NCBI RefSeq assembly: GCF_003226855.1
Contig: NZ_CP029820.1
Coordinates: 421,501-485,500 of the forward strand
DNA length: 64,000 nucleotides
Reading direction: 5' to 3'
Origin: Blattabacterium sp. (Cryptocercus kyebangensis)
GTDB lineage: Bacteria; Bacteroidota; Bacteroidia; Flavobacteriales; Blattabacteriaceae
The notes beneath the pieces were generated by a model. That model saw only the letters and a list, made by a program, of their open reading frames with translations. It had not been told where the DNA came from and searched no databases. Every line of letters starts with the position of its first letter. Position 1 is the first letter of the stretch. The position numbers were made by a program, and so were the translations under genes. Below, piece after piece: positions 1 through 64,000 of this stretch.

Positions 1-1
1 C

Positions 2-445
2 AATCCAAGTAATCCAAAAAATCAATTATTAGGAGTAAATAATTTAGAATCAGCAAGAATATATTATTATATGTATCAAAAAACAAAAAATAACTATGCA
101 ATTATTCATAGTTTAGATGGTTATGATGAAATTTCACTTACTACTGATATAAAATGTTATACTCCAAAAGGAGAGACTTTCTATTCTATAGAAGATTTTG
201 GAAGGAATAAAGTAATTCCTGAAGAATTAAAAGGAGGAAAAAATACAGAAGAAAACACACGTATATTTATGAATATTTTATCTGGAGAGGGAACTTTAGC
301 TCAAAATGAAGTAGTGTTGATAAATGCAACATTTGCATTAAGTATCTTAAACAAAGACAGTATTAAGAATAATTACGAAAAAGCGAAACATTCTCTAAAA
401 AGTGGAATGGCTAAAAAGATTCTTAAAAAATTATTAAGTTTATGA
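2..445 (+). CDS. trpD: Anthranilate phosphoribosyltransferase, 3' part
   Basis: Joins anthranilate to PRPP in the second step of the tryptophan branch. Only the last 147 residues or so are in the window; the frame is open from base 2, so the gene runs in from the left edge. The visible part begins with NPSNPKNQLLGV, the conserved NPxxPxxQxxGV stretch of the family, followed by HSLDGYDEIS and the C-terminal alpha/beta domain. The PRPP-binding glycine loop would lie outside the window. It overlaps trpC by 4 bases (ATGA), which suggests coupled translation. The ATG at 71 is internal, not the start. Confidence 0.95.
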   Translation, partial: NPSNPKNQLLGVNNLESARIYYYMYQKTKNNYAIIHSLDGYDEISLTTDIKCYTPKGETFYSIEDFGRNKVIPEELKGGKNTEENTRIFMNILSGEGTLAQNEVVLINATFALSILNKDSIKNNYEKAKHSLKSGMAKKILKKLLSL

Positions 446-1233
446 AAATTCTTGATAAAATAATCTCCATAAAACAAAAAGAAGTATACAGAAATAAGAT
501 TTTTAATCCAATAAAAAAACTAGAAAAAAGCATTTTTTTTAATCGTAAGGGGATTTCTTTAGCTAAGAATATTTCAAAAAAAAATACTTTTGGAATTATT
601 TCAGAATTTAAACGTAAATCTCCTTCTATTGGAAGAATTAATAATTCTTTATCAGTAGAAAAAATAGTAAAAGATTATGAAGAGGCAGGTGTTAGTGGAA
701 TATCTATTCTTACAGATTCTTATTTCTTCTCTGGTAAACCAAAAGATTTAACAAAAACACGTTCAATTGTTACGAGTCCTTTATTGAGAAAAGATTTTAT
801 TATTGACGAATATCAAATCATAGAATCTAAATCCATGGGAGCGGATGTTATTTTGTTGATTGCAGGAATACTTTCTAAAAAAGAAATTAATAATTTTTCC
901 ATTTTATCTAAAAAAATTGGTTTAGAAGTTATTGTGGAGATCCATAATGAAAATGAAATGGATAAATTAACCGATAATCTAGATATTATAGGAATAAATA
1001 ATAGAAATTTAAGATCTTTTGTGGTAGATACCAATAACTGTTTAAAATTAGTTTCAAAAATTCCTAATAATTATCTAAAAATAGCAGAAAGCGGAATTAA
1101 ACATGTAAAAGATATTTTGTATTTACGAAAAAAAGGATTTTCAGGATTTTTAATTGGAGAAAATTTCATGAATACAAAAGATCCTGGAAATACTTGTAAA
1201 AATATGATAAATGAATTAAAAATTTATGAATAG
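442..1233 (+). CDS. trpC: Indole-3-glycerol phosphate synthase
   Basis: Closes the indole ring of CdRP to give indole-3-glycerol phosphate. The 263 residues are the normal length for a single-function TIM-barrel enzyme. Family motifs are in order: FKRKSPS at about 56-62 with the substrate-binding lysine, LLRKDFI near 114-120 with a catalytic lysine, VEIHNE near 165-170 with a catalytic glutamate, INNRNL near 185-190, AESG near 215-218 and GFLIGE near 235-240. It is separate from trpF, unlike the fused E. coli protein. Its start overlaps the trpD stop, and trpF follows 24 bases later. Confidence 0.97.
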   Translation: MKILDKIISIKQKEVYRNKIFNPIKKLEKSIFFNRKGISLAKNISKKNTFGIISEFKRKSPSIGRINNSLSVEKIVKDYEEAGVSGISILTDSYFFSGKPKDLTKTRSIVTSPLLRKDFIIDEYQIIESKSMGADVILLIAGILSKKEINNFSILSKKIGLEVIVEIHNENEMDKLTDNLDIIGINNRNLRSFVVDTNNCLKLVSKIPNNYLKIAESGIKHVKDILYLRKKGFSGFLIGENFMNTKDPGNTCKNMINELKIYE

Positions 1234-1257
1234 TAAAATTTTATATTCCATATAATT

Positions 1258-1887
1258 ATGAAATTAATATCATTAAAGATAAAAGTATGCGGAATGAAAT
1301 TTAATATACTAGAAATATCTGATTTATTTCCTGATTTCATAGGTTTTATATTTTATCCTAATTCTCCACGATTTGTTGGTTATGATTTTAGCCCTCCAAA
1401 ATTAAAAAGAAAAATATTAAAAACGGGTGTTTTTGTTAATGAATCCAAAGAAAAAATCTTAAAAATAAGTAAAGAAAAAAGTTTAGATTTTGTTCAATTG
1501 CATGGAAATGAAAGTTCCTTTTATTGTGAATACCTTTTTAATAAAGGATTAAAATTAATAAAAAGCTTTAGAATAGATAAATTTTTACCCTTTAAAAATA
1601 TGAAGGATTATATTCATTTATGTACTTATTTTTTATTTGATACTAAAACGACTTCTTATGGAGGGAGTGGAAAAAAGTTTTGTTGGGATTTACTATATGA
1701 GTATAATTTGGAAATTCCATTTTTTTTAAGTGGAGGAATTGGAATAGAGGATATTGATAAAATTAAAAATTTTTCTCGTTCGAATTCTAAAATGTTTGGA
1801 ATTGATATTAATAGCAAATTTGAATTTTTTCCAGGTAAAAAAGATAGTATAGCTATAAATTCTTTTATAAAAAAGATAAGAAAATAA
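1258..1887 (+). CDS. trpF: Phosphoribosylanthranilate isomerase
   Basis: Performs the Amadori rearrangement of PRA to CdRP, the step before TrpC. The protein is 209 residues, a normal length. The N-terminal KVCGMK carries the general-base cysteine (C11). FIGFIFYPNSPRFVG, GVFVNES, VQLHGNES, a GGSGKKFCW loop and the phosphate-binding LSGGIG all match the family. The acid aspartate is likely in LFDTKT near residue 128. It lies between trpC and trpB with 24- and 16-base gaps and no visible internal promoter. Confidence 0.95.
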   Translation: MKLISLKIKVCGMKFNILEISDLFPDFIGFIFYPNSPRFVGYDFSPPKLKRKILKTGVFVNESKEKILKISKEKSLDFVQLHGNESSFYCEYLFNKGLKLIKSFRIDKFLPFKNMKDYIHLCTYFLFDTKTTSYGGSGKKFCWDLLYEYNLEIPFFLSGGIGIEDIDKIKNFSRSNSKMFGIDINSKFEFFPGKKDSIAINSFIKKIRK

Positions 1888-1903
1888 ATAATAAAATATA
1901 AGT

Positions 1904-3085
1904 ATGAAATACTTAGCAGATAAAAATGGATATTATGACGAATTTGGAGGATCTTTTGTTCCTGAATTATTACATTATCATCTAAAAGAATTGCAATGTA
2001 ATTATCAAGAAATCATTAAAAGTTATGAATTTCAAAATCTATTTAAAAATATACTCCGAAACTATGTAGGGAGGCCTTCTCCTTTATTTTTTTGTAAAAA
2101 ATATTCTGATAAATACAATACTAAAATTTATTTTAAAAGAGAAGACTTAAATTATACAGGATCACATAAAATCAATAATACGGTAGGTCAAACTTTATTG
2201 GCTAAAAGATTAGGTAAAAAAAAAATTATTGCTGAAACGGGAGCTGGACAACATGGAATAGCAACGGCTACTACATGTGCTTTTATGGATTTGGAATGTA
2301 TTATTTTCATGGGAGAAATAGATATGCATCGTCAATCATCTAATGTTATAAAAATGAAAATACTTGGAGCAAAAGTAATTCCTGTTTCCAGTGGAGAAAA
2401 AAAACTTAAAGATGCTATAAATGAAGCTATTCGTTATTGGATCAAAAATCCAGAAAGTTATTATTTAATAGGTTCTACTGTAGGTCCTCATCCATATCCT
2501 AAAATGGTTGCAGATTTCCAATCTATTATTAGTGAAGAAATAAAAATACAACTAGAAGAAAAAGAAGGATCTCCTTTCCCAAATTATGTTATTGCTTGTA
2601 TAGGAGGAGGTAGTAATGCAGCAGGAGCTTTTTATCATTTTTTAGATCATAAAAAAGTTAATCTTATTGCAGTAGAAGCTGCTGGATTAGGAGTAAATAC
2701 AAAAAAAACGGCAGCTTCTACATATAGTGGAACTAAAGGAATTTTACACGGAAGTATGACTATTTTTTTGCAGGATAAAGAAGGTCAAGTAATTCCTGCT
2801 TATTCTATATCCGCTGGTCTCGATTATCCAGGAATAGGACCTATGCATGCTAATCTTTTTTTAAAAAAGCGTGTAAATTTTTTGTATGCTACAGACAAAG
2901 AAGCTTTAGAAGCAGGTTATGAATTAATTCAATTAGAAGGAATTATTCCTGCTTTAGAAAGTGCTCACGCTTTAGCTGCATTAAAAAAAATACCATTTAA
3001 AATGAATGATATTGTTATTATAAATTTATCAGGAAGAGGAGATAAGGATATTAATATTTATGATGATTATGAAAAAAATATATGA
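1904..3085 (+). CDS. trpB: Tryptophan synthase beta chain
   Basis: Condenses indole with serine using pyridoxal phosphate, as part of the alpha2-beta2 complex. The 393 residues are a typical length. Visible signatures are GRPSPLFF, the PLP-lysine site YTGSHKINN (K89), AETGAGQHG with the catalytic glutamate, the phosphate-binding GGGSNAAG, and LSGRGDKDI at the C-terminus. The last 26 bases overlap the start of trpA, consistent with coupled production of the two subunits. Confidence 0.98.
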   Translation: MKYLADKNGYYDEFGGSFVPELLHYHLKELQCNYQEIIKSYEFQNLFKNILRNYVGRPSPLFFCKKYSDKYNTKIYFKREDLNYTGSHKINNTVGQTLLAKRLGKKKIIAETGAGQHGIATATTCAFMDLECIIFMGEIDMHRQSSNVIKMKILGAKVIPVSSGEKKLKDAINEAIRYWIKNPESYYLIGSTVGPHPYPKMVADFQSIISEEIKIQLEEKEGSPFPNYVIACIGGGSNAAGAFYHFLDHKKVNLIAVEAAGLGVNTKKTAASTYSGTKGILHGSMTIFLQDKEGQVIPAYSISAGLDYPGIGPMHANLFLKKRVNFLYATDKEALEAGYELIQLEGIIPALESAHALAALKKIPFKMNDIVIINLSGRGDKDINIYDDYEKNI

Positions 3086-3830
3086 GTTATTTAAAATAAA
3101 AAAAAAAAATATATTATGTATTTATTTTACAGCAGGTTATCCTGTTATAAATAGTACCGAAAAAATAGTAATGACTTTACAAGATCTTCCTGTCGATTTA
3201 ATTGAAATAGGAATTCCATATTCTGATCCTTTATCTGATGGACCAGTAATTCAAAAAAGCAATCAAATTTCGTTGAAAAATGGAATGAATATTTCTTTAT
3301 TATTTTCGCAAATAAATCGAATTAAAAATAAAATAAAAATTCCTATTATTCTTATGGGATATTACAATCAATTTTATAAATTTGGAGAAGAAAAATTTCT
3401 AAAAAAATGTCAAGAAATAGGTATTTCTGGATTGATTTTTCCAGATATACCTGTTAATATTTTTGTAGAAAAATATCAAAAAATATTTCAAAAATATTCA
3501 TTATCTATGATATTTTTGGTTACAAAAAAAACAGATATATATAGAATTTCTTTGTTGAGCAATATTACCGACAGTTTTTTATATTTAGTTCCTTCTAATT
3601 CTATTACAGGAGATAGTCTTCTATTTGAAGAAGAACAAATTTCATTTTTTAAACGTGTTAAAAAATTCAATGTTCCTAAATTGATTGGTTTTGGGATTAA
3701 AAATAAAAAATCTTTTGAGGAATCATGTAAGTACGCAAATGGAGGAATAATTGGAAGTTCTTTTATTCAATCACTAAAAAAAGAAAGATTGGAAGAAAGT
3801 ATTCAAGAATATATAAAATCTATTCGATAG
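3060..3830 (+). CDS. trpA: Tryptophan synthase alpha chain
   Basis: Cleaves indole-3-glycerol phosphate and passes indole to TrpB. The TIM barrel has IEIGIPYSDPLSDGP, containing both catalytic acids (E49 and D60 when counted from 3060), then ILMGYYNQFYKFG, GLIFPDIP, a SITGD phosphate loop and GFGIKNKKSF. Starts at 3060, 3063 or 3069 are all possible; 3060 gives the spacing seen in well-studied TrpA. It is the last gene of the trp operon here, and its final 11 bases overlap the convergent yggS gene, so there is no room for a terminator between them. Confidence 0.97.
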   Translation: MMIMKKIYELFKIKKKNILCIYFTAGYPVINSTEKIVMTLQDLPVDLIEIGIPYSDPLSDGPVIQKSNQISLKNGMNISLLFSQINRIKNKIKIPIILMGYYNQFYKFGEEKFLKKCQEIGISGLIFPDIPVNIFVEKYQKIFQKYSLSMIFLVTKKTDIYRISLLSNITDSFLYLVPSNSITGDSLLFEEEQISFFKRVKKFNVPKLIGFGIKNKKSFEESCKYANGGIIGSSFIQSLKKERLEESIQEYIKSIR

Positions 3831-4485
3831 TTTTTTTTCTTTTTCCAAAAAAAAACGTTCCTAACCGAATAAGTGTGCTCCCACATTCTATAGCTATAGG
3901 ATAATCTCTACTCATTCCCATGGAAAGTACAGAATATTTATATCTATTTTTAGATTCATTGTATATTTTGTTTAAATAATCAAATTCATGACGTATTTTT
4001 TTAATAGATCCATGAAAACTAGACATACCCATTAGTCCAATAACTTTTACATTTTTCATATTTTTATAATTATTATTTTCCAAAATATCATGAACTTCTT
4101 TATTATTGATTCCGGATTTATTTTTTTCATTGCAAATCTTTATTTGCAATAAACAGTTTATAACTCTATTATATTTAATAGCTTCTTTATTTATTATTTT
4201 AAGATGTTTAATTTTTTGAACACTATGAATTAAATGAATAAAAGGAACTATATATTTTAATTTATTACTTTGAATTCTACCAATCATATGCCAACGAATA
4301 TTCTTTGGTAATTTTTCATATTTTGGGATCATTTCTTGAATATAATTCTCTCCAAAATCTATATGTCCTGTTTGATAAACTTTTTCTATAGAAGAAATAT
4401 CTTGATTTTTAGATACTACTAAAATTTTTATGTTTTTAGGTATTGATTTTCTTATGGAAAAAAGACGACATTTGATGTTTTTCAT
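3820..4485 (-). CDS. yggS: YggS/PROSC-type PLP homeostasis protein
   Basis: A small PLP-binding protein of the YggS/YBL036C family, thought to buffer pyridoxal phosphate and influence amino-acid balance. No catalytic activity is firmly known for the family. The 221-residue protein has the PLP lysine in ILVVSKNQ (K26), DFGENYIQE, WHMIGRIQSNK, GLMGMSSF and LSMGMSRDY, the standard family blocks. It lies 2 bases after serC and appears to be the last gene of an aroK-tilS-serC-yggS run. Its 3' end overlaps trpA by 11 bases. Confidence 0.92.
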   Translation of the reverse strand: MKNIKCRLFSIRKSIPKNIKILVVSKNQDISSIEKVYQTGHIDFGENYIQEMIPKYEKLPKNIRWHMIGRIQSNKLKYIVPFIHLIHSVQKIKHLKIINKEAIKYNRVINCLLQIKICNEKNKSGINNKEVHDILENNNYKNMKNVKVIGLMGMSSFHGSIKKIRHEFDYLNKIYNESKNRYKYSVLSMGMSRDYPIAIECGSTLIRLGTFFFGKRKKTIE

Positions 4486-4487
4486 TT

Positions 4488-5552
4488 TTATGAAAATATT
4501 CTTTCAAATTCTTTCATTACCTCAATTAAAAACTGAACACTTTCTAATGAAATAGCATTGTATATACTAGCACGATACCCACCTAAAGATCTATGCCCTT
4601 CTAATCCAACAATATTTTCTTTTTTCCACATATAATCAAAGTCTTTTTTTAGATTTTTTTTTTTTAAAAAAAAGGTAACGTTCATATTGGAACGATCTTC
4701 CTTATGAATTCTATTTTCAAATAGATTGTTTCTATCTATTTCATCATATAATAATTTGGATTTTTGTTGATTTTCTTTTTCTAGAATAGAAATTCCTCCT
4801 TTATTTTCTATCCATTCTAAAGTTAACATAGAAGTATAAATAGAAAATACATTTGGTGTATTTAAAAGACTGTTATTTTTGATATGAATTTTATAGTCTA
4901 GATAAGAAGGGATGTTTCTTTTAATTTTTCTTAAAATTTCTTTTTTTACTATAACAATAGTCATTCCTGCAGAACTTATATTTTTTTGTGCAGAAGCATA
5001 GATCAATCCGAATTGACAAAAATTCAATTTTCTACTAAAAATATCAGAAGACATATCACAAATTATTGGTATAGAAGTATTAGGAAATATTTTCATTTGT
5101 GTTCCCACAATAGTATTATTTGAAGTACAATGAAAATAATCTACTTCATCTGGAATTTTATAATTTTTAGATATATAGGAATATTTTTTCTCTCTTCCAG
5201 AAAAAAGTATTCTTACTTTTCCAATTTTTTTCGCTTCTTCAATAGCATTATTAGCCCATATACCTGTATCTAAATAAGCTGCTTCTGTTTTCATTAAATT
5301 ATATGGTACCATTGTAAATTGCAATGTAGCTCCTCCTTGAAGAAATAAAACCGCATAATCTTTATTTAAATTCATCAAACGTTTTACCAAATTGGTAGTT
5401 TTTTCCATTATTTTTTCAAAATCTATACTTCTATGAGATATTTCAAGCAAAGATAATCCACATTGATTATAATCAATTACAGCTTTAGCTGATTTTCTAA
5501 TAACTTGTTTTGGTAAAATAGAAGGACCCGCATTGAAATTATGTATTTTCAT
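4488..5552 (-). CDS. serC: Phosphoserine aminotransferase
   Basis: PLP enzyme that makes 3-phosphoserine from phosphohydroxypyruvate and glutamate in serine synthesis. It may also act in PLP synthesis in bacteria that use that route. The 354 residues include NFNAGPSILP at the N-terminus, ISHRS, LFLQGGATLQF, CDMSSDI near 165-171 and the PLP lysine in YASAQKN (K190). The C-terminal LEGHRSLGGYRASIYNA is also conserved. It lies 61 bases downstream of tilS and 2 bases upstream of yggS. It makes serine available to the trpB product encoded nearby. Confidence 0.96.
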   Translation of the reverse strand: MKIHNFNAGPSILPKQVIRKSAKAVIDYNQCGLSLLEISHRSIDFEKIMEKTTNLVKRLMNLNKDYAVLFLQGGATLQFTMVPYNLMKTEAAYLDTGIWANNAIEEAKKIGKVRILFSGREKKYSYISKNYKIPDEVDYFHCTSNNTIVGTQMKIFPNTSIPIICDMSSDIFSRKLNFCQFGLIYASAQKNISSAGMTIVIVKKEILRKIKRNIPSYLDYKIHIKNNSLLNTPNVFSIYTSMLTLEWIENKGGISILEKENQQKSKLLYDEIDRNNLFENRIHKEDRSNMNVTFFLKKKNLKKDFDYMWKKENIVGLEGHRSLGGYRASIYNAISLESVQFLIEVMKEFERIFS

Positions 5553-5613
5553 ATCATGAATAGAATAAATAATTCTTTCTAAAATTAAAAAAAATACTCA
5601 TTTAATAACCAAA

Positions 5614-6939
5614 TTAAATCTTTATTCCTAATATTTTTTTTGTTTTTTTTGTAATTTTGAATCTATCATCTAAACGATTTCCTATAACAAAAATAATATT
5701 TCCATTTCCATTAATCAATAACCATATTTGTTTCTTTTCCAAAATAGAAAATTTTTTTTCTTTATAATATTTACTTAATTTTTTTTTCCCTTTCATGTTT
5801 AAAGGGAAAAAAAAATCTCCTTTTTTCCATGTTCTTAATTGTAAAGGAAATCTAATTTTATCAAAATCTATGAATGACATATTCCTTGTATTTTCTTTTT
5901 TAGGATTGATAATAAACTGTATATCAATAGGAAGATGATCTATTTTTTCAAATTTTATATCCTGTATAATGTAAACCTTATTTTTTTTTTCAAAAAAGTT
6001 ATTTTCTATTAAAATCCAATAATTCCTATTTTTAATAATACGATATTTTTTTGATATAAGTTGCTTTCCAGATTGTGCATGAATAAGATCTTTTAAATTT
6101 TCTATATTATAAAATCCATATGGAAAAAATAACTTAAATAAATAAAAAGACAATGGTTGTAATTTTTTTATTTTTTTGCATTCTATCTTCCATAAGAATG
6201 GATTACTTTTTTTTTCTACTGTAATTTCTTTATGGACTTTTTCTACCTCTATCTCTATAAAAAAATTTTCCTTATAAAGATATTCCATACTTTTTTTTAT
6301 CCCCTTATAAAAAGAATTTGAAAAAGTAGATGTTATTAAACGAATTTTATTTCTTAAATATTTATCCTCTTGATTACTACTATCTAATCTCCATTTTATA
6401 TTTTTTATTTTAGCATAATGTAAAATTTCTTTTTTAGTAAAACCAGAAAGAGGACGAATAAATTTTTTGTTTTTTCTAGGAATTCCTAACAATCCTTTAA
6501 TTCCTGTTCCTCTCATCATATTAATAAAAAAGGTTTCTATAGAATCGTTTAAATGATGTCCTAAAGCAATATATTCATATGAATTTTTTTCTAACAATTC
6601 CTCAAACCAATCATATCTAAGTTTTCTAGCTGACATTTGTATGGATAATTTTTTTTTTTTAGAAAAGTCAAAAGTATTAAATCGTTTAATATGATATGAA
6701 ATATTTTTTTTCATACAAAAATTCCTTACAAAATTTTCATCTTCATTAGATTCTTTATCTCTAAGGGAAAAATTACAATGAGCTACACTTAATGTTATAT
6801 TAGAAATATGAAGTAACAAATTTAGAAGGACCATACTATCTAATCCTCCGCTTACAGCAACACAAACATTTTTATTTTCAATTGAAAATTCTCTTATTAA
6901 TTTTTCTGAAAAAAAAGGATCATATAGCTTATTTTCCAT
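5614..6939 (-). CDS. tilS: tRNA(Ile)-lysidine synthetase
   Basis: Converts C34 of the CAU-anticodon tRNA-Ile to lysidine so that it reads AUA, an abundant codon in this AT-rich genome. The N-type ATP pyrophosphatase P-loop SGGLDS is at residues 30-35, followed by SVAHCNFSLR, RKLRYDWFEE, ALGHHLNDSIETFFINMMRGTG as two family blocks, and RPLSGFTKKEI. A variable, lysine-rich C-terminal region completes 441 residues. It starts 2 bases after the aroK stop, suggesting one transcript. Confidence 0.95.
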   Translation of the reverse strand: MENKLYDPFFSEKLIREFSIENKNVCVAVSGGLDSMVLLNLLLHISNITLSVAHCNFSLRDKESNEDENFVRNFCMKKNISYHIKRFNTFDFSKKKKLSIQMSARKLRYDWFEELLEKNSYEYIALGHHLNDSIETFFINMMRGTGIKGLLGIPRKNKKFIRPLSGFTKKEILHYAKIKNIKWRLDSSNQEDKYLRNKIRLITSTFSNSFYKGIKKSMEYLYKENFFIEIEVEKVHKEITVEKKSNPFLWKIECKKIKKLQPLSFYLFKLFFPYGFYNIENLKDLIHAQSGKQLISKKYRIIKNRNYWILIENNFFEKKNKVYIIQDIKFEKIDHLPIDIQFIINPKKENTRNMSFIDFDKIRFPLQLRTWKKGDFFFPLNMKGKKKLSKYYKEKKFSILEKKQIWLLINGNGNIIFVIGNRLDDRFKITKKTKKILGIKI

Positions 6940-6941
6940 AA

Positions 6942-7454
6942 TTATTCAACATATTTTATAATTTCCTGAACTATTTTTTTTTTGGATTTTCCAGTAATGT
7001 CAATTTTTTTAGAAGATTTTTCATAAAAAAAAATTCTTTTTGAAAAATGTTTCATAATAAATATAAATAATTCATTATTAGATAAATGAGATATAATAGG
7101 TCTCTTTTTTTTCTCTGTATACAATCTTTTATATAATGTATAAATATTTGTTTTAAGATAAAATGTTTTCGAAAATTTATTTAATAAATAAATATTGTTA
7201 TAATAACAAGGAGTCCCTCCTCCAACAGATAAAATATATTGTTTATGTTTTTTTAAAAATTTTTTAAGCATCAAATTCTCTATTTTTCTAAAATATTTTT
7301 CTCCTTTTTTTTTGAAAATATTATAAATAGAATCCTTTTTTTTTTTGACAAGCATAGCATCTAAGTCATAAAAACAAAATTTCAATTTTTCGGATAGAAT
7401 TTTTCCTATAGAAGTTTTCCCACAACCCATATATCCAATCAAAGTTACTTTCAT
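6942..7454 (-). CDS. aroK: Shikimate kinase
   Basis: Phosphorylates shikimate on the way to chorismate, the precursor for the trp genes at the left of the window. The start is placed at the ATG at 7454, giving 170 residues and beginning MKVTLIGYMGCGKTS, with the Walker A loop at 7-15. A longer frame to 7502 would add residues with no family match. FYDLDAM carries the shikimate-binding aspartate, FRKIENLML an arginine and SVGGGTPC the substrate loop. It is the first gene of the minus-strand run aroK-tilS-serC-yggS. Confidence 0.94.
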   Translation of the reverse strand: MKVTLIGYMGCGKTSIGKILSEKLKFCFYDLDAMLVKKKKDSIYNIFKKKGEKYFRKIENLMLKKFLKKHKQYILSVGGGTPCYYNNIYLLNKFSKTFYLKTNIYTLYKRLYTEKKKRPIISHLSNNELFIFIMKHFSKRIFFYEKSSKKIDITGKSKKKIVQEIIKYVE

Positions 7455-7473
7455 GAAAACATAAAATTTATAG

Positions 7474-7481
7474 TATATTTG
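7474..7481 (+). promoter_or_regulatory. Likely -7 promoter box for tRNA-Lys
   Basis: TATATTTG matches the Bacteroidetes sigma-A -7 consensus TAnnTTTG and lies 34 bases before the tRNA gene. No clear TTG-type -33 box is seen upstream. A matching minus-strand box sits 19 bases away for aroK. Confidence 0.55.
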
Positions 7482-7499
7482 TTCATAAAATATCAAATT

Positions 7500-7507
7500 C
7501 AAATATA
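7500..7507 (-). promoter_or_regulatory. Likely -7 promoter box for aroK
   Basis: Read on the minus strand this is TATATTTG, an exact TAnnTTTG match. It lies 45 bases upstream of the chosen aroK ATG, so the mRNA leader would be roughly 40 bases. This also supports the shorter aroK start, because a start at 7502 would overlap the box. Confidence 0.55.
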
Positions 7508-7515
7508 GGAATAAA

Positions 7516-7588
7516 GACCTGATAGCTCAGCTGGTAGAGCATTACACTTTTAATGTAAGGGTCCTGGGTTCGAATCCCAGTCAGGTCA
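7516..7588 (+). tRNA. tRNA-Lys (anticodon UUU)
   Basis: A complete 73-base cloverleaf. The acceptor stem GACCTGA pairs fully with TCAGGTC, with discriminator A73. The D arm is GCTC-AGCTGGTA-GAGC, the anticodon arm TTACA-CTTTTAA-TGTAA with anticodon TTT, and the T arm CTGGG-TTCGAAT-CCCAG. The 3' CCA is not encoded, so it must be added by the cca product encoded at 43.6 kb. The last 8 bases overlap the stop codon and final codons of the opposing exonuclease III gene. Confidence 0.98.
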
Positions 7589-8357
7589 TTTCATTTATTT
7601 CTATTTCTAATACAGTGGGACAATGATCCGAATATTTTATTTCAGGTAATAAATAAGCATTAATCATTTTTTTCTTTAAAAAATAGCTAACCATTATATA
7701 ATCAATTCTCCAACCTTTATTATTTTTTTTTGCATTATAACGATAACTCCACCAACTATAATGTTTGGATTCTTTAACATAGTTTCTGAAACTATCTATA
7801 AAACCTAAATTTAAAAAATCACTCATCCATTTTCTTTCTTTTGGTAAAAACCCGGAAATTTCATGGTTTCTTATAGGATCATGAATATCTATTTCTTTAT
7901 GACAAATGTTATAATCTCCACATATAATTAGATTCGTTAATTTTTTTTTCATTTCTTTTATATAAGAAATGAAATTATCCATAAAATAAAATTTAAAATT
8001 TAACCTATTTTCCATATATTTTCCTGATGGAATATAAAGACTTATCACGGATATTTTTTTAAAATCTATGCGTAAAATTCTTCCTTCTTGATCTATAGAA
8101 TCTATTCCTATTCCATATTCTATATGATTTGGTTTTTCTTTACATAAAATACCTACTCCACTATATCCTTTTCTTTTTGAAGGATACCAATAATGATAAT
8201 ATCCAAAATTATCAAATATACTGGTGTTGATTTGTTCCGGAAAAGCTTTTATTTCTTGAAAACATAAAATATCTGGTTGGATTTTTTCAATCCAATGGCA
8301 TAAACCTTTATTTATTCCAGATCTAATTCCATTAATATTATAACTAACAATTTTCAT
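7581..8357 (-). CDS. xth: Exodeoxyribonuclease III (AP endonuclease)
   Basis: Cleaves DNA at abasic sites and trims 3' ends in base excision repair. The 258 residues show the EEP-family catalytic set: N7 in SYNINGIR, E35 in CFQEIKA, D149 and N151 in CGDYNIC, D220 in RIDYIMVS, and D245/H246 in YSDHCPT. The length is normal. The TGA stop lies inside the acceptor stem of the convergent tRNA-Lys gene. It is transcribed away from the his operon, with a 207-base shared upstream region. Confidence 0.95.
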   Translation of the reverse strand: MKIVSYNINGIRSGINKGLCHWIEKIQPDILCFQEIKAFPEQINTSIFDNFGYYHYWYPSKRKGYSGVGILCKEKPNHIEYGIGIDSIDQEGRILRIDFKKISVISLYIPSGKYMENRLNFKFYFMDNFISYIKEMKKKLTNLIICGDYNICHKEIDIHDPIRNHEISGFLPKERKWMSDFLNLGFIDSFRNYVKESKHYSWWSYRYNAKKNNKGWRIDYIMVSYFLKKKMINAYLLPEIKYSDHCPTVLEIEINEMT

Positions 8358-8467
8358 ATTTTCTAAAAAAATTTTTACTAAAAAAATAATTCAATTTTTA
8401 ATAATTTTTAACTAATAAATAAAAAAATAGAGTTCTAAAAGGTTAAAGAATATTCAAAATAGTTTTT

Positions 8468-8475
8468 TATATTTG
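8468..8475 (+). promoter_or_regulatory. Likely -7 promoter box for the his operon
   Basis: TATATTTG, an exact TAnnTTTG match, about 90 bases before hisG. A transcript starting just after it would have a leader of some 80 bases that includes the perfect hairpin at 8512-8537. No -33 box is obvious. Confidence 0.5.
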
Positions 8476-8511
8476 CTCATCAAATCTAGATATAAAGATA
8501 AGAATTACTGA

Positions 8512-8537
8512 AAAAGCTTACAATATAGTAAGCTTTT
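8512..8537 (+). promoter_or_regulatory. Perfect leader hairpin before hisG
   Basis: AAAAGCTTAC and GTAAGCTTTT form a perfect 10-bp stem around a 6-base AATATA loop, ending in T4 and lying 28 bases before the first hisG ATG. It has the shape of a weak intrinsic terminator or attenuator. The only upstream plus-strand gene is the tRNA, about 900 bases away. I see no leader peptide with a run of histidine codons, so classical His attenuation is not supported. The role is inferred from position. Confidence 0.5.
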
Positions 8538-8564
8538 ATTATATAATATATTATTCCTTCCTAT

Positions 8565-9425
8565 ATGATGGATAAACTTAAAATAGCTATTCAAAAATCA
8601 GGTCGTCTTTATGATGACTCCATCAAGTTACTTAAAGATTGTAGCATAGAGGTTAATATTGGAATAGATAAATTAAAAACAACAGCTCTTAATTTTCCAC
8701 TAGAAATACTATTTCTAAGAGATGATGACATTCCTCAATATTTAGAAGATGGAGTAGCCGATATAGGAATTGTTGGAAAAAATGTCCTTTTGGAAAAAAG
8801 AAAAAAAATAAAAATTAAAGAAACTTTAGGATTTGGAAAATGTCGTCTTTCTATTGCAATACCTAAATCTTTGTTTTATAATGGAATAAATGATTTAAAT
8901 GGAAAAAGAATTGCTACAAGCTATCCATTTTTGGTTAGAGAATTTTTCGAAAAAAAATATATAAAAGCAGAAATTCACGAAATTTCTGGAGCTGTAGAAA
9001 TTGCTCCTGGAATAGGATTAGCCGATTGTATTTGTGATTTGGTAAGTAGTGGATCTACACTTTTTATGAATGGATTAAAAGAAGTAGAAACAATTCTTCA
9101 ATCTGAAGCTGTTTTAGCTTCTAATCTTCATTTGGGAGGACAACAACATATCATAATGGATAAATTGTTATTTCGGATTCGATCTGTAAAAAAAGCTAAA
9201 AATCATAAATATATTCTTTTAAACGTTTCTAATGAACACTTAGAAAAAATAATATCTCATCTTCCAGGAATTAAAAGTCCAGTTATTCTTCCATTAGCAA
9301 ATTCAAAATGCAGTTCTGTACATTCTGTAGTAAATGAAAATGATTTTTGGGGAATTATAGAAAATTTAAAATCACTGGGAGCACAAGATATATTAGTACT
9401 TCCAATAGAAAAAATTATACTTTAA
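8565..9425 (+). CDS. hisG: ATP phosphoribosyltransferase (long form)
   Basis: First and committed step of histidine synthesis, joining ATP and PRPP. The 286 residues make this the long HisG_L type, with two periplasmic-binding-like lobes and a C-terminal ACT-like domain that binds histidine for feedback control, so no HisZ is needed. Motifs include KIAIQKSGRL, DGVADIGIVGKN, ISGAVEIAPG and the PRPP loop DLVSSGSTLFMNGL. The regulatory domain begins near residue 215 (ILLNVSNEH). ATG codons at 8565 and 8568 are both possible. It heads an eight-gene operon. Confidence 0.97.
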   Translation: MMDKLKIAIQKSGRLYDDSIKLLKDCSIEVNIGIDKLKTTALNFPLEILFLRDDDIPQYLEDGVADIGIVGKNVLLEKRKKIKIKETLGFGKCRLSIAIPKSLFYNGINDLNGKRIATSYPFLVREFFEKKYIKAEIHEISGAVEIAPGIGLADCICDLVSSGSTLFMNGLKEVETILQSEAVLASNLHLGGQQHIIMDKLLFRIRSVKKAKNHKYILLNVSNEHLEKIISHLPGIKSPVILPLANSKCSSVHSVVNENDFWGIIENLKSLGAQDILVLPIEKIIL

Positions 9426-9438
9426 TATATTGTTATAT

Positions 9439-10731
9439 ATGAATATACAAGTTTGTATGAATCCTCCATTCAATACGTGGAAATATCTTATAAAAAGACC
9501 TGTAAAAAATGGTTCTAAACTAATTGATTTAGTTTCTCCTATTATAAATAACGTAAAAAAATATGGAGATTTAGCCTTAAAAACCTATACAAAAAAATAT
9601 GATAATTTTAATCTAAAATATATTCAAGTAACGGAAGAAGATATTAATAAAGCAAGTATGCAAATTTCCAATTGTTTGAAAAAATCTATTGAAATAGCAT
9701 ATAAAAACATAAAATTTTTTCATGAAAAACAAATACATGAGGAATCTAAAATTGAGGTAATCCCAGGAATTTTTTGTTGGAGAAAATCTGTTCCTATAGA
9801 AAAAGTAGGTTTTTATATCCCTGGAGGATCCGCTCCTTTATTATCGACTGTATTAATGTTAGGAATTCCAGGTAAACTAGCAGGATGTGAAAATATAATT
9901 TTATGTTCACCTCCAAATAAAGATGGAGAAATACATCCATCTATTTTATACACAGCTAAATATATAGGAATTACAAAAATATATAAAATAGGAGGAGCTC
10001 AAGCTATAGCAGCTATGGCTTATGGAACAGAAAGTATTCCATCTGTTTATAAAATATTTGGACCAGGTAATTCTTATGTCACAATAGCTAAACAAATTGT
10101 ATCCCAAAAGGAAATTGTTTCTATAGATATACCCGCAGGTCCTTCAGAAATTGTTATATTAGCAGATAATACAGCTAATCCAGAATATGTAGCTTCCGAT
10201 TTACTTTCTCAATCAGAACATGATATGGAAAGTTATATTCTTTTAGTTACTATAAATGAATCTTGGTGGATAGAAAAAGTGAAAAGTGAATTGAAAAAAC
10301 AATTAATTAGTCTATCCTCTAGAAAAAATATTATTAAAAAGGCTTTGGAAAAAAGCAAAATCATTGTTTTTTCTTCTTTGGAAGAAGGAATTAACTTGAT
10401 TAATGAAGTATCTCCAGAACATCTTATTATCAATTGTAATAATGCTACTTATTGGAGTAACAAAATAAAAAATGCTGGATCTATATTCCTAGGAAATTAT
10501 TCTCCAATAAGTATTGGAGATTATGCTTCTGGAACCAATCATGTACTTCCTACATATGGTTATGCTAAATCTTATAGTGGTGTATCTGTAGATAGTTTTA
10601 TTAAGAAAATCACTTTTCAAAAAATTTCCAAGAAAGGATTGCGAAATTTATCAAAATGTGTCGAGGTATTGTCTTCTGAAGAAGGCCTAATAGCACATAA
10701 AAAATCCATTAATATTAGATTAAAAAAATGA
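9439..10731 (+). CDS. hisD: Histidinol dehydrogenase
   Basis: Zinc- and NAD-dependent enzyme oxidising histidinol to histidine in the last two steps. The ATG at 9439 is chosen; a TTG at 9430 would add three residues. About 430 residues, the normal size. Motifs include YIPGGSAPLLSTVLM, IYKIGGAQAIAAMAYG as the NAD region, IPAGPSEI, LSQSEHD with zinc-binding Gln and His, SPEHL with the catalytic Glu-His, and GDYASGTNHVLPT with a zinc-binding Asp. It overlaps hisC by 4 bases (ATGA). Confidence 0.97.
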   Translation: MNIQVCMNPPFNTWKYLIKRPVKNGSKLIDLVSPIINNVKKYGDLALKTYTKKYDNFNLKYIQVTEEDINKASMQISNCLKKSIEIAYKNIKFFHEKQIHEESKIEVIPGIFCWRKSVPIEKVGFYIPGGSAPLLSTVLMLGIPGKLAGCENIILCSPPNKDGEIHPSILYTAKYIGITKIYKIGGAQAIAAMAYGTESIPSVYKIFGPGNSYVTIAKQIVSQKEIVSIDIPAGPSEIVILADNTANPEYVASDLLSQSEHDMESYILLVTINESWWIEKVKSELKKQLISLSSRKNIIKKALEKSKIIVFSSLEEGINLINEVSPEHLIINCNNATYWSNKIKNAGSIFLGNYSPISIGDYASGTNHVLPTYGYAKSYSGVSVDSFIKKITFQKISKKGLRNLSKCVEVLSSEEGLIAHKKSINIRLKK

Positions 10732-11849
10732 ATATTGAATGCATGAATAGAGATAATTTTTCAAATTTTGATTTGAATTCCTTAATTAGAGATAATATTT
10801 TTAAAATAGATCCTTATTTATCTGCTAGAGAAGAATATTCTTATCAAGAAAAAAATTCTATTTTTCTAGATGCTAATGAAAATTCTTTCGGATCTCCTTT
10901 GTCTTTTTCTAATTCCTACAATAGATATCCGGATCCATTGCAAAAAGAATTAAAAAGAAAAATATCAGAAATAAAAAAAATTTCTTCATCCAAAATTTTT
11001 TTAGGAAATGGAAGTGATGAAATTATTGATTTAATTTATCGTATTTTTTCTCGTCCAAATATAGATAATTCAATTATTTTTCCTCCTACATATGGTATGT
11101 ATGAAGTGAGTGGGAAAATTCATGGAGTAGATATTGTAAAAGTTTTTCTAACGGAAGAAAAATATCAATTAAATTTAAAAAAAATAAAAAAGGCAATTAA
11201 TCCATACAGTCGTATAATTTTTATTTGTTCTCCAAATAATCCTACTGGAAATGATATAAAAAGGGAGGATATTGAAAATATCATAAAAAAATTTACCGGT
11301 ATTGTTGTTTTAGACGAAGCTTATATTGATTTTTCAGAACAAGAATCTTTTTCCATAGAAATAAATAAATATCCCAATTTAATTATTTTACAAACACTTT
11401 CTAAATCTTGGGGACTAGCTGGATTAAGAATAGGAGTAGCTATTGCTTCTGAAGAAATTATTCAATGGATGAATAAAGTAAAATTTCCCTATAACGTAAG
11501 TCAAATATCTCAAAAAATAGCTATTGAAGCTCTTAATAATAAGGATTTATTTTTTTATCATTTAAAAAATATCCTTTCAGAAAGGAAATATATGGAAGAA
11601 TCTTTAAATAAAATTCCTATTATACAGAAAGTATATCCTAGTTCTTCAAACTTTCTACTAGTTAAAACTTCTTTTTCTTCAAAAGATCTTTATCAACATT
11701 TAGTTGATAAAAACATTATTGTTAGAGATCGTTCTAAAATAATTTTTTGTAATGAATGTTTAAGAATTACAGTAGGAACTCATGAAGAAAATGAGTATTT
11801 GATAAATCAAATTAAAAAATATTCCGAAAAATGTTATAAGTATATATAA
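10728..11849 (+). CDS. hisC: Histidinol-phosphate aminotransferase
   Basis: PLP enzyme converting imidazole acetol phosphate to histidinol phosphate. The 373 residues show the fold-type I aminotransferase blocks: FLDANENSFGSP, FLGNGSDEIID, FICSPNNPTGN, VLDEAYIDFSE and LQTLSKSWGLAGLRIG with the PLP lysine K226. The first 20 residues or so are less conserved, so a later start is possible, but the ATGA overlap with hisD favours 10728. Confidence 0.96.
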   Translation: MNIECMNRDNFSNFDLNSLIRDNIFKIDPYLSAREEYSYQEKNSIFLDANENSFGSPLSFSNSYNRYPDPLQKELKRKISEIKKISSSKIFLGNGSDEIIDLIYRIFSRPNIDNSIIFPPTYGMYEVSGKIHGVDIVKVFLTEEKYQLNLKKIKKAINPYSRIIFICSPNNPTGNDIKREDIENIIKKFTGIVVLDEAYIDFSEQESFSIEINKYPNLIILQTLSKSWGLAGLRIGVAIASEEIIQWMNKVKFPYNVSQISQKIAIEALNNKDLFFYHLKNILSERKYMEESLNKIPIIQKVYPSSSNFLLVKTSFSSKDLYQHLVDKNIIVRDRSKIIFCNECLRITVGTHEENEYLINQIKKYSEKCYKYI

Positions 11850-11870
11850 GGAATAATATAAAAAAATACA

Positions 11871-13013
11871 ATGAAAAAAATATTATTTATTGATAGAGAT
11901 GGAACAATAATTCAAGAATTTCCACCTACTTATCAAATTGATACTCTTGAAAAGGTTAATTTTTATCCAAAAGTTATATTTTTTTTAACTAAAATAGTTG
12001 ATGAATTGGATTATGATTTAGTTATGGTAACTAACCAAGATGGATTAGGAACTGAAAAATTTCCTGAAAAAAATTTTTGGCCTATACATAATCATATATT
12101 AAAAATATTAAAAACAGAAGGAATTAATTTTTCTTCTATTCATATAGATAAATCTATTCCAGAAGAAAATTCTTCTACTAGAAAACCAGGGATAGGAATG
12201 TTAACTTCTTATTTTCATTCGGATTATGATCTTTCTAATTCTTTTGTTATTGGAGATAGAATAACGGATGTTTTATTAGCTAAAAACTTAGGATGTAAGT
12301 CTATATGGATAAGAAAAAATCATAATTTATCCGAAAAAAAGTTTTCTATAGAAAAAAAAAACTTCAAAAAAGTAATAGTTTTGAAAACTGATAATTGGAA
12401 AAATGTTTACGAATATTTGAAATATATATCTCATAAAAAATTGGTTAAACATAGAAGAACAACATTAGAAACAGATGTAAGAATAACTATTCAACTTTAT
12501 GGGGAAGGAAAATCAGATATAAAAACAGGATTAGATTTTTTTGATCATCTTCTAGAACAACTATCTTTTCATAGTATGATAGATATGAATATTCATACTA
12601 AGGGCGACTTGAATATAGATGAACATCACACTATAGAAGATACTGCAATTACTTTAGGAGAAATTTTTCATAAATCTATTATAGATAAAAAAGGAATAGA
12701 ACGTTATGGTTTTTTTTCGGTTCCTATGGATGATTGTTTATCTACAGTAGTATTGGATCTTGGAGGAAGAAGTGAATTATCTTGGAAAACAAAATTTTTA
12801 AGTGAAAAGATCGGTAAAGTCCCTACAGAAATGTTTATCCATTTTTTTAAGTCTTTTTCTTCCTCTGCAAAATGTAATATCCATATTCATTCTACAGGAA
12901 AAAATGATCATCATAAGATAGAATCTATTTTTAAAGCTTTTGCTAGAGCTATTAAAATGGCTATAAAAAAAAACAATACTAAAAAATTGCCTAGTTCTAA
13001 AGGTCTATTATAA
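11871..13013 (+). CDS. hisB: Bifunctional histidinol-phosphatase / IGP dehydratase
   Basis: A two-domain protein of 380 residues. The N-terminal HAD phosphatase removes phosphate from histidinol phosphate; its DxD nucleophile is in LFIDRDGTI (D8, D10), with VTNQDG and the GDRITDVLLA acidic motif. From about residue 195 the IGP dehydratase domain begins (RRTTLETDVRI), with FFDHLLEQLSFHS, DEHHTIEDTAI and HHKIESIFKAFARA histidine/glutamate metal sites. The fused form is common in Bacteroidetes and enterobacteria. Confidence 0.97.
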   Translation: MKKILFIDRDGTIIQEFPPTYQIDTLEKVNFYPKVIFFLTKIVDELDYDLVMVTNQDGLGTEKFPEKNFWPIHNHILKILKTEGINFSSIHIDKSIPEENSSTRKPGIGMLTSYFHSDYDLSNSFVIGDRITDVLLAKNLGCKSIWIRKNHNLSEKKFSIEKKNFKKVIVLKTDNWKNVYEYLKYISHKKLVKHRRTTLETDVRITIQLYGEGKSDIKTGLDFFDHLLEQLSFHSMIDMNIHTKGDLNIDEHHTIEDTAITLGEIFHKSIIDKKGIERYGFFSVPMDDCLSTVVLDLGGRSELSWKTKFLSEKIGKVPTEMFIHFFKSFSSSAKCNIHIHSTGKNDHHKIESIFKAFARAIKMAIKKNNTKKLPSSKGLL

Positions 13014-13034
13014 AAATTTTTCAATCAAAAAATT

Positions 13035-13625
13035 ATGAAAACAATTATTATAAAATATCCTGCTGGTAATGTACAATCTGTTCTTTTTTCTTTAGAAAGG
13101 ATAGGAGTAGAAGCTTTCGTAACGGACTCTAAAGAGTCTATTAAAAATGCAGAAAAAGTAATTTTGCCTGGTGTAGGAGAAGCAAATTTTGCTATGAAAT
13201 ATTTGAAAAAAAAAAAATTGGATATTCTTTTATCTAAATTGGAACAACCTGTATTGGGAATATGTTTAGGCATGCAATTACTATGTAAATATTCAGAAGA
13301 AAGTAGTACTAATTGTATAGGAATTTTTGATTTATTAGTAAAAAAATTTAAATCAGAAAATAAAAATAATAAAATTCCTCAAATTGGTTGGAATACTATT
13401 CATAAACTAAAAGGCCCTTTATTTGAAAATATTCCAGATGGAAGTTATCAATATTTTGTACATAGTTATTATACTCCTTTAGGAGAATATACCATAGCTA
13501 AAACAGACTATATAGTTTCTTATAGTTCAGCACTACAAAAAAATAATTTTTATGCTGTACAATTTCATCCAGAAAAATCTTCTTATGTGGGACATAAAAT
13601 ATTAGAAAACTTTATTAGATTATAA
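13035..13625 (+). CDS. hisH: Imidazole glycerol phosphate synthase, glutaminase subunit
   Basis: Releases ammonia from glutamine and channels it to HisF. A class I glutamine amidotransferase of 196 residues. The nucleophile elbow GICLGMQL has C77, and AVQFHPEKS carries H179 and E181, completing the triad. The oxyanion strand is VILPGVGEANFAM, and the HSYYTP block is conserved. The partner hisF is two genes downstream in the same operon. Confidence 0.96.
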   Translation: MKTIIIKYPAGNVQSVLFSLERIGVEAFVTDSKESIKNAEKVILPGVGEANFAMKYLKKKKLDILLSKLEQPVLGICLGMQLLCKYSEESSTNCIGIFDLLVKKFKSENKNNKIPQIGWNTIHKLKGPLFENIPDGSYQYFVHSYYTPLGEYTIAKTDYIVSYSSALQKNNFYAVQFHPEKSSYVGHKILENFIRL

Positions 13626-13643
13626 AAAAAATAAATTTCTATA

Positions 13644-14381
13644 ATGAATATTATTGCGGCTATAGATCTTATTGATGGAAAATGTGTTCGTTTAACACAA
13701 GGAGATTATAAAAGAAAAAAAATTTATAATAAAGATCCATTAGATATGGCATTTTTATTAGAAGATAATGGAATATCTAGATTGCACCTAGTAGATTTAG
13801 ATGGGGCCAAAAAAGGGAAGGTCATTCATTGGAATGTTTTGGAAAAAATAGCAAAATATACACATCTAATCATTGATTTTGGAGGAGGAATTCATACCGA
13901 AGAGGATGTACGTATTGTATTTGAAAATGGAGGTAATATGGTTACTATTGGAAGTATTGCTGTAAAAAATCCATTTCTTTTAAAGAAATGGATTCACATT
14001 TATGGAAGAGATAAAATACTTCTTGGAGTGGATGTTAAGGATTATAAAATTGCTACGAATGGATGGACAAAATTTCATGAAATTTCTTTATGGAATTTTT
14101 TAGAAGAAAAAAATTGTCATGGAATAAAAAAATTTTTTTGTACGGATATATCTAAAGATGGGGACCTTTCTGGTCCATCTTTGTCCTTATATAAGGATAT
14201 CCTTCGTAGGTTTCCAAATATTGAACTTATTGCAAGTGGAGGGATAAGAAATATGAACGATATAAAAATATTATATGATTTAGGTTGTCATGGAGTTATT
14301 ATTGGGAAAGCTATATATGAAAATAAAATATCGTTATCAGAACTTAACAATTGGGAAGATAGGAAGAAAAAATTAAAATAA
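13644..14381 (+). CDS. hisA: ProFAR isomerase
   Basis: Opens the aminoaldose ring of ProFAR to PRFAR. A 245-residue TIM barrel related to HisF by ancient duplication. The catalytic acids are seen in AAIDLIDGKCVRL (D8) and FCTDISKDGDLSG, and the phosphate sites in DFGGGI, ASGGIRN and GVIIGKA. It starts 18 bases after hisH and ends 3 bases before hisF. Confidence 0.96.
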   Translation: MNIIAAIDLIDGKCVRLTQGDYKRKKIYNKDPLDMAFLLEDNGISRLHLVDLDGAKKGKVIHWNVLEKIAKYTHLIIDFGGGIHTEEDVRIVFENGGNMVTIGSIAVKNPFLLKKWIHIYGRDKILLGVDVKDYKIATNGWTKFHEISLWNFLEEKNCHGIKKFFCTDISKDGDLSGPSLSLYKDILRRFPNIELIASGGIRNMNDIKILYDLGCHGVIIGKAIYENKISLSELNNWEDRKKKLK

Positions 14382-14384
14382 ACT

Positions 14385-15146
14385 ATGTTGGTTAAGCGTA
14401 TTATACCTTGTTTAGATATTAAAAACGGAAGGATTGTAAAAGGAGTTAAATTTAAGAATTTAAAAGATGCTGGAGATCCAATAAGATTGAGCCGTTGGTA
14501 TACAAAACAAGGAGCAGATGAATTGATATTTTTGGATATCACAGCTACAAATGAAAAAAGAAAAATATTATTTTCTTTAGTGAAAGAAATTTCACGTTGT
14601 ATTAATATTCCTTTTACTGTTGGTGGAGGGATAATGGAAGAAAAAGACGTAGAATTATTATTAAATGCAGGAGCAGATAAAATATCTATTAATACAGCCG
14701 CTTTTAAAAGCCCAAAAATTTTAGAAGTTCTTTCTAGAAGATTTGGAAGTCAATGTATTGTTTTAGCTATTGATACAAAATACGAAAAAAATGAATGGTG
14801 GGTATATTTAAATGGAGGAAGAATTCCAACCAGAAAAAAAACTTTAGATTGGGCTAAGGAAGGAGTAAATAGAGGAGCTGGAGAAATATTATTAACTTCG
14901 ATGAATCATGATGGAACTAAAAATGGATTTGCTTTAGATATAACTAAAAAAATTTCGGACCTACTTTCTACACCTATTATTGCCTCAGGGGGAGCTGGTA
15001 AATTAGAAGATTTTTATCAAGTTTTTAAAAATGGAAAAGCCGATGCCGCATTAGCTGCCAGTATTTTTCACTATAGAGAAATAGAAATTCCTAATTTAAA
15101 ATATTATTTAAGTCATCATAATATACCTGTTAGAACTAATAAATAA
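14385..15146 (+). CDS. hisF: Imidazole glycerol phosphate synthase, cyclase subunit
   Basis: Uses ammonia from HisH to convert PRFAR to IGP and AICAR. The AICAR feeds the purine genes at the right of the window, whose PurH uses it. The 253-residue barrel has IPCLDIKNGRIVKG (D11), ELIFLDITAT, VGGGI, GADKISINTAA, LTSMNHDGTKNGF with the second catalytic aspartate, and IASGGAGKLEDF. It has the HisF-specific pattern and is not a second HisA. Confidence 0.97.
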   Translation: MLVKRIIPCLDIKNGRIVKGVKFKNLKDAGDPIRLSRWYTKQGADELIFLDITATNEKRKILFSLVKEISRCINIPFTVGGGIMEEKDVELLLNAGADKISINTAAFKSPKILEVLSRRFGSQCIVLAIDTKYEKNEWWVYLNGGRIPTRKKTLDWAKEGVNRGAGEILLTSMNHDGTKNGFALDITKKISDLLSTPIIASGGAGKLEDFYQVFKNGKADAALAASIFHYREIEIPNLKYYLSHHNIPVRTNK

Positions 15147-15156
15147 ATTAAAAAAA

Positions 15157-15780
15157 ATGAGTTTCATTCAAAAAAAAGAAATAAATTTTAAAAAAGGATT
15201 AATTCCCGTTATTGTTCAAGATTCAAAAACTAGTAAAGTATTAATGCTGGGTTATATGAATCAAGAGTCTTATAAAAAAAGTATTGAAGAAAAAAAAGTT
15301 ATTTTTTATAGTAGATCTAAAAAAAGATTGTGGAAAAAAGGAGAAATTAGTCATAATTATCTTTTAATTAAAGATGTATTAATTGATTGTGATCAAGATT
15401 CTTTGTTGATTAAAGCAGTCCCTACAGGACCTATTTGCCATAAAGGATCGGATACTTGTTGGAAAGAAATAAATAAAATGAATTTTTTATTTTATTTAGA
15501 AAAAATAATTTCTAATAGAATAAATAAAAAATATAAAAATTCTTACATTTTTCAACTATTCAAAAAAGGAATTAATAAAATATCTCAGAAATTAGGGGAA
15601 GAATCCGTAGAAATGATCATTGAATCTAAAGATAATGATAAAAATTTTTTCTTAAATGAATCTGCCGATTTGTTATTTCATTATCTTATTCTTTTACATA
15701 AAAAAGGAATTACTATACAAGAAGTTATAAATATTTTAGAAGAAAGACATTTAAAAAAAAAAGAATTAAGGAATATTTAA
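15157..15780 (+). CDS. hisI: Bifunctional PR-AMP cyclohydrolase / PR-ATP pyrophosphatase
   Basis: Performs steps two and three of histidine synthesis. The N-terminal HisI domain (about residues 1-115) has VLMLGYMNQESY, FYSRSKKRLWKKGE, DCDQDSLLIK and GPICHKGSDTCW with zinc and magnesium ligands. The C-terminal HisE domain (about 120-207) has KLGEESVEMIIES, the all-alpha pyrophosphatase signature, and ESADLLFHYLILL. Last gene of the operon. The decayed queE on the other strand begins at its stop codon. Confidence 0.95.
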   Translation: MSFIQKKEINFKKGLIPVIVQDSKTSKVLMLGYMNQESYKKSIEEKKVIFYSRSKKRLWKKGEISHNYLLIKDVLIDCDQDSLLIKAVPTGPICHKGSDTCWKEINKMNFLFYLEKIISNRINKKYKNSYIFQLFKKGINKISQKLGEESVEMIIESKDNDKNFFLNESADLLFHYLILLHKKGITIQEVINILEERHLKKKELRNI

Positions 15781-16320
15781 TATTTTTTTGTATTTGAAGA
15801 AAAATTTTTTGCATGATTAAATCTTTTATAGAAGAAATTATTTTTGGAATAGTTTTTATAATCTTATTCCATTCAGGCTTAAGTAAAAATACAAAATCAT
15901 AATTTTTAGCACAAAAAGATTGTTTTTATTCTAAAAAAAAATAGATTCCATTAAAAATAATTACTTTTAATTCATTTTTAGGAGAAAGAGTAATCCACTC
16001 TATATTTTCATCATTAATTTTGTAGAATCCTGATGTTTCAATATCATGAATACGATATCCTTTTTTTAAGAATTTTTGTTAAAGTAGATAATTTCCACAT
16101 CATAGGTTATCCTCCTGTAAGAACGATTGTTTTTAATTTTTCATTGATTCTATTGATGATTTGATGAATTTTTTTAAATTATTTTTTTTTATTTTCCCAC
16201 TATTTTTAGTATCACACTAATTACATTTTATATTAGATCCTCCAAAACGAATAAAATATGCGGAGATTAAAGAATAATGACCTTCTCCTTGAAGAGAATA
16301 AAAAGTCTATTTTATTAGGA
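15781..16320 (-). pseudogene. queE: Decayed queE (7-carboxy-7-deazaguanine synthase)
   Basis: A 549-base stretch with no open gene. Translated on the minus strand in pieces it gives FYSLQGEG, AYFIRFGG, CDTKNSGK, KTIVLTGG, then ETSGFYK, WITLSPKN and FLLKPEWNK, which follow the order of QueE radical-SAM proteins. Lesions are clear: TAG stops in place of the residue two before FYSLQGEG and of the residue between the last two cluster cysteines, the first cluster cysteine changed to serine, a TAA where the glutamate of TGGEP belongs, and at least three frameshifts. The 3' end may run slightly into hisI. QueE makes the precursor of queuosine in tRNA; this copy cannot work. Confidence 0.85.
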
Positions 16321-16329
16321 AAGGATATA

Positions 16330-17208
16330 TTAGTTTTTTTCATTATTTAATGCAGCTATTAAAATATTTTTTATAAGCATCATACGGGTCATAGGACCAA
16401 CACCACCTGGGACAGGTGTAAGATAAGATGCTTTTCCATAAACGCTATTAAAATCAACGTCTCCTTTTAAAAGAAATTTTTTTTCATTTTTAACTTTATT
16501 AATGCCTACATCTATAATTATAGCTCCTTTTTTAATCATTTTTCCTTTTAAAAACCCTGGAATTCCAACAGAAATTATAATTATATCTGCTTTTCTCGTA
16601 TAATTTTCTATATTTGGTGTATTACTATGGGTAAGAGTTACAGTGCTATTTCCAAGATTATTTTTTCTGCTCATCAAGATACTAATGGGTCTTCCTACAA
16701 TACGACTTCTTCCAATTACTACAGTATATTTTCCAGATATTTGTATTTTATATCTTTCTAAAAGAACTAATATTCCTAATGCAGTAGCAGGTAAAAAAGC
16801 CTTCATATTCAAAGCCATTTTTCCAAAATTTTCTGGATGAAATCCATCTACATCTTTTTTTGGATTAATCGATAAAATGATATTATCCGTATTGATATGT
16901 TTTGGAATAGGTAATTGTACAATAAAACCATCTATCAATGAATTTTCATTCATTTTTTTAATTTCTTTTAATAATTCAAATTCAGAACTCTCTACAGGTA
17001 GATGTACTAAAGTTGATTGTATTCCAATATTTTTGCATTCTTTTATTTTGCTATTTACATATGTTATACTGGAACTATTATTTCCTAATAAAATAATTCC
17101 AAGATGAGGAATACGTTTTTTTTTATTTCGTATATTTTTATCTATTTCCTTATAAATTTCTTTTCTTATTTCGATTGCTAATCGATTTCCATTTAATAAT
17201 TTGGTCAT
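16330..17208 (-). CDS. folD: Methylene-THF dehydrogenase / cyclohydrolase
   Basis: Interconverts methylene-THF and formyl-THF, supplying the formyl groups used by PurN and PurH encoded further right. The 292 residues contain SSITYVNSKIKECKNIGI with the catalytic Tyr and Lys, DGFIVQLPIP, PKKDVDGFHP, VIGRSRIVGRPIS for NADP binding, and PVPGGVGPMTRMML. It overlaps the upstream rsmA by 4 bases (ATGA). The queE remnant follows downstream after 9 bases. Confidence 0.97.
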   Translation of the reverse strand: MTKLLNGNRLAIEIRKEIYKEIDKNIRNKKKRIPHLGIILLGNNSSSITYVNSKIKECKNIGIQSTLVHLPVESSEFELLKEIKKMNENSLIDGFIVQLPIPKHINTDNIILSINPKKDVDGFHPENFGKMALNMKAFLPATALGILVLLERYKIQISGKYTVVIGRSRIVGRPISILMSRKNNLGNSTVTLTHSNTPNIENYTRKADIIIISVGIPGFLKGKMIKKGAIIIDVGINKVKNEKKFLLKGDVDFNSVYGKASYLTPVPGGVGPMTRMMLIKNILIAALNNEKN

Positions 17209-17975
17209 TTTCGAATTTCTATTTCTTTTGTTAATTGAAGGAATTCTTTTATAGATAATTGTTCTGCTCTTTTATTCAAAAATGGAATATCATAAAAATT
17301 TGGAATATCTTTAAAATATTGGAGTGCATTTTTCAATATTTTCCTTTTTTTATTAAAAGCCATTTTTACACATATAAATAGAAGATCCTTATTACAAAGG
17401 ATTTCTAATTTTTTTCTTTTTAAGGATATTACAGCCGATTTTACATTTGGAATAGGGTAAAATACATGCTTTTGTACAGTAAAAAGGTATTTTACATCAT
17501 AGAATGATTGTACTAAGACAGATAAAATTCCATATCTACTTCCTCCTTCATGAGAAAGAATTCTTTCTACCAATTCTTTTTGAAACATTCCAATACATTC
17601 TGGTATATATTGATTATATTTTAATATATGAAATAATATTTTAGAAGAAATTCCGTATGGGAAATTTCCAATTAATGCAAAATTTTTCAGGTTTATTTCT
17701 TCTGGATTCCATTTTAAAAAATCTTGATGTATGATCTGATTTTTAGGAATAGAAAAATTTTTTTTTAAAAAAAAGATGAGTTTTTCGTCAATTTCTATTA
17801 AAAAAATTTTCTTACACAAGAAGAATAAATAACGAGTTAACATTCCTAATCCTGGACCAATTTCTACTACTGTATTATAATCTTGAAAAGATAGATTTTT
17901 TACAATTTTCTTAGCTATATTTTTATCTTTTAAAAAATATTGATCGAATTTTTTTTTAAAAAAGGATCCTTGCAT
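17205..17975 (-). CDS. rsmA: 16S rRNA dimethyltransferase (KsgA/RsmA)
   Basis: Dimethylates two adjacent adenines near the 3' end of 16S rRNA. The 256 residues start with KKKFDQYFLKDKNIAKKIV, like the family's GQHFL block. They then show the SAM motif VEIGPGLGMLTRYL and the catalytic IGNFPYGISS, where the usual NLPY is NFPY, a tolerated change. The C-terminal helical domain is present. The only fitting ATG (17975) lies 5 bases after a TATATTTG box, so the mRNA may be nearly leaderless. Confidence 0.95.
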   Translation of the reverse strand: MQGSFFKKKFDQYFLKDKNIAKKIVKNLSFQDYNTVVEIGPGLGMLTRYLFFLCKKIFLIEIDEKLIFFLKKNFSIPKNQIIHQDFLKWNPEEINLKNFALIGNFPYGISSKILFHILKYNQYIPECIGMFQKELVERILSHEGGSRYGILSVLVQSFYDVKYLFTVQKHVFYPIPNVKSAVISLKRKKLEILCNKDLLFICVKMAFNKKRKILKNALQYFKDIPNFYDIPFLNKRAEQLSIKEFLQLTKEIEIRK

Positions 17976-17979
17976 TCTG

Positions 17980-17987
17980 CAAATATA
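17980..17987 (-). promoter_or_regulatory. Likely -7 promoter box for rsmA-folD
   Basis: Reads TATATTTG on the minus strand. The distance to the rsmA ATG is only 4 bases, which implies a leader of a few bases or none, if the box is used. Confidence 0.45.
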
Positions 17988-18061
17988 GAAAAGAAATATA
18001 TTAATATTATTTGTATATTTATTGTAATATTAAGATTGGAAATACAATTTTAATTTTTTCT

Positions 18062-19333
18062 ATGCTTCAACCCTCTTTTATACGTAATAATAGGAAAAAA
18101 GTTTTATTAGGATTAAAAAAAAGGAACTTCCATAAATTTTTTTTAATAGATGAAATATTGACTTTAGATAAAAAAAAAAAGGAATTAAAAACTGTTTTGA
18201 ATAAAATTTCAGAAAAAGAGAATACAATATCCAAAAATATAAGTCATATTCTTCTGAATTTTGATAAAAGTATAAAAATAAATTCTTTAAAAGAAAAATC
18301 CCTTTTTCTAAAAAAAAAAAAGAAAGATCTTAATATTCAATTAAAAAATATTATTCAATGTTTAGAAAATAAACTAGATCAAATTCCTAATATACCCAAT
18401 GAAAAAGTAAAAAAAAATGAAGATAATAATGATATTCTTTTTCAAGAAGGTCCTATTCATTCAACCATAATGAAAGAAGCTCTTACTCATTGGGAATTAG
18501 CTAAAAAATTTCATTTATTCGATTTATTTTTAGGTACGAAAATATGTGGATCTGGATTTTCAGTTTATATCGGAAAGGGAGCTAAATTGCAAAGAAGTTT
18601 AATTCAATATTTTTTAGATCAGAATATACGTGCTTCATATAAGGAATACAGTTTCCCTTATCTTATAAATGAAAAATCAGGATATTCAACAGGACAAATT
18701 CCGGATAAAGAAGGACAAATGTATCTAATAGAAAAAGATAATTTTTATCTTATTCCAACTGGAGAAATCCCTCTTATTAATTGTTATAGAGATAATATAC
18801 TTAAATATACGGATTTACCTATAAAAGCAACAACTTATACTTCTTGCTTTAGAAGGGAAGCAGGATCTTATGGGTCTAAAGTAAGAGGGTTAAATAGATT
18901 ACATCAATTTGAAAAAGTGGAAATCATTCAGATTACCACCCCTGACACTTCCTATTATTATTTAGAGGAAATGATTCTACATGTTAAAAATATTCTAAAA
19001 TCTTTAGAATTGCCATTTAGAATACTTCGTTTAATTGGAAGAGATCTAGGTTTTTCTTCTTCTATAACTTATGATTTTGAAGTTTATTCTATGGCACAAA
19101 AAAAATGGTTAGAAGTGAGTTCTATTTCAAATTGCACTAATTTTCAATCTAATAGATTAAATCTTCGATATAAAACCATTACAGGAAGAATGGATTTATG
19201 TCATACACTTAATGGAAGTTCTCTAGCTTTACCAAGAATTATTGCCGCTTTATTAGAAAATAATCAAACTGAAAATAAAATTAATATTCCTAAAGTTTTA
19301 GTTCCTTATACAGGATTTGATAATATTAAATAA
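18062..19333 (+). CDS. serS: Seryl-tRNA synthetase
   Basis: Charges tRNA-Ser. The ATG at 18062 (MLQPSFIRNN) is chosen, as it matches the family's MLxxxxIR start; an upstream TTG at 18011 would add an unrelated stretch. The product is 423 residues. It has an N-terminal antiparallel coiled-coil arm (about 30-100, very lysine-rich), then the class II core with TGEIPLIN, motif 2 in FRREAGSYGSKVRGLNRLHQF (split here by family blocks) and motif 3 LALPRIIAALLEN. The coding region of the arm holds A11 and A12 runs. Confidence 0.96.
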   Translation: MLQPSFIRNNRKKVLLGLKKRNFHKFFLIDEILTLDKKKKELKTVLNKISEKENTISKNISHILLNFDKSIKINSLKEKSLFLKKKKKDLNIQLKNIIQCLENKLDQIPNIPNEKVKKNEDNNDILFQEGPIHSTIMKEALTHWELAKKFHLFDLFLGTKICGSGFSVYIGKGAKLQRSLIQYFLDQNIRASYKEYSFPYLINEKSGYSTGQIPDKEGQMYLIEKDNFYLIPTGEIPLINCYRDNILKYTDLPIKATTYTSCFRREAGSYGSKVRGLNRLHQFEKVEIIQITTPDTSYYYLEEMILHVKNILKSLELPFRILRLIGRDLGFSSSITYDFEVYSMAQKKWLEVSSISNCTNFQSNRLNLRYKTITGRMDLCHTLNGSSLALPRIIAALLENNQTENKINIPKVLVPYTGFDNIK

Positions 19334-19344
19334 AAAAGGTATAT

Positions 19345-20304
19345 ATGAAAGTGACTGATCATATAAATAAAGCTAAAAAAAGTTTATTTTCTTTTGAAAT
19401 ATTACCTCCTTTAAGAGGACATGATATCAAAAATATTTTTTCTACTTTAGATCCATTAATGGAATTTAATCCTCCTTTTGTTGATGTTACATATCATCGT
19501 GAAGAATTTTTTTATGTAGAAAAAGAAAATGGACTTTTACAAAGAAAAAAGGTATCCAGACGTCCTGGAACTGTAGGAATTTGTGCTGCAATTATGAATA
19601 AATATGGAATAGATGCGGTTCCACATCTTATTTGTGGTGGTTTTAATAGACAAATGACGGAAAATGCTTTAATAGATCTAAATTTTTTAGGAATAGATAA
19701 TGTTTTAGTTCTTAGAGGGGATCCTATTAAATCAGAAAATAGTTTTTTTGCGAAAAAAGATGGACATAAATATGCAGTGGAATTGGTAGAACAAGTTAAA
19801 AACTTGAACAAAGGAAAGTATCTTAATAAAACTTTTGAAAAAAAAAATTATCCATTATTTGATTTTTGTATTGGTATAGCTGGATATCCAGAAAAACATT
19901 TAGAAGCTCCAAATATGGAAAGTGATTTATTTTTCTTGAAGAAAAAAGTTGAAGCTGGAGCTAATTATATTGTTACTCAAATGTTTTTTGATAATAAAAA
20001 ATACTTTAATTTTGTAAAAAAATGTAGATCAGAAGGTATTATTATACCTATAATACCTGGAATTAAACCTATTTCTTCTAAAATTCAGTTAAATAGTCTA
20101 CCTTCTCGTTTTTATTTAAATATTCCTAATGAATTAGTAAAAGAAATTGAAAAAGCGAAAGATAAAAAACTTATTTTTAATATTGGGATTGAATGGGCTA
20201 TACAACAGTCTAAGGAACTAAAAAATTCTGGAGTAAAAGTAATTCATTATTACACTATGGACAAACCAGAAAATATTTATAAGATAGTCCAAGCTATTTA
20301 TTAA
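19345..20304 (+). CDS. metF: Methylenetetrahydrofolate reductase
   Basis: Flavoprotein reducing methylene-THF to methyl-THF for methionine synthesis. The 319-residue TIM barrel begins with FSFEILPPLRGHDI, whose glutamate is catalytic. It has VDVTYHREE, GTVGICAAIM, HLICGGFNR, LVLRGDP, GIAGYPEKHLEAP and YIVTQMFFDNK, all standard. It starts 11 bases after serS and ends 2 bases before the convergent pdhB gene. Confidence 0.96.
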   Translation: MKVTDHINKAKKSLFSFEILPPLRGHDIKNIFSTLDPLMEFNPPFVDVTYHREEFFYVEKENGLLQRKKVSRRPGTVGICAAIMNKYGIDAVPHLICGGFNRQMTENALIDLNFLGIDNVLVLRGDPIKSENSFFAKKDGHKYAVELVEQVKNLNKGKYLNKTFEKKNYPLFDFCIGIAGYPEKHLEAPNMESDLFFLKKKVEAGANYIVTQMFFDNKKYFNFVKKCRSEGIIIPIIPGIKPISSKIQLNSLPSRFYLNIPNELVKEIEKAKDKKLIFNIGIEWAIQQSKELKNSGVKVIHYYTMDKPENIYKIVQAIY

Positions 20305-20306
20305 AA

Positions 20307-21287
20307 TTAAACAAGATAAAGAGTTTCTTTTATGGAATTTATTACTTTTTCTTCATTAGGGAACCATTTTTTTATCAAGTTGGAAGAATAAGGAGCAGGG
20401 ATATCTAGTAAAGTGATTCTATTAATAGGTGCATCAAGGTAATCAAATCCTTTTTTTTGTATAATGTACGAAACTTCAGAAGCTATTGAAGAAAAAGGCC
20501 ATGATTCCTCTAAAATTACTAAACGATTGGTTTTTTTTACAGAAAAAAGTATAGATTCATAATCTAATGGACGAATACTTTGAATATCTATTACTTCTAC
20601 ACTAATATTTTCTTTTTCTAATTTTTCTGCTATATTTAAAGCCATTTTCATAATTTTTCCAAAAGAGACCAAGCTTATATCAGTTCCTTCTTTTTTTACA
20701 TCCGCCTTTCCAATAGGAAGAATGTATTCTTCTTCTGGAATCATCATTTTATCACCATACATTTGTTCAGATTCCATAAAAATAACTGGATTATTATCTC
20801 GAATAGAAGATTTTAAAAGGCCTTTAGCATCGTATGGATTACAGGGAATTACTACTTTCAATCCCGGACAACTTGCGTACCAACTTTCAAAAGATTGAGA
20901 ATGGGTAGCTCCTAATTGTCCAGCAGATCCAGTAGGCCCCCTAAAAACAATAGGTATATTCCATTGACCCCCACTCATATAACGTATTTTTGCCGCGTTA
21001 TTGATAATCTGATCCATTGCTAACAAAGAAAAATTAAATGTCATAAATTCAATAATGGGTCTACAACCGTTCATTGCAGATCCTACTCCTATACCAGAAA
21101 AACCTAATTCTGATATTGGAGTATCAATGACTCTTTTTGGTCCAAATTCTTCTAACATTCCTTTAGAAGCTTTGTAAGCTCCATTATATTTAGCAACTTC
21201 TTCCCCCATAAGATAGACGGAGTCATCTCTTCTCATTTCTTCACTCATAGCTTCTGCTATTACTTCACGAAAAGTCATTTCTTTCAT
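20307..21287 (-). CDS. pdhB: Pyruvate dehydrogenase E1 component, beta subunit
   Basis: Thiamine-pyrophosphate E1 beta subunit, 326 residues. Conserved blocks: MTFREVIAEAMSEEM, MGEEVAKYNGAYKAS, VIDTPISELGFSGIGVGSA, FNFSLLAMDQIINNAAKIRYMSGG split over two blocks, VFRGPTG, HSQSFESWYASCPGLKV and EESWPFSSIASEVS. The MGEEV/YNGAYK pattern favours pyruvate over branched-chain substrates. The alpha subunit is not adjacent and must be elsewhere. No promoter box is seen in the 102-base upstream spacer, which also contains the terminator of the lipoprotein gene. Confidence 0.92.
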   Translation of the reverse strand: MKEMTFREVIAEAMSEEMRRDDSVYLMGEEVAKYNGAYKASKGMLEEFGPKRVIDTPISELGFSGIGVGSAMNGCRPIIEFMTFNFSLLAMDQIINNAAKIRYMSGGQWNIPIVFRGPTGSAGQLGATHSQSFESWYASCPGLKVVIPCNPYDAKGLLKSSIRDNNPVIFMESEQMYGDKMMIPEEEYILPIGKADVKKEGTDISLVSFGKIMKMALNIAEKLEKENISVEVIDIQSIRPLDYESILFSVKKTNRLVILEESWPFSSIASEVSYIIQKKGFDYLDAPINRITLLDIPAPYSSNLIKKWFPNEEKVINSIKETLYLV

Positions 21288-21333
21288 ATATTTTTTGGAT
21301 CAAACGTTTAGTAATAAGTAAAAATTCCATATA

Positions 21334-21377
21334 AAAAAGAACAACGGAAAAGAAATAAAATTTATTCCTTTTCCGTT
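21334..21377 (-). terminator. Intrinsic terminator after the lipoprotein gene
   Basis: AACGGAAAAG (21343-21352) pairs with CTTTTCCGTT (21368-21377), and the pairing continues inward after one mismatch. On the minus strand the stem is followed within a few bases by T6 (21334-21339). It is one of the few strong hairpins in the window. Confidence 0.7.
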
Positions 21378-21389
21378 TTGAATAATTAA

Positions 21390-21998
21390 TTAATTATTAG
21401 TTATTTGATTTTTTTTTTGTAAATTTTCCTGCATCTTTTGAAGAGCGAGTTTTTCATTTTTAGAGTCTTTTATAGATTGATTTATTTCATTTAAAATTAG
21501 AATTTTATTTCTAAGAATTCTCAATTTTTCTTTTCCATATTGTTTATATTCTTCAAATTCTTTTTTATATTTTAATTGCTCTTCTGAACCGTAAGGTTTA
21601 GATCTCATTTCCGATCTTTTTCTCTTTATTTCAGCAGAAATTTCTTTCTGACTAATTATCATTTCAGAATATTCATTCTGATAAAGATTACTTTCTTTTT
21701 CTAATTGTTTTATTTTTACTTCTATATCTTTTAATCTCTTAGATAATTCTTCAGGTTTTATATCAGCAGGTATTTTAAAATCAGGAACTTCCTCAGGAAA
21801 AAAAGGAAAATTAGGAGGAACAGGATTTTCTTCAGGAGTAGTATTTACAAAAGTGGGATTTGGAATATTATGGGATTGGGGAGTATTTGTATTTACAGGA
21901 TCATTAGAAGAAGTGATTTCATCATCATTACAGGATACAAAAAAAAATCCTAACGATAGAAATATTGTTGGAATTAAAAATCTCATAGAAGTATTCAT
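21390..21998 (-). CDS. Orphan coiled-coil lipoprotein
   Basis: I do not recognise a named family. The first residues are a lipoprotein signal: a hydrophobic stretch, then FFFVSC with the modified cysteine at about C23, then acidic residues (NDDE), which in Bacteroidetes may affect surface export. A Ser/Thr/Asn/Pro-rich linker (about 30-80, with repeated PxxP and PEE) leads into a charged helical region (about 85-195) with heptad-like Leu/Ile spacing, probably coiled coil. Length 202 residues. It has its own strong terminator, so it is probably transcribed alone. A structural tether or envelope spacer is possible but unproven. An ATG at 21986 is an alternative start. Confidence 0.75.
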   Translation of the reverse strand: MNTSMRFLIPTIFLSLGFFFVSCNDDEITSSNDPVNTNTPQSHNIPNPTFVNTTPEENPVPPNFPFFPEEVPDFKIPADIKPEELSKRLKDIEVKIKQLEKESNLYQNEYSEMIISQKEISAEIKRKRSEMRSKPYGSEEQLKYKKEFEEYKQYGKEKLRILRNKILILNEINQSIKDSKNEKLALQKMQENLQKKNQITNN

Positions 21999-22120
21999 AA
22001 TAAAAATTTTAAGTTACAGTTTAAATATATAAAAAAATTATTACAGATGATGACTATTCTCTTTTTTTTAAAAATTCTATATATTTTCTCCTTATAACTT
22101 ATAAAAAGACATAAATTTAG

Positions 22121-22128
22121 TATATTTG
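22121..22128 (+). promoter_or_regulatory. Likely -7 promoter box
   Basis: TATATTTG, an exact TAnnTTTG match, 32 bases before the ATG of the bifunctional-nuclease-family gene. The rest of the 162-base divergent spacer shows nothing else I can support. Confidence 0.5.
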
Positions 22129-22160
22129 ATGACAATAGCAAGATTTATATATTTTTTCCT

Positions 22161-22775
22161 ATGGAACAACTTATCAGATTAGCTATACGTGGAATATCCT
22201 TAAGTCAAATACAATCTGGGATATATGTTTTATTACTGGAAGAAGAATCTGGAAGAATAAAACTTCCTATTGTTATAGAAAGTTTACAAGCTCAATCTAT
22301 CGCTTCTGCTATAGGTAAAAGAGATCTATCCAGATCTTTTACACATGATTTATTTTTAACTTTTTCAAAAGTATTTCATATTAGATTAAAATCAGTTGTG
22401 ATATATAAATTAGTAAATGGAATATTTTTTTCTTATATTTTGTTTGAAAGAGAGAATAAAGAACATAAGATAGATTCAAAAACATCGGATGCCGTTGCTT
22501 TAGCCGTACGATTTCAAGCTCCTATTTATACTACAAAAGAAATTTTTGATAAAGCTGGAATTTATTTTGAAAATGGATTTCCTGAAAATGATAATTTTGA
22601 AGGAGAAATAGAAAATAAAGCCTCTTCCCCTATTTCTTTTGATAAAGAAAAAAGTGAAAAAGACTTAGAAAAAATGACAGAAAGAGATCTTAATGCTTTA
22701 TTGAATCATGCGGTAGTAAATGAATGTTATGAACTTGCAGCAAGGATAAAGAAAGAACTAGATAGAAGAGAATAA
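22161..22775 (+). CDS. Bifunctional nuclease family (DUF151) protein with UVR motif
   Basis: 204 residues. The N-terminal DUF151/BFN domain (about 1-135) has LRGISLSQIQSG-like text, LPIVIESLQAQSIA, KRDLSRSFTHDLF, and SKTSDAVALAVRFQAPIYT, the family core. The C-terminal 35 residues (DLNALLNHAVVNECYELAARIKKELDRR) look like the UvrB/UvrC-interaction helix pair. The family is conserved in Bacteroidetes; plant members were reported to have RNase/DNase activity, but the bacterial role is unclear. It ends 3 bases before the convergent folA gene. Confidence 0.88.
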   Translation: MEQLIRLAIRGISLSQIQSGIYVLLLEEESGRIKLPIVIESLQAQSIASAIGKRDLSRSFTHDLFLTFSKVFHIRLKSVVIYKLVNGIFFSYILFERENKEHKIDSKTSDAVALAVRFQAPIYTTKEIFDKAGIYFENGFPENDNFEGEIENKASSPISFDKEKSEKDLEKMTERDLNALLNHAVVNECYELAARIKKELDRRE

Positions 22776-22778
22776 TAA

Positions 22779-23276
22779 TCAATCTTTTTTTTCGTATCGA
22801 ACAAAACTGTAATTGTATAAATGATTTTTATCTTTTTCATAAAAAAATTCATATTTTTTTTCCCATTTTTTAAGATTGATTTTTGGAAATTTCGCATCAC
22901 CGTAAAATTTTTGATGAATTATGGTTAATTCTAGAATTTTTGCTTTATTTATAGTAGAAGTATATACTTTTTCTCCTCCTATAACAAATATTTTTTCATA
23001 ATTTAAATCATATACTTCTTTTAAAGAAGAGAAAATTTTAAAAATTCCGTTATAAGAAGATGAAAAATTTATTTTATTTTTTTTTGTCAGTATGATATTT
23101 TTTCTACCTGGAAGAATTCTTCCAATCGATTCAAAAGTTTTTCTACCCATAAGAACGGTTTCTCCAAGAGTCATATTTTTAAAGCGTTTTAAATCGTTAG
23201 GAAGATGCCACATTAATTTATTATTTTTTCCTATAAATCCATTTTTAGAAATAGCAGAGATAAGTACAATTTTCAT
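22779..23276 (-). CDS. folA: Dihydrofolate reductase
   Basis: Reduces dihydrofolate to THF for one-carbon metabolism. The ATG at 23276 gives 165 residues beginning MKIVLISAISKNGFIG, the standard DHFR start; a TTG further upstream would overlap valS. Motifs: MWHLPNDLKRFKNMT with the active-site acid D26 or so, VLMGRKTFESIG, LPGRKNIILT and FVIGGEKVYTST. A divergent spacer of only 32 bases separates it from valS. Confidence 0.95.
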   Translation of the reverse strand: MKIVLISAISKNGFIGKNNKLMWHLPNDLKRFKNMTLGETVLMGRKTFESIGRILPGRKNIILTKKNKINFSSSYNGIFKIFSSLKEVYDLNYEKIFVIGGEKVYTSTINKAKILELTIIHQKFYGDAKFPKINLKKWEKKYEFFYEKDKNHLYNYSFVRYEKKD

Positions 23277-23308
23277 TAAAAATTTAATTTTTTTTATATT
23301 TTTAATAT

Positions 23309-25954
23309 ATGGATATTCCAATTAAATATGATCCAAAATCTGTAGAAGAAAGAATATATCATTATTGGATCAATAATCATTACTTTTTTTCCTATCCAGA
23401 TAATAGAAAACCTTATACAATTGTAATGCCCCCTCCAAATATTACTGGAATTCTTCATATAGGGCATATTTTGAATAATACTATACAGGATATATTAATT
23501 AGATATGCTAGAATGAAAGGATATAATCCATGTTGGATTCCAGGAACAGATCATGCTTCTATTGCAACAGAAGCGAAGATTGTTCATCAATTAAAAAAGA
23601 AAGGGTTATCCAAATTTATTATAGGAAGAGATAAATTTTTATCCTATGTTTTGGAATGGTCTAAAAAACACAGGAATATTATTTTAAATCAATTAAAAAA
23701 ATTGGGATGTTCTTGTGATTGGACCCGTGTACAATTTACAATGAGCAAAAAATTATCTCAATCTATCACAAAAATTTTTATAGATTTATATGAAAAAGGA
23801 TATATATACAGAAGTTATCATGTAGTTAATTGGGATCCAAAAGCTAGAACTACTATTTCTGACGAAGAGGTTGTATATAAAGAAAGTATTGGAACTCTTT
23901 ATTATATAAAATATCCAATAAAAGGGGGGGAAGGTTTTGTGACTATTGCAACAACTCGTCCGGAAACAATATTCGGAGATACAGCTGTTTGTTTTCATCC
24001 AGATGATGGACGTTATTTTCATCTAAAGGGAAAATATGCGATTATTCCAATAATAAATAGGGTAATTCCAATTATTCAAGATTCATACGTAGATCCAAAT
24101 TTTGGTACAGGATGTTTAAAAATTACTCCAGCTCATGATTTTAATGATAAAAATATTGCGGATAAATACCATTTAGATATAATTGATATTTTTAATGAGG
24201 ATGCCACTCTCAATGAAAGAGGGCTTCATTATCAAGGAATGGATCGTTTTGAAGTTAAAAAAAAGATAATTAAAGAGTTAGATAAATTAGGATTTATAGT
24301 AAATAGAGAAGAATTTAATCAAAAAATAGGAATTTCAGAAAGAACTAAATCCGTAGTAGAACAAAAATTATCTCTTCAATGGTTTTTAAAAATGAAAAAA
24401 ATATCGAATCCTGCTATAGAAGCCGTTAAAAATGGAAAAATTAAATTTTATCCAAGTAGATTTAAAAAAATTTATTTTCAATGGATGGATAAAATTCATG
24501 ATTGGAATATATCGAGACAATTATGGTGGGGGCACCGTATCCCTGTTTATTATTATGGTCATTATCCCAATGATTTTGTTGTTGCAGAAAATTTAGAATC
24601 AGCTTTAAAAAAAGCGAAAATTAAGAGTCATAATTCCTATTTAGACTATGATAATCTTTGGCAAGATTCAGATGTTTTAGACACTTGGTTTTCTTCTTGG
24701 ATATTACCTATATCTGTATTTGATGGAATTTCTAATCCAAATAATCATGAAATATCTTATTATTATCCTACTGAAAATTTGGTAACAGGTTCGGATATAT
24801 TATTTTTTTGGGTAGCCCGTATGATTATGGCAGGACTTTTTTTTAAAAAAAAAGAACCATTTAAAAATGTTTATTTCACTGGAATTTTGAGAGATTCTAA
24901 AAATAAAAAAATATCTAAATCATTAAATAATTCTCCAGATCCTATAGATTTAATTGAAAAATATGGAGCAGATTCTGTTCGTATGGGGATTATGCTTAGA
25001 TCTAGTGCAGGAAAAGATTTTCATTTTGAGGAAAATTTCTGTTTACAAGGAAGAAATTTTTCTAATAAAATATGGAATGCTTTTCGTTTGATAAAAAGTT
25101 GGGAAATAAAAGAAAATAAGGATATATATGATGATATACCTGAAGAATCTAATATGGCACTCATATGGTTTGAAAATCGTTTTTATTATGTATTAGAAAT
25201 TTTTGAGATATTTTTCAATAAATATAAATTTGATGAATCGTTAATGATTTTATATAAATTAATTTGGAATGATTTTTGTTCATTATTCCTTGAAATTATT
25301 AAACCTATTTCTGGAAAGTTTATATCAAAAACTGTGTATTTGAATACTATTAAATGGTTTGAAAATATTTTAAAATTATTACATCCATATATGCCTTTTA
25401 TTTCAGAAGAAATTTGGAATCTTCTTAAAAAAAGAACGGAAAAAGAAGCTTTAATTATTTCTTCTTGGCCTAAAAAAAAATCATATAATTGGAATTTATT
25501 AGTTTCTTTTGAAAGAGCTATTCAAATTGTATCTAAAATACGTAATATAAGAAATAAAATACATATTCCTTATAAGAAAAGTTTGGTTTTATTTTCTGTA
25601 AAAAAGAAAGAAGAATATCATCCAGTGATATTAAAATTAGCAAATTTATCTAAAATCATTGATATCTTAAAAAAGCCTAAAAAAGGACAATTTTTTTCTT
25701 TTTTTATTGGAACGGATAGATACTTTTTATCTTTAGATAGAAAGTATCATTCAGATAAAAACGATTCAATTAATATTGAAAAAAAAATTCAGTATTTTCA
25801 TAATCTTTTATCTATAATTCGTAAAAATTTATCCAACGATCAATATGTAAAATCGGTTCCAAAAGACCTCCTTTTAAAGGAAAAAAAGAAAGAAAATGAT
25901 ACTTTTAAAAAAATAGTTTATCTCAAAGAGATTTTAAAAAAAATGGATAATTAG
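23309..25954 (+). CDS. valS: Valyl-tRNA synthetase
   Basis: Class I enzyme charging tRNA-Val, 881 residues, full length. The HIGH motif is in ITGILHIGHILN and the KMSKS motif appears as KKISKS. The CP1 editing domain is kept (TTRPETIFGDTAV, GTGCLKITPAHDFND). The anticodon domain (WFENRFYYVLE, PFISEEIWNLL) and a short C-terminal coiled coil (about 835-880) are present. Keeping editing here contrasts with the thrS gene in this window. It ends 1 base before the convergent TPM gene. Confidence 0.98.
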   Translation: MDIPIKYDPKSVEERIYHYWINNHYFFSYPDNRKPYTIVMPPPNITGILHIGHILNNTIQDILIRYARMKGYNPCWIPGTDHASIATEAKIVHQLKKKGLSKFIIGRDKFLSYVLEWSKKHRNIILNQLKKLGCSCDWTRVQFTMSKKLSQSITKIFIDLYEKGYIYRSYHVVNWDPKARTTISDEEVVYKESIGTLYYIKYPIKGGEGFVTIATTRPETIFGDTAVCFHPDDGRYFHLKGKYAIIPIINRVIPIIQDSYVDPNFGTGCLKITPAHDFNDKNIADKYHLDIIDIFNEDATLNERGLHYQGMDRFEVKKKIIKELDKLGFIVNREEFNQKIGISERTKSVVEQKLSLQWFLKMKKISNPAIEAVKNGKIKFYPSRFKKIYFQWMDKIHDWNISRQLWWGHRIPVYYYGHYPNDFVVAENLESALKKAKIKSHNSYLDYDNLWQDSDVLDTWFSSWILPISVFDGISNPNNHEISYYYPTENLVTGSDILFFWVARMIMAGLFFKKKEPFKNVYFTGILRDSKNKKISKSLNNSPDPIDLIEKYGADSVRMGIMLRSSAGKDFHFEENFCLQGRNFSNKIWNAFRLIKSWEIKENKDIYDDIPEESNMALIWFENRFYYVLEIFEIFFNKYKFDESLMILYKLIWNDFCSLFLEIIKPISGKFISKTVYLNTIKWFENILKLLHPYMPFISEEIWNLLKKRTEKEALIISSWPKKKSYNWNLLVSFERAIQIVSKIRNIRNKIHIPYKKSLVLFSVKKKEEYHPVILKLANLSKIIDILKKPKKGQFFSFFIGTDRYFLSLDRKYHSDKNDSINIEKKIQYFHNLLSIIRKNLSNDQYVKSVPKDLLLKEKKKENDTFKKIVYLKEILKKMDN

Positions 25955-25955
25955 A

Positions 25956-26711
25956 TTACCAGTTCCCACTAGATCCTCCACCTCCAAAGGATCCTCCTTC
26001 TCCAAATCCATCAAAATTATCTTCGTTTTCATGATCGTGTTGGTTTTTTGTAGGTCGATCTTTGAATAGAAAATATGTTAAAAATAATGTATTTAATAAT
26101 GAAGGTTCTATTCCTTTTTTTTGAAATAAAAAAAACATAATAAAAAAAATACTAATAGGAATAAAAAAATTCCATATATAAAAAGGGTTTTTATTATGTT
26201 TTTTTTTGTATTCATATTTATTTTTCAAAATTTTAAATATTTCTTTAATACCGATATCTATAGCCTTATAATAAAGATTATTTTTTAATAGAGGTTTTAT
26301 TTTTTTTATTATATATTGAGTGGAAAAATCTGTAAGATATGGCTCTATTCCGTATCCATTTTGAATGGATATTTTTTTATCGTTTATAGATAATAAAATA
26401 ACAATACCGTTATTTTTATCTTTTTTTCCGATATTCCATTTTTCTCCCCATTTGGAAGCTAAAAAATTAGGATCTTCCCCATATATATCTTGAACTATAG
26501 AAATTAAAATTTCTGTTGAGGTAGTTTTCGAATATTGAATAAGTTTTCTATTTAATTTTTCTATTTGAATATTAGATAGGACACCTGCATAATCATTAAC
26601 AGGATATATTTTTTTTGGAGGTTCAGGTATATTGAATTGTCCTTGTGCAAGATTTGTGAAAAATAGTAAAATAGATAATGAGTTAAAAACTTTTTTTATG
26701 AAATTTTTCAT
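25956..26711 (-). CDS. TPM-domain (YgcG/DUF477) membrane protein
   Basis: 251 residues with an N-terminal signal peptide (about 1-25, ending near AQGQFN), then a TPM domain (about 35-165) with VNDYAGVLS, STEILISIV, WNIGKKDKNNGIVILLS and GYGIEPYLTD. One or two hydrophobic segments follow (about 180-200 and 205-220). The Gly/Ser-rich tail GGSFGGGGSSGNW is typical of the family. TPM proteins are often encoded beside LemA, as here. Proposed roles are in envelope or membrane-protein upkeep; exact function unknown. Confidence 0.88.
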   Translation of the reverse strand: MKNFIKKVFNSLSILLFFTNLAQGQFNIPEPPKKIYPVNDYAGVLSNIQIEKLNRKLIQYSKTTSTEILISIVQDIYGEDPNFLASKWGEKWNIGKKDKNNGIVILLSINDKKISIQNGYGIEPYLTDFSTQYIIKKIKPLLKNNLYYKAIDIGIKEIFKILKNKYEYKKKHNKNPFYIWNFFIPISIFFIMFFLFQKKGIEPSLLNTLFLTYFLFKDRPTKNQHDHENEDNFDGFGEGGSFGGGGSSGNW

Positions 26712-26737
26712 TCCGATTTTTTTTCAATTTAACCCTA

Positions 26738-27343
26738 TCATGAATTATAAAAATCTACCATAGGGGCTTTTTCCGATCCTATTTTAGATTTAAAATATCC
26801 TTTTTCTCTAAATTGATAAAAAAAATTTGAGATTATAATTTTTGGAAATTTATTTCTATAAGTATTAAAATTATTGACTTTATCATTAAAACGGTTTCTT
26901 TCCACATTAATACGGTTTTCTGTTCCTTCCAATTGATTTTGTAATTCTGAAAAATTTTGTGTAGATTTTAAATTAGGATAATTTTCTACAATTAAGAGTA
27001 ATCTACTGATAGAGTTATTTAATCCTTCCTGTGATTTTTGAAATCTACTTACTTGATTTTGATTTAAATTATCTGGATTTATATTTATGGAGGTGGCTTT
27101 CGCTCTTGCTTCTATTACTTGATTCAAGGTTTTTTTTTCGAAATTAGAAGACCCCTTAACTATATTTACTAAGTTTGGGATTAAATCGGCTCTTCGTTGA
27201 TAAACATTTTCTACTTGACTCCATTGTGTTTTTATATTTTCGTTTAGTTGAACTAATTGATTATATGTTCCAGTAATCCAAAAAATGATTAAAAATACAA
27301 CTATAAAAATAGTGGAAATAGAAATTAAAAAACCTTTTTTCAT
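26738..27343 (-). CDS. lemA: LemA family membrane protein
   Basis: 201 residues with one N-terminal membrane helix (about 5-25) and a long helical extracytoplasmic domain. Conserved LemA text: YNQLVQLNENIKTQWSQVENVYQRRADLIPNLV in overlapping blocks, FEKKTLNQVIEARAKA, SRLLLIVENYPNLKS, NFSELQNQLEGTENRI and RNRFNDKVNNFNTY. It is encoded 26 bases upstream of the TPM gene and probably on the same mRNA. Family function is not established. Confidence 0.92.
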   Translation of the reverse strand: MKKGFLISISTIFIVVFLIIFWITGTYNQLVQLNENIKTQWSQVENVYQRRADLIPNLVNIVKGSSNFEKKTLNQVIEARAKATSININPDNLNQNQVSRFQKSQEGLNNSISRLLLIVENYPNLKSTQNFSELQNQLEGTENRINVERNRFNDKVNNFNTYRNKFPKIIISNFFYQFREKGYFKSKIGSEKAPMVDFYNS

Positions 27344-27425
27344 TTTAAATTAAATATTTATTACAAAATACAAATTTTTTATAATGTTTAATTCTTATAT
27401 TTTTAATCTAAGTATTTTTAAAAAA

Positions 27426-27854
27426 TTATTTCAAGAATATTTCTCTATCAGAAAAATAAAATCGACATTCTCTAAAAGCATTTTTATCGCTATCTGATCC
27501 ATGAATAGAATTTTTTTCTAAAGAACTTCCATATAAATTACGTATAGTTCCTTCTTTTGCTTTTATTGGATTTGTATTTCCTATTAAAATTCTAAAATCT
27601 TTTACTGCATTTTCCTTTTCTAGGATAATCAATACTATCGGTCCAGAAGACATAAATTTCACTAAAGATTCGAAAAACAGACTTTTTTTATGTTCGTAAT
27701 AAAATTTTTTAGCTGATTTTTTGGAAATTTCTTTCATTTTAATTTCTCTTATAAAAAATCCAGCATTCATAATATGAATTAAAATAGGTCCTGTATATCC
27801 GTTTTTAACAGCATCAGGCTTTATAATAGCTAATGTTATTTTTCCTATTATCAT
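27426..27854 (-). CDS. ndk: Nucleoside diphosphate kinase
   Basis: Balances nucleoside triphosphate pools. From the ATG at 27854 the protein is 142 residues and starts MIIGKITLAIIKPDAV, as in the family; ATGs at 27887 and 27890 would add a short hydrophobic leader. The phosphorylated histidine is in NSIHGSDS (H118). FYYEHKKSLFFESLV, SSGPIVLIIL and GNTNPIKAKEGTIRNLYG (two blocks) are conserved. An AT-only inverted repeat overlaps the start codon. Confidence 0.95.
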   Translation of the reverse strand: MIIGKITLAIIKPDAVKNGYTGPILIHIMNAGFFIREIKMKEISKKSAKKFYYEHKKSLFFESLVKFMSSGPIVLIILEKENAVKDFRILIGNTNPIKAKEGTIRNLYGSSLEKNSIHGSDSDKNAFRECRFYFSDREIFLK

Positions 27855-27876
27855 ATATAATATATATAATATGATA
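27849..27876 (-). repeat. Inverted repeat over the ndk start codon
   Basis: TATCATAT (27849-27856) and ATATGATA (27869-27876) are perfect 8-base arms separated by 12 bases. In the ndk mRNA the hairpin would cover the ATG at 27852-27854. It is all but two bases A/T, so it may be weak or a chance pairing. Confidence 0.35.
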
Positions 27877-27986
27877 TGATAAATCATCATACTTGTATTT
27901 CTTTTAATTTAAAGAATTCTACAATTAGAATGAATAAATAAAGTGAAAAAGTGAAAATTACTGTATTTTAAAAAAAAATAGTATTC

Positions 27987-30431
27987 ATGATCATGAATAA
28001 AAAAAAAAATAACAATAAATTTAACTTTAGAAGTTTTGGAGTTTCCTCTTTTGATTTGTTTCAGAAAATGATTTTAAATGATTATAGATTAGCAAAAATA
28101 AGTCGTGAAACAAGCATTTTAGGTCGTAAAGAAGTATTAAATGGTAGAGCTAAGTTCGGTATATTTGGAGATGGGAAAGAAATCCCTCAACTAGCTATGG
28201 CTAAAGTTTTTAAAAATGGAGATTTTCGATCTGGATATTATAGAGATCAAACTTTTATGATTGCCATTGGAGTTTTAAATGTAAGAAGTTTTTTTTCTCA
28301 GTTATATGCTAATTCTGATTTAGAGGAAGAACCAGTTTCTTCGGGTAGAATGATGACCTCTCATTTTGGTACACGTTTACTAAATTATGATGGGAATTGG
28401 AAAAACCTAATGAACCAAAAAAATTCTAGCGCAGATATTTCTTCTACAGCTTCTCAAATGCCAAGATTATTAGGTTTAGCTCAAGCTTCCAAAATTTATA
28501 AAAATTTAAAAAATTTAAAAAAAACACATAAAATATTTTCTCATAATGGAAATGAAGTGGCTTTTGGAACTATCGGAAATGCAAGTATTTCTGAAGGATT
28601 ATTTTGGGAAACCGTGAATGCGTCTTCAGTATTACAAATACCAATCATTATTTCTATTTGGGATGATGAATATGGAATATCTGTTCCTAATAGGTATCAA
28701 TTCTCAAAAAAAAATATTAGTGATATTTTATATGGATTTCAGAGAACTAAAAAAGAAAATGGAATCGAAATTATTCGTGTAAATGGATCCAATTACATAG
28801 ATCTTACAAAAACTTATATTCAAGCAGATAAAATAGCACGTTATGAACACATTCCTGTAATAATACATGTTACTGACTTAACTCAACCACAAGGACATTC
28901 GACTTCTTCATCACATGAAAGATATAAATCCAAAGAACGTTTAGAATGGGAAAAAAAAAACGATGGAATAAAGAAATTTAGAGATTGGATTTTGAATTTT
29001 AGGATTGAAAATGAACCAGGAATATTTCATAAAATTGCAGATATTCATTCTCTAGATAAAATAGATATAGAAGCAAAAGAATATGTTCAGAATGAACAAA
29101 AAAAGGCTTGGGAATCTTTTCAAAAACCTATTGAAAAAATAAAAAATGAAGCTATAAATGTTTTAGAAAATTTGCAGGATGCATTTCCTTGTAAAAAATG
29201 GATAAAAAAAAAGATCGAAGAATTACATAGAAATAAACATTTACATACGAAAAAATTCATATTTTGTATTATTCGAAGATCTTTATATTTACTTTCTGAA
29301 GAAAAATCCTATCAAAAAAATTGTCTGATAAAATGGTTAAAAGAAAAATTCAATAAAGAAAAAGAAAATTATTCTTCAAATTTATATAGTATTTCTGAAA
29401 AATCATCAATAAAAATCACCGAAGTTAATCCAAATTATTCTGATTATGAAGTAGATGGAAGGATAATTTTAAGAGATAATTTTGATAAATTATTAGAACT
29501 GTATCCGGATCTTTTAATTTTTGGAGAAGATGTTGGTAAAATTGGAGATGTAAATCAGGGATTAGAAGGACTTCAAAATAAATACGGAGAAATACGTATT
29601 TTCGATACTGGGATACGAGAATCTACAATACTTGGACAAGGAATAGGACTTGCAATGCGAGGACTTCGTCCTATAGTTGAGATTCAATATATAGATTATA
29701 TTCTTTATGCTTTGCAAATCATGAGTGATGATTTAGCCTCTTTGCAATATAGAACTAAAGGAGGACAAAAAGCCCCCGTTATTATTCGAACTAGGGGACA
29801 TCGTTTAGAAGGAATATGGCACTCTGGGTCTCCTATGGGAGGAATTATTAATTATTTAAGAGGAATTTTAGTCCTTGTTCCAAGAAACATGGTAAAAGCA
29901 GCTGGTTTTTATAATACTTTGTTAGCTGGTGACGATCCAGCTTTAGTAATTGAGTGTCTAAATGGTTATAGAATAAAGGAAAAATTACCCAAAAATTTAG
30001 GTTATTTTAGAATTCCAATTGGAATAGTAGAAGTTACAAGGATAGGAAAAGATATCACTATAGTTACTTATGGTTCTACATGGAGAATTGTTAATGAAGC
30101 CGCAAATGAATTATCTAAAATTAATATAGAAATTGAAGTAATTGATATTCAATCATTATTACCTTTTGATCTTCGAAAAGATATTGAAAAAAGTTTAAAA
30201 AAAACAAATCGATTATTAATCATAGACGAGGATGTTCCAGGAGGGGCCTCTGCTTATATACTACACAAGATTTTAGAAGAACAAAAGGGATACTATTATT
30301 TAGATAGTCCACCTATTACAATTACGGCTAAAGACCATCGTCCTCCTTATGGATCAGATGGAGATTATTTTTCAAAACCATCTGTCGAAGATATTGTAGA
30401 AAAAGTGTTGCAAATAATGCATAATAGTTAA
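27987..30431 (+). CDS. Fused E1 alpha/beta 2-oxoacid dehydrogenase component
   Basis: 814 residues, with an E1 alpha-like half (about 1-400) joined to an E1 beta-like half (about 475-814). The alpha half has GYYRDQTFMIA, GTIGNASISEGLFWE and IISIWDDEYGIS; the usual GDG...NN thiamine site of PDH alpha reads GNA...DD, as in the flavobacterial fused family. The beta half has FGEDVGKIGDVNQG, FDTGIRESTILGQGIGLAMRG, RTRGHRLEG and LIIDEDVPGGAS. The substrate cannot be read from sequence. Its neighbour ilvE suggests branched-chain 2-oxoacids, but a promoter box lies between them. Starts at 27987 and 27993 are both possible. Confidence 0.85.
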   Translation: MIMNKKKNNNKFNFRSFGVSSFDLFQKMILNDYRLAKISRETSILGRKEVLNGRAKFGIFGDGKEIPQLAMAKVFKNGDFRSGYYRDQTFMIAIGVLNVRSFFSQLYANSDLEEEPVSSGRMMTSHFGTRLLNYDGNWKNLMNQKNSSADISSTASQMPRLLGLAQASKIYKNLKNLKKTHKIFSHNGNEVAFGTIGNASISEGLFWETVNASSVLQIPIIISIWDDEYGISVPNRYQFSKKNISDILYGFQRTKKENGIEIIRVNGSNYIDLTKTYIQADKIARYEHIPVIIHVTDLTQPQGHSTSSSHERYKSKERLEWEKKNDGIKKFRDWILNFRIENEPGIFHKIADIHSLDKIDIEAKEYVQNEQKKAWESFQKPIEKIKNEAINVLENLQDAFPCKKWIKKKIEELHRNKHLHTKKFIFCIIRRSLYLLSEEKSYQKNCLIKWLKEKFNKEKENYSSNLYSISEKSSIKITEVNPNYSDYEVDGRIILRDNFDKLLELYPDLLIFGEDVGKIGDVNQGLEGLQNKYGEIRIFDTGIRESTILGQGIGLAMRGLRPIVEIQYIDYILYALQIMSDDLASLQYRTKGGQKAPVIIRTRGHRLEGIWHSGSPMGGIINYLRGILVLVPRNMVKAAGFYNTLLAGDDPALVIECLNGYRIKEKLPKNLGYFRIPIGIVEVTRIGKDITIVTYGSTWRIVNEAANELSKINIEIEVIDIQSLLPFDLRKDIEKSLKKTNRLLIIDEDVPGGASAYILHKILEEQKGYYYLDSPPITITAKDHRPPYGSDGDYFSKPSVEDIVEKVLQIMHNS

Positions 30432-30459
30432 TAGAAAGAATAAGTAGTAATAAAATTAT

Positions 30460-30467
30460 TATCTTTG
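30460..30467 (+). promoter_or_regulatory. Likely -7 promoter box for ilvE
   Basis: TATCTTTG, matching TAnnTTTG, 35 bases before the ilvE ATG, in the 71-base spacer after the fused E1 gene. Confidence 0.4.
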
Positions 30468-30502
30468 AATGATAAAAAAGATTCAGTTTTATTTTTATCA
30501 TT

Positions 30503-31564
30503 ATGAAAATAGAAAGAAGCTTGCATTCAAGAATAGAAAAAATGGATTTCGAAAATATTTCTTTTGGAAATCATTATTCGGATCATATGTTTTGTTCGGA
30601 ATTTCGAAATGGAAAGTGGATAAATTCTATTATTAAACCATTTGGAAATATGATGTTTTCTCCTGGATCTCTTGTTTTTCACTACGGTCAATCAGTTTTC
30701 GAAGGAATGAAAGCTTATAAAGATAAAAATGAAGAAGTATTTTTATTTCGTCCAAAAGAAAATTTTAAAAGAATAAATAGATCTGCTCTACGTTTGGAAA
30801 TGACTACTATTCCAGAATATATTTTTATGAGTGGATTAAAAAAATTAATAGATATAGATAGAGATTGGGTTCCAAAAAAGTATGGACAATCTTTATATAT
30901 TCGTCCTATTTTAATTGCAATAGATAGATGTTTATCTGCTAAACCCTCTAATGATTATTTATTTATGATTATATCTACACCTTCAGATTTTTATTATAAA
31001 AAACCTTTAAAAATAAAGATAGAAGAAAAATATAGTCGTTCTGCATCAGGAGGGGTCGGGTTTACTAAAGCTTCTGGTAATTACGCTTCTTCTTTTTATC
31101 CTACTAGATTAGCTAAAGAAGAGGGTTTTGATCAAATATTATGGACAGATTCTTCTACTCATACACTGATTGAAGAATCAAGCACCATGAATGTTTTTTT
31201 TTGGTTAAAAAATAAACTCATTACCCCCCTAGCTAATGAGAATATATTAAGTGGAATAACCTGTAAAAGTCTTCTTTCTTTAGCTAAAAAAGAAGGATTA
31301 GAGATACAGGAGCGAAAATTAAGCGTTTCAGAAATTATAGATGGATTGAAAAATAAGATGTTAAAAGAAGCTTTTGGTTGTGGAACCGCTGTAGGTGTAA
31401 ACTATTTTGAAACAATTAGTTACAAAGGTGAAAATTTTATTTTTCCGGATCTTTCAGATGAAGAGAGGATATCAATTCGATTAAGAAAAAGATTATTAGA
31501 TATACAACATAACTTATCGGAAGATCCTTTTGGATGGAGATTAAAATTAAAAAGGATTTTGTAA
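30503..31564 (+). CDS. ilvE: Branched-chain amino-acid aminotransferase
   Basis: Fold-type IV PLP enzyme for the last step of valine, leucine and isoleucine synthesis. The 353 residues have FHYGQSVFEGMKAYK, RPKENFKRINRSALRL, LYIRPILIA, the lysine-site region TKASGNYASS, DQILWTDS, LIEESSTMNVFF, LSGITCKSLLSLA and FGCGTAVGV. This is the longer eukaryote-like BCAT class common in Bacteroidetes. argS begins 5 bases later. Confidence 0.95.
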   Translation: MKIERSLHSRIEKMDFENISFGNHYSDHMFCSEFRNGKWINSIIKPFGNMMFSPGSLVFHYGQSVFEGMKAYKDKNEEVFLFRPKENFKRINRSALRLEMTTIPEYIFMSGLKKLIDIDRDWVPKKYGQSLYIRPILIAIDRCLSAKPSNDYLFMIISTPSDFYYKKPLKIKIEEKYSRSASGGVGFTKASGNYASSFYPTRLAKEEGFDQILWTDSSTHTLIEESSTMNVFFWLKNKLITPLANENILSGITCKSLLSLAKKEGLEIQERKLSVSEIIDGLKNKMLKEAFGCGTAVGVNYFETISYKGENFIFPDLSDEERISIRLRKRLLDIQHNLSEDPFGWRLKLKRIL

Positions 31565-31569
31565 TATCT

Positions 31570-33330
31570 ATGAATGAAGAATTTCAATCCATAGAACAAA
31601 TAACAAAACAATCTTTATCTATTTTATATAGATTAGAACCTTGTCCCAGTTTGAATTTTCAATATACTAAGAAAGAATATCCAGGAGATATTACTTTGAT
31701 TTTATTTCCTTTATCTAAAAAATTGAAAAAACCTGTAGAACAAATTGGTAAGAATATTGGAAATTATGTCAAGAATCAATTAGGAGATCTTATCACTTTC
31801 TCTATTATAGGAGGTTTTTTAAATTTTATTTTTAAGGATAGTTATTATCTTCATATTCTTAAAAGAATGTTGAATAAAAATTTTTATAAATTAAAATTAC
31901 CATCTGAAAATATAATGGTGGAATACTCTTCTCCTAACGCAAATAAACCTCTTCATTTAGGTCATATTAGAAATAGTCTTATTGGATATTCTATATCCGA
32001 AATACTGAAAATAGTGGGACATAAAATAACTAAAATTCAGATTATTAATGATAGAGGAATACATATATGTAAATCTATGATCGCTTGGGAAAAATTAGGG
32101 AAAGGAGAAACCCCTAATAGTTCAAAAATGAAAGGAGATCATTTCGTAGGTAAATATTATAGTCTATTCGATAAAATTTATCATAAGGAAATTAAAGATT
32201 ATTCCAAAAAAAATAAAGATTACAATCATCAAAATATTCCTATTTTAAAAAAAGCAAGAATTTTATTAAAAAAATGGGAATCTGGGGATCAGAAAACTAT
32301 AAGTACTTGGAAAAAAATGAACAAATGGGTTTATGAAGGGTTTCAAGAAACTTATAAAAAGTTGGGTATTAATTTTGATAAAATAGAATATGAAAGCCAA
32401 GTTTATGAATTTGGAAAAAGTATCGTAAAAAATGGTCTTAAAAAAGGTCTTTTTTTTCAAAAAAAAGATGGATCTATTTGGGTTAATTTGGAAAAAGAAG
32501 GTTTTGATCAAAAACTTTTATTACGATCGGATGAAACTTCTGTTTATATAACCCAAGATATAGGAACTGCTGTAGAACGTTTTAAAAAATATTGTATAGA
32601 TAGGTTAATTTATATTGTAGGGAAAGAACAAGATTATCATTTTCAAGTACTTTTTAGTATATTAAAACGTTTAGGATATATATGGGTTAAAAAATTATCT
32701 CATCTTTCTTATGGAATGGTGGATTTACCAAGTGGTAAAATGAAATCTAGAATGGGAAATATTATAGATGCTGATAATTTTATATTAGAAATGTATTCCA
32801 TAGTAAAAAAAAATTTTTTAAAGGATATTTCCCATATGGAAAAAGAAAAATATGCTGAATTAATAGGATTGGGTGCTATAAAATATTACTTTCTTCAAGT
32901 AGATCCTAGAAAAAGGATCCTTTTTCATCCAGAAAAATCTATAGATTTTAAGGGAAAAACAGGAACATATATTCAATATGCTTATTCTAGAATTCGTTCA
33001 TTAGAACGAAATTTTTTAAACTTATGTTCATTAACTAATGAGGATTGGTCGAATATAAAATTCGATCTTTATGAAAAAAATATGATTAAAATTCTTCAAA
33101 AATATCCATTAATATTAAAAAAATCAGCAATTTATTTAAATCCTTCTTTAGTAGCAAATTATGTTTATGAAGTTTCTAAAACTTTTAACCATCTCTATCA
33201 AAATAAAAGATTAATAGATCCTTTAGATGTTATTCATAGTAATATTAGGATGAATATTATTCATGTTACAGGAAATATTTTAAAATCAGGAATGAGTTTA
33301 TTAGGCATAAAAATGCTTGACCGTATGTAA
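31570..33330 (+). CDS. argS: Arginyl-tRNA synthetase
   Basis: Class I synthetase, about 586 residues from the ATG at 31570; an in-frame ATG at 31534 would overlap ilvE by 31 bases. The N-terminal Add-1 domain (about 1-110) precedes VEYSSPNANKPLHLGHIRNSLIG, in two blocks, which has the HLGH signature. GKEQDYHFQVLF, GMVDLPSGKMKSRMGN (degenerate KMSKS) and the DALR anticodon domain TGTYIQYAYSRIRS follow. All domains of a normal ArgRS are present. Confidence 0.96.
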   Translation: MNEEFQSIEQITKQSLSILYRLEPCPSLNFQYTKKEYPGDITLILFPLSKKLKKPVEQIGKNIGNYVKNQLGDLITFSIIGGFLNFIFKDSYYLHILKRMLNKNFYKLKLPSENIMVEYSSPNANKPLHLGHIRNSLIGYSISEILKIVGHKITKIQIINDRGIHICKSMIAWEKLGKGETPNSSKMKGDHFVGKYYSLFDKIYHKEIKDYSKKNKDYNHQNIPILKKARILLKKWESGDQKTISTWKKMNKWVYEGFQETYKKLGINFDKIEYESQVYEFGKSIVKNGLKKGLFFQKKDGSIWVNLEKEGFDQKLLLRSDETSVYITQDIGTAVERFKKYCIDRLIYIVGKEQDYHFQVLFSILKRLGYIWVKKLSHLSYGMVDLPSGKMKSRMGNIIDADNFILEMYSIVKKNFLKDISHMEKEKYAELIGLGAIKYYFLQVDPRKRILFHPEKSIDFKGKTGTYIQYAYSRIRSLERNFLNLCSLTNEDWSNIKFDLYEKNMIKILQKYPLILKKSAIYLNPSLVANYVYEVSKTFNHLYQNKRLIDPLDVIHSNIRMNIIHVTGNILKSGMSLLGIKMLDRM

Positions 33331-33353
33331 CAATGTAATAAATAAACACACTT

Positions 33354-34703
33354 ATGTTTGAATATTTACAAAAAAAATTAGATAAAGCTCTTCATATTTT
33401 AAAAGGGCATAGCAGAATAAACGAAATAAATATAGCAGAAACACTGAAAGAGATACGTAAAGCTCTTATTGATGCAGATGTTAATTATAAGATAGCTAAA
33501 ATATTTATTCAAAAGGTTAAAGAAAAATCTATTGGTAAAAAAGTAATCACTTCTTTAAATCCAAAACAATTAATCATAAAAATAGTATATGATGAGTTAG
33601 TCTCCCTAATGGGAGAAAAAAGCATAGAAATAAATATTTCTAATAATCCTTCTATTATATTAATTTGTGGGTTACAAGGTAGTGGAAAAACTTCTTTTTC
33701 TTCTAAACTTTCTTTTTTTTTGAGAAAAAAAAAGAAAGTCCCTTTATTAGTAGCAGCCGATATTCATCGTCCTGCAGCTATAGATCAACTAAAAATTATA
33801 GCAGAAAAAGATAATCTTCCCGTTTTTTTCTTAAAAGAAAGTAAAAATATAATAGAAATTTTTGATAAATCTCTTATTTATGCTTATGAAAAAAAATGCA
33901 ATGTCATTATTATTGATACTGCAGGTAGATTAGCTATTGATAAAATTATGATGGATGAAATTCAAAAAATTTATCAATATTCTAAACCAGATGAAACTTT
34001 ATTTGTTGTAGATGCTATGACTGGACAAGATGCTATAAATACGGTTCAACTTTTTTCCAAGTTTTTGAATATTGATGGAATAGTAATGACTAAATTAGAT
34101 GGAGATAGTAGAGGAGGTTCTGCTATTACTATGTCTAGCATCATTGGAAAACCTATTAAATTTATTAGTAATGGAGAAAAGATAGAAAATATGGAAATTT
34201 TTTATCCAGAAAGAATAGCTAATAGAATTTTAGGAATGGGAGATATAGTTTCTTTGGTAGAAAAAGTTCAGGAGCAATTTGATGAGGAAAAAACTAAAAA
34301 AATTTATAAAAAAATCTCAAAAAATAGTTTTGATTTTGAAGATTTATTAGAGCAGATTCAACAAGTAAAAAAAATAGGAAGTATTAAAAATATTGTTTCC
34401 ATGATTCCTGGTATGGAAAAAATTATTGATAATAAAAAGGAAAAAAAAGATTCTTTCAAAGAAATAGAATCTATTATTCTATCCATGACTCCCTATGAAA
34501 GAAATCATCCAAAAATATTTACTGATGTAAAAAGAAAAAAAAGAATATCAAATGGCTCTGGTATTTCATTAAAAGAGATAGATCTTTTCTTAAAACAATT
34601 TTCTAACATAAGTAAAATAATGAAAACCATTAAGGATCATTCAGGGAAAAAGATGATAAAAAATTTTTTATCAAAAATTATTAATAAAGAAAATATAATG
34701 TAA
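33354..34703 (+). CDS. ffh: Signal recognition particle protein Ffh
   Basis: GTPase that with 4.5S RNA delivers membrane proteins to the translocon. The 449 residues have an N domain, G motifs GLQGSGKTSFSSKL, ADIHRPAAIDQL, DTAGRLAID and TKLDGDSRGG, and a C-terminal M domain with MIPGMEK and SIILSMTPYERNHP. The M domain has few methionines and many lysines, as expected of an AT-rich genome. No 4.5S RNA gene is visible nearby. Confidence 0.97.
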   Translation: MFEYLQKKLDKALHILKGHSRINEINIAETLKEIRKALIDADVNYKIAKIFIQKVKEKSIGKKVITSLNPKQLIIKIVYDELVSLMGEKSIEINISNNPSIILICGLQGSGKTSFSSKLSFFLRKKKKVPLLVAADIHRPAAIDQLKIIAEKDNLPVFFLKESKNIIEIFDKSLIYAYEKKCNVIIIDTAGRLAIDKIMMDEIQKIYQYSKPDETLFVVDAMTGQDAINTVQLFSKFLNIDGIVMTKLDGDSRGGSAITMSSIIGKPIKFISNGEKIENMEIFYPERIANRILGMGDIVSLVEKVQEQFDEEKTKKIYKKISKNSFDFEDLLEQIQQVKKIGSIKNIVSMIPGMEKIIDNKKEKKDSFKEIESIILSMTPYERNHPKIFTDVKRKKRISNGSGISLKEIDLFLKQFSNISKIMKTIKDHSGKKMIKNFLSKIINKENIM

Positions 34704-34720
34704 AAAGTTATTGGATTAAC

Positions 34721-34755
34721 TTTAATAAAAGTTTTCTTTTATTGAAAATATTTTT
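34721..34755 (+). terminator. Possible terminator after ffh
   Basis: TTTAATAAAAG (34721-34731) pairs with CTTTTATTGAA (34736-34746) over 11 bp with one G-T wobble and a TTTT loop, followed by a T5 run at 34751-34755. The stem is AT-only and weak. The T run abuts the promoter box for glpD. Confidence 0.4.
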
Positions 34756-34762
34756 AATTTTG
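34755..34762 (+). promoter_or_regulatory. Likely -7 promoter box for the glp operon
   Basis: TAATTTTG, a TAnnTTTG match ending 8 bases before the first glpD ATG. If the ATG at 34798 is used instead, the leader would be about 30 bases. Confidence 0.45.
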
Positions 34763-34770
34763 TTCGTTAT

Positions 34771-36417
34771 ATGTTTCAATATTCCAATTTAAATAATATG
34801 AATGAGTCAACCATGAGGAAAGGGTTTTTAAATAGAGATAGATTTTTAAGAATTTTAGAAAATATAAATACTTGGGATATTGTTATTGTTGGAGGAGGAG
34901 CAACAGGGTTAGGAATAGCATTAGATTCCGCTTATAGAGGCTATAAAACTCTTCTTTTAGAACAAAATGATTTTTCTAAAGGGACTTCTAGTCGTAGTAC
35001 TAAATTAATTCACGGAGGAATACGATATTTAGCTCAAGGAAATATAAAATTAGTTTATGAAGCTTTGCAGGAAAGGGGTTTTTTATTAAAAAATGCTCCT
35101 CATTTGGTGAAAAAAAAACGATTTGTTATTCCTATTTTTAGTTGGAAAACGGGAGTTTTTTATTGGACTGGTTTAAAAATTTATGAATGGTTATCTGGAT
35201 CCTTGAGTTTTGGAAATTCCCAATTTTTATCTAAAAATGAAATACTAAAAATGTTTCCTGAAATTAGACCAAATAATTTAAAAGGAGGTATTTTATATTA
35301 TGATGGACAATTTGATGATGCTCGTTTAGCTATTGATTTAGCACAAACTTGTGTTCAACAAGGAGGAGTATTACTAAATTATTTTAAAGTGAAAAATCTT
35401 ATTAAAAAAATAGAAAATAAAATATCTGGTGTAATAGCTTATGATCTTGAAACTAAAAAAAAATATTCTATTTATTCAAAAGTAGTTATTAATGCCACTG
35501 GAGTCTTTTCCGATTCTATTTTAAAAATGGATGATTCTACATGTCCTATATTGATAAAGCCTAGTCAAGGAACGCATATTGTATTAAAAAAATCTTTTTT
35601 TAGCAGTTCAGATGCTATAGTAATTCCAAAAACTTCGGATGGAAGAATTCTATTTAGCATACCATGGTATGATCATGTTTTAGTAGGAACTACAGATACT
35701 TTTTTGGACAAAAGTATTCTTGAACCCAAACCTTTAGAAAAAGAGATAGATTTTATTTTACAAACTTTTAACCAATATTTTGTATATAATCCGAAAAAAA
35801 AAGACATTTTAAGTGCTTTTTCTGGTTTACGTCCTCTTTTCGTTCCTCCTAATTTATCTTATTCTCCTGCTAAAGAGATTTCTAGATCTCATAAATTGAT
35901 GATTAGTCCTTCTGGCCTAGTAACTATTATAGGAGGAAAATGGACTACATATAGAAAAATGGCGGAAGAAACTGTCAATAAAGCTATTGAAATAGGAAAA
36001 TTAAATAAAGTTTCTTCTGGAACCAAAAATCTTAAGATTTTTGCTTCCAGAAATTCTTCTTCTTCATGCAAGAATTATAATAATTTGGGGGATAAATATG
36101 GAAAAGTAGAATTTCATATTCAAAAATTAATTGAGGAAAATCCTTTATGGGGAAGTCCATTAATTTCCCAATCTCCTTATTATTGTACAAAAGCAGAAGT
36201 GATATGGATGGTACGTTATGAAATGGCTAGAACCATTGAAGATGTTTTAGCAAGAAGATTTCGTTTATTATTTTTAAATGCTAAAATAGCAATAGATATA
36301 GCACCAATAGTAGCATCATTAATGGCTAAAGAACTTTCTCTAGATGAAGAATGGGAAGAATCACAGATAGCTTCTTTCAAAGAGTTAGCCATGCAATATT
36401 ATTATCCAGTAGTTTGA
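34771..36417 (+). CDS. glpD: Glycerol-3-phosphate dehydrogenase (FAD)
   Basis: Membrane-associated flavoenzyme passing electrons from glycerol-3-phosphate to quinone, giving dihydroxyacetone phosphate for FbaA. The 548 residues have the FAD loop [14 protein letters not shown] near 37-50, [53 protein letters not shown] and [15 protein letters not shown]. Starts at 34771, 34798 and 34813 are possible; the promoter position makes 34798 attractive. First gene of glpD-glpK-glpF. Confidence 0.95.
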
Positions 36418-36451
36418 TTTTTTAAGGGAAAAAGTTTTTGTAATTATTTAT

Positions 36452-37948
36452 ATGTTTATGAAAAAATATGTGCTATCGTTAGATCAAGGGACTACTAGTT
36501 CTAGAGCTATTATTTTTGATCAAATTGGAAATATTATTTCCGTAGCTCAAAGAGAATTTACACAAATTTATCCTTATCCTGGATGGGTAGAACATAATGC
36601 AGAAGAAATATGGTCTACACAAGCTTCAGTAGCCTTAGAAGCTATTTTAAAAGCAAATTTAGAAGGAGAAAATATTATTTCGATAGGAATCACTAACCAA
36701 AGAGAAACTACTGTAGTATGGGATAAAAAAACGGGAGAACCAATTTTTAATGCTATTGTTTGGCAAGATAGACGAACATCTAATTATTGTGATAAAATAA
36801 AGTGTGATGGACTAACTGAAATGATTAGAAAAAAAACCGGTCTTGTTATAGATCCATATTTTTCTGCTACTAAAATAAAATGGATATTAGAAAATATTCC
36901 AGGAGCTAAGAAAAGAGCTCATTCTGGAAATTTAGCTTTTGGAACTATAGATTCATGGTTAATATGGAATTTAACAGGAAAAAAAATTCATGTAACGGAT
37001 GTTACTAATGCATCTCGTACTATGCTTTTCAATATTCATACTCTTAGTTGGGATCAGGATTTAATAAATTTATTTGATATTCCAAAAACAATGCTTCCAG
37101 AAGTAAAATCATCTAGCGAAATTTTTGGGTATACAACGGGTCATATACTTTCTCATAAAATTCCTATATCTGGAATTGCTGGAGATCAACAGTCCGCTCT
37201 TTTTGGTCAAATGTGCACAAAAATTGGGATGGTAAAAAATACTTATGGTACGGGTTGTTTTATGTTAATGAATGTAGGTGAAAATCCTGTTTTTTCTAAA
37301 AATAATTTAATAACTACTATTGCTTGGAAAATTAAAGATAAAGTTCAATATGCTTTAGAAGGGAGTGTTTTTATTGCAGGAGCTGTTGTACAATGGCTTA
37401 GGGATGGATTGGGTTTACTTTTATCTTCAAGTGAAGCAGAAATACTAGCCTCTTCAGTAGAAAATACAGAAGGATTGTATATAGTTCCAGCTTTTTCTGG
37501 TTTGGGGGCTCCTTATTGGGATCAAAGAGCTAGAGGAACAATTGTCGGAATTACAAGGGGGACTTCTTCAGCTCATTTTGTCCGTGCAGCTCTGGAAAGT
37601 ATTGCTTTTCAAAATATGGATGTATTAAAAGCAATGGAAGCAGATTCCGGAATTTCTATCAAAGAACTTCGTGTAGATGGAGGTGCGACAGTAAATAAAT
37701 TATTAATGCAATTTCAATCTGATATTTTAAATGTAAAAGTTGTTAAATCCAAAATTTCTGAACTTACAGCAGCAGGAGCTGCTTATTTAGCTGGATTAGC
37801 TGTAAATTATTGGAATAGTCTTGAAGAAATTCAAGATAACTGGGAAATGGAACAGGTTTTTGAACCAAAAGGAATGTCAAGTCGTTTGGAAAGAATTCAA
37901 GGTTGGAAAAAAGCGATAAAAATAACCCGTTCTTGGTCTAGTAAGTAA
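36452..37948 (+). CDS. glpK: Glycerol kinase
   Basis: Phosphorylates glycerol to glycerol-3-phosphate for GlpD. FGGY-family kinase, 498 residues (496 if the ATG at 36458 is used). Motifs: [83 protein letters not shown] and [12 protein letters not shown]. Full-length and well conserved. It lies 34 bases after glpD and 33 bases before glpF. Confidence 0.98.
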
Positions 37949-37981
37949 TAAGTAAAATTTTTTTATAAAAATGAAAATAAA

Positions 37982-38698
37982 ATGACAAAAATATATGCCG
38001 AGATTATAGGAACTATGATTTTAGTATTTTTAGGAAATGGAGTAGTAGCTAACGTACTTTTGTCTAAAACAAAAGGAAATGGTGGAGGATGGTTAACTAT
38101 TACTATAGGATGGGCTTTGGCTGTTTTTATAGGGATTTTAGTTTCTTATCCTTATAGTGGAGGGCATTTAAATCCATCTGTAACAATAGGTTTTGCCATA
38201 GCTGGAAAGTTAAATTGGAATCTTGTTCCTTTTTATATTTTTTCTCAATTTATTGGAGCGATGTTAGGAGCTTTATTAGTATGGATTTTCTATAAAGATC
38301 ATTTTTTGGAAACTAATAAAGAACAAGATAAATTATCTGTTTTCAGTACCGGACCTTCTATAAGAAATTTTTTTTCTAACTTTTTGAGTGAAGTATTGGC
38401 TACATTTATTTTTATGTTGGTAAATTGTTACCTTACCAAAAAATATCCTATTGTAGGATTAGGTATTTTAGGGGCTTTTTTATCTTCTTTAGTTGTGTTG
38501 GGGATTGGATTATCTTTAGGTGGGACTACTGGTTGTGCGATTAATCCTGCCCGTGATCTAGGTCCAAGGATTATATATTCTATAATTCCAATTCCTGGAA
38601 AAGGAAAAAGTAACTGGGATTACGCTTTTATTCCTGTTTTAGGTCCTATTGTAGGTAGTTCAGGAGCAGCTGCATTATATTTATTGTTATTCTCATAA
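37982..38698 (+). CDS. glpF: Glycerol uptake facilitator (aquaglyceroporin)
   Basis: Inner-membrane channel letting glycerol in. The 238 residues have six predicted membrane helices. The two pore half-helices carry GGHLNPSVTI and TGCAINPARDLGPR, so the first NPA box is NPS and the second is normal. The Asp-Leu-Gly after the second NPA fits the glycerol-conducting group. Last gene of the glp operon. Confidence 0.95.
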   Translation: MTKIYAEIIGTMILVFLGNGVVANVLLSKTKGNGGGWLTITIGWALAVFIGILVSYPYSGGHLNPSVTIGFAIAGKLNWNLVPFYIFSQFIGAMLGALLVWIFYKDHFLETNKEQDKLSVFSTGPSIRNFFSNFLSEVLATFIFMLVNCYLTKKYPIVGLGILGAFLSSLVVLGIGLSLGGTTGCAINPARDLGPRIIYSIIPIPGKGKSNWDYAFIPVLGPIVGSSGAAALYLLLFS

Positions 38699-38744
38699 TA
38701 AAAGTAAAAAAATTTGTAACTTTTTTTTAGTTAAGTGTACAATA

Positions 38745-39992
38745 ATGGATAATAAATCTTCGGCCCCTTTTTCAAAAGAAGATTCCAATATAGATCACAG
38801 AAAAATAGGGAAAAAACTGAAATTTTTTATTTTTTCTGATAGGGTTGGATCAGGATTACCATTATGGTTACCTAGAGGAACAATTTTAAGAAGAAATTTA
38901 GAAAATTTTTTAACCGATCTTCAAAAAAAATACGGTTACGAGATGATTATTACTCCACATATTGGACATAAAAAATTGTATGTTATAAGTGGACACTGGA
39001 ATAAATATGGAAAAGATAGTTTTAAACCTATTCAAACTCCTAATTCAGAAGAAGAATTTATTTTAAAACCGATGAACTGCCCTCATCATTGTGAAATTTA
39101 TCGTTCACAGGAATGGTCCTATCGGGATCTTCCTAAACGTTTTGCAGAATTCGGTACAGTATACCGTTATGAACAAAGTGGGGAACTTCATGGACTTACA
39201 AGGGTTAGAGGATTTACCCAAGATGATGCACATATTTTTTGTACTTATGATCAACTATTGGAAGAATTTAAAAAAGTAATAAATTTATTTTTTTATGTAT
39301 TTCGTCGTTTAGGTTTTTTAGAATATACAGTTAGAGTATCACTTAGAGATCCAAAAAAAATAAATAATTATATTGGATCTGAAAAAAATTGGAAAAAAGC
39401 GGAAGAAGCTATCCTTATAGCGGTGAAAGAAGAAAAAATAGAATCTACTATTCATTATGGAGAAGCGGCTTTTTATGGACCGAAATTGGATTTTCTTATT
39501 AAAGATTCTTTGGGAAGAAATTGGCAATTAGGAACTATTCAAGTAGATTATAATTTACCTGAAAGGTTTGATTTATATTATAAGGGGAAAAATAATGAAA
39601 AACATCGTCCGGTAATGATACACAGAGCTCCCTTTGGGTCTTTAGAACGTCTTATAGCCATTCTTATAGAACATACCAAAGGGAATCTACCATTATGGAT
39701 GGTTCCTAATCAAGCGGTAATACTTCCTATAAGTGATAAATATATAGTTTATGCAAAAAAAATTTTAAATTTGATGTTAAATTATAATATTCGTGTGTTT
39801 ATTGATAGAAGAAACGAGAAAATTGATAAAAAAATAAGAGATTCGGAAGAAAATAAAATTCCTTATATGATTATTTTGGGAAAAAAAGAAGAAACTACTA
39901 AAACTATTTCATTACGAAAACATGGTTTAGGTCATATAGGGATCTTATCCATTTCCAACGGAATAGATACCATTTTTAAAGAAATTAATTAA
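38745..39992 (+). CDS. thrS: Threonyl-tRNA synthetase lacking TGS and editing domains
   Basis: Charges tRNA-Thr. Only 415 residues, against about 640 for typical bacterial ThrRS. The protein begins at the DHRKIGKKLKFF linker just before the class II core, so the N-terminal TGS and N2 editing domains are absent, and the 46-base spacer upstream has no remnant. The core is intact: zinc ligands C112 (MNCPHHCE), H163 (QDDAHIF) and a histidine in MIHRAPFGSLER; motif 2 VYRYEQSGELHGLTRVRGF; then the anticodon-binding domain. It should be unable to clear Ser-tRNA-Thr in cis. infC follows in the same frame 12 bases later. Confidence 0.95.
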   Translation: MDNKSSAPFSKEDSNIDHRKIGKKLKFFIFSDRVGSGLPLWLPRGTILRRNLENFLTDLQKKYGYEMIITPHIGHKKLYVISGHWNKYGKDSFKPIQTPNSEEEFILKPMNCPHHCEIYRSQEWSYRDLPKRFAEFGTVYRYEQSGELHGLTRVRGFTQDDAHIFCTYDQLLEEFKKVINLFFYVFRRLGFLEYTVRVSLRDPKKINNYIGSEKNWKKAEEAILIAVKEEKIESTIHYGEAAFYGPKLDFLIKDSLGRNWQLGTIQVDYNLPERFDLYYKGKNNEKHRPVMIHRAPFGSLERLIAILIEHTKGNLPLWMVPNQAVILPISDKYIVYAKKILNLMLNYNIRVFIDRRNEKIDKKIRDSEENKIPYMIILGKKEETTKTISLRKHGLGHIGILSISNGIDTIFKEIN

Positions 39993-40004
39993 ACTAATAA
40001 AACT

Positions 40005-40580
40005 ATTATCATAAAAAAGAAATTTTTCAGGATAAATAAAAAAAAGAGAATATATCGTCCCTTTATAAAAAGGAAGGAGGAACATCGTATTAATGCTCAT
40101 ATAGATTCTAATAAAGTTCGTTTAGTTGGTGATTCTATAGAAAATGGAATATTCTCGATTCAGGATGCTATTCAATTCTCTATAGATAAAGGATTAGATT
40201 TGGTAGAGATTAATCCAAAAGTAGACCCTCCAGTATGTAAAATATTGGATTATAAAAAATTTCTATATGAACAAAAGAAAAAAAAGAAGCAATTTAAAGC
40301 AAAACAAATTAAGGTAAATACTAAAGAAATCCGATTTGGACCACAAATAGGAGATCATGATGGAAAAGTTAAAATAAAAAGTGCTGAAAAATTTTTAATG
40401 AGAGGGGATAAAGTTAAAGTTTTTGTTTTTTTTAAAGGTCGTTCTATAGTATATAAAGATCAAGGTAAAATAAAATTGTTAAAATTTGCAGAAGATATTG
40501 AAGAATATGGAAGAGTAGAACAAATGCCAGTTATGGAAGGAAAAAGAATGTACATGATATTAGCTCCAAAAAAAATTTAG
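40005..40580 (+). CDS. infC: Translation initiation factor IF-3 (non-ATG start)
   Basis: Binds the 30S subunit and checks initiation. The first in-frame ATG (40200) is far too late: conserved IF-3 text is encoded upstream without an ATG, namely [18 protein letters not shown] and [12 protein letters not shown]. The frame is open back to the thrS stop, with ATT at 40005, ATC at 40008 and ATA at 40011 as the only plausible starts, giving 189-191 residues. E. coli infC starts at AUU, used for autoregulation by IF-3. The C-terminal domain has [14 protein letters not shown] and [14 protein letters not shown]. It heads infC-rpmI-rplT. Confidence 0.88.
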
Positions 40581-40581
40581 T

Positions 40582-40770
40582 ATGCCAAAATTAAAAACAA
40601 AATCAGGATCCAAAAAAAGATTTAAAAAAACATCTAATGGATATATAAAAAAAAAACATGCATTTAAAAATCATCTTTTAACGAAAAAATCAAAAAAAAG
40701 AAAACGGAAACTTTCTACATTTTCTCTATTGAAGAAGGCCGATCAAAAAAATATAAAAAAACAATTATAA
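40582..40770 (+). CDS. rpmI: 50S ribosomal protein L35
   Basis: A 62-residue, very basic protein beginning [20 protein letters not shown], the L35 signature, with [19 protein letters not shown]. It starts 1 base after the infC stop and 13 bases before rplT, the usual infC-rpmI-rplT order. Confidence 0.97.
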
Positions 40771-40783
40771 ATTATAGAAAATA

Positions 40784-41131
40784 ATGCCAAGAGCTACAAA
40801 TGCTGTTTACTCCAGACGAAGACGTAAAAAAATACTTAAATTAGCGAAAGGTTTTTATGGAGCTAGAAGTAAGGTTTATACAATTGCTAAAAATGCTGTA
40901 GAAAAATCTTTTAGTTATGCTTTTTCAGGAAGAAAAAAAAAGAAAAAATATTTTAGATCTCTTTGGATTCAACGTATTAATGCTGGATCACGTATATATG
41001 GAATATCTTACTCAGAATTTATGAAAAAATTATCTGATAAAAATATTAAAATTAATAGAAAATTCCTTTCAGATTTTTCTATGAACCATCCGGATATTTT
41101 CAAAAAAATAGTGGATCATATTACCTCATAG
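40784..41131 (+). CDS. rplT: 50S ribosomal protein L20
   Basis: 115 residues, starting MPRATNAVYSRRRRKKILKL and continuing AKGFYGARSKVYTIAK, RDRK-type basic region KKKKYFRSLWIQRINAG and YGISYSEFM, as in L20. It binds 23S rRNA early in assembly and in other bacteria represses its own operon. The last 11 bases overlap the convergent def gene. Confidence 0.97.
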   Translation: MPRATNAVYSRRRRKKILKLAKGFYGARSKVYTIAKNAVEKSFSYAFSGRKKKKKYFRSLWIQRINAGSRIYGISYSEFMKKLSDKNIKINRKFLSDFSMNHPDIFKKIVDHITS

Positions 41132-41651
41132 ATAGTTTTTTTCTTTCCAATAAAATCATCAATTTTTTTTCTATTAATTTTCTTTTCATGGAAGAAAAAT
41201 AATCTATAAAAAGTTTACCTTCAATATGATCATATTCATGTTGTATCACTCTTGCACAAATTCCTTTTAAAGTTCTTTTCTTTTTATTCCAGTTATTATC
41301 GTAATATTCTATTAATAGATGAGATTTTCTTTTTACATATCCCATGATTCCAGGAAGGCTTAGACAACCTTCATTGAATTCACATTCCTCTCCATATATT
41401 TTCAATATTCTAGCATTAATAAAAACTTCTTTATAATTATTTTTTCCATTTTTTGATAGGTAAGGAGTTTTTACTATAAAAAGTCGTATATTTTTACCAA
41501 TTTGAGGTGCTGCTAATCCTATTCCTTTTACTTTATGTATAGTTTCAAACATATTTTTAATCAATTTATTAATTCTACTATCTCGATAATAGATATCTAT
41601 ACATTTTTTTCTCAAAATAGGATTTCCATAAAGTATTATAGGTAAGATCAT
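41121..41651 (-). CDS. def: Peptide deformylase
   Basis: Removes the formyl group from new proteins. The 176 residues have all three motifs: GIGLAAPQIG (44-52 or so), EGCLSLPG with metal ligand C96, and QHEYDHIEGKLFID with H138, catalytic E139 and H142. Its start overlaps the ruvX stop by 4 bases. The 3' end overlaps rplT. Confidence 0.97.
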   Translation of the reverse strand: MILPIILYGNPILRKKCIDIYYRDSRINKLIKNMFETIHKVKGIGLAAPQIGKNIRLFIVKTPYLSKNGKNNYKEVFINARILKIYGEECEFNEGCLSLPGIMGYVKRKSHLLIEYYDNNWNKKKRTLKGICARVIQHEYDHIEGKLFIDYFSSMKRKLIEKKLMILLERKKLSMR

Positions 41652-42076
41652 AAATTAATTTTTTTCCTTTTTTTTTCAAGATAAGATTGTAAAATTAGGG
41701 TAGCACTAATTTTATTTAAAATATTTTTTTTTCTTCTTTTTTTTTTTTTTATACCTAATTCTATCATTGTGTAAAAAGCAATTTTAGATGTAAAACGTTC
41801 ATCTAATCTATCTATTAGTATTTTAGGGTATTTTCTATGAAAATTATAAATAAATTTTTGAATATATTTTTCTATGAAAGAATTTTTATTGTTTAATGTT
41901 TTAGGTAACCCTATAACAATTTTTTCTATCTGTTCATTAACTATAAAAATATCTAAAAAATTCATTAATTTCTTAGTTGGAATGGCTTCTAATCCAAAAG
42001 AAAATACTTTTGAAGAATCTGATATAGACAAACCAGTTATAACTTTTCCGTAATCTATTCCCAATATTTTTTTCAT
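41648..42076 (-). CDS. ruvX: RuvX/YqgF-family RNase H-fold protein
   Basis: The YqgF family was proposed as a Holliday-junction resolvase and is linked to 16S rRNA 5' maturation. From the ATG at 42076 the protein has 142 residues starting MKKILGIDYGKVITGLSISD; the usual basic residue after DYG is replaced (KVI), while the catalytic D8 is kept. KIVIGLPKTLN, DERFTSKIA and ILNKISATLILQSYL are conserved. A TATATTTG box lies 8 bases upstream. Confidence 0.93.
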   Translation of the reverse strand: MKKILGIDYGKVITGLSISDSSKVFSFGLEAIPTKKLMNFLDIFIVNEQIEKIVIGLPKTLNNKNSFIEKYIQKFIYNFHRKYPKILIDRLDERFTSKIAFYTMIELGIKKKKRRKKNILNKISATLILQSYLEKKRKKINL

Positions 42077-42084
42077 TATTATAA

Positions 42085-42092
42085 CAAATATA
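42085..42092 (-). promoter_or_regulatory. Likely -7 promoter box for ruvX-def
   Basis: TATATTTG on the minus strand, 8 bases before the ruvX ATG. It pairs with a divergent box 13 bases away for dapD. A very short mRNA leader is implied. Confidence 0.45.
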
Positions 42093-42105
42093 TTTATATT
42101 ATCTA

Positions 42106-42113
42106 TACTTTTG
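42106..42113 (+). promoter_or_regulatory. Likely -7 promoter box for dapD
   Basis: TACTTTTG, a TAnnTTTG match, 16 bases before the dapD ATG in the 53-base divergent spacer. Confidence 0.45.
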
Positions 42114-42129
42114 TTTTTTATCAATTTTT

Positions 42130-42957
42130 ATGAAAGTGAATCAACTAAAATTAGAAATAGAAAAAGCTTGGGATAAAAAAAAAGAAATATGGTCTACAAA
42201 TAATTGTATAAGAAAAATAGTAATCCATGTTATTGATTATGTAGAACAAGGATCAATAAGAGTTTCGGAGTTTATAAATGGAAAATGGAGGGTAAATGAA
42301 TGGATAAAAAAAGCTATAATCATGTATTTTTCTATTAAAAAAATGAAGACCATAGAATTGGGTCCATTAGAATTTTATGATAAAATACCGATAAAAAATA
42401 AATTTAAAGAGAAAGGAATTCGCGTAGTTCCTCATGCTGTAGTACGTTATGGTTCTTATATTTCTCCTGGAGTTGTTCTTATGCCTTCTTATGTAAATAT
42501 AGGATCTTATATAGGAGAAGAAACAATGATAGATACATGGGCCACGGTAGGAAGCTGTGCTCAAGTTGGGAAAAGAGTCCATATAAGTGGAGGTGTTGGA
42601 ATAGGAGGAGTTTTAGAACCAATACAAGCTACTCCTGTTATTATTGAAGATGATGTTTTTATTGGATCTAGGTGTATTTTAGTGGAAGGGGTCCTTATAG
42701 AGAAAGAATCCGTATTAGGAGCAAATGTTGTTATAACTTCCTCTACTAAAATTTTTGATGTAACAAATGAAAAACCGATAGAGATGAAAGGAGTAGTTCC
42801 TAGATATTCTGTAGTAATACCTGGATCTTATCCCAAAAAATTTCCTTCAGGGATATATCATATTCCATGTGCAATGATTATAGGAAAACGAAAAGTAAGC
42901 ACTAATAAAAAAACATCTTTAAATGAAGCATTGAGAACGCATCATCTTGTTTTGTAA
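42130..42957 (+). CDS. dapD: Tetrahydrodipicolinate N-succinyltransferase
   Basis: Succinylates tetrahydrodipicolinate on the route to diaminopimelate and lysine. The 275 residues have an N-terminal helical domain and a left-handed beta-helix of hexapeptide repeats (about 100-225): VVPHAVVRYGSYISPGVVLMP in parts, YVNIGSYIGEETMIDTWATVGSCAQVG in parts, GVGIGGVLEP and VLIEKESVLGANVVI. The C-terminus has FPSGIYHIPCAMIIGKR. tsaC begins 19 bases later. Confidence 0.97.
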   Translation: MKVNQLKLEIEKAWDKKKEIWSTNNCIRKIVIHVIDYVEQGSIRVSEFINGKWRVNEWIKKAIIMYFSIKKMKTIELGPLEFYDKIPIKNKFKEKGIRVVPHAVVRYGSYISPGVVLMPSYVNIGSYIGEETMIDTWATVGSCAQVGKRVHISGGVGIGGVLEPIQATPVIIEDDVFIGSRCILVEGVLIEKESVLGANVVITSSTKIFDVTNEKPIEMKGVVPRYSVVIPGSYPKKFPSGIYHIPCAMIIGKRKVSTNKKTSLNEALRTHHLVL

Positions 42958-42976
42958 TTTTTTTTTACTATTTATC

Positions 42977-43561
42977 ATGTCTTTTTATGAAGAAATAGAA
43001 AAAAGTGTAAAAATATTAGAAAAAGGTAAATGTCTATTATACCCTACGGATACTGTATGGGGATTGGGATGTGATGCTTTTAATTTAAATTCTTTAGAAA
43101 AAATATATAAAATAAAGAATAGAAATATTTCTAAATCTATGATTATTCTAGTAGAAAATATGGATCGTTTATACGAATTAATAGAGAATATTCCTGATTT
43201 GGTTAAAAAAATTATTCAGGATAATTATAGAAAAAAAGGGAAACCTATTACTATAGTGTATAAAAATCCTCGTAAAACAGTTTCTAAGTTTTTGATAAAT
43301 AATCAAGATAACACTTTAGCTATCCGATTAACAAACGATCCTTTTTGTTCTTATTTAATTAAAAAATTAGACCGACCCATTATATCTACTTCTGCAAATT
43401 TATCAGGATTTCCAACTCCTAAATCCTTTTCTGAAATTAGTTCTTCTATCTTAAGTAAAATTGATTATTCTGTTCATTTTCGTAGAAAAGAAAAGGCCCA
43501 TTATAATAGTTCTTCTATCCTAAAAATTATTTCAAATAAGGTTAAAATATTACGTATGTAA
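42977..43561 (+). CDS. tsaC: Threonylcarbamoyl-AMP synthase (TsaC/Sua5/YrdC)
   Basis: Makes the intermediate for t6A37 in tRNAs reading ANN codons. The ATG at 42977 gives 194 residues, beginning MSFYEEIEKSVKILEKGKC. The YrdC core has LLYPTDTVWGLGCDA, IYKIKNRNISKSMIILV, KKGKPITIVYK, LAIRLTNDPFC and PIISTSANLSG. It is the short form without the Sua5 tail. cca follows after 5 bases, another tRNA-maturation gene. Confidence 0.95.
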   Translation: MSFYEEIEKSVKILEKGKCLLYPTDTVWGLGCDAFNLNSLEKIYKIKNRNISKSMIILVENMDRLYELIENIPDLVKKIIQDNYRKKGKPITIVYKNPRKTVSKFLINNQDNTLAIRLTNDPFCSYLIKKLDRPIISTSANLSGFPTPKSFSEISSSILSKIDYSVHFRRKEKAHYNSSSILKIISNKVKILRM

Positions 43562-43566
43562 TTTAC

Positions 43567-44985
43567 ATGAAATTATTTTCTGCTGTTCATAGGGATATAT
43601 TTCGTATTGTTAGTGATTCTTCTGAAAAAATCCGACAAGATTGCTATGTAGTAGGCGGTTATGTTCGGGATTTTTTACTTGGGAAAAATATTTCCAAAGA
43701 TTTAGATATTTTAACAATAGGAGAAGGGATTAAATTAGCTAAAGAAGTTTCTAAACATATAAAACCCTCTCCTAGAATAAATATATTTAAACGTTTTGGA
43801 ACTGCTATGTTAGAGTATGATAATCAAAAAATAGAATTTGTTGGTTCTAGAAAAGAATCGTATCATTTCTACAGTAGAAATCCTATCCTTGATTTTGGAA
43901 CATTGGAAGATGATCAAAATCGAAGAGATTTTACAATTAATGCTTTAGCTATTAGTTTAAACAAAAATAATTATGGAGAATTGATTGATCCATTTGGAGG
44001 TTTATTAGATTTGAAAAAAAAAATTTTAAGGAATCCATTAAATTCAGATATTACTTATTCTGATGATCCATTACGAATGATGCGAGCTATACGGTTTGCA
44101 ACTCAACTTCAATTTATCATAGATAAATCTTCATTTCAATCTATTCAGAGAAATAAAAATAGAATTAGTATTGTTTCTGTAGAAAGAATTACAGAAGAAT
44201 TTAATAAGATCCTTCTATCTAAAAATCCTTCCATAGGATTATTTTTATTATCCAAATCTGGATTACTATCAATAATATTACCAGAACTGATCCTATTGCA
44301 AGGAATAGAAGAAAAAAATGGATATAAGCACAAAGATAACTTTTATCATACTTTACAAGTAGTGGATAATATTAGTCAAGAAGAAAATAATCCTCTTTGG
44401 TTAAGATGGGCCGCTTTGCTTCACGACATAGGAAAATCTTATACTAAAAAATTTTTTCCAAAAATTGGTTGGTCTTTTCATGCACATGAGTTTGTAGGAT
44501 CTAAAATGGTTCCAAATATATTTCAACGTTTAAAGCTTCCAAAAGGCCAATATATGAAATACGTAAAAAAAATAATCCAGAATAGCTATAGACCTATTTC
44601 GTTAATAGAACATAATTCTAGTGATTCAGCAATACGTAGATTATTATTTGATATGGGGGAAGATATGGAAGATTTAATAAAACTATGTATAGCGGATATT
44701 ACTACAAAAAATATAGAAAAAAAAAATCAATATAAAAAAAATTTTTTTCTTTTAATGGAAAGAATTAAAAAATTGGAAGAGAAAGATCGTATTCAAAATT
44801 GGAGCCCTCCTATATCCGGAAATGATATTATGAATGCTTTTCATATTAATCCATGTAAAAAAATAGGAATAATAAAAAATTTTATTAAAGAGTCTATTTT
44901 AGAAGGGAAAATATCTAATGAATTTCATTCTGCCTATTTTCTTATGTTAAAAAAAGGGGAAGAATTAGGATTGAAAAAAAAATAA
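43567..44985 (+). CDS. cca: CCA tRNA nucleotidyltransferase with HD domain
   Basis: Adds or repairs the 3' CCA of tRNAs; the tRNA-Lys gene in this window lacks an encoded CCA. The 472 residues have the class II nucleotidyltransferase head (YVVGGYVRDFLLG, DLDILTIGEG, RRDFTINALAI), the arginine-rich binding block DDPLRMMRAIRFATQLQF and, near residues 280-300, an HD domain WAALLHDIGKSYTK. Strict poly(A) polymerase activity cannot be excluded by sequence alone. Confidence 0.93.
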   Translation: MKLFSAVHRDIFRIVSDSSEKIRQDCYVVGGYVRDFLLGKNISKDLDILTIGEGIKLAKEVSKHIKPSPRINIFKRFGTAMLEYDNQKIEFVGSRKESYHFYSRNPILDFGTLEDDQNRRDFTINALAISLNKNNYGELIDPFGGLLDLKKKILRNPLNSDITYSDDPLRMMRAIRFATQLQFIIDKSSFQSIQRNKNRISIVSVERITEEFNKILLSKNPSIGLFLLSKSGLLSIILPELILLQGIEEKNGYKHKDNFYHTLQVVDNISQEENNPLWLRWAALLHDIGKSYTKKFFPKIGWSFHAHEFVGSKMVPNIFQRLKLPKGQYMKYVKKIIQNSYRPISLIEHNSSDSAIRRLLFDMGEDMEDLIKLCIADITTKNIEKKNQYKKNFFLLMERIKKLEEKDRIQNWSPPISGNDIMNAFHINPCKKIGIIKNFIKESILEGKISNEFHSAYFLMLKKGEELGLKKK

Positions 44986-44999
44986 TTAAAAATTAATAT

Positions 45000-46007
45000 A
45001 TGTTGTTTTCTAGTATTAACGGAAAAGAAAAAAAAAAAATTGTATTGTTACCACACAATAATCCAGATGGAGATGCTTTAGGTTCTTCTTTAGCTCTATT
45101 ATTTTATTTAAGAAAACTAAAACATGATGTAGATTTAATATCTCCTACAGAATATTCCGAATTTTTTAGATGGCTTCCTGGAAGTAAGGATATTATTATT
45201 TTTTCTGAAAAAAATCAATCTTTGATAAAGAAAAAAATTGTAGATTCCGATTATATTTTTTTTATAGATTTCAATAATTTATCAAGAATAGAAATTTTGA
45301 AAAATTTTTTTTCGTTTTCCAAAGCAAAAAAAATATTAATCGATCATCATCCTTATCCTTTTTATTTTGATTTTATGTTTTCAGATCCAACGGTAGGAGC
45401 TACTAGTATTTTAGTATTTAGATTTATATCTAAAATGAATAATTTAGATAAAATAGATAAAGAAATAGCTACCTGTTTATACGTAGGTATGATGACAGAT
45501 ACTGGGTTTTTTCGTTTTCCTTCCGTAACATCGGAAACCCATTTTATTGCTGGTAAATTAATTGAAAAGGGAATTAACGTGGAAAATATCTATAATCATT
45601 TACACGAAAGATACAACGAAAATAGGTTAAAAATTTTGTCTAAAGCTTTGGGAAAATTGAAAGTAATAGAAAAATATCGTACCGCATATACCAGTATTAA
45701 TGCTTATGATATAAATTTATATTCTTATAAGAAAGGGGATACAGAAGGTATTATTTCCTATGGATTAGGTATAAAAAATATTGTTTTTTCCGTATTCTTT
45801 TTTGAAGAAAAAGAACAATATCCAATTAGAATCTCTTTTCGTTCAAGAGGAAATTTTGATGTAAATATTTTTGCTAGAAAACATTTCGGAGGAGGTGGGC
45901 ATAAAAATGCAGCTGGAGGAATATTAGAAAAAAGTCTATCCGAAACGATTGAATACTTTTTAAAAATTATTCCTAATTATCATCAACATCTTATTTTTTC
46001 CATTTAA
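45000..46007 (+). CDS. nrnA: DHH/DHHA1 phosphoesterase, NrnA-like
   Basis: Probable nano-RNase/pAp phosphatase that clears oligoribonucleotides and 3'-phosphoadenosine phosphate. The 335 residues have PHNNPDGDALGSSLAL, DYIFFIDFNNLSR, the DHH motif LIDHHP, MMTDTGFFRF and a C-terminal DHHA1 domain with FGGGGHKNAAGG. Its last 17 bases overlap the convergent thioredoxin-like gene. Confidence 0.9.
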   Translation: MLFSSINGKEKKKIVLLPHNNPDGDALGSSLALLFYLRKLKHDVDLISPTEYSEFFRWLPGSKDIIIFSEKNQSLIKKKIVDSDYIFFIDFNNLSRIEILKNFFSFSKAKKILIDHHPYPFYFDFMFSDPTVGATSILVFRFISKMNNLDKIDKEIATCLYVGMMTDTGFFRFPSVTSETHFIAGKLIEKGINVENIYNHLHERYNENRLKILSKALGKLKVIEKYRTAYTSINAYDINLYSYKKGDTEGIISYGLGIKNIVFSVFFFEEKEQYPIRISFRSRGNFDVNIFARKHFGGGGHKNAAGGILEKSLSETIEYFLKIIPNYHQHLIFSI

Positions 46008-46557
46008 TATTGCATCCGTAACTTGGTTTTTTTATTGGATATATTTTTTTTAAACCGTCATACTCTAAAATGGATTTTAATATTTCTCTCACATCGTATC
46101 CTGTAACTGGAATTCCATTTTTTGGTCTAGAATCATCTAATTGTCCATGATAATATAAATTTCCTATACCATTAAATATAAAAAATTCAGGAGTGCATTT
46201 AGCTCCATAATATTTAGCTACTTCTTGTTTTTCATCAAAAAAATAAGGAAATGGATAACCTAATTTTTGAGATATTTTTTTCATATTTTCAGGAGAATCT
46301 TCTGGATATTTTTCGATATCATTGGAATTTATAGCTAAAAATGAAATTCCTTTAGGGAGATAATCATTAGTTAAACGGACTAATTCTGGATTTATATGTT
46401 TAACATACGGACAGTGATTGCAAATAAACATAATCACAGTTGCTATACCAGAAAAAAAATCTTGAATAGATTTTTTTTTTCCTGATAAGGATTCTAATAA
46501 TTTAAAATCTTTTATTTTTATTTTTTTAATTTTATTAGAAGAATAGGTTACCACCAT
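45991..46557 (-). CDS. Thioredoxin-fold redox protein (AhpC/TSA-like)
   Basis: 188 residues of the redoxin family. MFICNHCPYVKH carries a CxxC motif (CNHC) at the end of the first strand. Then follow ELVRLTNDYLPKGISFLAINSND in blocks, YPEDSPENMKK, YPFPYFFDEKQEVAKYYGAKCTPEFFIF in blocks and YHGQLDDSRP. No signal peptide, so cytoplasmic. Family members usually have a longer N-terminus (TxAPDFxLP); here it is cut down. Likely the last gene of a minus-strand run after the NIF3-like and coiled-coil genes. Substrate unknown. Confidence 0.85.
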   Translation of the reverse strand: MVVTYSSNKIKKIKIKDFKLLESLSGKKKSIQDFFSGIATVIMFICNHCPYVKHINPELVRLTNDYLPKGISFLAINSNDIEKYPEDSPENMKKISQKLGYPFPYFFDEKQEVAKYYGAKCTPEFFIFNGIGNLYYHGQLDDSRPKNGIPVTGYDVREILKSILEYDGLKKIYPIKKPSYGCNIKWKK

Positions 46558-46596
46558 AATTTTTTTTATTTTTTTATAATTTTGATAAAATTTAGT

Positions 46597-47391
46597 TTAT
46601 TTTTTCTGTTTTTTTGAAAAAAAAACAAAATATTTTTTCTTTTCTTCTTCAGCTAATTCTTCGTCTATTAATATTCTCCCACTATTTTCATCTATTAAAA
46701 GTTTATTACGCTGTATAAGCTCGTAGTATTTTTGTGGAGTAATAGCAAGATAAGATCCTAATGGCGCACCTCTTTGTACTGGAGCCACAGCTACTCCATT
46801 TTTAACTCTATTTCTTATTTTTTTATAAGTTTGTAATAAATTATTATCGATTTTTTTAGAAAGAGATCTAGATTTTTCTAGTAAAAATTTTTCCTCTTTT
46901 TCATTTTCTGAAAAAATTTTATTTAATTCTTTTTTTTTATGAAAAATATGTTCTTTTTTATTTAAAAAAATATCTTCTTTTTTTTCTAGAATTTCTTCAT
47001 TTTTATGAATGTTTAAATTCATTTCTTGAATCCTTTTTTCAGATAATCTAATTTCTAGTTTTTGATAATCAATTTCTTTATCTATAGAATAGAATTCTTT
47101 GTTATTTCTTATATTTTCTTTCTGTTTTTCATATTTTTTTATCAAATTTTCTGAATATTTAATTTCTTTGTTTTTTTGATCAATATCCTCTTTTATAGAA
47201 ATAATTTCCTCATGAATTTTTTTCAATTTTTTTTTCATTTTTTCAAGTTCTTCTTCCAGATTATTAATCTCTATAGGAATATTTTTACGGAAATTTTCTA
47301 TTTCATCTATACGAGAATCTATCAGTTGAAGATGATATAAAACTCTTAATTTATCTACTATTGTAATAGCTACTTTTATTTTATTTTCCAT
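46597..47391 (-). CDS. Coiled-coil protein with cysteine-less zinc-ribbon end
   Basis: 264 residues. About 20-190 is a long charged helical region, surely coiled coil. The C-terminal block NGVAVAPVQRGAPLGSYLAI...DENSGRILIDEELAEEE matches the C4 zinc-ribbon (CdsZ/zf-RING_7) family in everything but the cysteines: the two CxxC pairs are P210/S213 and D234/S237. Zinc binding is therefore not expected. The family often neighbours NIF3-like genes, as here (8 bases apart). Function unknown. Confidence 0.85.
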   Translation of the reverse strand: MENKIKVAITIVDKLRVLYHLQLIDSRIDEIENFRKNIPIEINNLEEELEKMKKKLKKIHEEIISIKEDIDQKNKEIKYSENLIKKYEKQKENIRNNKEFYSIDKEIDYQKLEIRLSEKRIQEMNLNIHKNEEILEKKEDIFLNKKEHIFHKKKELNKIFSENEKEEKFLLEKSRSLSKKIDNNLLQTYKKIRNRVKNGVAVAPVQRGAPLGSYLAITPQKYYELIQRNKLLIDENSGRILIDEELAEEEKKKYFVFFSKKQKK

Positions 47392-47399
47392 AATATTTT

Positions 47400-48503
47400 T
47401 TAATAAAAATATTTAACTGGATTAGTATGAATTTCTGATTCATAAACAGGTATATTAGTAAATTTTTTATCTAAAAAAGATTTAAGCAAATTTTTAGTGA
47501 ATTTTTCAGATTCATAATGTCCTATATCTACAATCAATATTTTTTTTTCAGATTTGAAAAAATCATGATATTTAAAATCAGACGATATAAAAACATGAGC
47601 TTTTTCTTTTATAGCTGTTTCAATACCAAAACTTCCTGACCCTGCTATCATCGCTATTTTTTTAATTTTTTTTCCTATAAATAGAGAATGTCTAATGCAC
47701 AATAAATTCATTCTATTCTTTAAATAAAGAAGAAAATCATATTCATTCATTTCCTCTATTAGAAAACCTATTATTCCTATTCCAATATAGGGATTTATAT
47801 TTTCAATATTATAAATTTCGTATGGTACTTCTTCATAAGGATGACTTTTAAAAAGGGCTTTTTTAATTAGATTCAATTTATGGTATGAAAAAACTACATT
47901 AATACAAGTTTCTTTTTCCATATGAAAATGTCCTTTTTTTCCAAAAAAAGGTTTAGATTTTTCGTTTCCCATAAAGCTTCCAATACCATCAAAATTATAA
48001 CTGCAACGACTGTAATTAGATATTTTTCCAGCTCCTGCATTAAATAAAGAATTTCTAACTTTATCAGCATAAGAAATTGGAACATAAGTTGTTAATTTTT
48101 TTATAGTTCCCTTCTTAGGAAATAAAGATTTTTCTCTTTTTAATTGCAAAAGTTTGGATATATACGAATGAGTTCCTTTCCATGTTGCATCCAAATTAGT
48201 ATGAATTACATAAATGGATACATCATTTTTTAATGCAGAAATTACAACTCTTTCTGAAAAAGTATTTCCAGTTAAACTTTTTATTGATTTAAAAAGAACC
48301 GGATGAAATGATATAATAAGATTACATTTTTTATGTATAGACTCTGAAACAACCTCCTCAGTAAGATCTAAAGTTATCAATATTTTTTTTACTTCTTGAG
48401 AATATGACCCCACTATCAGTCCTATATTATCATAGGATTCTGCATATTCCATAGGAGCTAAACTTTCTAACTCTTTAGCGATATTTCTTACTAAGACTTC
48501 CAT
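47400..48503 (-). CDS. NIF3-like (YbgI) dinuclear metal protein
   Basis: The family has a two-metal centre; some members are annotated GTP cyclohydrolase I type 2, but the role is uncertain. The ATG at 48503 gives 367 residues (MEVLVRNIAKELESLAPMEYAE in parts). Metal-site blocks are LIISFHPVLFK (one of the two usual adjacent histidines is replaced by phenylalanine, SFHP versus THHP), IYVIHTNLDAT, and at the C-terminus DIGHYESEKF. The inserted middle domain (about 130-240) is the PII-like NIF3 insert. A promoter box lies 31 bases upstream. Confidence 0.9.
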   Translation of the reverse strand: MEVLVRNIAKELESLAPMEYAESYDNIGLIVGSYSQEVKKILITLDLTEEVVSESIHKKCNLIISFHPVLFKSIKSLTGNTFSERVVISALKNDVSIYVIHTNLDATWKGTHSYISKLLQLKREKSLFPKKGTIKKLTTYVPISYADKVRNSLFNAGAGKISNYSRCSYNFDGIGSFMGNEKSKPFFGKKGHFHMEKETCINVVFSYHKLNLIKKALFKSHPYEEVPYEIYNIENINPYIGIGIIGFLIEEMNEYDFLLYLKNRMNLLCIRHSLFIGKKIKKIAMIAGSGSFGIETAIKEKAHVFISSDFKYHDFFKSEKKILIVDIGHYESEKFTKNLLKSFLDKKFTNIPVYESEIHTNPVKYFY

Positions 48504-48533
48504 TAATAAAAAAATATAAAAGAAAAAGTATGA

Positions 48534-48541
48534 CAAATTTA
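48534..48541 (-). promoter_or_regulatory. Likely -7 promoter box for the NIF3-like gene run
   Basis: TAAATTTG on the minus strand, a TAnnTTTG match 31 bases before the ATG at 48503. It would drive the NIF3-like, coiled-coil and thioredoxin-like genes. Confidence 0.45.
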
Positions 48542-48612
48542 TAAAAAAAATTGATTTTATTATATTTATAGAATAAGCATAAAATTCTATTTTTTATTTA
48601 AAATAAATAATC

Positions 48613-49467
48613 ATGAATTTAATTAAAAAAAAACCTAATTGGATAAGAGTGAAGTTTCCGATTGGAAGAAATTATAAGAATTTACAAAAATTAGTTTCTT
48701 TACACAAACTGAATACAATTTGTCAGAGTGGAAGTTGTCCTAACATAGGAGAATGTTGGGAAAAAGGGGTGGCCACTTTTATGATATTAGGAAACGTTTG
48801 TACAAGATCTTGTAGATTTTGTGGAGTAAAAACAGGACGTCCTGAAAAGGTAGATTGGGAAGAACCAGAAAAAGTAGCTAAATCTATTAAAATATTAAAA
48901 ATTAAACATGCTGTTATCACTTCTGTGAACAGAGATGATTTAAAAGATATGGGGGTTTCTATATGGATAAAAACCATAAAACTAACCAGGAATCTAAATC
49001 CAGGTATAACAATAGAAACATTGATTCCTGATTTTAAAGGAGAAAAAAAAATCATCGATCAAATAATAGAGATTAATCCAGAAGTTATTTCTCATAATGT
49101 AGAAACTATTCCTAGGTTAACAAAGAAAATTCGTATTCAAGCAAAATATGATCGTAGTCTTAAAGTTCTACAATATATTAAGGAAAAAAATAAAAATATT
49201 CGGACAAAAACGGGAATTATGTTGGGATTGGGAGAAAAAAAAGAAGAAATATTAGAAACAATGAAAGAGATAAAAGACTCTCAAGTAGATATTTTAACAA
49301 TAGGACAATATTTACAACCTTCTTTAAAACACTTTTCCGTACGTTTTTTTGTTTTACCGGAAGAATTTCAAGAATTGAAAGAAATTGGATTAAAAATAGG
49401 CTTTAAATATGTAGAAAGTGGGCCTCTAGTTCGTTCTTCTTATCATGCAGAAAAACATGTAAAATAA
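48613..49467 (+). CDS. lipA: Lipoyl synthase
   Basis: Radical-SAM enzyme inserting sulfur into octanoyl groups on E2 subunits, needed by the 2-oxoacid dehydrogenases whose E1 parts are in this window. The auxiliary cluster cysteines are C37, C42 and C48 (ICQSGSCPNIGECW). The radical-SAM cysteines are C63, C67 and C70 (VCTRSCRFCGV). The C-terminal RSSYHAE serine, a cluster ligand, is present. 284 residues, normal. The 109-base upstream spacer has a weak 7-bp hairpin (48568-48590) but no clear plus-strand promoter box. Confidence 0.97.
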   Translation: MNLIKKKPNWIRVKFPIGRNYKNLQKLVSLHKLNTICQSGSCPNIGECWEKGVATFMILGNVCTRSCRFCGVKTGRPEKVDWEEPEKVAKSIKILKIKHAVITSVNRDDLKDMGVSIWIKTIKLTRNLNPGITIETLIPDFKGEKKIIDQIIEINPEVISHNVETIPRLTKKIRIQAKYDRSLKVLQYIKEKNKNIRTKTGIMLGLGEKKEEILETMKEIKDSQVDILTIGQYLQPSLKHFSVRFFVLPEEFQELKEIGLKIGFKYVESGPLVRSSYHAEKHVK

Positions 49468-49482
49468 AAAATAAAATATTTT

Positions 49483-52059
49483 TTAAGAATTTTTTTTTTC
49501 TATTCCAAAAGAATACTGAAATATTTTATCATTCCATAATTTTTTTTCATGGAGAAAGTTTTTAAGATAAAACGATATAGATTGAGCCTTTCCATATCTA
49601 GAAAAAATAATGAGTTGTTCCATAGGACGTGTAGTAGCTACATATAATAAATTTAGATTATCAATTCTTATTTTAGATAAAAATTCTTCATAAAAATTTA
49701 TGAATAAATGGTCATTTATATGTTTAAAATAAGGTTCTATTTCTAGATATATTGTATCCAAACCATGATATAAACGAGGACATACATCTATCCAAATACC
49801 TTCTTTTTTTTTTGAAAAAGCATTCCAATCTGTGAAAGGCAAAATGACTACAGGAAATTGTAACCCTTTAGATTTGTGAATCGTCATAATTCGAATAGCA
49901 TCTATATTATCAGAAATAATGATACTTTCCTTTTCTTTTTTGGCTTCCCAGTATTCTAAAAAATCTACAATAGAATTCCCTACAATTTTCATAGAACGAT
50001 GAACAAAGTCTAAAAAAGAATAGATAGATTCCGTATTATATTGATTTAATAATCCAAATCCAGAAATCACCTGTTCTACTATATTGTATATAGATTTATT
50101 ATATAAATTTTTTAAAAAAAATGAATTTTTTTTCAGAAAAATTTTTTTAAAAAAAAGATCAAATGGTAAAAAAATAGTTTCTACAATAAAGTCATGATCT
50201 TTTTTTTTAGTATGAATGAACTTATTTTGCAATAATAATAAAATTAAAGTAGCTCTTTTTTGGTAACAATGAGGTTTTAGAAGTAGATAAAAGAAATGTA
50301 TAATTATTTCTATTTCCAAATGATTTTTTATAAGAAGCGATACGGAAGTATTTACAATAAATCCGTCCTCTACAAGTTTTTCAGATAAAAAAGTTCCATC
50401 TTCGTTACTTCTAACTAAGATGGCTATATCCGATAATTTATATTCCTGTTTTAACAATTTTTTTATTTTTTCTTTTATCTTACAGTAAATAGACTGTCTG
50501 TAATTTTTTTGTTCCATAACAAAATTTAATTCAACATATCCTCCAGGTGTTTTAAATTCTTTTTGTTTGGATTCCTTATATATCTTTTTGTAAATAGTAG
50601 AATTAAAAATTTTAGATACTGATTGATAAAGTGAATTGTTAAATTTTACAATTTCTTCATAACTACGAAAATTAGTTTCTATAGTAATTATTTTTTTATG
50701 ATAAGATTTAGATGAAGAAGAAATTAGATGAAGAAAAAGATTAGCATCTCCACCTCTCCAACGATATATAGATTGTTTAGGATCGCCTACAATCATAGCT
50801 GATCCATTTTCTGATAAAGCATTTTCAACTAAAATTCGAATATTATACCATTGTAAAAATGAAGTATCCTGAAATTCATCTATAAAATAATGTTTGTATT
50901 GTACCCCCATTTTTTCATAAATAAGGGGGAGGGGTCCTTGAATAATTCTTTCATGAAGTATTTTATTCAATTCTGCATTTAAAATAATTTTTTTTTCTTT
51001 TTTTAAAGAAATAAATTCTTTTTCTATTTCCTGTATTATAGATAAAAAATGAAAATTTTTTAAAAAAAGTTTATCTAAAATATAGGAGGAAATATATTTT
51101 TTATATATAAATTTTGTTTCTTTATACAAAGAAAGTATTTTTTTTTTGTTCCTTTTTATCAGGATCTTTTGATCCATATCTGTTTTTGTATTTTTACTAC
51201 TATACAATACTTCTTTTTGAATAGATTTTTCAATACGTTGATGAAAAGGATTTAGTATTATTTCTTTTACACGTAATTTTTGAAAAAGTTTTGGAAAATC
51301 TGAATAATGGAATGAATGTTTTTGAATGGATGTTTTTTTCAAAAATTCAAAAAATTTTTCTCCTTGTTTTTTACATTTTTTTTCAAATTTTTTCGTTCTT
51401 TTTAATAATTTTGTTTTTAGTATAATCCAATCTTTGGATGATTGGATTTTAATTTTTTTCATATAAAAAAAACTATTTTCCTCTACTATAAGACTAGCTA
51501 TTTTAAATAGTTCTTTTCTTATATCCCAATTTTTTCCTTCTTTTAATCTTTCCAAAGAAAATTGGATCAAAATATGGGATTCCTTTTCTGAATTTTTTAA
51601 TCTATTATATAAATTATCTACCACTTCCCATAAAAATTTATGGGTATCCATTTCTAAATCTAGATTTTTATTAGAAAAAAAAGATCGAATGGTCCGATAA
51701 GTAAATTTATCGATAGTGCTTATAGAAAAAGAAGAAAAATCGTATAAAATTTCAGATAATATTTTTTTAGCACGTTCGGATAGTTGCCTTTTTGTTAATT
51801 TTAAATCTTCTGTTAGAGAATTGAACAAAGAATGATATTCCTTACTAATTTTTTGATTAGAAAATTCTTTTATACATTGTAATATCCTTTTTTTAATTTC
51901 TTCAGTAGCCTTATTGGTAAAAGTTAAAGCTAAAATACGTTTAAACTCGTCACAATGAGAACTTTTAAACAGAATAAAAAGGTAATTTTTTACCAAAAAA
52001 AAAGTTTTTCCAGAACCTGCTGAAGCGTTGTATATTTTTAATGTAGCTGGAATCAGCAT
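49483..52059 (-). CDS. UvrD/AddA-like helicase without nuclease domain
   Basis: Superfamily 1 DNA helicase, 858 residues, most like the AddA/RecB-type proteins of Bacteroidetes used in double-strand break repair. Motif I is YNASAGSGKTFFL (11-19 is the Walker loop), motif II YFIDEFQDTS, motif III VGDPKQSIYRWRGGDA, motif V IRIMTIHKSKGLQFPVVILPF in parts, and motif VI LYVATTRPMEQLI. The protein ends about 50 residues after motif VI, so the C-terminal PD-(D/E)xK nuclease seen in full AddA is missing. No AddB-like partner is in the window. Confidence 0.9.
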   Translation of the reverse strand: MLIPATLKIYNASAGSGKTFFLVKNYLFILFKSSHCDEFKRILALTFTNKATEEIKKRILQCIKEFSNQKISKEYHSLFNSLTEDLKLTKRQLSERAKKILSEILYDFSSFSISTIDKFTYRTIRSFFSNKNLDLEMDTHKFLWEVVDNLYNRLKNSEKESHILIQFSLERLKEGKNWDIRKELFKIASLIVEENSFFYMKKIKIQSSKDWIILKTKLLKRTKKFEKKCKKQGEKFFEFLKKTSIQKHSFHYSDFPKLFQKLRVKEIILNPFHQRIEKSIQKEVLYSSKNTKTDMDQKILIKRNKKKILSLYKETKFIYKKYISSYILDKLFLKNFHFLSIIQEIEKEFISLKKEKKIILNAELNKILHERIIQGPLPLIYEKMGVQYKHYFIDEFQDTSFLQWYNIRILVENALSENGSAMIVGDPKQSIYRWRGGDANLFLHLISSSSKSYHKKIITIETNFRSYEEIVKFNNSLYQSVSKIFNSTIYKKIYKESKQKEFKTPGGYVELNFVMEQKNYRQSIYCKIKEKIKKLLKQEYKLSDIAILVRSNEDGTFLSEKLVEDGFIVNTSVSLLIKNHLEIEIIIHFFYLLLKPHCYQKRATLILLLLQNKFIHTKKKDHDFIVETIFLPFDLFFKKIFLKKNSFFLKNLYNKSIYNIVEQVISGFGLLNQYNTESIYSFLDFVHRSMKIVGNSIVDFLEYWEAKKEKESIIISDNIDAIRIMTIHKSKGLQFPVVILPFTDWNAFSKKKEGIWIDVCPRLYHGLDTIYLEIEPYFKHINDHLFINFYEEFLSKIRIDNLNLLYVATTRPMEQLIIFSRYGKAQSISFYLKNFLHEKKLWNDKIFQYSFGIEKKNS

Positions 52060-52149
52060 AATAAATTTTATCGAATGATTTTTTTAAAGATAAAACGAAA
52101 TAAGAAAAAAATTAAAATTATCAAGAAAACTTGTAAAAAAACAGATTTA

Positions 52150-54314
52150 ATGAATCTATTATTTCTAGTTTTTTTTTTATTTATTTTTCTTGTATCGTGT
52201 AATATTATAAAAAAAGTACCGAAAGAAAAATATTTACTGAAAAAAAATATTTTCATTCTAAACGGTAAAAGAGTTTATTTTTCTGATTTGGAAAAATATG
52301 TAATAAAAAAACCAAATAAAAAAATTCATAATTTTTTATTGTTAAAAACAAGAATTTCAAAAAATACAAAAGAAAGGATTTATTGGAATTGGTTTTTTTT
52401 AAAAAACGGAGAAAAAAAAATAATGATAGAAGACCATAATTTAAAAGAAAATTATGTAAAAAATGTTAATTCAAAAGGATTTTTTGAGGATAAAAAAATT
52501 TTTTATATTCTTAGAAAAAAAAAAAAAAAATAATTTATACTAGAAGACCTTATTTTATAAACGAAATTATTTACAATTTTCAAGAAAAAGAGTTAAAGGA
52601 TATTTATATAAATGATATTAATTCTAGTTTAATTAAAAAAAGAGAACAATACAGTGAAAAAAAAATAATATTTGAAATAGAAAGGATGAAAAAAATGTAT
52701 GAAAATCATGGTTATTATAATTTTAATGTATACGATATTAAGTTTCATCTAAAACCTATAGGAAATCAAAAAATAAATTTATATATGGAAGTAAAAAATT
52801 TCCATAATCATAAAAAATATTTTTTCAATAAAATTGTGATCAGAATCAATAATGAAAAAAAGAATTTTTTCATTTACAATGGATATAAATTCTTTGTTCC
52901 TTCCGATAAAAAATTGAATCCAAAAATAATCACGGATGTTTTAACTATTTTTCCTGGATCTTTGTATAAAAAAAAGGAGGTTTTAAGTACTCAACAAAAT
53001 ATTTATTCTTTGCATAACTTTAATATTAATCAATTTAAAGTAGAAGAAGAAAAAGATCCCAATTTAAATTCAAAAATAGCCTTTGTAAATGTAGAAATTT
53101 TTTTGAAAACTCTAAAAAATAATGAATTTAAATTTTATTTAGAAAATTCTATCTCCAAAAAAATGGATATAAAAATCAATCCAGAAATCACTTTACTAAG
53201 TAGAAATATCCTACAAAATGGATCTAATTTTATGTTTTCTATAAAAGGAAGTTTAAATTATTCTCCAAAAAAAATTTTTAACCTATCCAAAATTTCCTTG
53301 CAAGGAAATTTAATCTATCCAGGATTTATTTTCCCTTTTATCTCATCTATGATTCCTAAGTATTCCTTATATAGTCCTAATACTTCGATTATTTTTCAAA
53401 TAAAAAGTAAAAAAAATATGGATATAAGAAAATCCATATTTTCCAATTTTATTAATTATGAATGGAAGGTAAGCCCTTATAGAAAACACCAAATAAAAAT
53501 GAGCACTTTAAAAGTGATCAAAAAAATTATTAATTCCAAAAATGGGGAGGGGGTAGAAAAAAATAATTATCATTTTGATCCAAAAAATCCTATAAAAACG
53601 AAAAAAAGAAACAGGATAAAGGATTATTTTATAAATTCTATTATTTATAATTATGAGATAAATCAATTTTTGGATCATAGAAAAAAAAATCCTATTTCAT
53701 TACGTGGAAATATAGAAATATCTGGAAATATTTTATATTATTTATTTCATAAATTACTTTTTCCTTATAAAAATAAGTTATTGAATAATATTTTTTTTGT
53801 TAAATACGATTTAGATTTCAAAAGATCTTTTTTTTTATCTAAAAATAATTCCTTAATATCAAGGTTATTTCTTGAAAAGAATTTTACTTATGAAAATATT
53901 CCAAAAAATTCTTTTTCAGGAATATATGAATTTTGTAAAAATGATATAGAATCGAATAGTATTCATCTAGATTTAGATAAAAATTCATCATTTAATAAAA
54001 TTTTATTAGTCAACGAATATAGGAATCAAATCCTTTCTAATTTTGTTTCAGTTATTTTTTTTTACCTAGAAAATAGAGGACTGTTAAACAAAGAAAATAA
54101 TCATTCAAAAAAAATAGGAAAGTTTACATGGAATCCTTTTTATAAAGAATTTTTATTAGAAGGAGGAATAGGAGTTCGATATGATCTTAAATTTTTTGTT
54201 TTTTTTGTGGATTTTTTATATAAATTTTATGACTCATCTAAAAATGGATGGATTATAAATCATATAAAATTAAAAAAACCATTGATCAATTTTGGAATTG
54301 ATTCTCCTTTTTAG
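52150..54314 (+). CDS. tamL: TamL-like Omp85 lipoprotein, frame broken at a run of 16 A
   Basis: An outer-membrane Omp85-family protein of the Bacteroidetes TamL/BamA-like lipoprotein type, for assembly or translocation of outer-membrane proteins. From the ATG at 52150 the signal ends in FIFLVSC (lipid-modified C17), followed by VPKEKYLLKKNIFILNGKRV. Reading stops at TAA 52531-52533 straight after A16 (52515-52530). In another frame, open from the tract itself, family text continues: RRPYFINEIIYNF, SSLIKKREQ, MYENHGYYNFN, on to a beta-barrel end PLINFGIDSPF. One extra A joins the frames to about 721 residues. The ATG at 52075 is an alternative start. Expression probably depends on polymerase slippage. 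Confidence 0.8.
52515..52530 (+). repeat. Homopolymer A16 inside tamL
   Basis: Sixteen consecutive A between an AG and TAATTT, the longest homopolymer I noticed in the window. Read as it stands it gives five lysines and a stop; 17 or 14 A restore the frame to the downstream part of the gene. Confidence 0.9.
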
Positions 54315-54330
54315 AAAAAAATTTCTTTTT

Positions 54331-54338
54331 TACATTTG
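54331..54338 (+). promoter_or_regulatory. Likely -7 promoter box for fbaA-accD
   Basis: TACATTTG, a TAnnTTTG match, 26 bases before the fbaA ATG in the 50-base spacer after tamL. Confidence 0.5.
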
Positions 54339-54364
54339 TTCATCCTTAATTAAATTAAAAAAAA

Positions 54365-55432
54365 ATGTCTAAAAAATTTCCTTCTGGAGTTGTTACCGGT
54401 AGTCTTGTCCAAGAAATATTTGAATATGCTAGGGAAAAAGGATTTTCCATACCTGCTGTAAATGTTATTGGATCTAATACTATGAATGCAGCAATGGAAA
54501 CTGCGGCAGAGGTTAATTCCCCTGTAATTATTCAAATATCCAATGGTGGAGCTATTTTCAACGCAGGAAAAGGATTAAGTAATCACGAACAAAAATCCGC
54601 AATACAAGGATCTATAGCTTGTGCAAAACATATTCATGAATTAGCTAAATTTTATAAATCTACTGTAATTCTACATACAGATCATTGTTCTAAACAATCT
54701 CTATCATGGATAGATGGGTTAATCATTGCTAATGAAGAACATTATAAACATTTTGGTAAAACGTTATTTAGTTCTCATATGTTAGATCTTTCTCAAGAAT
54801 CTTTAGAAGAAAACATTAGTACTTGTGAAAGATACTTTGAAAGAATGAATAAAATTCAAATGACCATTGAAATAGAACTTGGAGTAACGGGTGGGGAAGA
54901 AGATGGAGTAGATAATTCTAATATAGAAAACAATAAACTTTATACTCAACCAAAAGAAGTCTCGTATGCTTATGAAAGATTCATCAAAATAAGCAAAAAA
55001 TTTATTATAGCGGCTTCTTTTGGAAATGTCCACGGAGTATATAAACCTGGTAATATTGTTCTACGTCCGTGTATTTTGAAAGAATCTCAAAAGTATATAC
55101 AAAAAAAATTTCATACCAAAGAAAAACCAGTTTTTTTGGTTTTCCATGGAGGATCAGGATCTTCCATAAAAGAAATTAAAGAATCTATTAGTTATGGGGT
55201 TGTTAAAATGAATGTAGATACAGATTTACAATATGCTTTTACCTGTGGTGTTAGAGATTATATGAGTAAAAATAAGGAATATTTGGATAAACAAATAGGA
55301 AATCCAGAAGGAAAATATCTTCCAAATAAAAACTATTATGATCCTAGAGTATGGCTTAGGGAAGGAGAAAAATCATTCAAGGAATTACTAAAAAAATATT
55401 TTGAATTAATGAATAATATTAACACTTTATAA
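54365..55432 (+). CDS. fbaA: Fructose-bisphosphate aldolase, class II
   Basis: Zinc aldolase of glycolysis and gluconeogenesis; it can use the DHAP made by the glp operon. The 355 residues match class [21 protein letters not shown] in parts, [10 protein letters not shown] with D106 and zinc ligand H107, [26 protein letters not shown] with a zinc histidine, VFHGGSGSS with another, and [15 protein letters not shown]. accD starts 4 bases after its stop. Confidence 0.97.
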
Positions 55433-55436
55433 AACC

Positions 55437-56276
55437 ATGGCTTGGTTTTTAAGAAAGAAAAAAAATATTATTACCCCTATAGAAGATAGAAAAGATTTAC
55501 CTAAAGGGCTTTGGTACAGAACTCCAAATGGAAAAATTATAGATACGGAGGAACTAAAAAAAAATGCATATGTGAGTCCGGAAGATGGATATCATGTAAG
55601 AATTCATAGCAAGGAATATTTTGATATTCTTTTTGATAATGGAAAATTTTCAGAAATAAATGTTAAAATGATTAGTAAAGATCCTATAAAATGGGTAGAT
55701 AGAAAAAAATATACAGATAGAATCAAGGAAGCAAGAAAAAAAACAAATTTATACGATGCTATTAGAACAGGTGTTGGAAAAATGAATGGTATTTACATGG
55801 TTATTTCTTGTATGGATTTTTCGTTTATAGGAGGATCTATGGGATCTGTGGTAGGAGAAAAAATATCTAGAGCTATAATACATTGTATTGAAAAAAGGTT
55901 TCCATATATATTGATATCTAAATCTGGTGGGGCAAGAATCATGGAATCTTCTTTCTCTTTAATGCAAATGGCTAAAACAATAGCTAGATTGACTCAATTA
56001 CGTGATTCAAAAATTCCTTATATATCCGTTCTTACAGATCCAACGACAGGAGGAGTTACAGCCTCTTATGCCTTACTTGGAGATATAAATATAGCAGAAC
56101 CAGGTTCACTCATTGGATTTGCTGGACCTAGAGTAATTAGAGAAACTATTGGAAAAGATCTTCCAGAGGGATTTCAAACTTCAGAATTTCTTCTAGAACA
56201 TGGATTTATAGATTTCATTTCTTCTAGAATTGATTTAAAAAAAAATATCTACAATCTTGTTTCTATGATGATGTAA
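55437..56276 (+). CDS. accD: Acetyl-CoA carboxylase, carboxyltransferase beta subunit
   Basis: Transfers carboxyl from biotin to acetyl-CoA in the first step of fatty-acid synthesis. The 279 residues have the crotonase-like core [22 protein letters not shown] in parts, [31 protein letters not shown] and [18 protein letters not shown] in parts. The N-terminal four-cysteine zinc finger of E. coli AccD is absent: the matching stretch (25-54, LWYRTPNGK...[11 protein letters not shown]) has no cysteine. From memory this is general in flavobacterial AccD. accA is not in the window. Confidence 0.96.
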
Positions 56277-56282
56277 AAAAAG

Positions 56283-57836
56283 TTATTCCCATTCTATAGT
56301 TGCTGGAGGTTTGGAAGTGATATCGTATACTAAACGATTGATTCCATCTACTTCATTAATGATTCTACTAGAAACTTTTTCTAAAAAATTGTAAGGTAAA
56401 TGTGAAAAAGTAGCAGTCATAAAATCTTCCGTATTTGTAACACGTAATACAGCAACATATTCATAGGTTCTTTTATCTCCCATTACTCCTACGGATTTTA
56501 TAGGCAATAATACCATAAAAGCTTGGCTTACGGATTCATAAAGATCATATTCTTTTAATTCTTGCAAAAGAATAGTTTCCGCTTCTTTAAGAATAGAAAT
56601 TTTTTTCTTATTTACTTCTCCAATAATACGAATGCTTAATCCAGGACCTGGAAATGGATGTCGGTATAAAATGTCTTTTGGAATTCCTAAATATTTTCCT
56701 ATTTTTCGTACTTCATCTTTAAATAACTCTTTTAATGGTTCCAAAAGTTTCAATTTCATTGAAGGAGGTAATCCTCCTACATTATGATGAGATTTAATAA
56801 AAAAAGTTTTTTTTATTAATTTTGAGTAGGAATATGTAGAAGATTCAATTACATCTGAATATATGGTCCCTTGCGCTAAAAATTCTACATTTTTAATTTT
56901 TTCTGATTCTTCTTGAAAAATAGAAACAAACTCTTTTCCTATAATTTTTCTTTTCATTTCAGGATCAATAATTCCAATTAAACTAGATAAAAAACGTTTT
57001 TTAGCATCTATTATTTTAATAAAAAAATTCATTTTTTTACACAAAAAAGATATTTTTTCTTTTTCTTTTTTTAAAAGAAAACCAGTATCAACGAAAAGAC
57101 AATGTAAAGAGGGGCCAATAGCTTTATGAATTATATAAGCGGATACAAAAGAATCTACACCTCCTGAAAAACCTAATATTACTTTTTTATTATCTACACG
57201 TTTTCTTATTTTTTCTATATTTTCTTGCACAAAATGATTTAGTTTCCAATTTGGATAACATTTACAAATATGAAGGATAAAGTTCTTCATGATCGGGATT
57301 CCAAACTCTGTATTATTCACTTCTGGATGAAATTGAACTGCATAAATATCTTTATTCTTATGAATTAAAGCAGCAATAGAACAAGAGGAAGTATGGCCGA
57401 TCACTTTTAATTCTTTTGGAATATTTTTTATTTCATCAAAATGACTCATCCAAACAATAGATTTTTTAGGAATTCCTTGGAATAAATCATTTTTATAATG
57501 ATCTATAATAAAACTGGACTTTCCATATTCTTTATACTTTGATTTTTCTATTTTTCCTCCAAAAAGAAAAGAAATAAGTTGCATTCCATAACAAATTCCA
57601 AGTATAGGTATATTCAATTGAAATATATTTTTAGATATTAACGGAGGATTTTCGTCATAAACAGAAAAAGGACTTCCTGATAAAACAATCCCTTTTGGTT
57701 TTTTTGATAAAATATGACGAATAGAAATATCATAAGGACATAAAATGGAATATACCCCTATATCTCTAATTCTTCTTGCAATCATCTGGCTATATTGGGA
57801 ACCGAAATCTAATACTAAAATAGAGTCTTTTTTCAT
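56283..57836 (-). CDS. guaA: GMP synthase (glutamine-hydrolysing)
   Basis: Aminates XMP to GMP. The 517 residues have an N-terminal glutaminase domain with nucleophile C82 (ILGICYGMQL) and AVQFHPEVNN, then the ATP pyrophosphatase domain with the PP-loop ILGFSGGVDSFVS, and the dimerisation domain HPFPGPGLSIRIIG ending in the conserved KPPATIEWE. Last gene of the purine run on the minus strand, 45 bases after purD. It ends 6 bases from the convergent accD. Confidence 0.98.
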   Translation of the reverse strand: MKKDSILVLDFGSQYSQMIARRIRDIGVYSILCPYDISIRHILSKKPKGIVLSGSPFSVYDENPPLISKNIFQLNIPILGICYGMQLISFLFGGKIEKSKYKEYGKSSFIIDHYKNDLFQGIPKKSIVWMSHFDEIKNIPKELKVIGHTSSCSIAALIHKNKDIYAVQFHPEVNNTEFGIPIMKNFILHICKCYPNWKLNHFVQENIEKIRKRVDNKKVILGFSGGVDSFVSAYIIHKAIGPSLHCLFVDTGFLLKKEKEKISFLCKKMNFFIKIIDAKKRFLSSLIGIIDPEMKRKIIGKEFVSIFQEESEKIKNVEFLAQGTIYSDVIESSTYSYSKLIKKTFFIKSHHNVGGLPPSMKLKLLEPLKELFKDEVRKIGKYLGIPKDILYRHPFPGPGLSIRIIGEVNKKKISILKEAETILLQELKEYDLYESVSQAFMVLLPIKSVGVMGDKRTYEYVAVLRVTNTEDFMTATFSHLPYNFLEKVSSRIINEVDGINRLVYDITSKPPATIEWE

Positions 57837-57881
57837 TCTAAATTAGAATTATTTTTGTATTATTGGAATTTTGAAAAAAAA

Positions 57882-59117
57882 CTATAATCCAATATCTTTT
57901 CTAAAATACAAGTTTTCAAAATGAACTTTTTTTACCTTATTATAAGCCATTTTTCTAGCTTCGTCAATTGTTTTCCCTATTCCTACCATATTTAAAACCC
58001 GTCCATGTGATGTCATCCATTTTTCTTTTTCTTTTTTAGCACCAGCTATATAAAAAGGTTCTCTTAAAGAATTTAATCCATTTATAATTTTTCCACTTTC
58101 ATATTTTTCCGGATATCCTTTTGAAGATAAAACGATACAACAAGAACATAATTTTTTCCAAGAAATAGATATTTTTTTTTGAAGAAAAACTGACTGTATT
58201 ATCTGAAAAAAATTACTTTCCATTAATGGCAATAAAGTCTGAGTTTCAGGATCTCCCATACGAGTATTGTACTCTAATAAGTATACACTATTTGAAGTAA
58301 TCATTAATCCGAAATAAATAAATCCTAAAAAAGTTAATTTTTCTAAAAATAATCCTTTTAAAGTTGGTTCCAATATATTTTTTTTAAAATCTATCCAAAC
58401 TTCATTGTTCATATAGGGATTAGGGGCTATTGCCCCCATTCCTCCTGTATTAACTCCTGTTTCTTTTTCTCCAATTTTTTTATAATCTTTAGCGGATAAA
58501 AAAGGAATAATCTCTTTTCCATTAAATATGGATATGATAGAGGATTCCTTCCCTTTCAAAAATTCTTCTATGATAACTTTATTTCCAGATTTTCCAAATT
58601 TTTTATCTATCATAATAGAAGTCAAGGCGTTCTTTGCTTCGTTTTTATTTTTCACTAATATTACTCCTTTTCCTCCTGCTATACCACTTGTTTTTATAGC
58701 TACAGAATAATTTTTTTTTTCTAAAAAATTTACAGCTTTTTGATAAGAAGAAAAAACTTCGTATTTAGGAGTACGTACTCCGTATTTTTTCATAAATGAT
58801 TTAGAAAAAACACGGTCTACTTCTAGTCTAGACGCAAGGTAATGGGGACCCATAATTTTTAGTCCAAAATTTTTAAAAACGTCTACAATACCATCCAATA
58901 GAAAAGTTTCGGAACCAACAATAGTTATATCTATTTCATTTTTTTTAGCGTAATAACACAAATCTAAAGTTGTATGATGATTTTTAATATTTTTTCCTAT
59001 TTGATCTGTTCCTCCATTACCAGGATAAAAATAAAGATCTATGGTAGGAAAATCTTTTAAAAATTTTTTCCCAATAGCATGTTCACGTCCTCCATTTCCG
59101 AGAATTAAAACTTTCAT
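57882..59117 (-). CDS. purD: Phosphoribosylamine-glycine ligase
   Basis: ATP-grasp enzyme for the second step of purine synthesis, making GAR. The 411 residues begin MKVLILGNGGREHAIGKKF and have IMGPHYLASRLEVDRVFSK in parts, IKTSGIAGGKGVILV as the ATP lid, KESSIISIFNGK, NTGGMGAIAPNPY and EYNTRMGDPETQTLLPLM in parts. Domain layout N-A-B-C is complete. It follows purH after 11 bases. Confidence 0.97.
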   Translation of the reverse strand: MKVLILGNGGREHAIGKKFLKDFPTIDLYFYPGNGGTDQIGKNIKNHHTTLDLCYYAKKNEIDITIVGSETFLLDGIVDVFKNFGLKIMGPHYLASRLEVDRVFSKSFMKKYGVRTPKYEVFSSYQKAVNFLEKKNYSVAIKTSGIAGGKGVILVKNKNEAKNALTSIMIDKKFGKSGNKVIIEEFLKGKESSIISIFNGKEIIPFLSAKDYKKIGEKETGVNTGGMGAIAPNPYMNNEVWIDFKKNILEPTLKGLFLEKLTFLGFIYFGLMITSNSVYLLEYNTRMGDPETQTLLPLMESNFFQIIQSVFLQKKISISWKKLCSCCIVLSSKGYPEKYESGKIINGLNSLREPFYIAGAKKEKEKWMTSHGRVLNMVGIGKTIDEARKMAYNKVKKVHFENLYFRKDIGL

Positions 59118-59128
59118 AATATTTTTTT

Positions 59129-60646
59129 TTAATGTTTAAAATGTCTTTTCCCCGTAAAAGCCATAGCTATTCCATATTCATCACAAGCCTGGACAGATTC
59201 TTTATCACGGATAGAACCTCCTGGTTGAAGAATTGCCCTTATTCTACCGGATGTAGCGGCTTCATCTACTACATCCCTAAAAGGGAAAAAAGCATCAGAA
59301 ACAAGGACTAAATTTTCTTTGCTTTTTTCTAAAGCTCTTTCTATAGCTTGACGAGCTGCCCAAATTCTATTTGTTTGACCTCCAGAAATTCCTAAAGTTT
59401 GTGTTCCTTTAGCTACAACAATAGCATTCGATTTTACATATTTTACTACTTTTTGAGCAAAAAATAAAGACCTTATTTCTTGATCAGAAAACTTTTTTTT
59501 GGTTACTATTTGATAATCATAAGATAAATTAGGATCCACTTGTTGCACCAATATTCCTCCATCTATTTTTAGATATTCCAATTTATCAGAAATAGGTTCG
59601 TTTATACTAATGATTCTTATATTTTTTTTTATTTTTAAAATACTCAATACATCTGTTTCATAACTAGGTGATAAAATCACTTCTAAAAATAGACTATTTA
59701 TTTTATTCGCTAATTCTTTTGTTATTGGTACATTTATAGCCATAATTCCTCCAAAAGAAGAAATAGTATCCGCATAATAAGTTTTTTTAAATGCATCTAT
59801 TACATTTTTTCCTAATGCGACTCCACAAGGTGTTGCATGTTTTACAGTACAACAAGCTGGTTCAGAAAATTGAGATACTACTTTCCAAGCTATATCCATA
59901 TCTCTTAAATTGTTAAAAGAAAGTTTCTTTCCATGTAATTGATGAAAATTACACATTGCCCCCTTATGAATAGTACTAACATAATAAGCTGCTTTTTGAT
60001 GAGGATTTTCCCCATAACGAAGATTCATTCTTTTTTTATAAGAAAAATGTAAATAAGTAGGAAAATTTTCTTCCATTAAAAGATATTGAGAAATTGCAGA
60101 ATCATAAGCAGAAGTAAGATTAAATACTTTTCCTGCTAATTTTTTTCTCAACTTTAATGAAGTATTTCCATAGTTTTCAATTTCATTTTTTACTAAGATA
60201 TAATCTTTTTTATCTGTAATAGGGGTTACATGAAAAAAATTTTTTGCTGCTGCTCGCAACATAGACGGTCCTCCTATATCAATAAATTCAATCATAGAAT
60301 TAATTGATTTTTTGTTGAATTTATCAAAAAATGGGTAAAAATTTACCAATACAATATCAATAGGAGAAATTCCGTGAAAATGAATATTTTTCATATGTTT
60401 ATCAATAGAACGATTAGCCAGAATCCCTCCATAAATATATGGATGAATAGTTTTTATTCTTCCATCTAAAATTTCAGGAAAGGAAATGATATTTTCTATT
60501 TTTAGAACATTAGATATTCCATTTTTTTTTAAGTATTGATAGGTACCACAAGTAGAAAGAATTTGGTATTCTTTTTTATCTAAAAAACGGACAAAATCAA
60601 ATAATTCTTCATTTTTTTCATAAACACTAATCAAAGCTCTTTTCAT
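59129..60646 (-). CDS. purH: Bifunctional AICAR transformylase / IMP cyclohydrolase
   Basis: Last two steps to IMP, using formyl-THF supplied through FolD and AICAR also released by HisF. The 505 residues have the N-terminal MGS-like cyclohydrolase domain (RALISVYEK, ISTCGTYQYLKKNG with variation, DGRIKTIHPYIYGGILA, DIGGPSMLRAAAKN) and the C-terminal transformylase with RYGENPHQKAAYY, VKHATPCGVALG, FGGIMAINVPI, KYVKSNAIVVAKG and PFRDVVDEAA. Confidence 0.98.
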   Translation of the reverse strand: MKRALISVYEKNEELFDFVRFLDKKEYQILSTCGTYQYLKKNGISNVLKIENIISFPEILDGRIKTIHPYIYGGILANRSIDKHMKNIHFHGISPIDIVLVNFYPFFDKFNKKSINSMIEFIDIGGPSMLRAAAKNFFHVTPITDKKDYILVKNEIENYGNTSLKLRKKLAGKVFNLTSAYDSAISQYLLMEENFPTYLHFSYKKRMNLRYGENPHQKAAYYVSTIHKGAMCNFHQLHGKKLSFNNLRDMDIAWKVVSQFSEPACCTVKHATPCGVALGKNVIDAFKKTYYADTISSFGGIMAINVPITKELANKINSLFLEVILSPSYETDVLSILKIKKNIRIISINEPISDKLEYLKIDGGILVQQVDPNLSYDYQIVTKKKFSDQEIRSLFFAQKVVKYVKSNAIVVAKGTQTLGISGGQTNRIWAARQAIERALEKSKENLVLVSDAFFPFRDVVDEAATSGRIRAILQPGGSIRDKESVQACDEYGIAMAFTGKRHFKH

Positions 60647-60706
60647 ATATACAATAATTAAAGAATTCGAAATTTTTATAGGATATAAAAAAAATAATAT
60701 AATAGG

Positions 60707-61270
60707 TCAAATATTATTTAAAGATTGAATTAGGAGCTCTTTTTCTATGATAGATATTTTTTTAGATAACGAGATCGGAGTTTCATTTGAAGAAATCTTA
60801 CATGATTTTTTTAAAATTATATTTCCTGAATCAATATTTTTTGTTACATAATGAACTGTAGCCCCAGATATTTTTTCTTTATTATTAATAACTCTTTGAT
60901 GTACTTTCATTCCATACATCCCTTTCCCTCCATACTTAGGTAAAAGAGATGGATGAATATTTATGATTTTACCAGCCCATTTATCACAAAATTCCGAATC
61001 AAGTATGGAAAGAAAACCAGAAAGTACTATAATATCTGGAATATATTTTATAAAAATCTTATCTATCTCTTTAGAAAGAAGTTTTTTTTTAGTCTTTTCT
61101 AAAGAAAAACTTGGAATATTTTCTTTCAATGCATATTGAATAGCTCTACAATATCTATCAGAAACCACTGAATCAATCTTAACTTGAGAAAGTTTACCAT
61201 TGGAAATAGATTGTAGAATATGCTGCATATTTGTCCCTATTCCAGAAACCAAAATAGCTAGTTTTTTCAT
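60707..61270 (-). CDS. purN: GAR formyltransferase
   Basis: Formylates GAR with formyl-THF. The 187 residues begin MKKLAILVSGIGTNMQHIL (GxGTNM; most relatives have GNGSN or GSGTN). VSDRYCRAIQYA, IIVLSGFLSIL, IINIHPSLLPKYGGKGMYG in parts with catalytic N and H, and SGATVHYVTKNIDSGNIIL in parts with the catalytic aspartate are present. It lies 10 bases after purM, with 60 bases to purH. Confidence 0.95.
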   Translation of the reverse strand: MKKLAILVSGIGTNMQHILQSISNGKLSQVKIDSVVSDRYCRAIQYALKENIPSFSLEKTKKKLLSKEIDKIFIKYIPDIIVLSGFLSILDSEFCDKWAGKIINIHPSLLPKYGGKGMYGMKVHQRVINNKEKISGATVHYVTKNIDSGNIILKKSCKISSNETPISLSKKISIIEKELLIQSLNNI

Positions 61271-61280
61271 GAAAATATTT

Positions 61281-62267
61281 TTATTTCAAAAATACTCTTT
61301 TATCTCCTTTAACCATATTCCCAAATACAAAAGGCTTTTCTCCTAAAAAACGTAATTTATGAAAAATAGGACCTTTATCTTTAATAGATACTATTATAAT
61401 CATTCCAACTCCCATATTAAAAGTATTCCACATTTCTTGATCGGATAAAAAACCTTTTTCCTGAATATGATTAAAAATAGGTAGAATAGGAATTTTTCTT
61501 TTCTCTACTATAGCTAATAAATTCTCTGGAAGAACACGAAATAAATTATCGGATATTCCCCCTCCCGTAACATGAACTAATCCATGGATTAAAAACTCTT
61601 TTAATAAAAGATGAATAGTAGAATAATAAATTCTAGTTGGAATTAAAAGAGTCTCATAAAATGGTTTTTTTTGGAATTTTTTCATCAGTAAATCTTCTGT
61701 ATCAAAAATCTTTCGAATTAAAGAAAAACCATTGCTATGGACACCTGAAGATGGGAGACCAATTAAAATATCTCCTTCTTGAATTTTTTTTTTCCCATCT
61801 ATAATCTTTTTTTTCTCTACAATCCCTACACAAAATCCTGCTATATCATAATCTTTTTTTTTGTAAATACCTGGCATTTCAGCTATTTCTCCACCAATAA
61901 GACAGGTATTCGTCTTTTTACAGGAAGTAGCTATCCCTTGTATAATTTTTTCTGCAATATTAGAATCCAGTTTTCCGCAAGCTAAATAATCTAGAAAAAA
62001 TAATGGTTGGGCTCCATGACATAATACATCATTCGCACACATAGCAAAACAATCTTCTCCAATTACATCATATTTTTGGTAATTAATGGCTAAACGTAGT
62101 TTAGTTCCCACACCATCAACACCAGACACCAAAATAGGTTCTTTATACTCATAGGAAGACATTTTATAAAGAGCCGCAAAATTATCTAATGTGCTAAGTA
62201 CATTATTATTATAAGTTTTTTCTAAAATTGGACTAATTTTATATATGGTACGATTACTTTCTTTCAT
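61281..62267 (-). CDS. purM: AIR synthetase (FGAM cyclo-ligase), N-terminus shortened
   Basis: Closes the imidazole ring to give AIR. The ATG at 62267 gives 328 residues; the frame is closed by a TGA just upstream of a TTG at 62285. The body is the common E. coli-like type: ILVSGVDGVGTKLRLAI, FAMCANDVLCHGAQPLFFLDYLACGKLD in parts, LIGGEIAEMPGIY, DYDIAGFCVGIVEK, SSGVHSNGFSLIRKI, HVTGGGISDNLFRVLP and FNMGVGMIIIV. The glycine-rich YxxAGVDI segment normally found near residue 10-16 is missing. It starts 5 bases after the purF stop. Confidence 0.93.
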   Translation of the reverse strand: MKESNRTIYKISPILEKTYNNNVLSTLDNFAALYKMSSYEYKEPILVSGVDGVGTKLRLAINYQKYDVIGEDCFAMCANDVLCHGAQPLFFLDYLACGKLDSNIAEKIIQGIATSCKKTNTCLIGGEIAEMPGIYKKKDYDIAGFCVGIVEKKKIIDGKKKIQEGDILIGLPSSGVHSNGFSLIRKIFDTEDLLMKKFQKKPFYETLLIPTRIYYSTIHLLLKEFLIHGLVHVTGGGISDNLFRVLPENLLAIVEKRKIPILPIFNHIQEKGFLSDQEMWNTFNMGVGMIIIVSIKDKGPIFHKLRFLGEKPFVFGNMVKGDKRVFLK

Positions 62268-62272
62268 TATTA

Positions 62273-63715
62273 CTATAATATACAATCATTTTTTTTAGGA
62301 ATGGGATAGTTCCCCGTAAAACAACCGAAACAGTAATTATTACTTCCAAGAATATCGATCAAATTATCCATATTTAAAAATTCTAAACTATCTACATCTA
62401 AAAACTTAGCTATACTTTCCTTATCAATATTGAATGAAATTAGGTCTTTTTGACTAGGAGTGTCTATTCCTAAATAACATGGTGCTATAATAGGTGGAGA
62501 GGCGCTTCTAAAATGAATTTCTATCGCTCCTGCTTTTCTTAAAATATAAACTAATCTACGACTGGTAGTCCCACGAACAATCGAGTCATCAATAATGACA
62601 ATACGTTTTCCTCTAATTTCATTTAATATAGAATTTAGTTTTAAATTTACCATTCTTTCACGCATTTCTTGTTTAGGTAAAATAAAAGATCTTCCAATAT
62701 ATTTATTTTTTACTAAAATTGGTTTGAAAGGGATTCCGGATGCTTTGGAATATCCAATAGATGCTGGAACACCAGAATCTGGGACACCAATAACGACATC
62801 TGCTTCTACTGGGTGTTGTTCATAAAGTATTTCTCCACTTTTTTCACGAACTTCATAAACGTTTATATTTTCAATGAAAGAATCAGGACGAGAAAAATAA
62901 ATATACTCAAAGGAACATATTCTTCGTTTTGTCTCCCTTTTTTTTCTAAGAAGAGAAAATTGAATGGATTTTTGATCGACGATAGCTATTTCTCCTGGAA
63001 ATAAATCTCTTACATAATATCCACCCACAGAATCTATTCCACAAGTTTCAGAACTAAATATATAAGTTTTTTCATTAAGCATACCATAACATAAGGGTCG
63101 AATTCCATTTGGATCTCTAAAAGCAGCAATTTTATTATCCATAAGAACTATTACAGAATAAGCTCCTTGAATATCAAGAGTGGTTTTTTGAATAGCGATT
63201 TTTAGGTTATTATCATATTCTGATAAGTATTTTTGTATCAAACGTAAAATAACTTCGGAATCCGAATTAGATGATATAAAATTGATCCCTTTCGATTCTA
63301 GATTTTTACGAATCTTTTTAGCATTCACTAAATTTCCATTATGGACAATAGAAATGATACTTTTACCATAGGAATCTTCTCCAAAGAATGGTTGAATATT
63401 TTTTTTGCTTTGTCCTCCTTCTGTAGAATATCGTGTATGCCCAATAACAGCATTCCCATGATAACATTCAGAATTCGAAATTTTTCGAAAGGAATCTAAA
63501 ACAAGACCTTCACTTTTATGAGATAAAATAAATCCATCTCGTAAAACAGAAAAACCACAAGCTTCTTGACCTCGGTGTTGTAAGGCAAATAACCCAAACT
63601 GAATGAGAGAAAATGTATCGATTTTATGAGTAGAATAAATACCAAAAACTCCGCATTCCTCATGAAATTTATCAAAAAATTTTTTTTCCTCTAGAATAGG
63701 AAATAATTGATACAT
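62273..63715 (-). CDS. purF: Amidophosphoribosyltransferase
   Basis: Commits PRPP to purine synthesis. The 480 residues fit the B. subtilis type: a 20-residue propeptide is cleaved before the nucleophile C21 (EECGVFGIYS). Four cysteines for a [4Fe-4S] cluster are at C267 (RRICSFEYIYF), C413 (IAPCYLGID), C462 and C465 (NYCFGCFTG). The PRPP loop is IIDDSIVRGTTSR, and VGVPDSG-like and LQHRGQEACGF blocks are kept. It lies 38 bases downstream of purC. Confidence 0.97.
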   Translation of the reverse strand: MYQLFPILEEKKFFDKFHEECGVFGIYSTHKIDTFSLIQFGLFALQHRGQEACGFSVLRDGFILSHKSEGLVLDSFRKISNSECYHGNAVIGHTRYSTEGGQSKKNIQPFFGEDSYGKSIISIVHNGNLVNAKKIRKNLESKGINFISSNSDSEVILRLIQKYLSEYDNNLKIAIQKTTLDIQGAYSVIVLMDNKIAAFRDPNGIRPLCYGMLNEKTYIFSSETCGIDSVGGYYVRDLFPGEIAIVDQKSIQFSLLRKKRETKRRICSFEYIYFSRPDSFIENINVYEVREKSGEILYEQHPVEADVVIGVPDSGVPASIGYSKASGIPFKPILVKNKYIGRSFILPKQEMRERMVNLKLNSILNEIRGKRIVIIDDSIVRGTTSRRLVYILRKAGAIEIHFRSASPPIIAPCYLGIDTPSQKDLISFNIDKESIAKFLDVDSLEFLNMDNLIDILGSNNYCFGCFTGNYPIPKKNDCIL

Positions 63716-63753
63716 CCTCTTTTTTTTTTCTGGAAAAAGAAAATCTTTGTCCC

Positions 63754-64000
63754 TTAAATGGATGAAACTGCATTTAGCCTTTTTAATATTTCCATATAAG
63801 TATCTATTACCTCTTCCTTTTCATTAAATTCATTTCTAAATTTATCTTTATCAAGTTTTTTCATTGTTTTTTTATCCCAAAGACGACATGTATCAGGACT
63901 AATTTCATCAGAAAGTAAAATTTGATTTTTTTTATCTTTTCCAAATTCTATTTTAAAATCTACCAATATAATATTTTTATCTAAAAAATATTTTTTCAGA
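63754..64000 (-). CDS. purC: SAICAR synthetase, C-terminal part
   Basis: Joins aspartate to CAIR. The frame is open to the right edge of the window, so only about the last 81 residues are seen, with [20 protein letters not shown] followed by [28 protein letters not shown] in parts. The DEISPDxxRLWD block is the purC signature. It is read first among the purine genes visible here; the operon may extend further upstream. Confidence 0.95.

Follow-up and report, generated by a model that had tools for sequence, protein, structure and literature searches.

A tamL gene split at a run of 16 A in a Blattabacterium genome, and the tolerance of frame breaks at A runs suggested by nadD across the genus

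The gene for a TamL-like outer-membrane protein in this Blattabacterium genome is divided between two reading frames at an uninterrupted run of 16 A, which raises the question of whether the gene is dead, is intact and miscounted in the assembly, or is still expressed through correction of the frame at the run. The window analysed, 64,000 nucleotides in length, corresponds to C1:421501-485500 of the 637,356-base genome (G000); tamL lies on its forward strand and is described in window positions. The 5' part of the gene (52150-52533) encodes a lipoprotein signal (MNLLFLVFFLFIFLVSC) and the first periplasmic segment, 127 residues in total, and the frame of ATG 52150 passes through codon AGA (52513-52515) and five AAA codons directly into TAA (52531-52533). 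The 3' part (52515-54314, 599 residues including the lysines encoded by the run), which comprises what remains of the POTRA region together with the region of the C-terminal barrel, lies in the -1 frame, which is closed upstream by TAG (52512-52514) and has no stop from 52515 until 54312-54314. Because TAA abuts the A16 run (52515-52530) on its 3' side in one frame and TAG abuts it on its 5' side in the other, the change of frame must fall inside the run. A preliminary description of this DNA had reported an N-terminal domain ending at a stop right after the run and about 1.8 kb of open frame beyond it, and both were located exactly as described; its statement that one added A, or two removed, would join the halves also holds as frame arithmetic, and a -1 ribosomal shift would serve as well. 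An independent start of the 3' part at ATG 52686, which opens its longest ATG-started frame (52686-54314, 542 residues), was ruled out, given that this frame has no signal peptide and a restart product would therefore not be exported.

The 5' half matched the NCBIfam model NF052279 (lipo_TamL) at model positions 2-129 (E = 6e-12, 44.7 bits) and the 3' half at positions 129-747 (E = 5e-65, 220.3 bits), the two matches abutting on the model and together spanning its full length. Neither half reached the family cut-off of 400 bits; the intact gene of the relative G042 scored only 214 bits, and that of G018 scored 444 bits. Inspection of the translation revealed a lipobox (LVS-C) at residues 14-17 of the 5' half, and a Pfam POTRA match of 23.9 bits, above its cut-off, was obtained for residues 39-94 of the 3' half, while the C-terminal barrel was visible through the NF052279 alignment alone (an AlphaFold model from a six-row alignment had a pLDDT of 29.6 and was set aside as too poor). 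The TamL-like identity first proposed from the letters was thus upheld by profile hits running end to end across both halves and by the lipobox. Judged by sequence, the gene is tamL by orthology to that of G018, with which it has 60% identity and two neighbour genes in common.

The two nearest relatives, G042 and G001 (91.6% and 92.3% DNA identity to G000, respectively), carry intact orthologs that are 82-83% identical to the 3' part. Their open frames of 744 and 712 residues, respectively, continue in frame across the run site, where the run is interrupted (AGAAAAAAGAAAAAAACAGG in G001 and AAAAAGAAGAAAAAAAAAAG in G042), and each is missing part of the first domain still present in G000; the tamL of G018 is full length (793 residues) and likewise in frame at this site. 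This comparison, which the preliminary description had recommended, found the G000 frameshift in none of G001, G042 and G018, and the A16 run in no relative, indicating that the break is private to G000. The suggestion that slippage at the run sets the level of TamL found no support, since no relative carries the run. The ancestral run was probably interrupted, as it is in G001 and G042, and loss of the interrupting bases, through a net deletion of 22 nt relative to G001 (seven codons plus one base), would have left an uninterrupted run that is one base out of frame.

Throughout the 1.8 kb located 3' of the run, comparison of G000, G001 and G042 revealed no stop and only whole-codon indels. 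The dN/dS values of tamL were 0.43 for G000-G001, 0.50 for G000-G042 and 0.43 for G001-G042, and on these ratios the gene in G000 is without extra relaxation compared with the intact pair. Changes polarised to the G000 branch amounted to 24 nonsynonymous and 13 synonymous; in the absence of selection the expected ratio is 3.75 to 1. A branch codon model did not reject an omega of 1 (lnL -6240.27 with omega free versus -6241.59 with omega fixed at 1), its power being low because the outgroups are near saturation. The intergenic rate was 0.186 frame-shifting indels per substitution, 5.8% of random substitutions in the tamL sequence create a stop, and the terminal branch was roughly estimated at 56 to 108 substitutions; for a gene silent over the whole of that branch this predicts about 13 to 26 disruptions, and none was seen outside A16. 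By this rough estimate, any silent period of tamL takes up no more than some 10-25% of the terminal branch. The preliminary description had reasoned that a dead gene would show more stops in a genome where queE is so visibly decayed, and tamL is indeed otherwise undisrupted, but the missing stops only bound the age of a silencing to that fraction of the branch. The decay of queE was confirmed, in the form of an old queE-like remnant, interrupted by numerous stops and shifts, at 15781-16329 on the minus strand. G001 and G042 also have no open reading frame at that place, where the identity of the remnant was read from its translation.

A bound on age leaves a serious rival, namely that tamL was just knocked out by replication slippage in the long run and has had no time to decay; it has to be taken seriously because the gene is fast-evolving and is absent or broken in most genomes. 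The dN of tamL exceeds that of 451 of 462 orthologs, placing it among the fastest 3%. A protein search of 49 genomes of the genus recovered tamL in seven and gave no hit in the other 42; a long TamL match is kept in only six, and the NF052279 profile yielded the same long matches. Weak matches to this profile in other genomes, in open reading frames of about 800-890 residues, were taken to be putative BamA. The copy in G021 is a shredded remnant, and those in G046 and G008 are degraded as well. In G008 (L014, L115) there is a 641-residue frame without the lipobox cysteine and the first domain. In G046 (L013:3220-3250) an extra base near the 3' end produces a TAA that borders an A15 run, and slipping at that run could not mend the gene because the stop precedes it. 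The gene is therefore under loss in the genus, most of the 49 genomes having no copy, a remnant or a broken one, and the loss of a gene that evolves fast and is mostly gone from the genus needs no rescue. Recent loss nevertheless appears rather unlikely in G000, as silence can have lasted for about 10-25% of the terminal branch at most and as the hardly dispensable nadD, lolD and rnhA carry the same type of break without decay, so that a gene of this genome with a break at a run need not be dead.

These three belong to a set of at least seven further G000 genes that are otherwise intact and whose frame breaks within or next to an A/T run when G001 and G042 serve as the reference. Outside the window, frameshifts relative to both close relatives were found in rnhA, ubiE (C1:108626-109364, A11), menA (C1:255412-256328, T11) and mvaD (C1:354601-355526, A12), the last being the least certain, with its break close to the start of the compared open reading frame. 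The runs differ in length from those of relatives in three genes likewise outside the window, nadD (C1:322069-322658, A10; A11 in G042), rnhA (C1:512547-513037, A13; A14 in both relatives) and lolD (C1:589391-590052, A8; A9 in G001), and an unnamed gene at 20.4 kb is split at T9. Copies of lolD in separate pieces were also observed in G018, G021, G036, G041 and G019. Two Blattabacterium genomes in the literature list this gene as a pseudogene (PMC6039017), and those copies may show the same run effect.

The A16 of tamL is the longest A/T run of the whole genome (the next are 15, 14, 14 and 14). The window contains 55 matches to A10 versus a shuffled expectation of 26.6, an excess of about twofold that is usual at 25.5% GC, so long runs are not special in themselves. 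Loss of mismatch repair as a source of run instability was ruled out: the genome encodes MutS as well as MutL in open frames, and A16 is therefore not explained in this way. Breaks in G000 were found at about 1 of 138 runs of length 10, 2 of 31 at 11, 1 of 8 at 12 and 2 of 4 at 13-16, with the states of tamL and menA assigned by eye from the comparison with relatives, and this climb with run length also speaks for recent loss. It could further be supposed that the assembly has miscounted a real run of A17 and that tamL is intact, given that stutter in sequencing and PCR is most severe at the longest run of the genome, and that base loss is the direction of nearly all of the listed G000 breaks, which miscounts of run length can produce as well. 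Most of the other long runs scored are in frame (29/31 at length 11, 7/8 at 12 and 2/2 at 14), which argues against miscounts being general, and lolD and nadD are broken in many other genomes too, each assembled separately; we consider a miscount at A16 distinctly unlikely.

One case of such recurrence is the NAD-synthesis gene nadD, which is split at a single common run. Among 48 genomes (loci L194-L242) the gene is in frame in 11, off by -1 in 29 and off by +1 in eight. In all of the out-of-frame copies (37/37) the run is 10 or 11 A long, whereas in seven of the 11 in-frame copies it is shorter or interrupted (Fisher p = 4.5e-6, for genomes that are related and provide only two well-supported independent pairs). 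The part 3' of the run measures 141-150 codons in all 37 and has no internal stop, with a median dN/dS of 0.37, and at least 12 changes of frame state were counted on the gene's own tree, many branches of which are weakly supported. The pattern is unlikely to reflect error or gene death, because a miscount would have to hit one run in 37 genomes and a dead gene would not have remained intact in lineage after lineage. It suggests that the genus tolerates frame breaks at A runs.

This tolerance makes rescue of tamL plausible, since 37 of 48 genomes of the genus keep an undecayed nadD whose frame is broken at A10-A11. We give about an even chance to the proposal that tamL, frameshifted inside A16, has its transcripts partly corrected by RNA polymerase slippage, with the production of some full-length lipidated TamL. 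RNA polymerase would slip on A16, so that the full-length lipoprotein would be encoded by a real share of transcripts, those with 17 A (or 14 A) in the run, and the uncorrected transcripts would give a lipoprotein fragment of 127 residues. For a weakly needed gene, partial rescue may suffice to slow decay here despite the loss across the genus. A single frameshift in an A/T run of at least nine, in an otherwise intact gene under purifying selection, marks genes rescued in this manner and was found in tamL; a frameshift kept across species, another such mark, was found in nadD and not in tamL. The rescue put forward in the preliminary description is thereby partly sustained: the break lies inside A16, other decay is absent and nadD provides a precedent, but tamL is weakly kept and its break is private. 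From these comparisons, tamL is probably a recent member of a slippage-tolerated class, corrected in part of its transcripts.

Rescue of tamL could instead occur in translation, by a -1 ribosomal shift on A-AAA-AAA in place of RNA polymerase slippage. The run offers many such sites, the direction needed is -1, a stop follows immediately on the 3' side, and a review reports long-known ribosomal shifting on A runs. A -1 shift would mend only one of the two wrong frames of nadD (29 and eight genomes), whereas polymerase slippage would mend both, and because both are tolerated, slippage fits nadD better than a one-way ribosomal shift; for tamL we regard the ribosomal alternative as highly improbable. 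The evidence is about evenly balanced as to whether slippage during transcription is a regular component of gene expression in Blattabacterium, through which nadD, out of frame in most of the genus and moving between both wrong frames, and newer breaks such as that at A16 would be tolerated.

The phenomenon itself is already known. Frameshifts at poly(A) runs are rescued by transcriptional slippage in cell-wall genes of Buchnera and a histidine gene of Blochmannia (Tamas 2008 and Wernegreen 2010, as cited in PMC5009743 and PMC3017870), the reported share of transcripts corrected at such runs is 12-50% in symbionts of aphids and ants (PMC5009743), and enterobacterial RNA polymerase slips in runs of at least nine (PMC6260861). 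G000 resembles these systems in having a lone frameshift inside an A/T run of an otherwise intact gene in an AT-rich insect symbiont, and in having several such genes (at least eight, versus 4-8 in Blochmannia). It differs in being a Bacteroidota symbiont, in the longer run (16) and in a private tamL break known here from DNA, whereas the Buchnera and Blochmannia cases, as described in those sources, have cDNA evidence and some are conserved between species. For Candidatus Walczuchella monophlebidarum, likewise a flavobacterial insect symbiont, the authors noted as a possibility that genes with frameshifts in runs may retain function (PMC3971599). The genus-wide case of nadD is the more interesting result and the one worth following; nadD and Blattabacterium were not found named together in the literature searched. 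If the proposal is true, the tolerance of frame breaks at poly(A) runs, shown experimentally in gammaproteobacterial symbionts, would extend to a Bacteroidota symbiont, nadD (37/48 genomes, both wrong frames) would provide a test case through cDNA of ordinary cockroaches, and annotated pseudogenes of these genomes, such as lolD (PMC6039017), may be working.

In Flavobacterium johnsoniae, TamL and TamB are both essential (PMC12045153). The G000 protein is like the F. johnsoniae TamL in its family, in its lipidated N-terminus and in having a TamB partner encoded elsewhere in the genome, although F. johnsoniae needs TamL and tamL is mostly missing in Blattabacterium. Among the 49 genomes a TamL match never occurred without TamB and a TamB match occurred without any TamL match in 19, TamB being matched in 26 genomes that include all seven with any trace of tamL.
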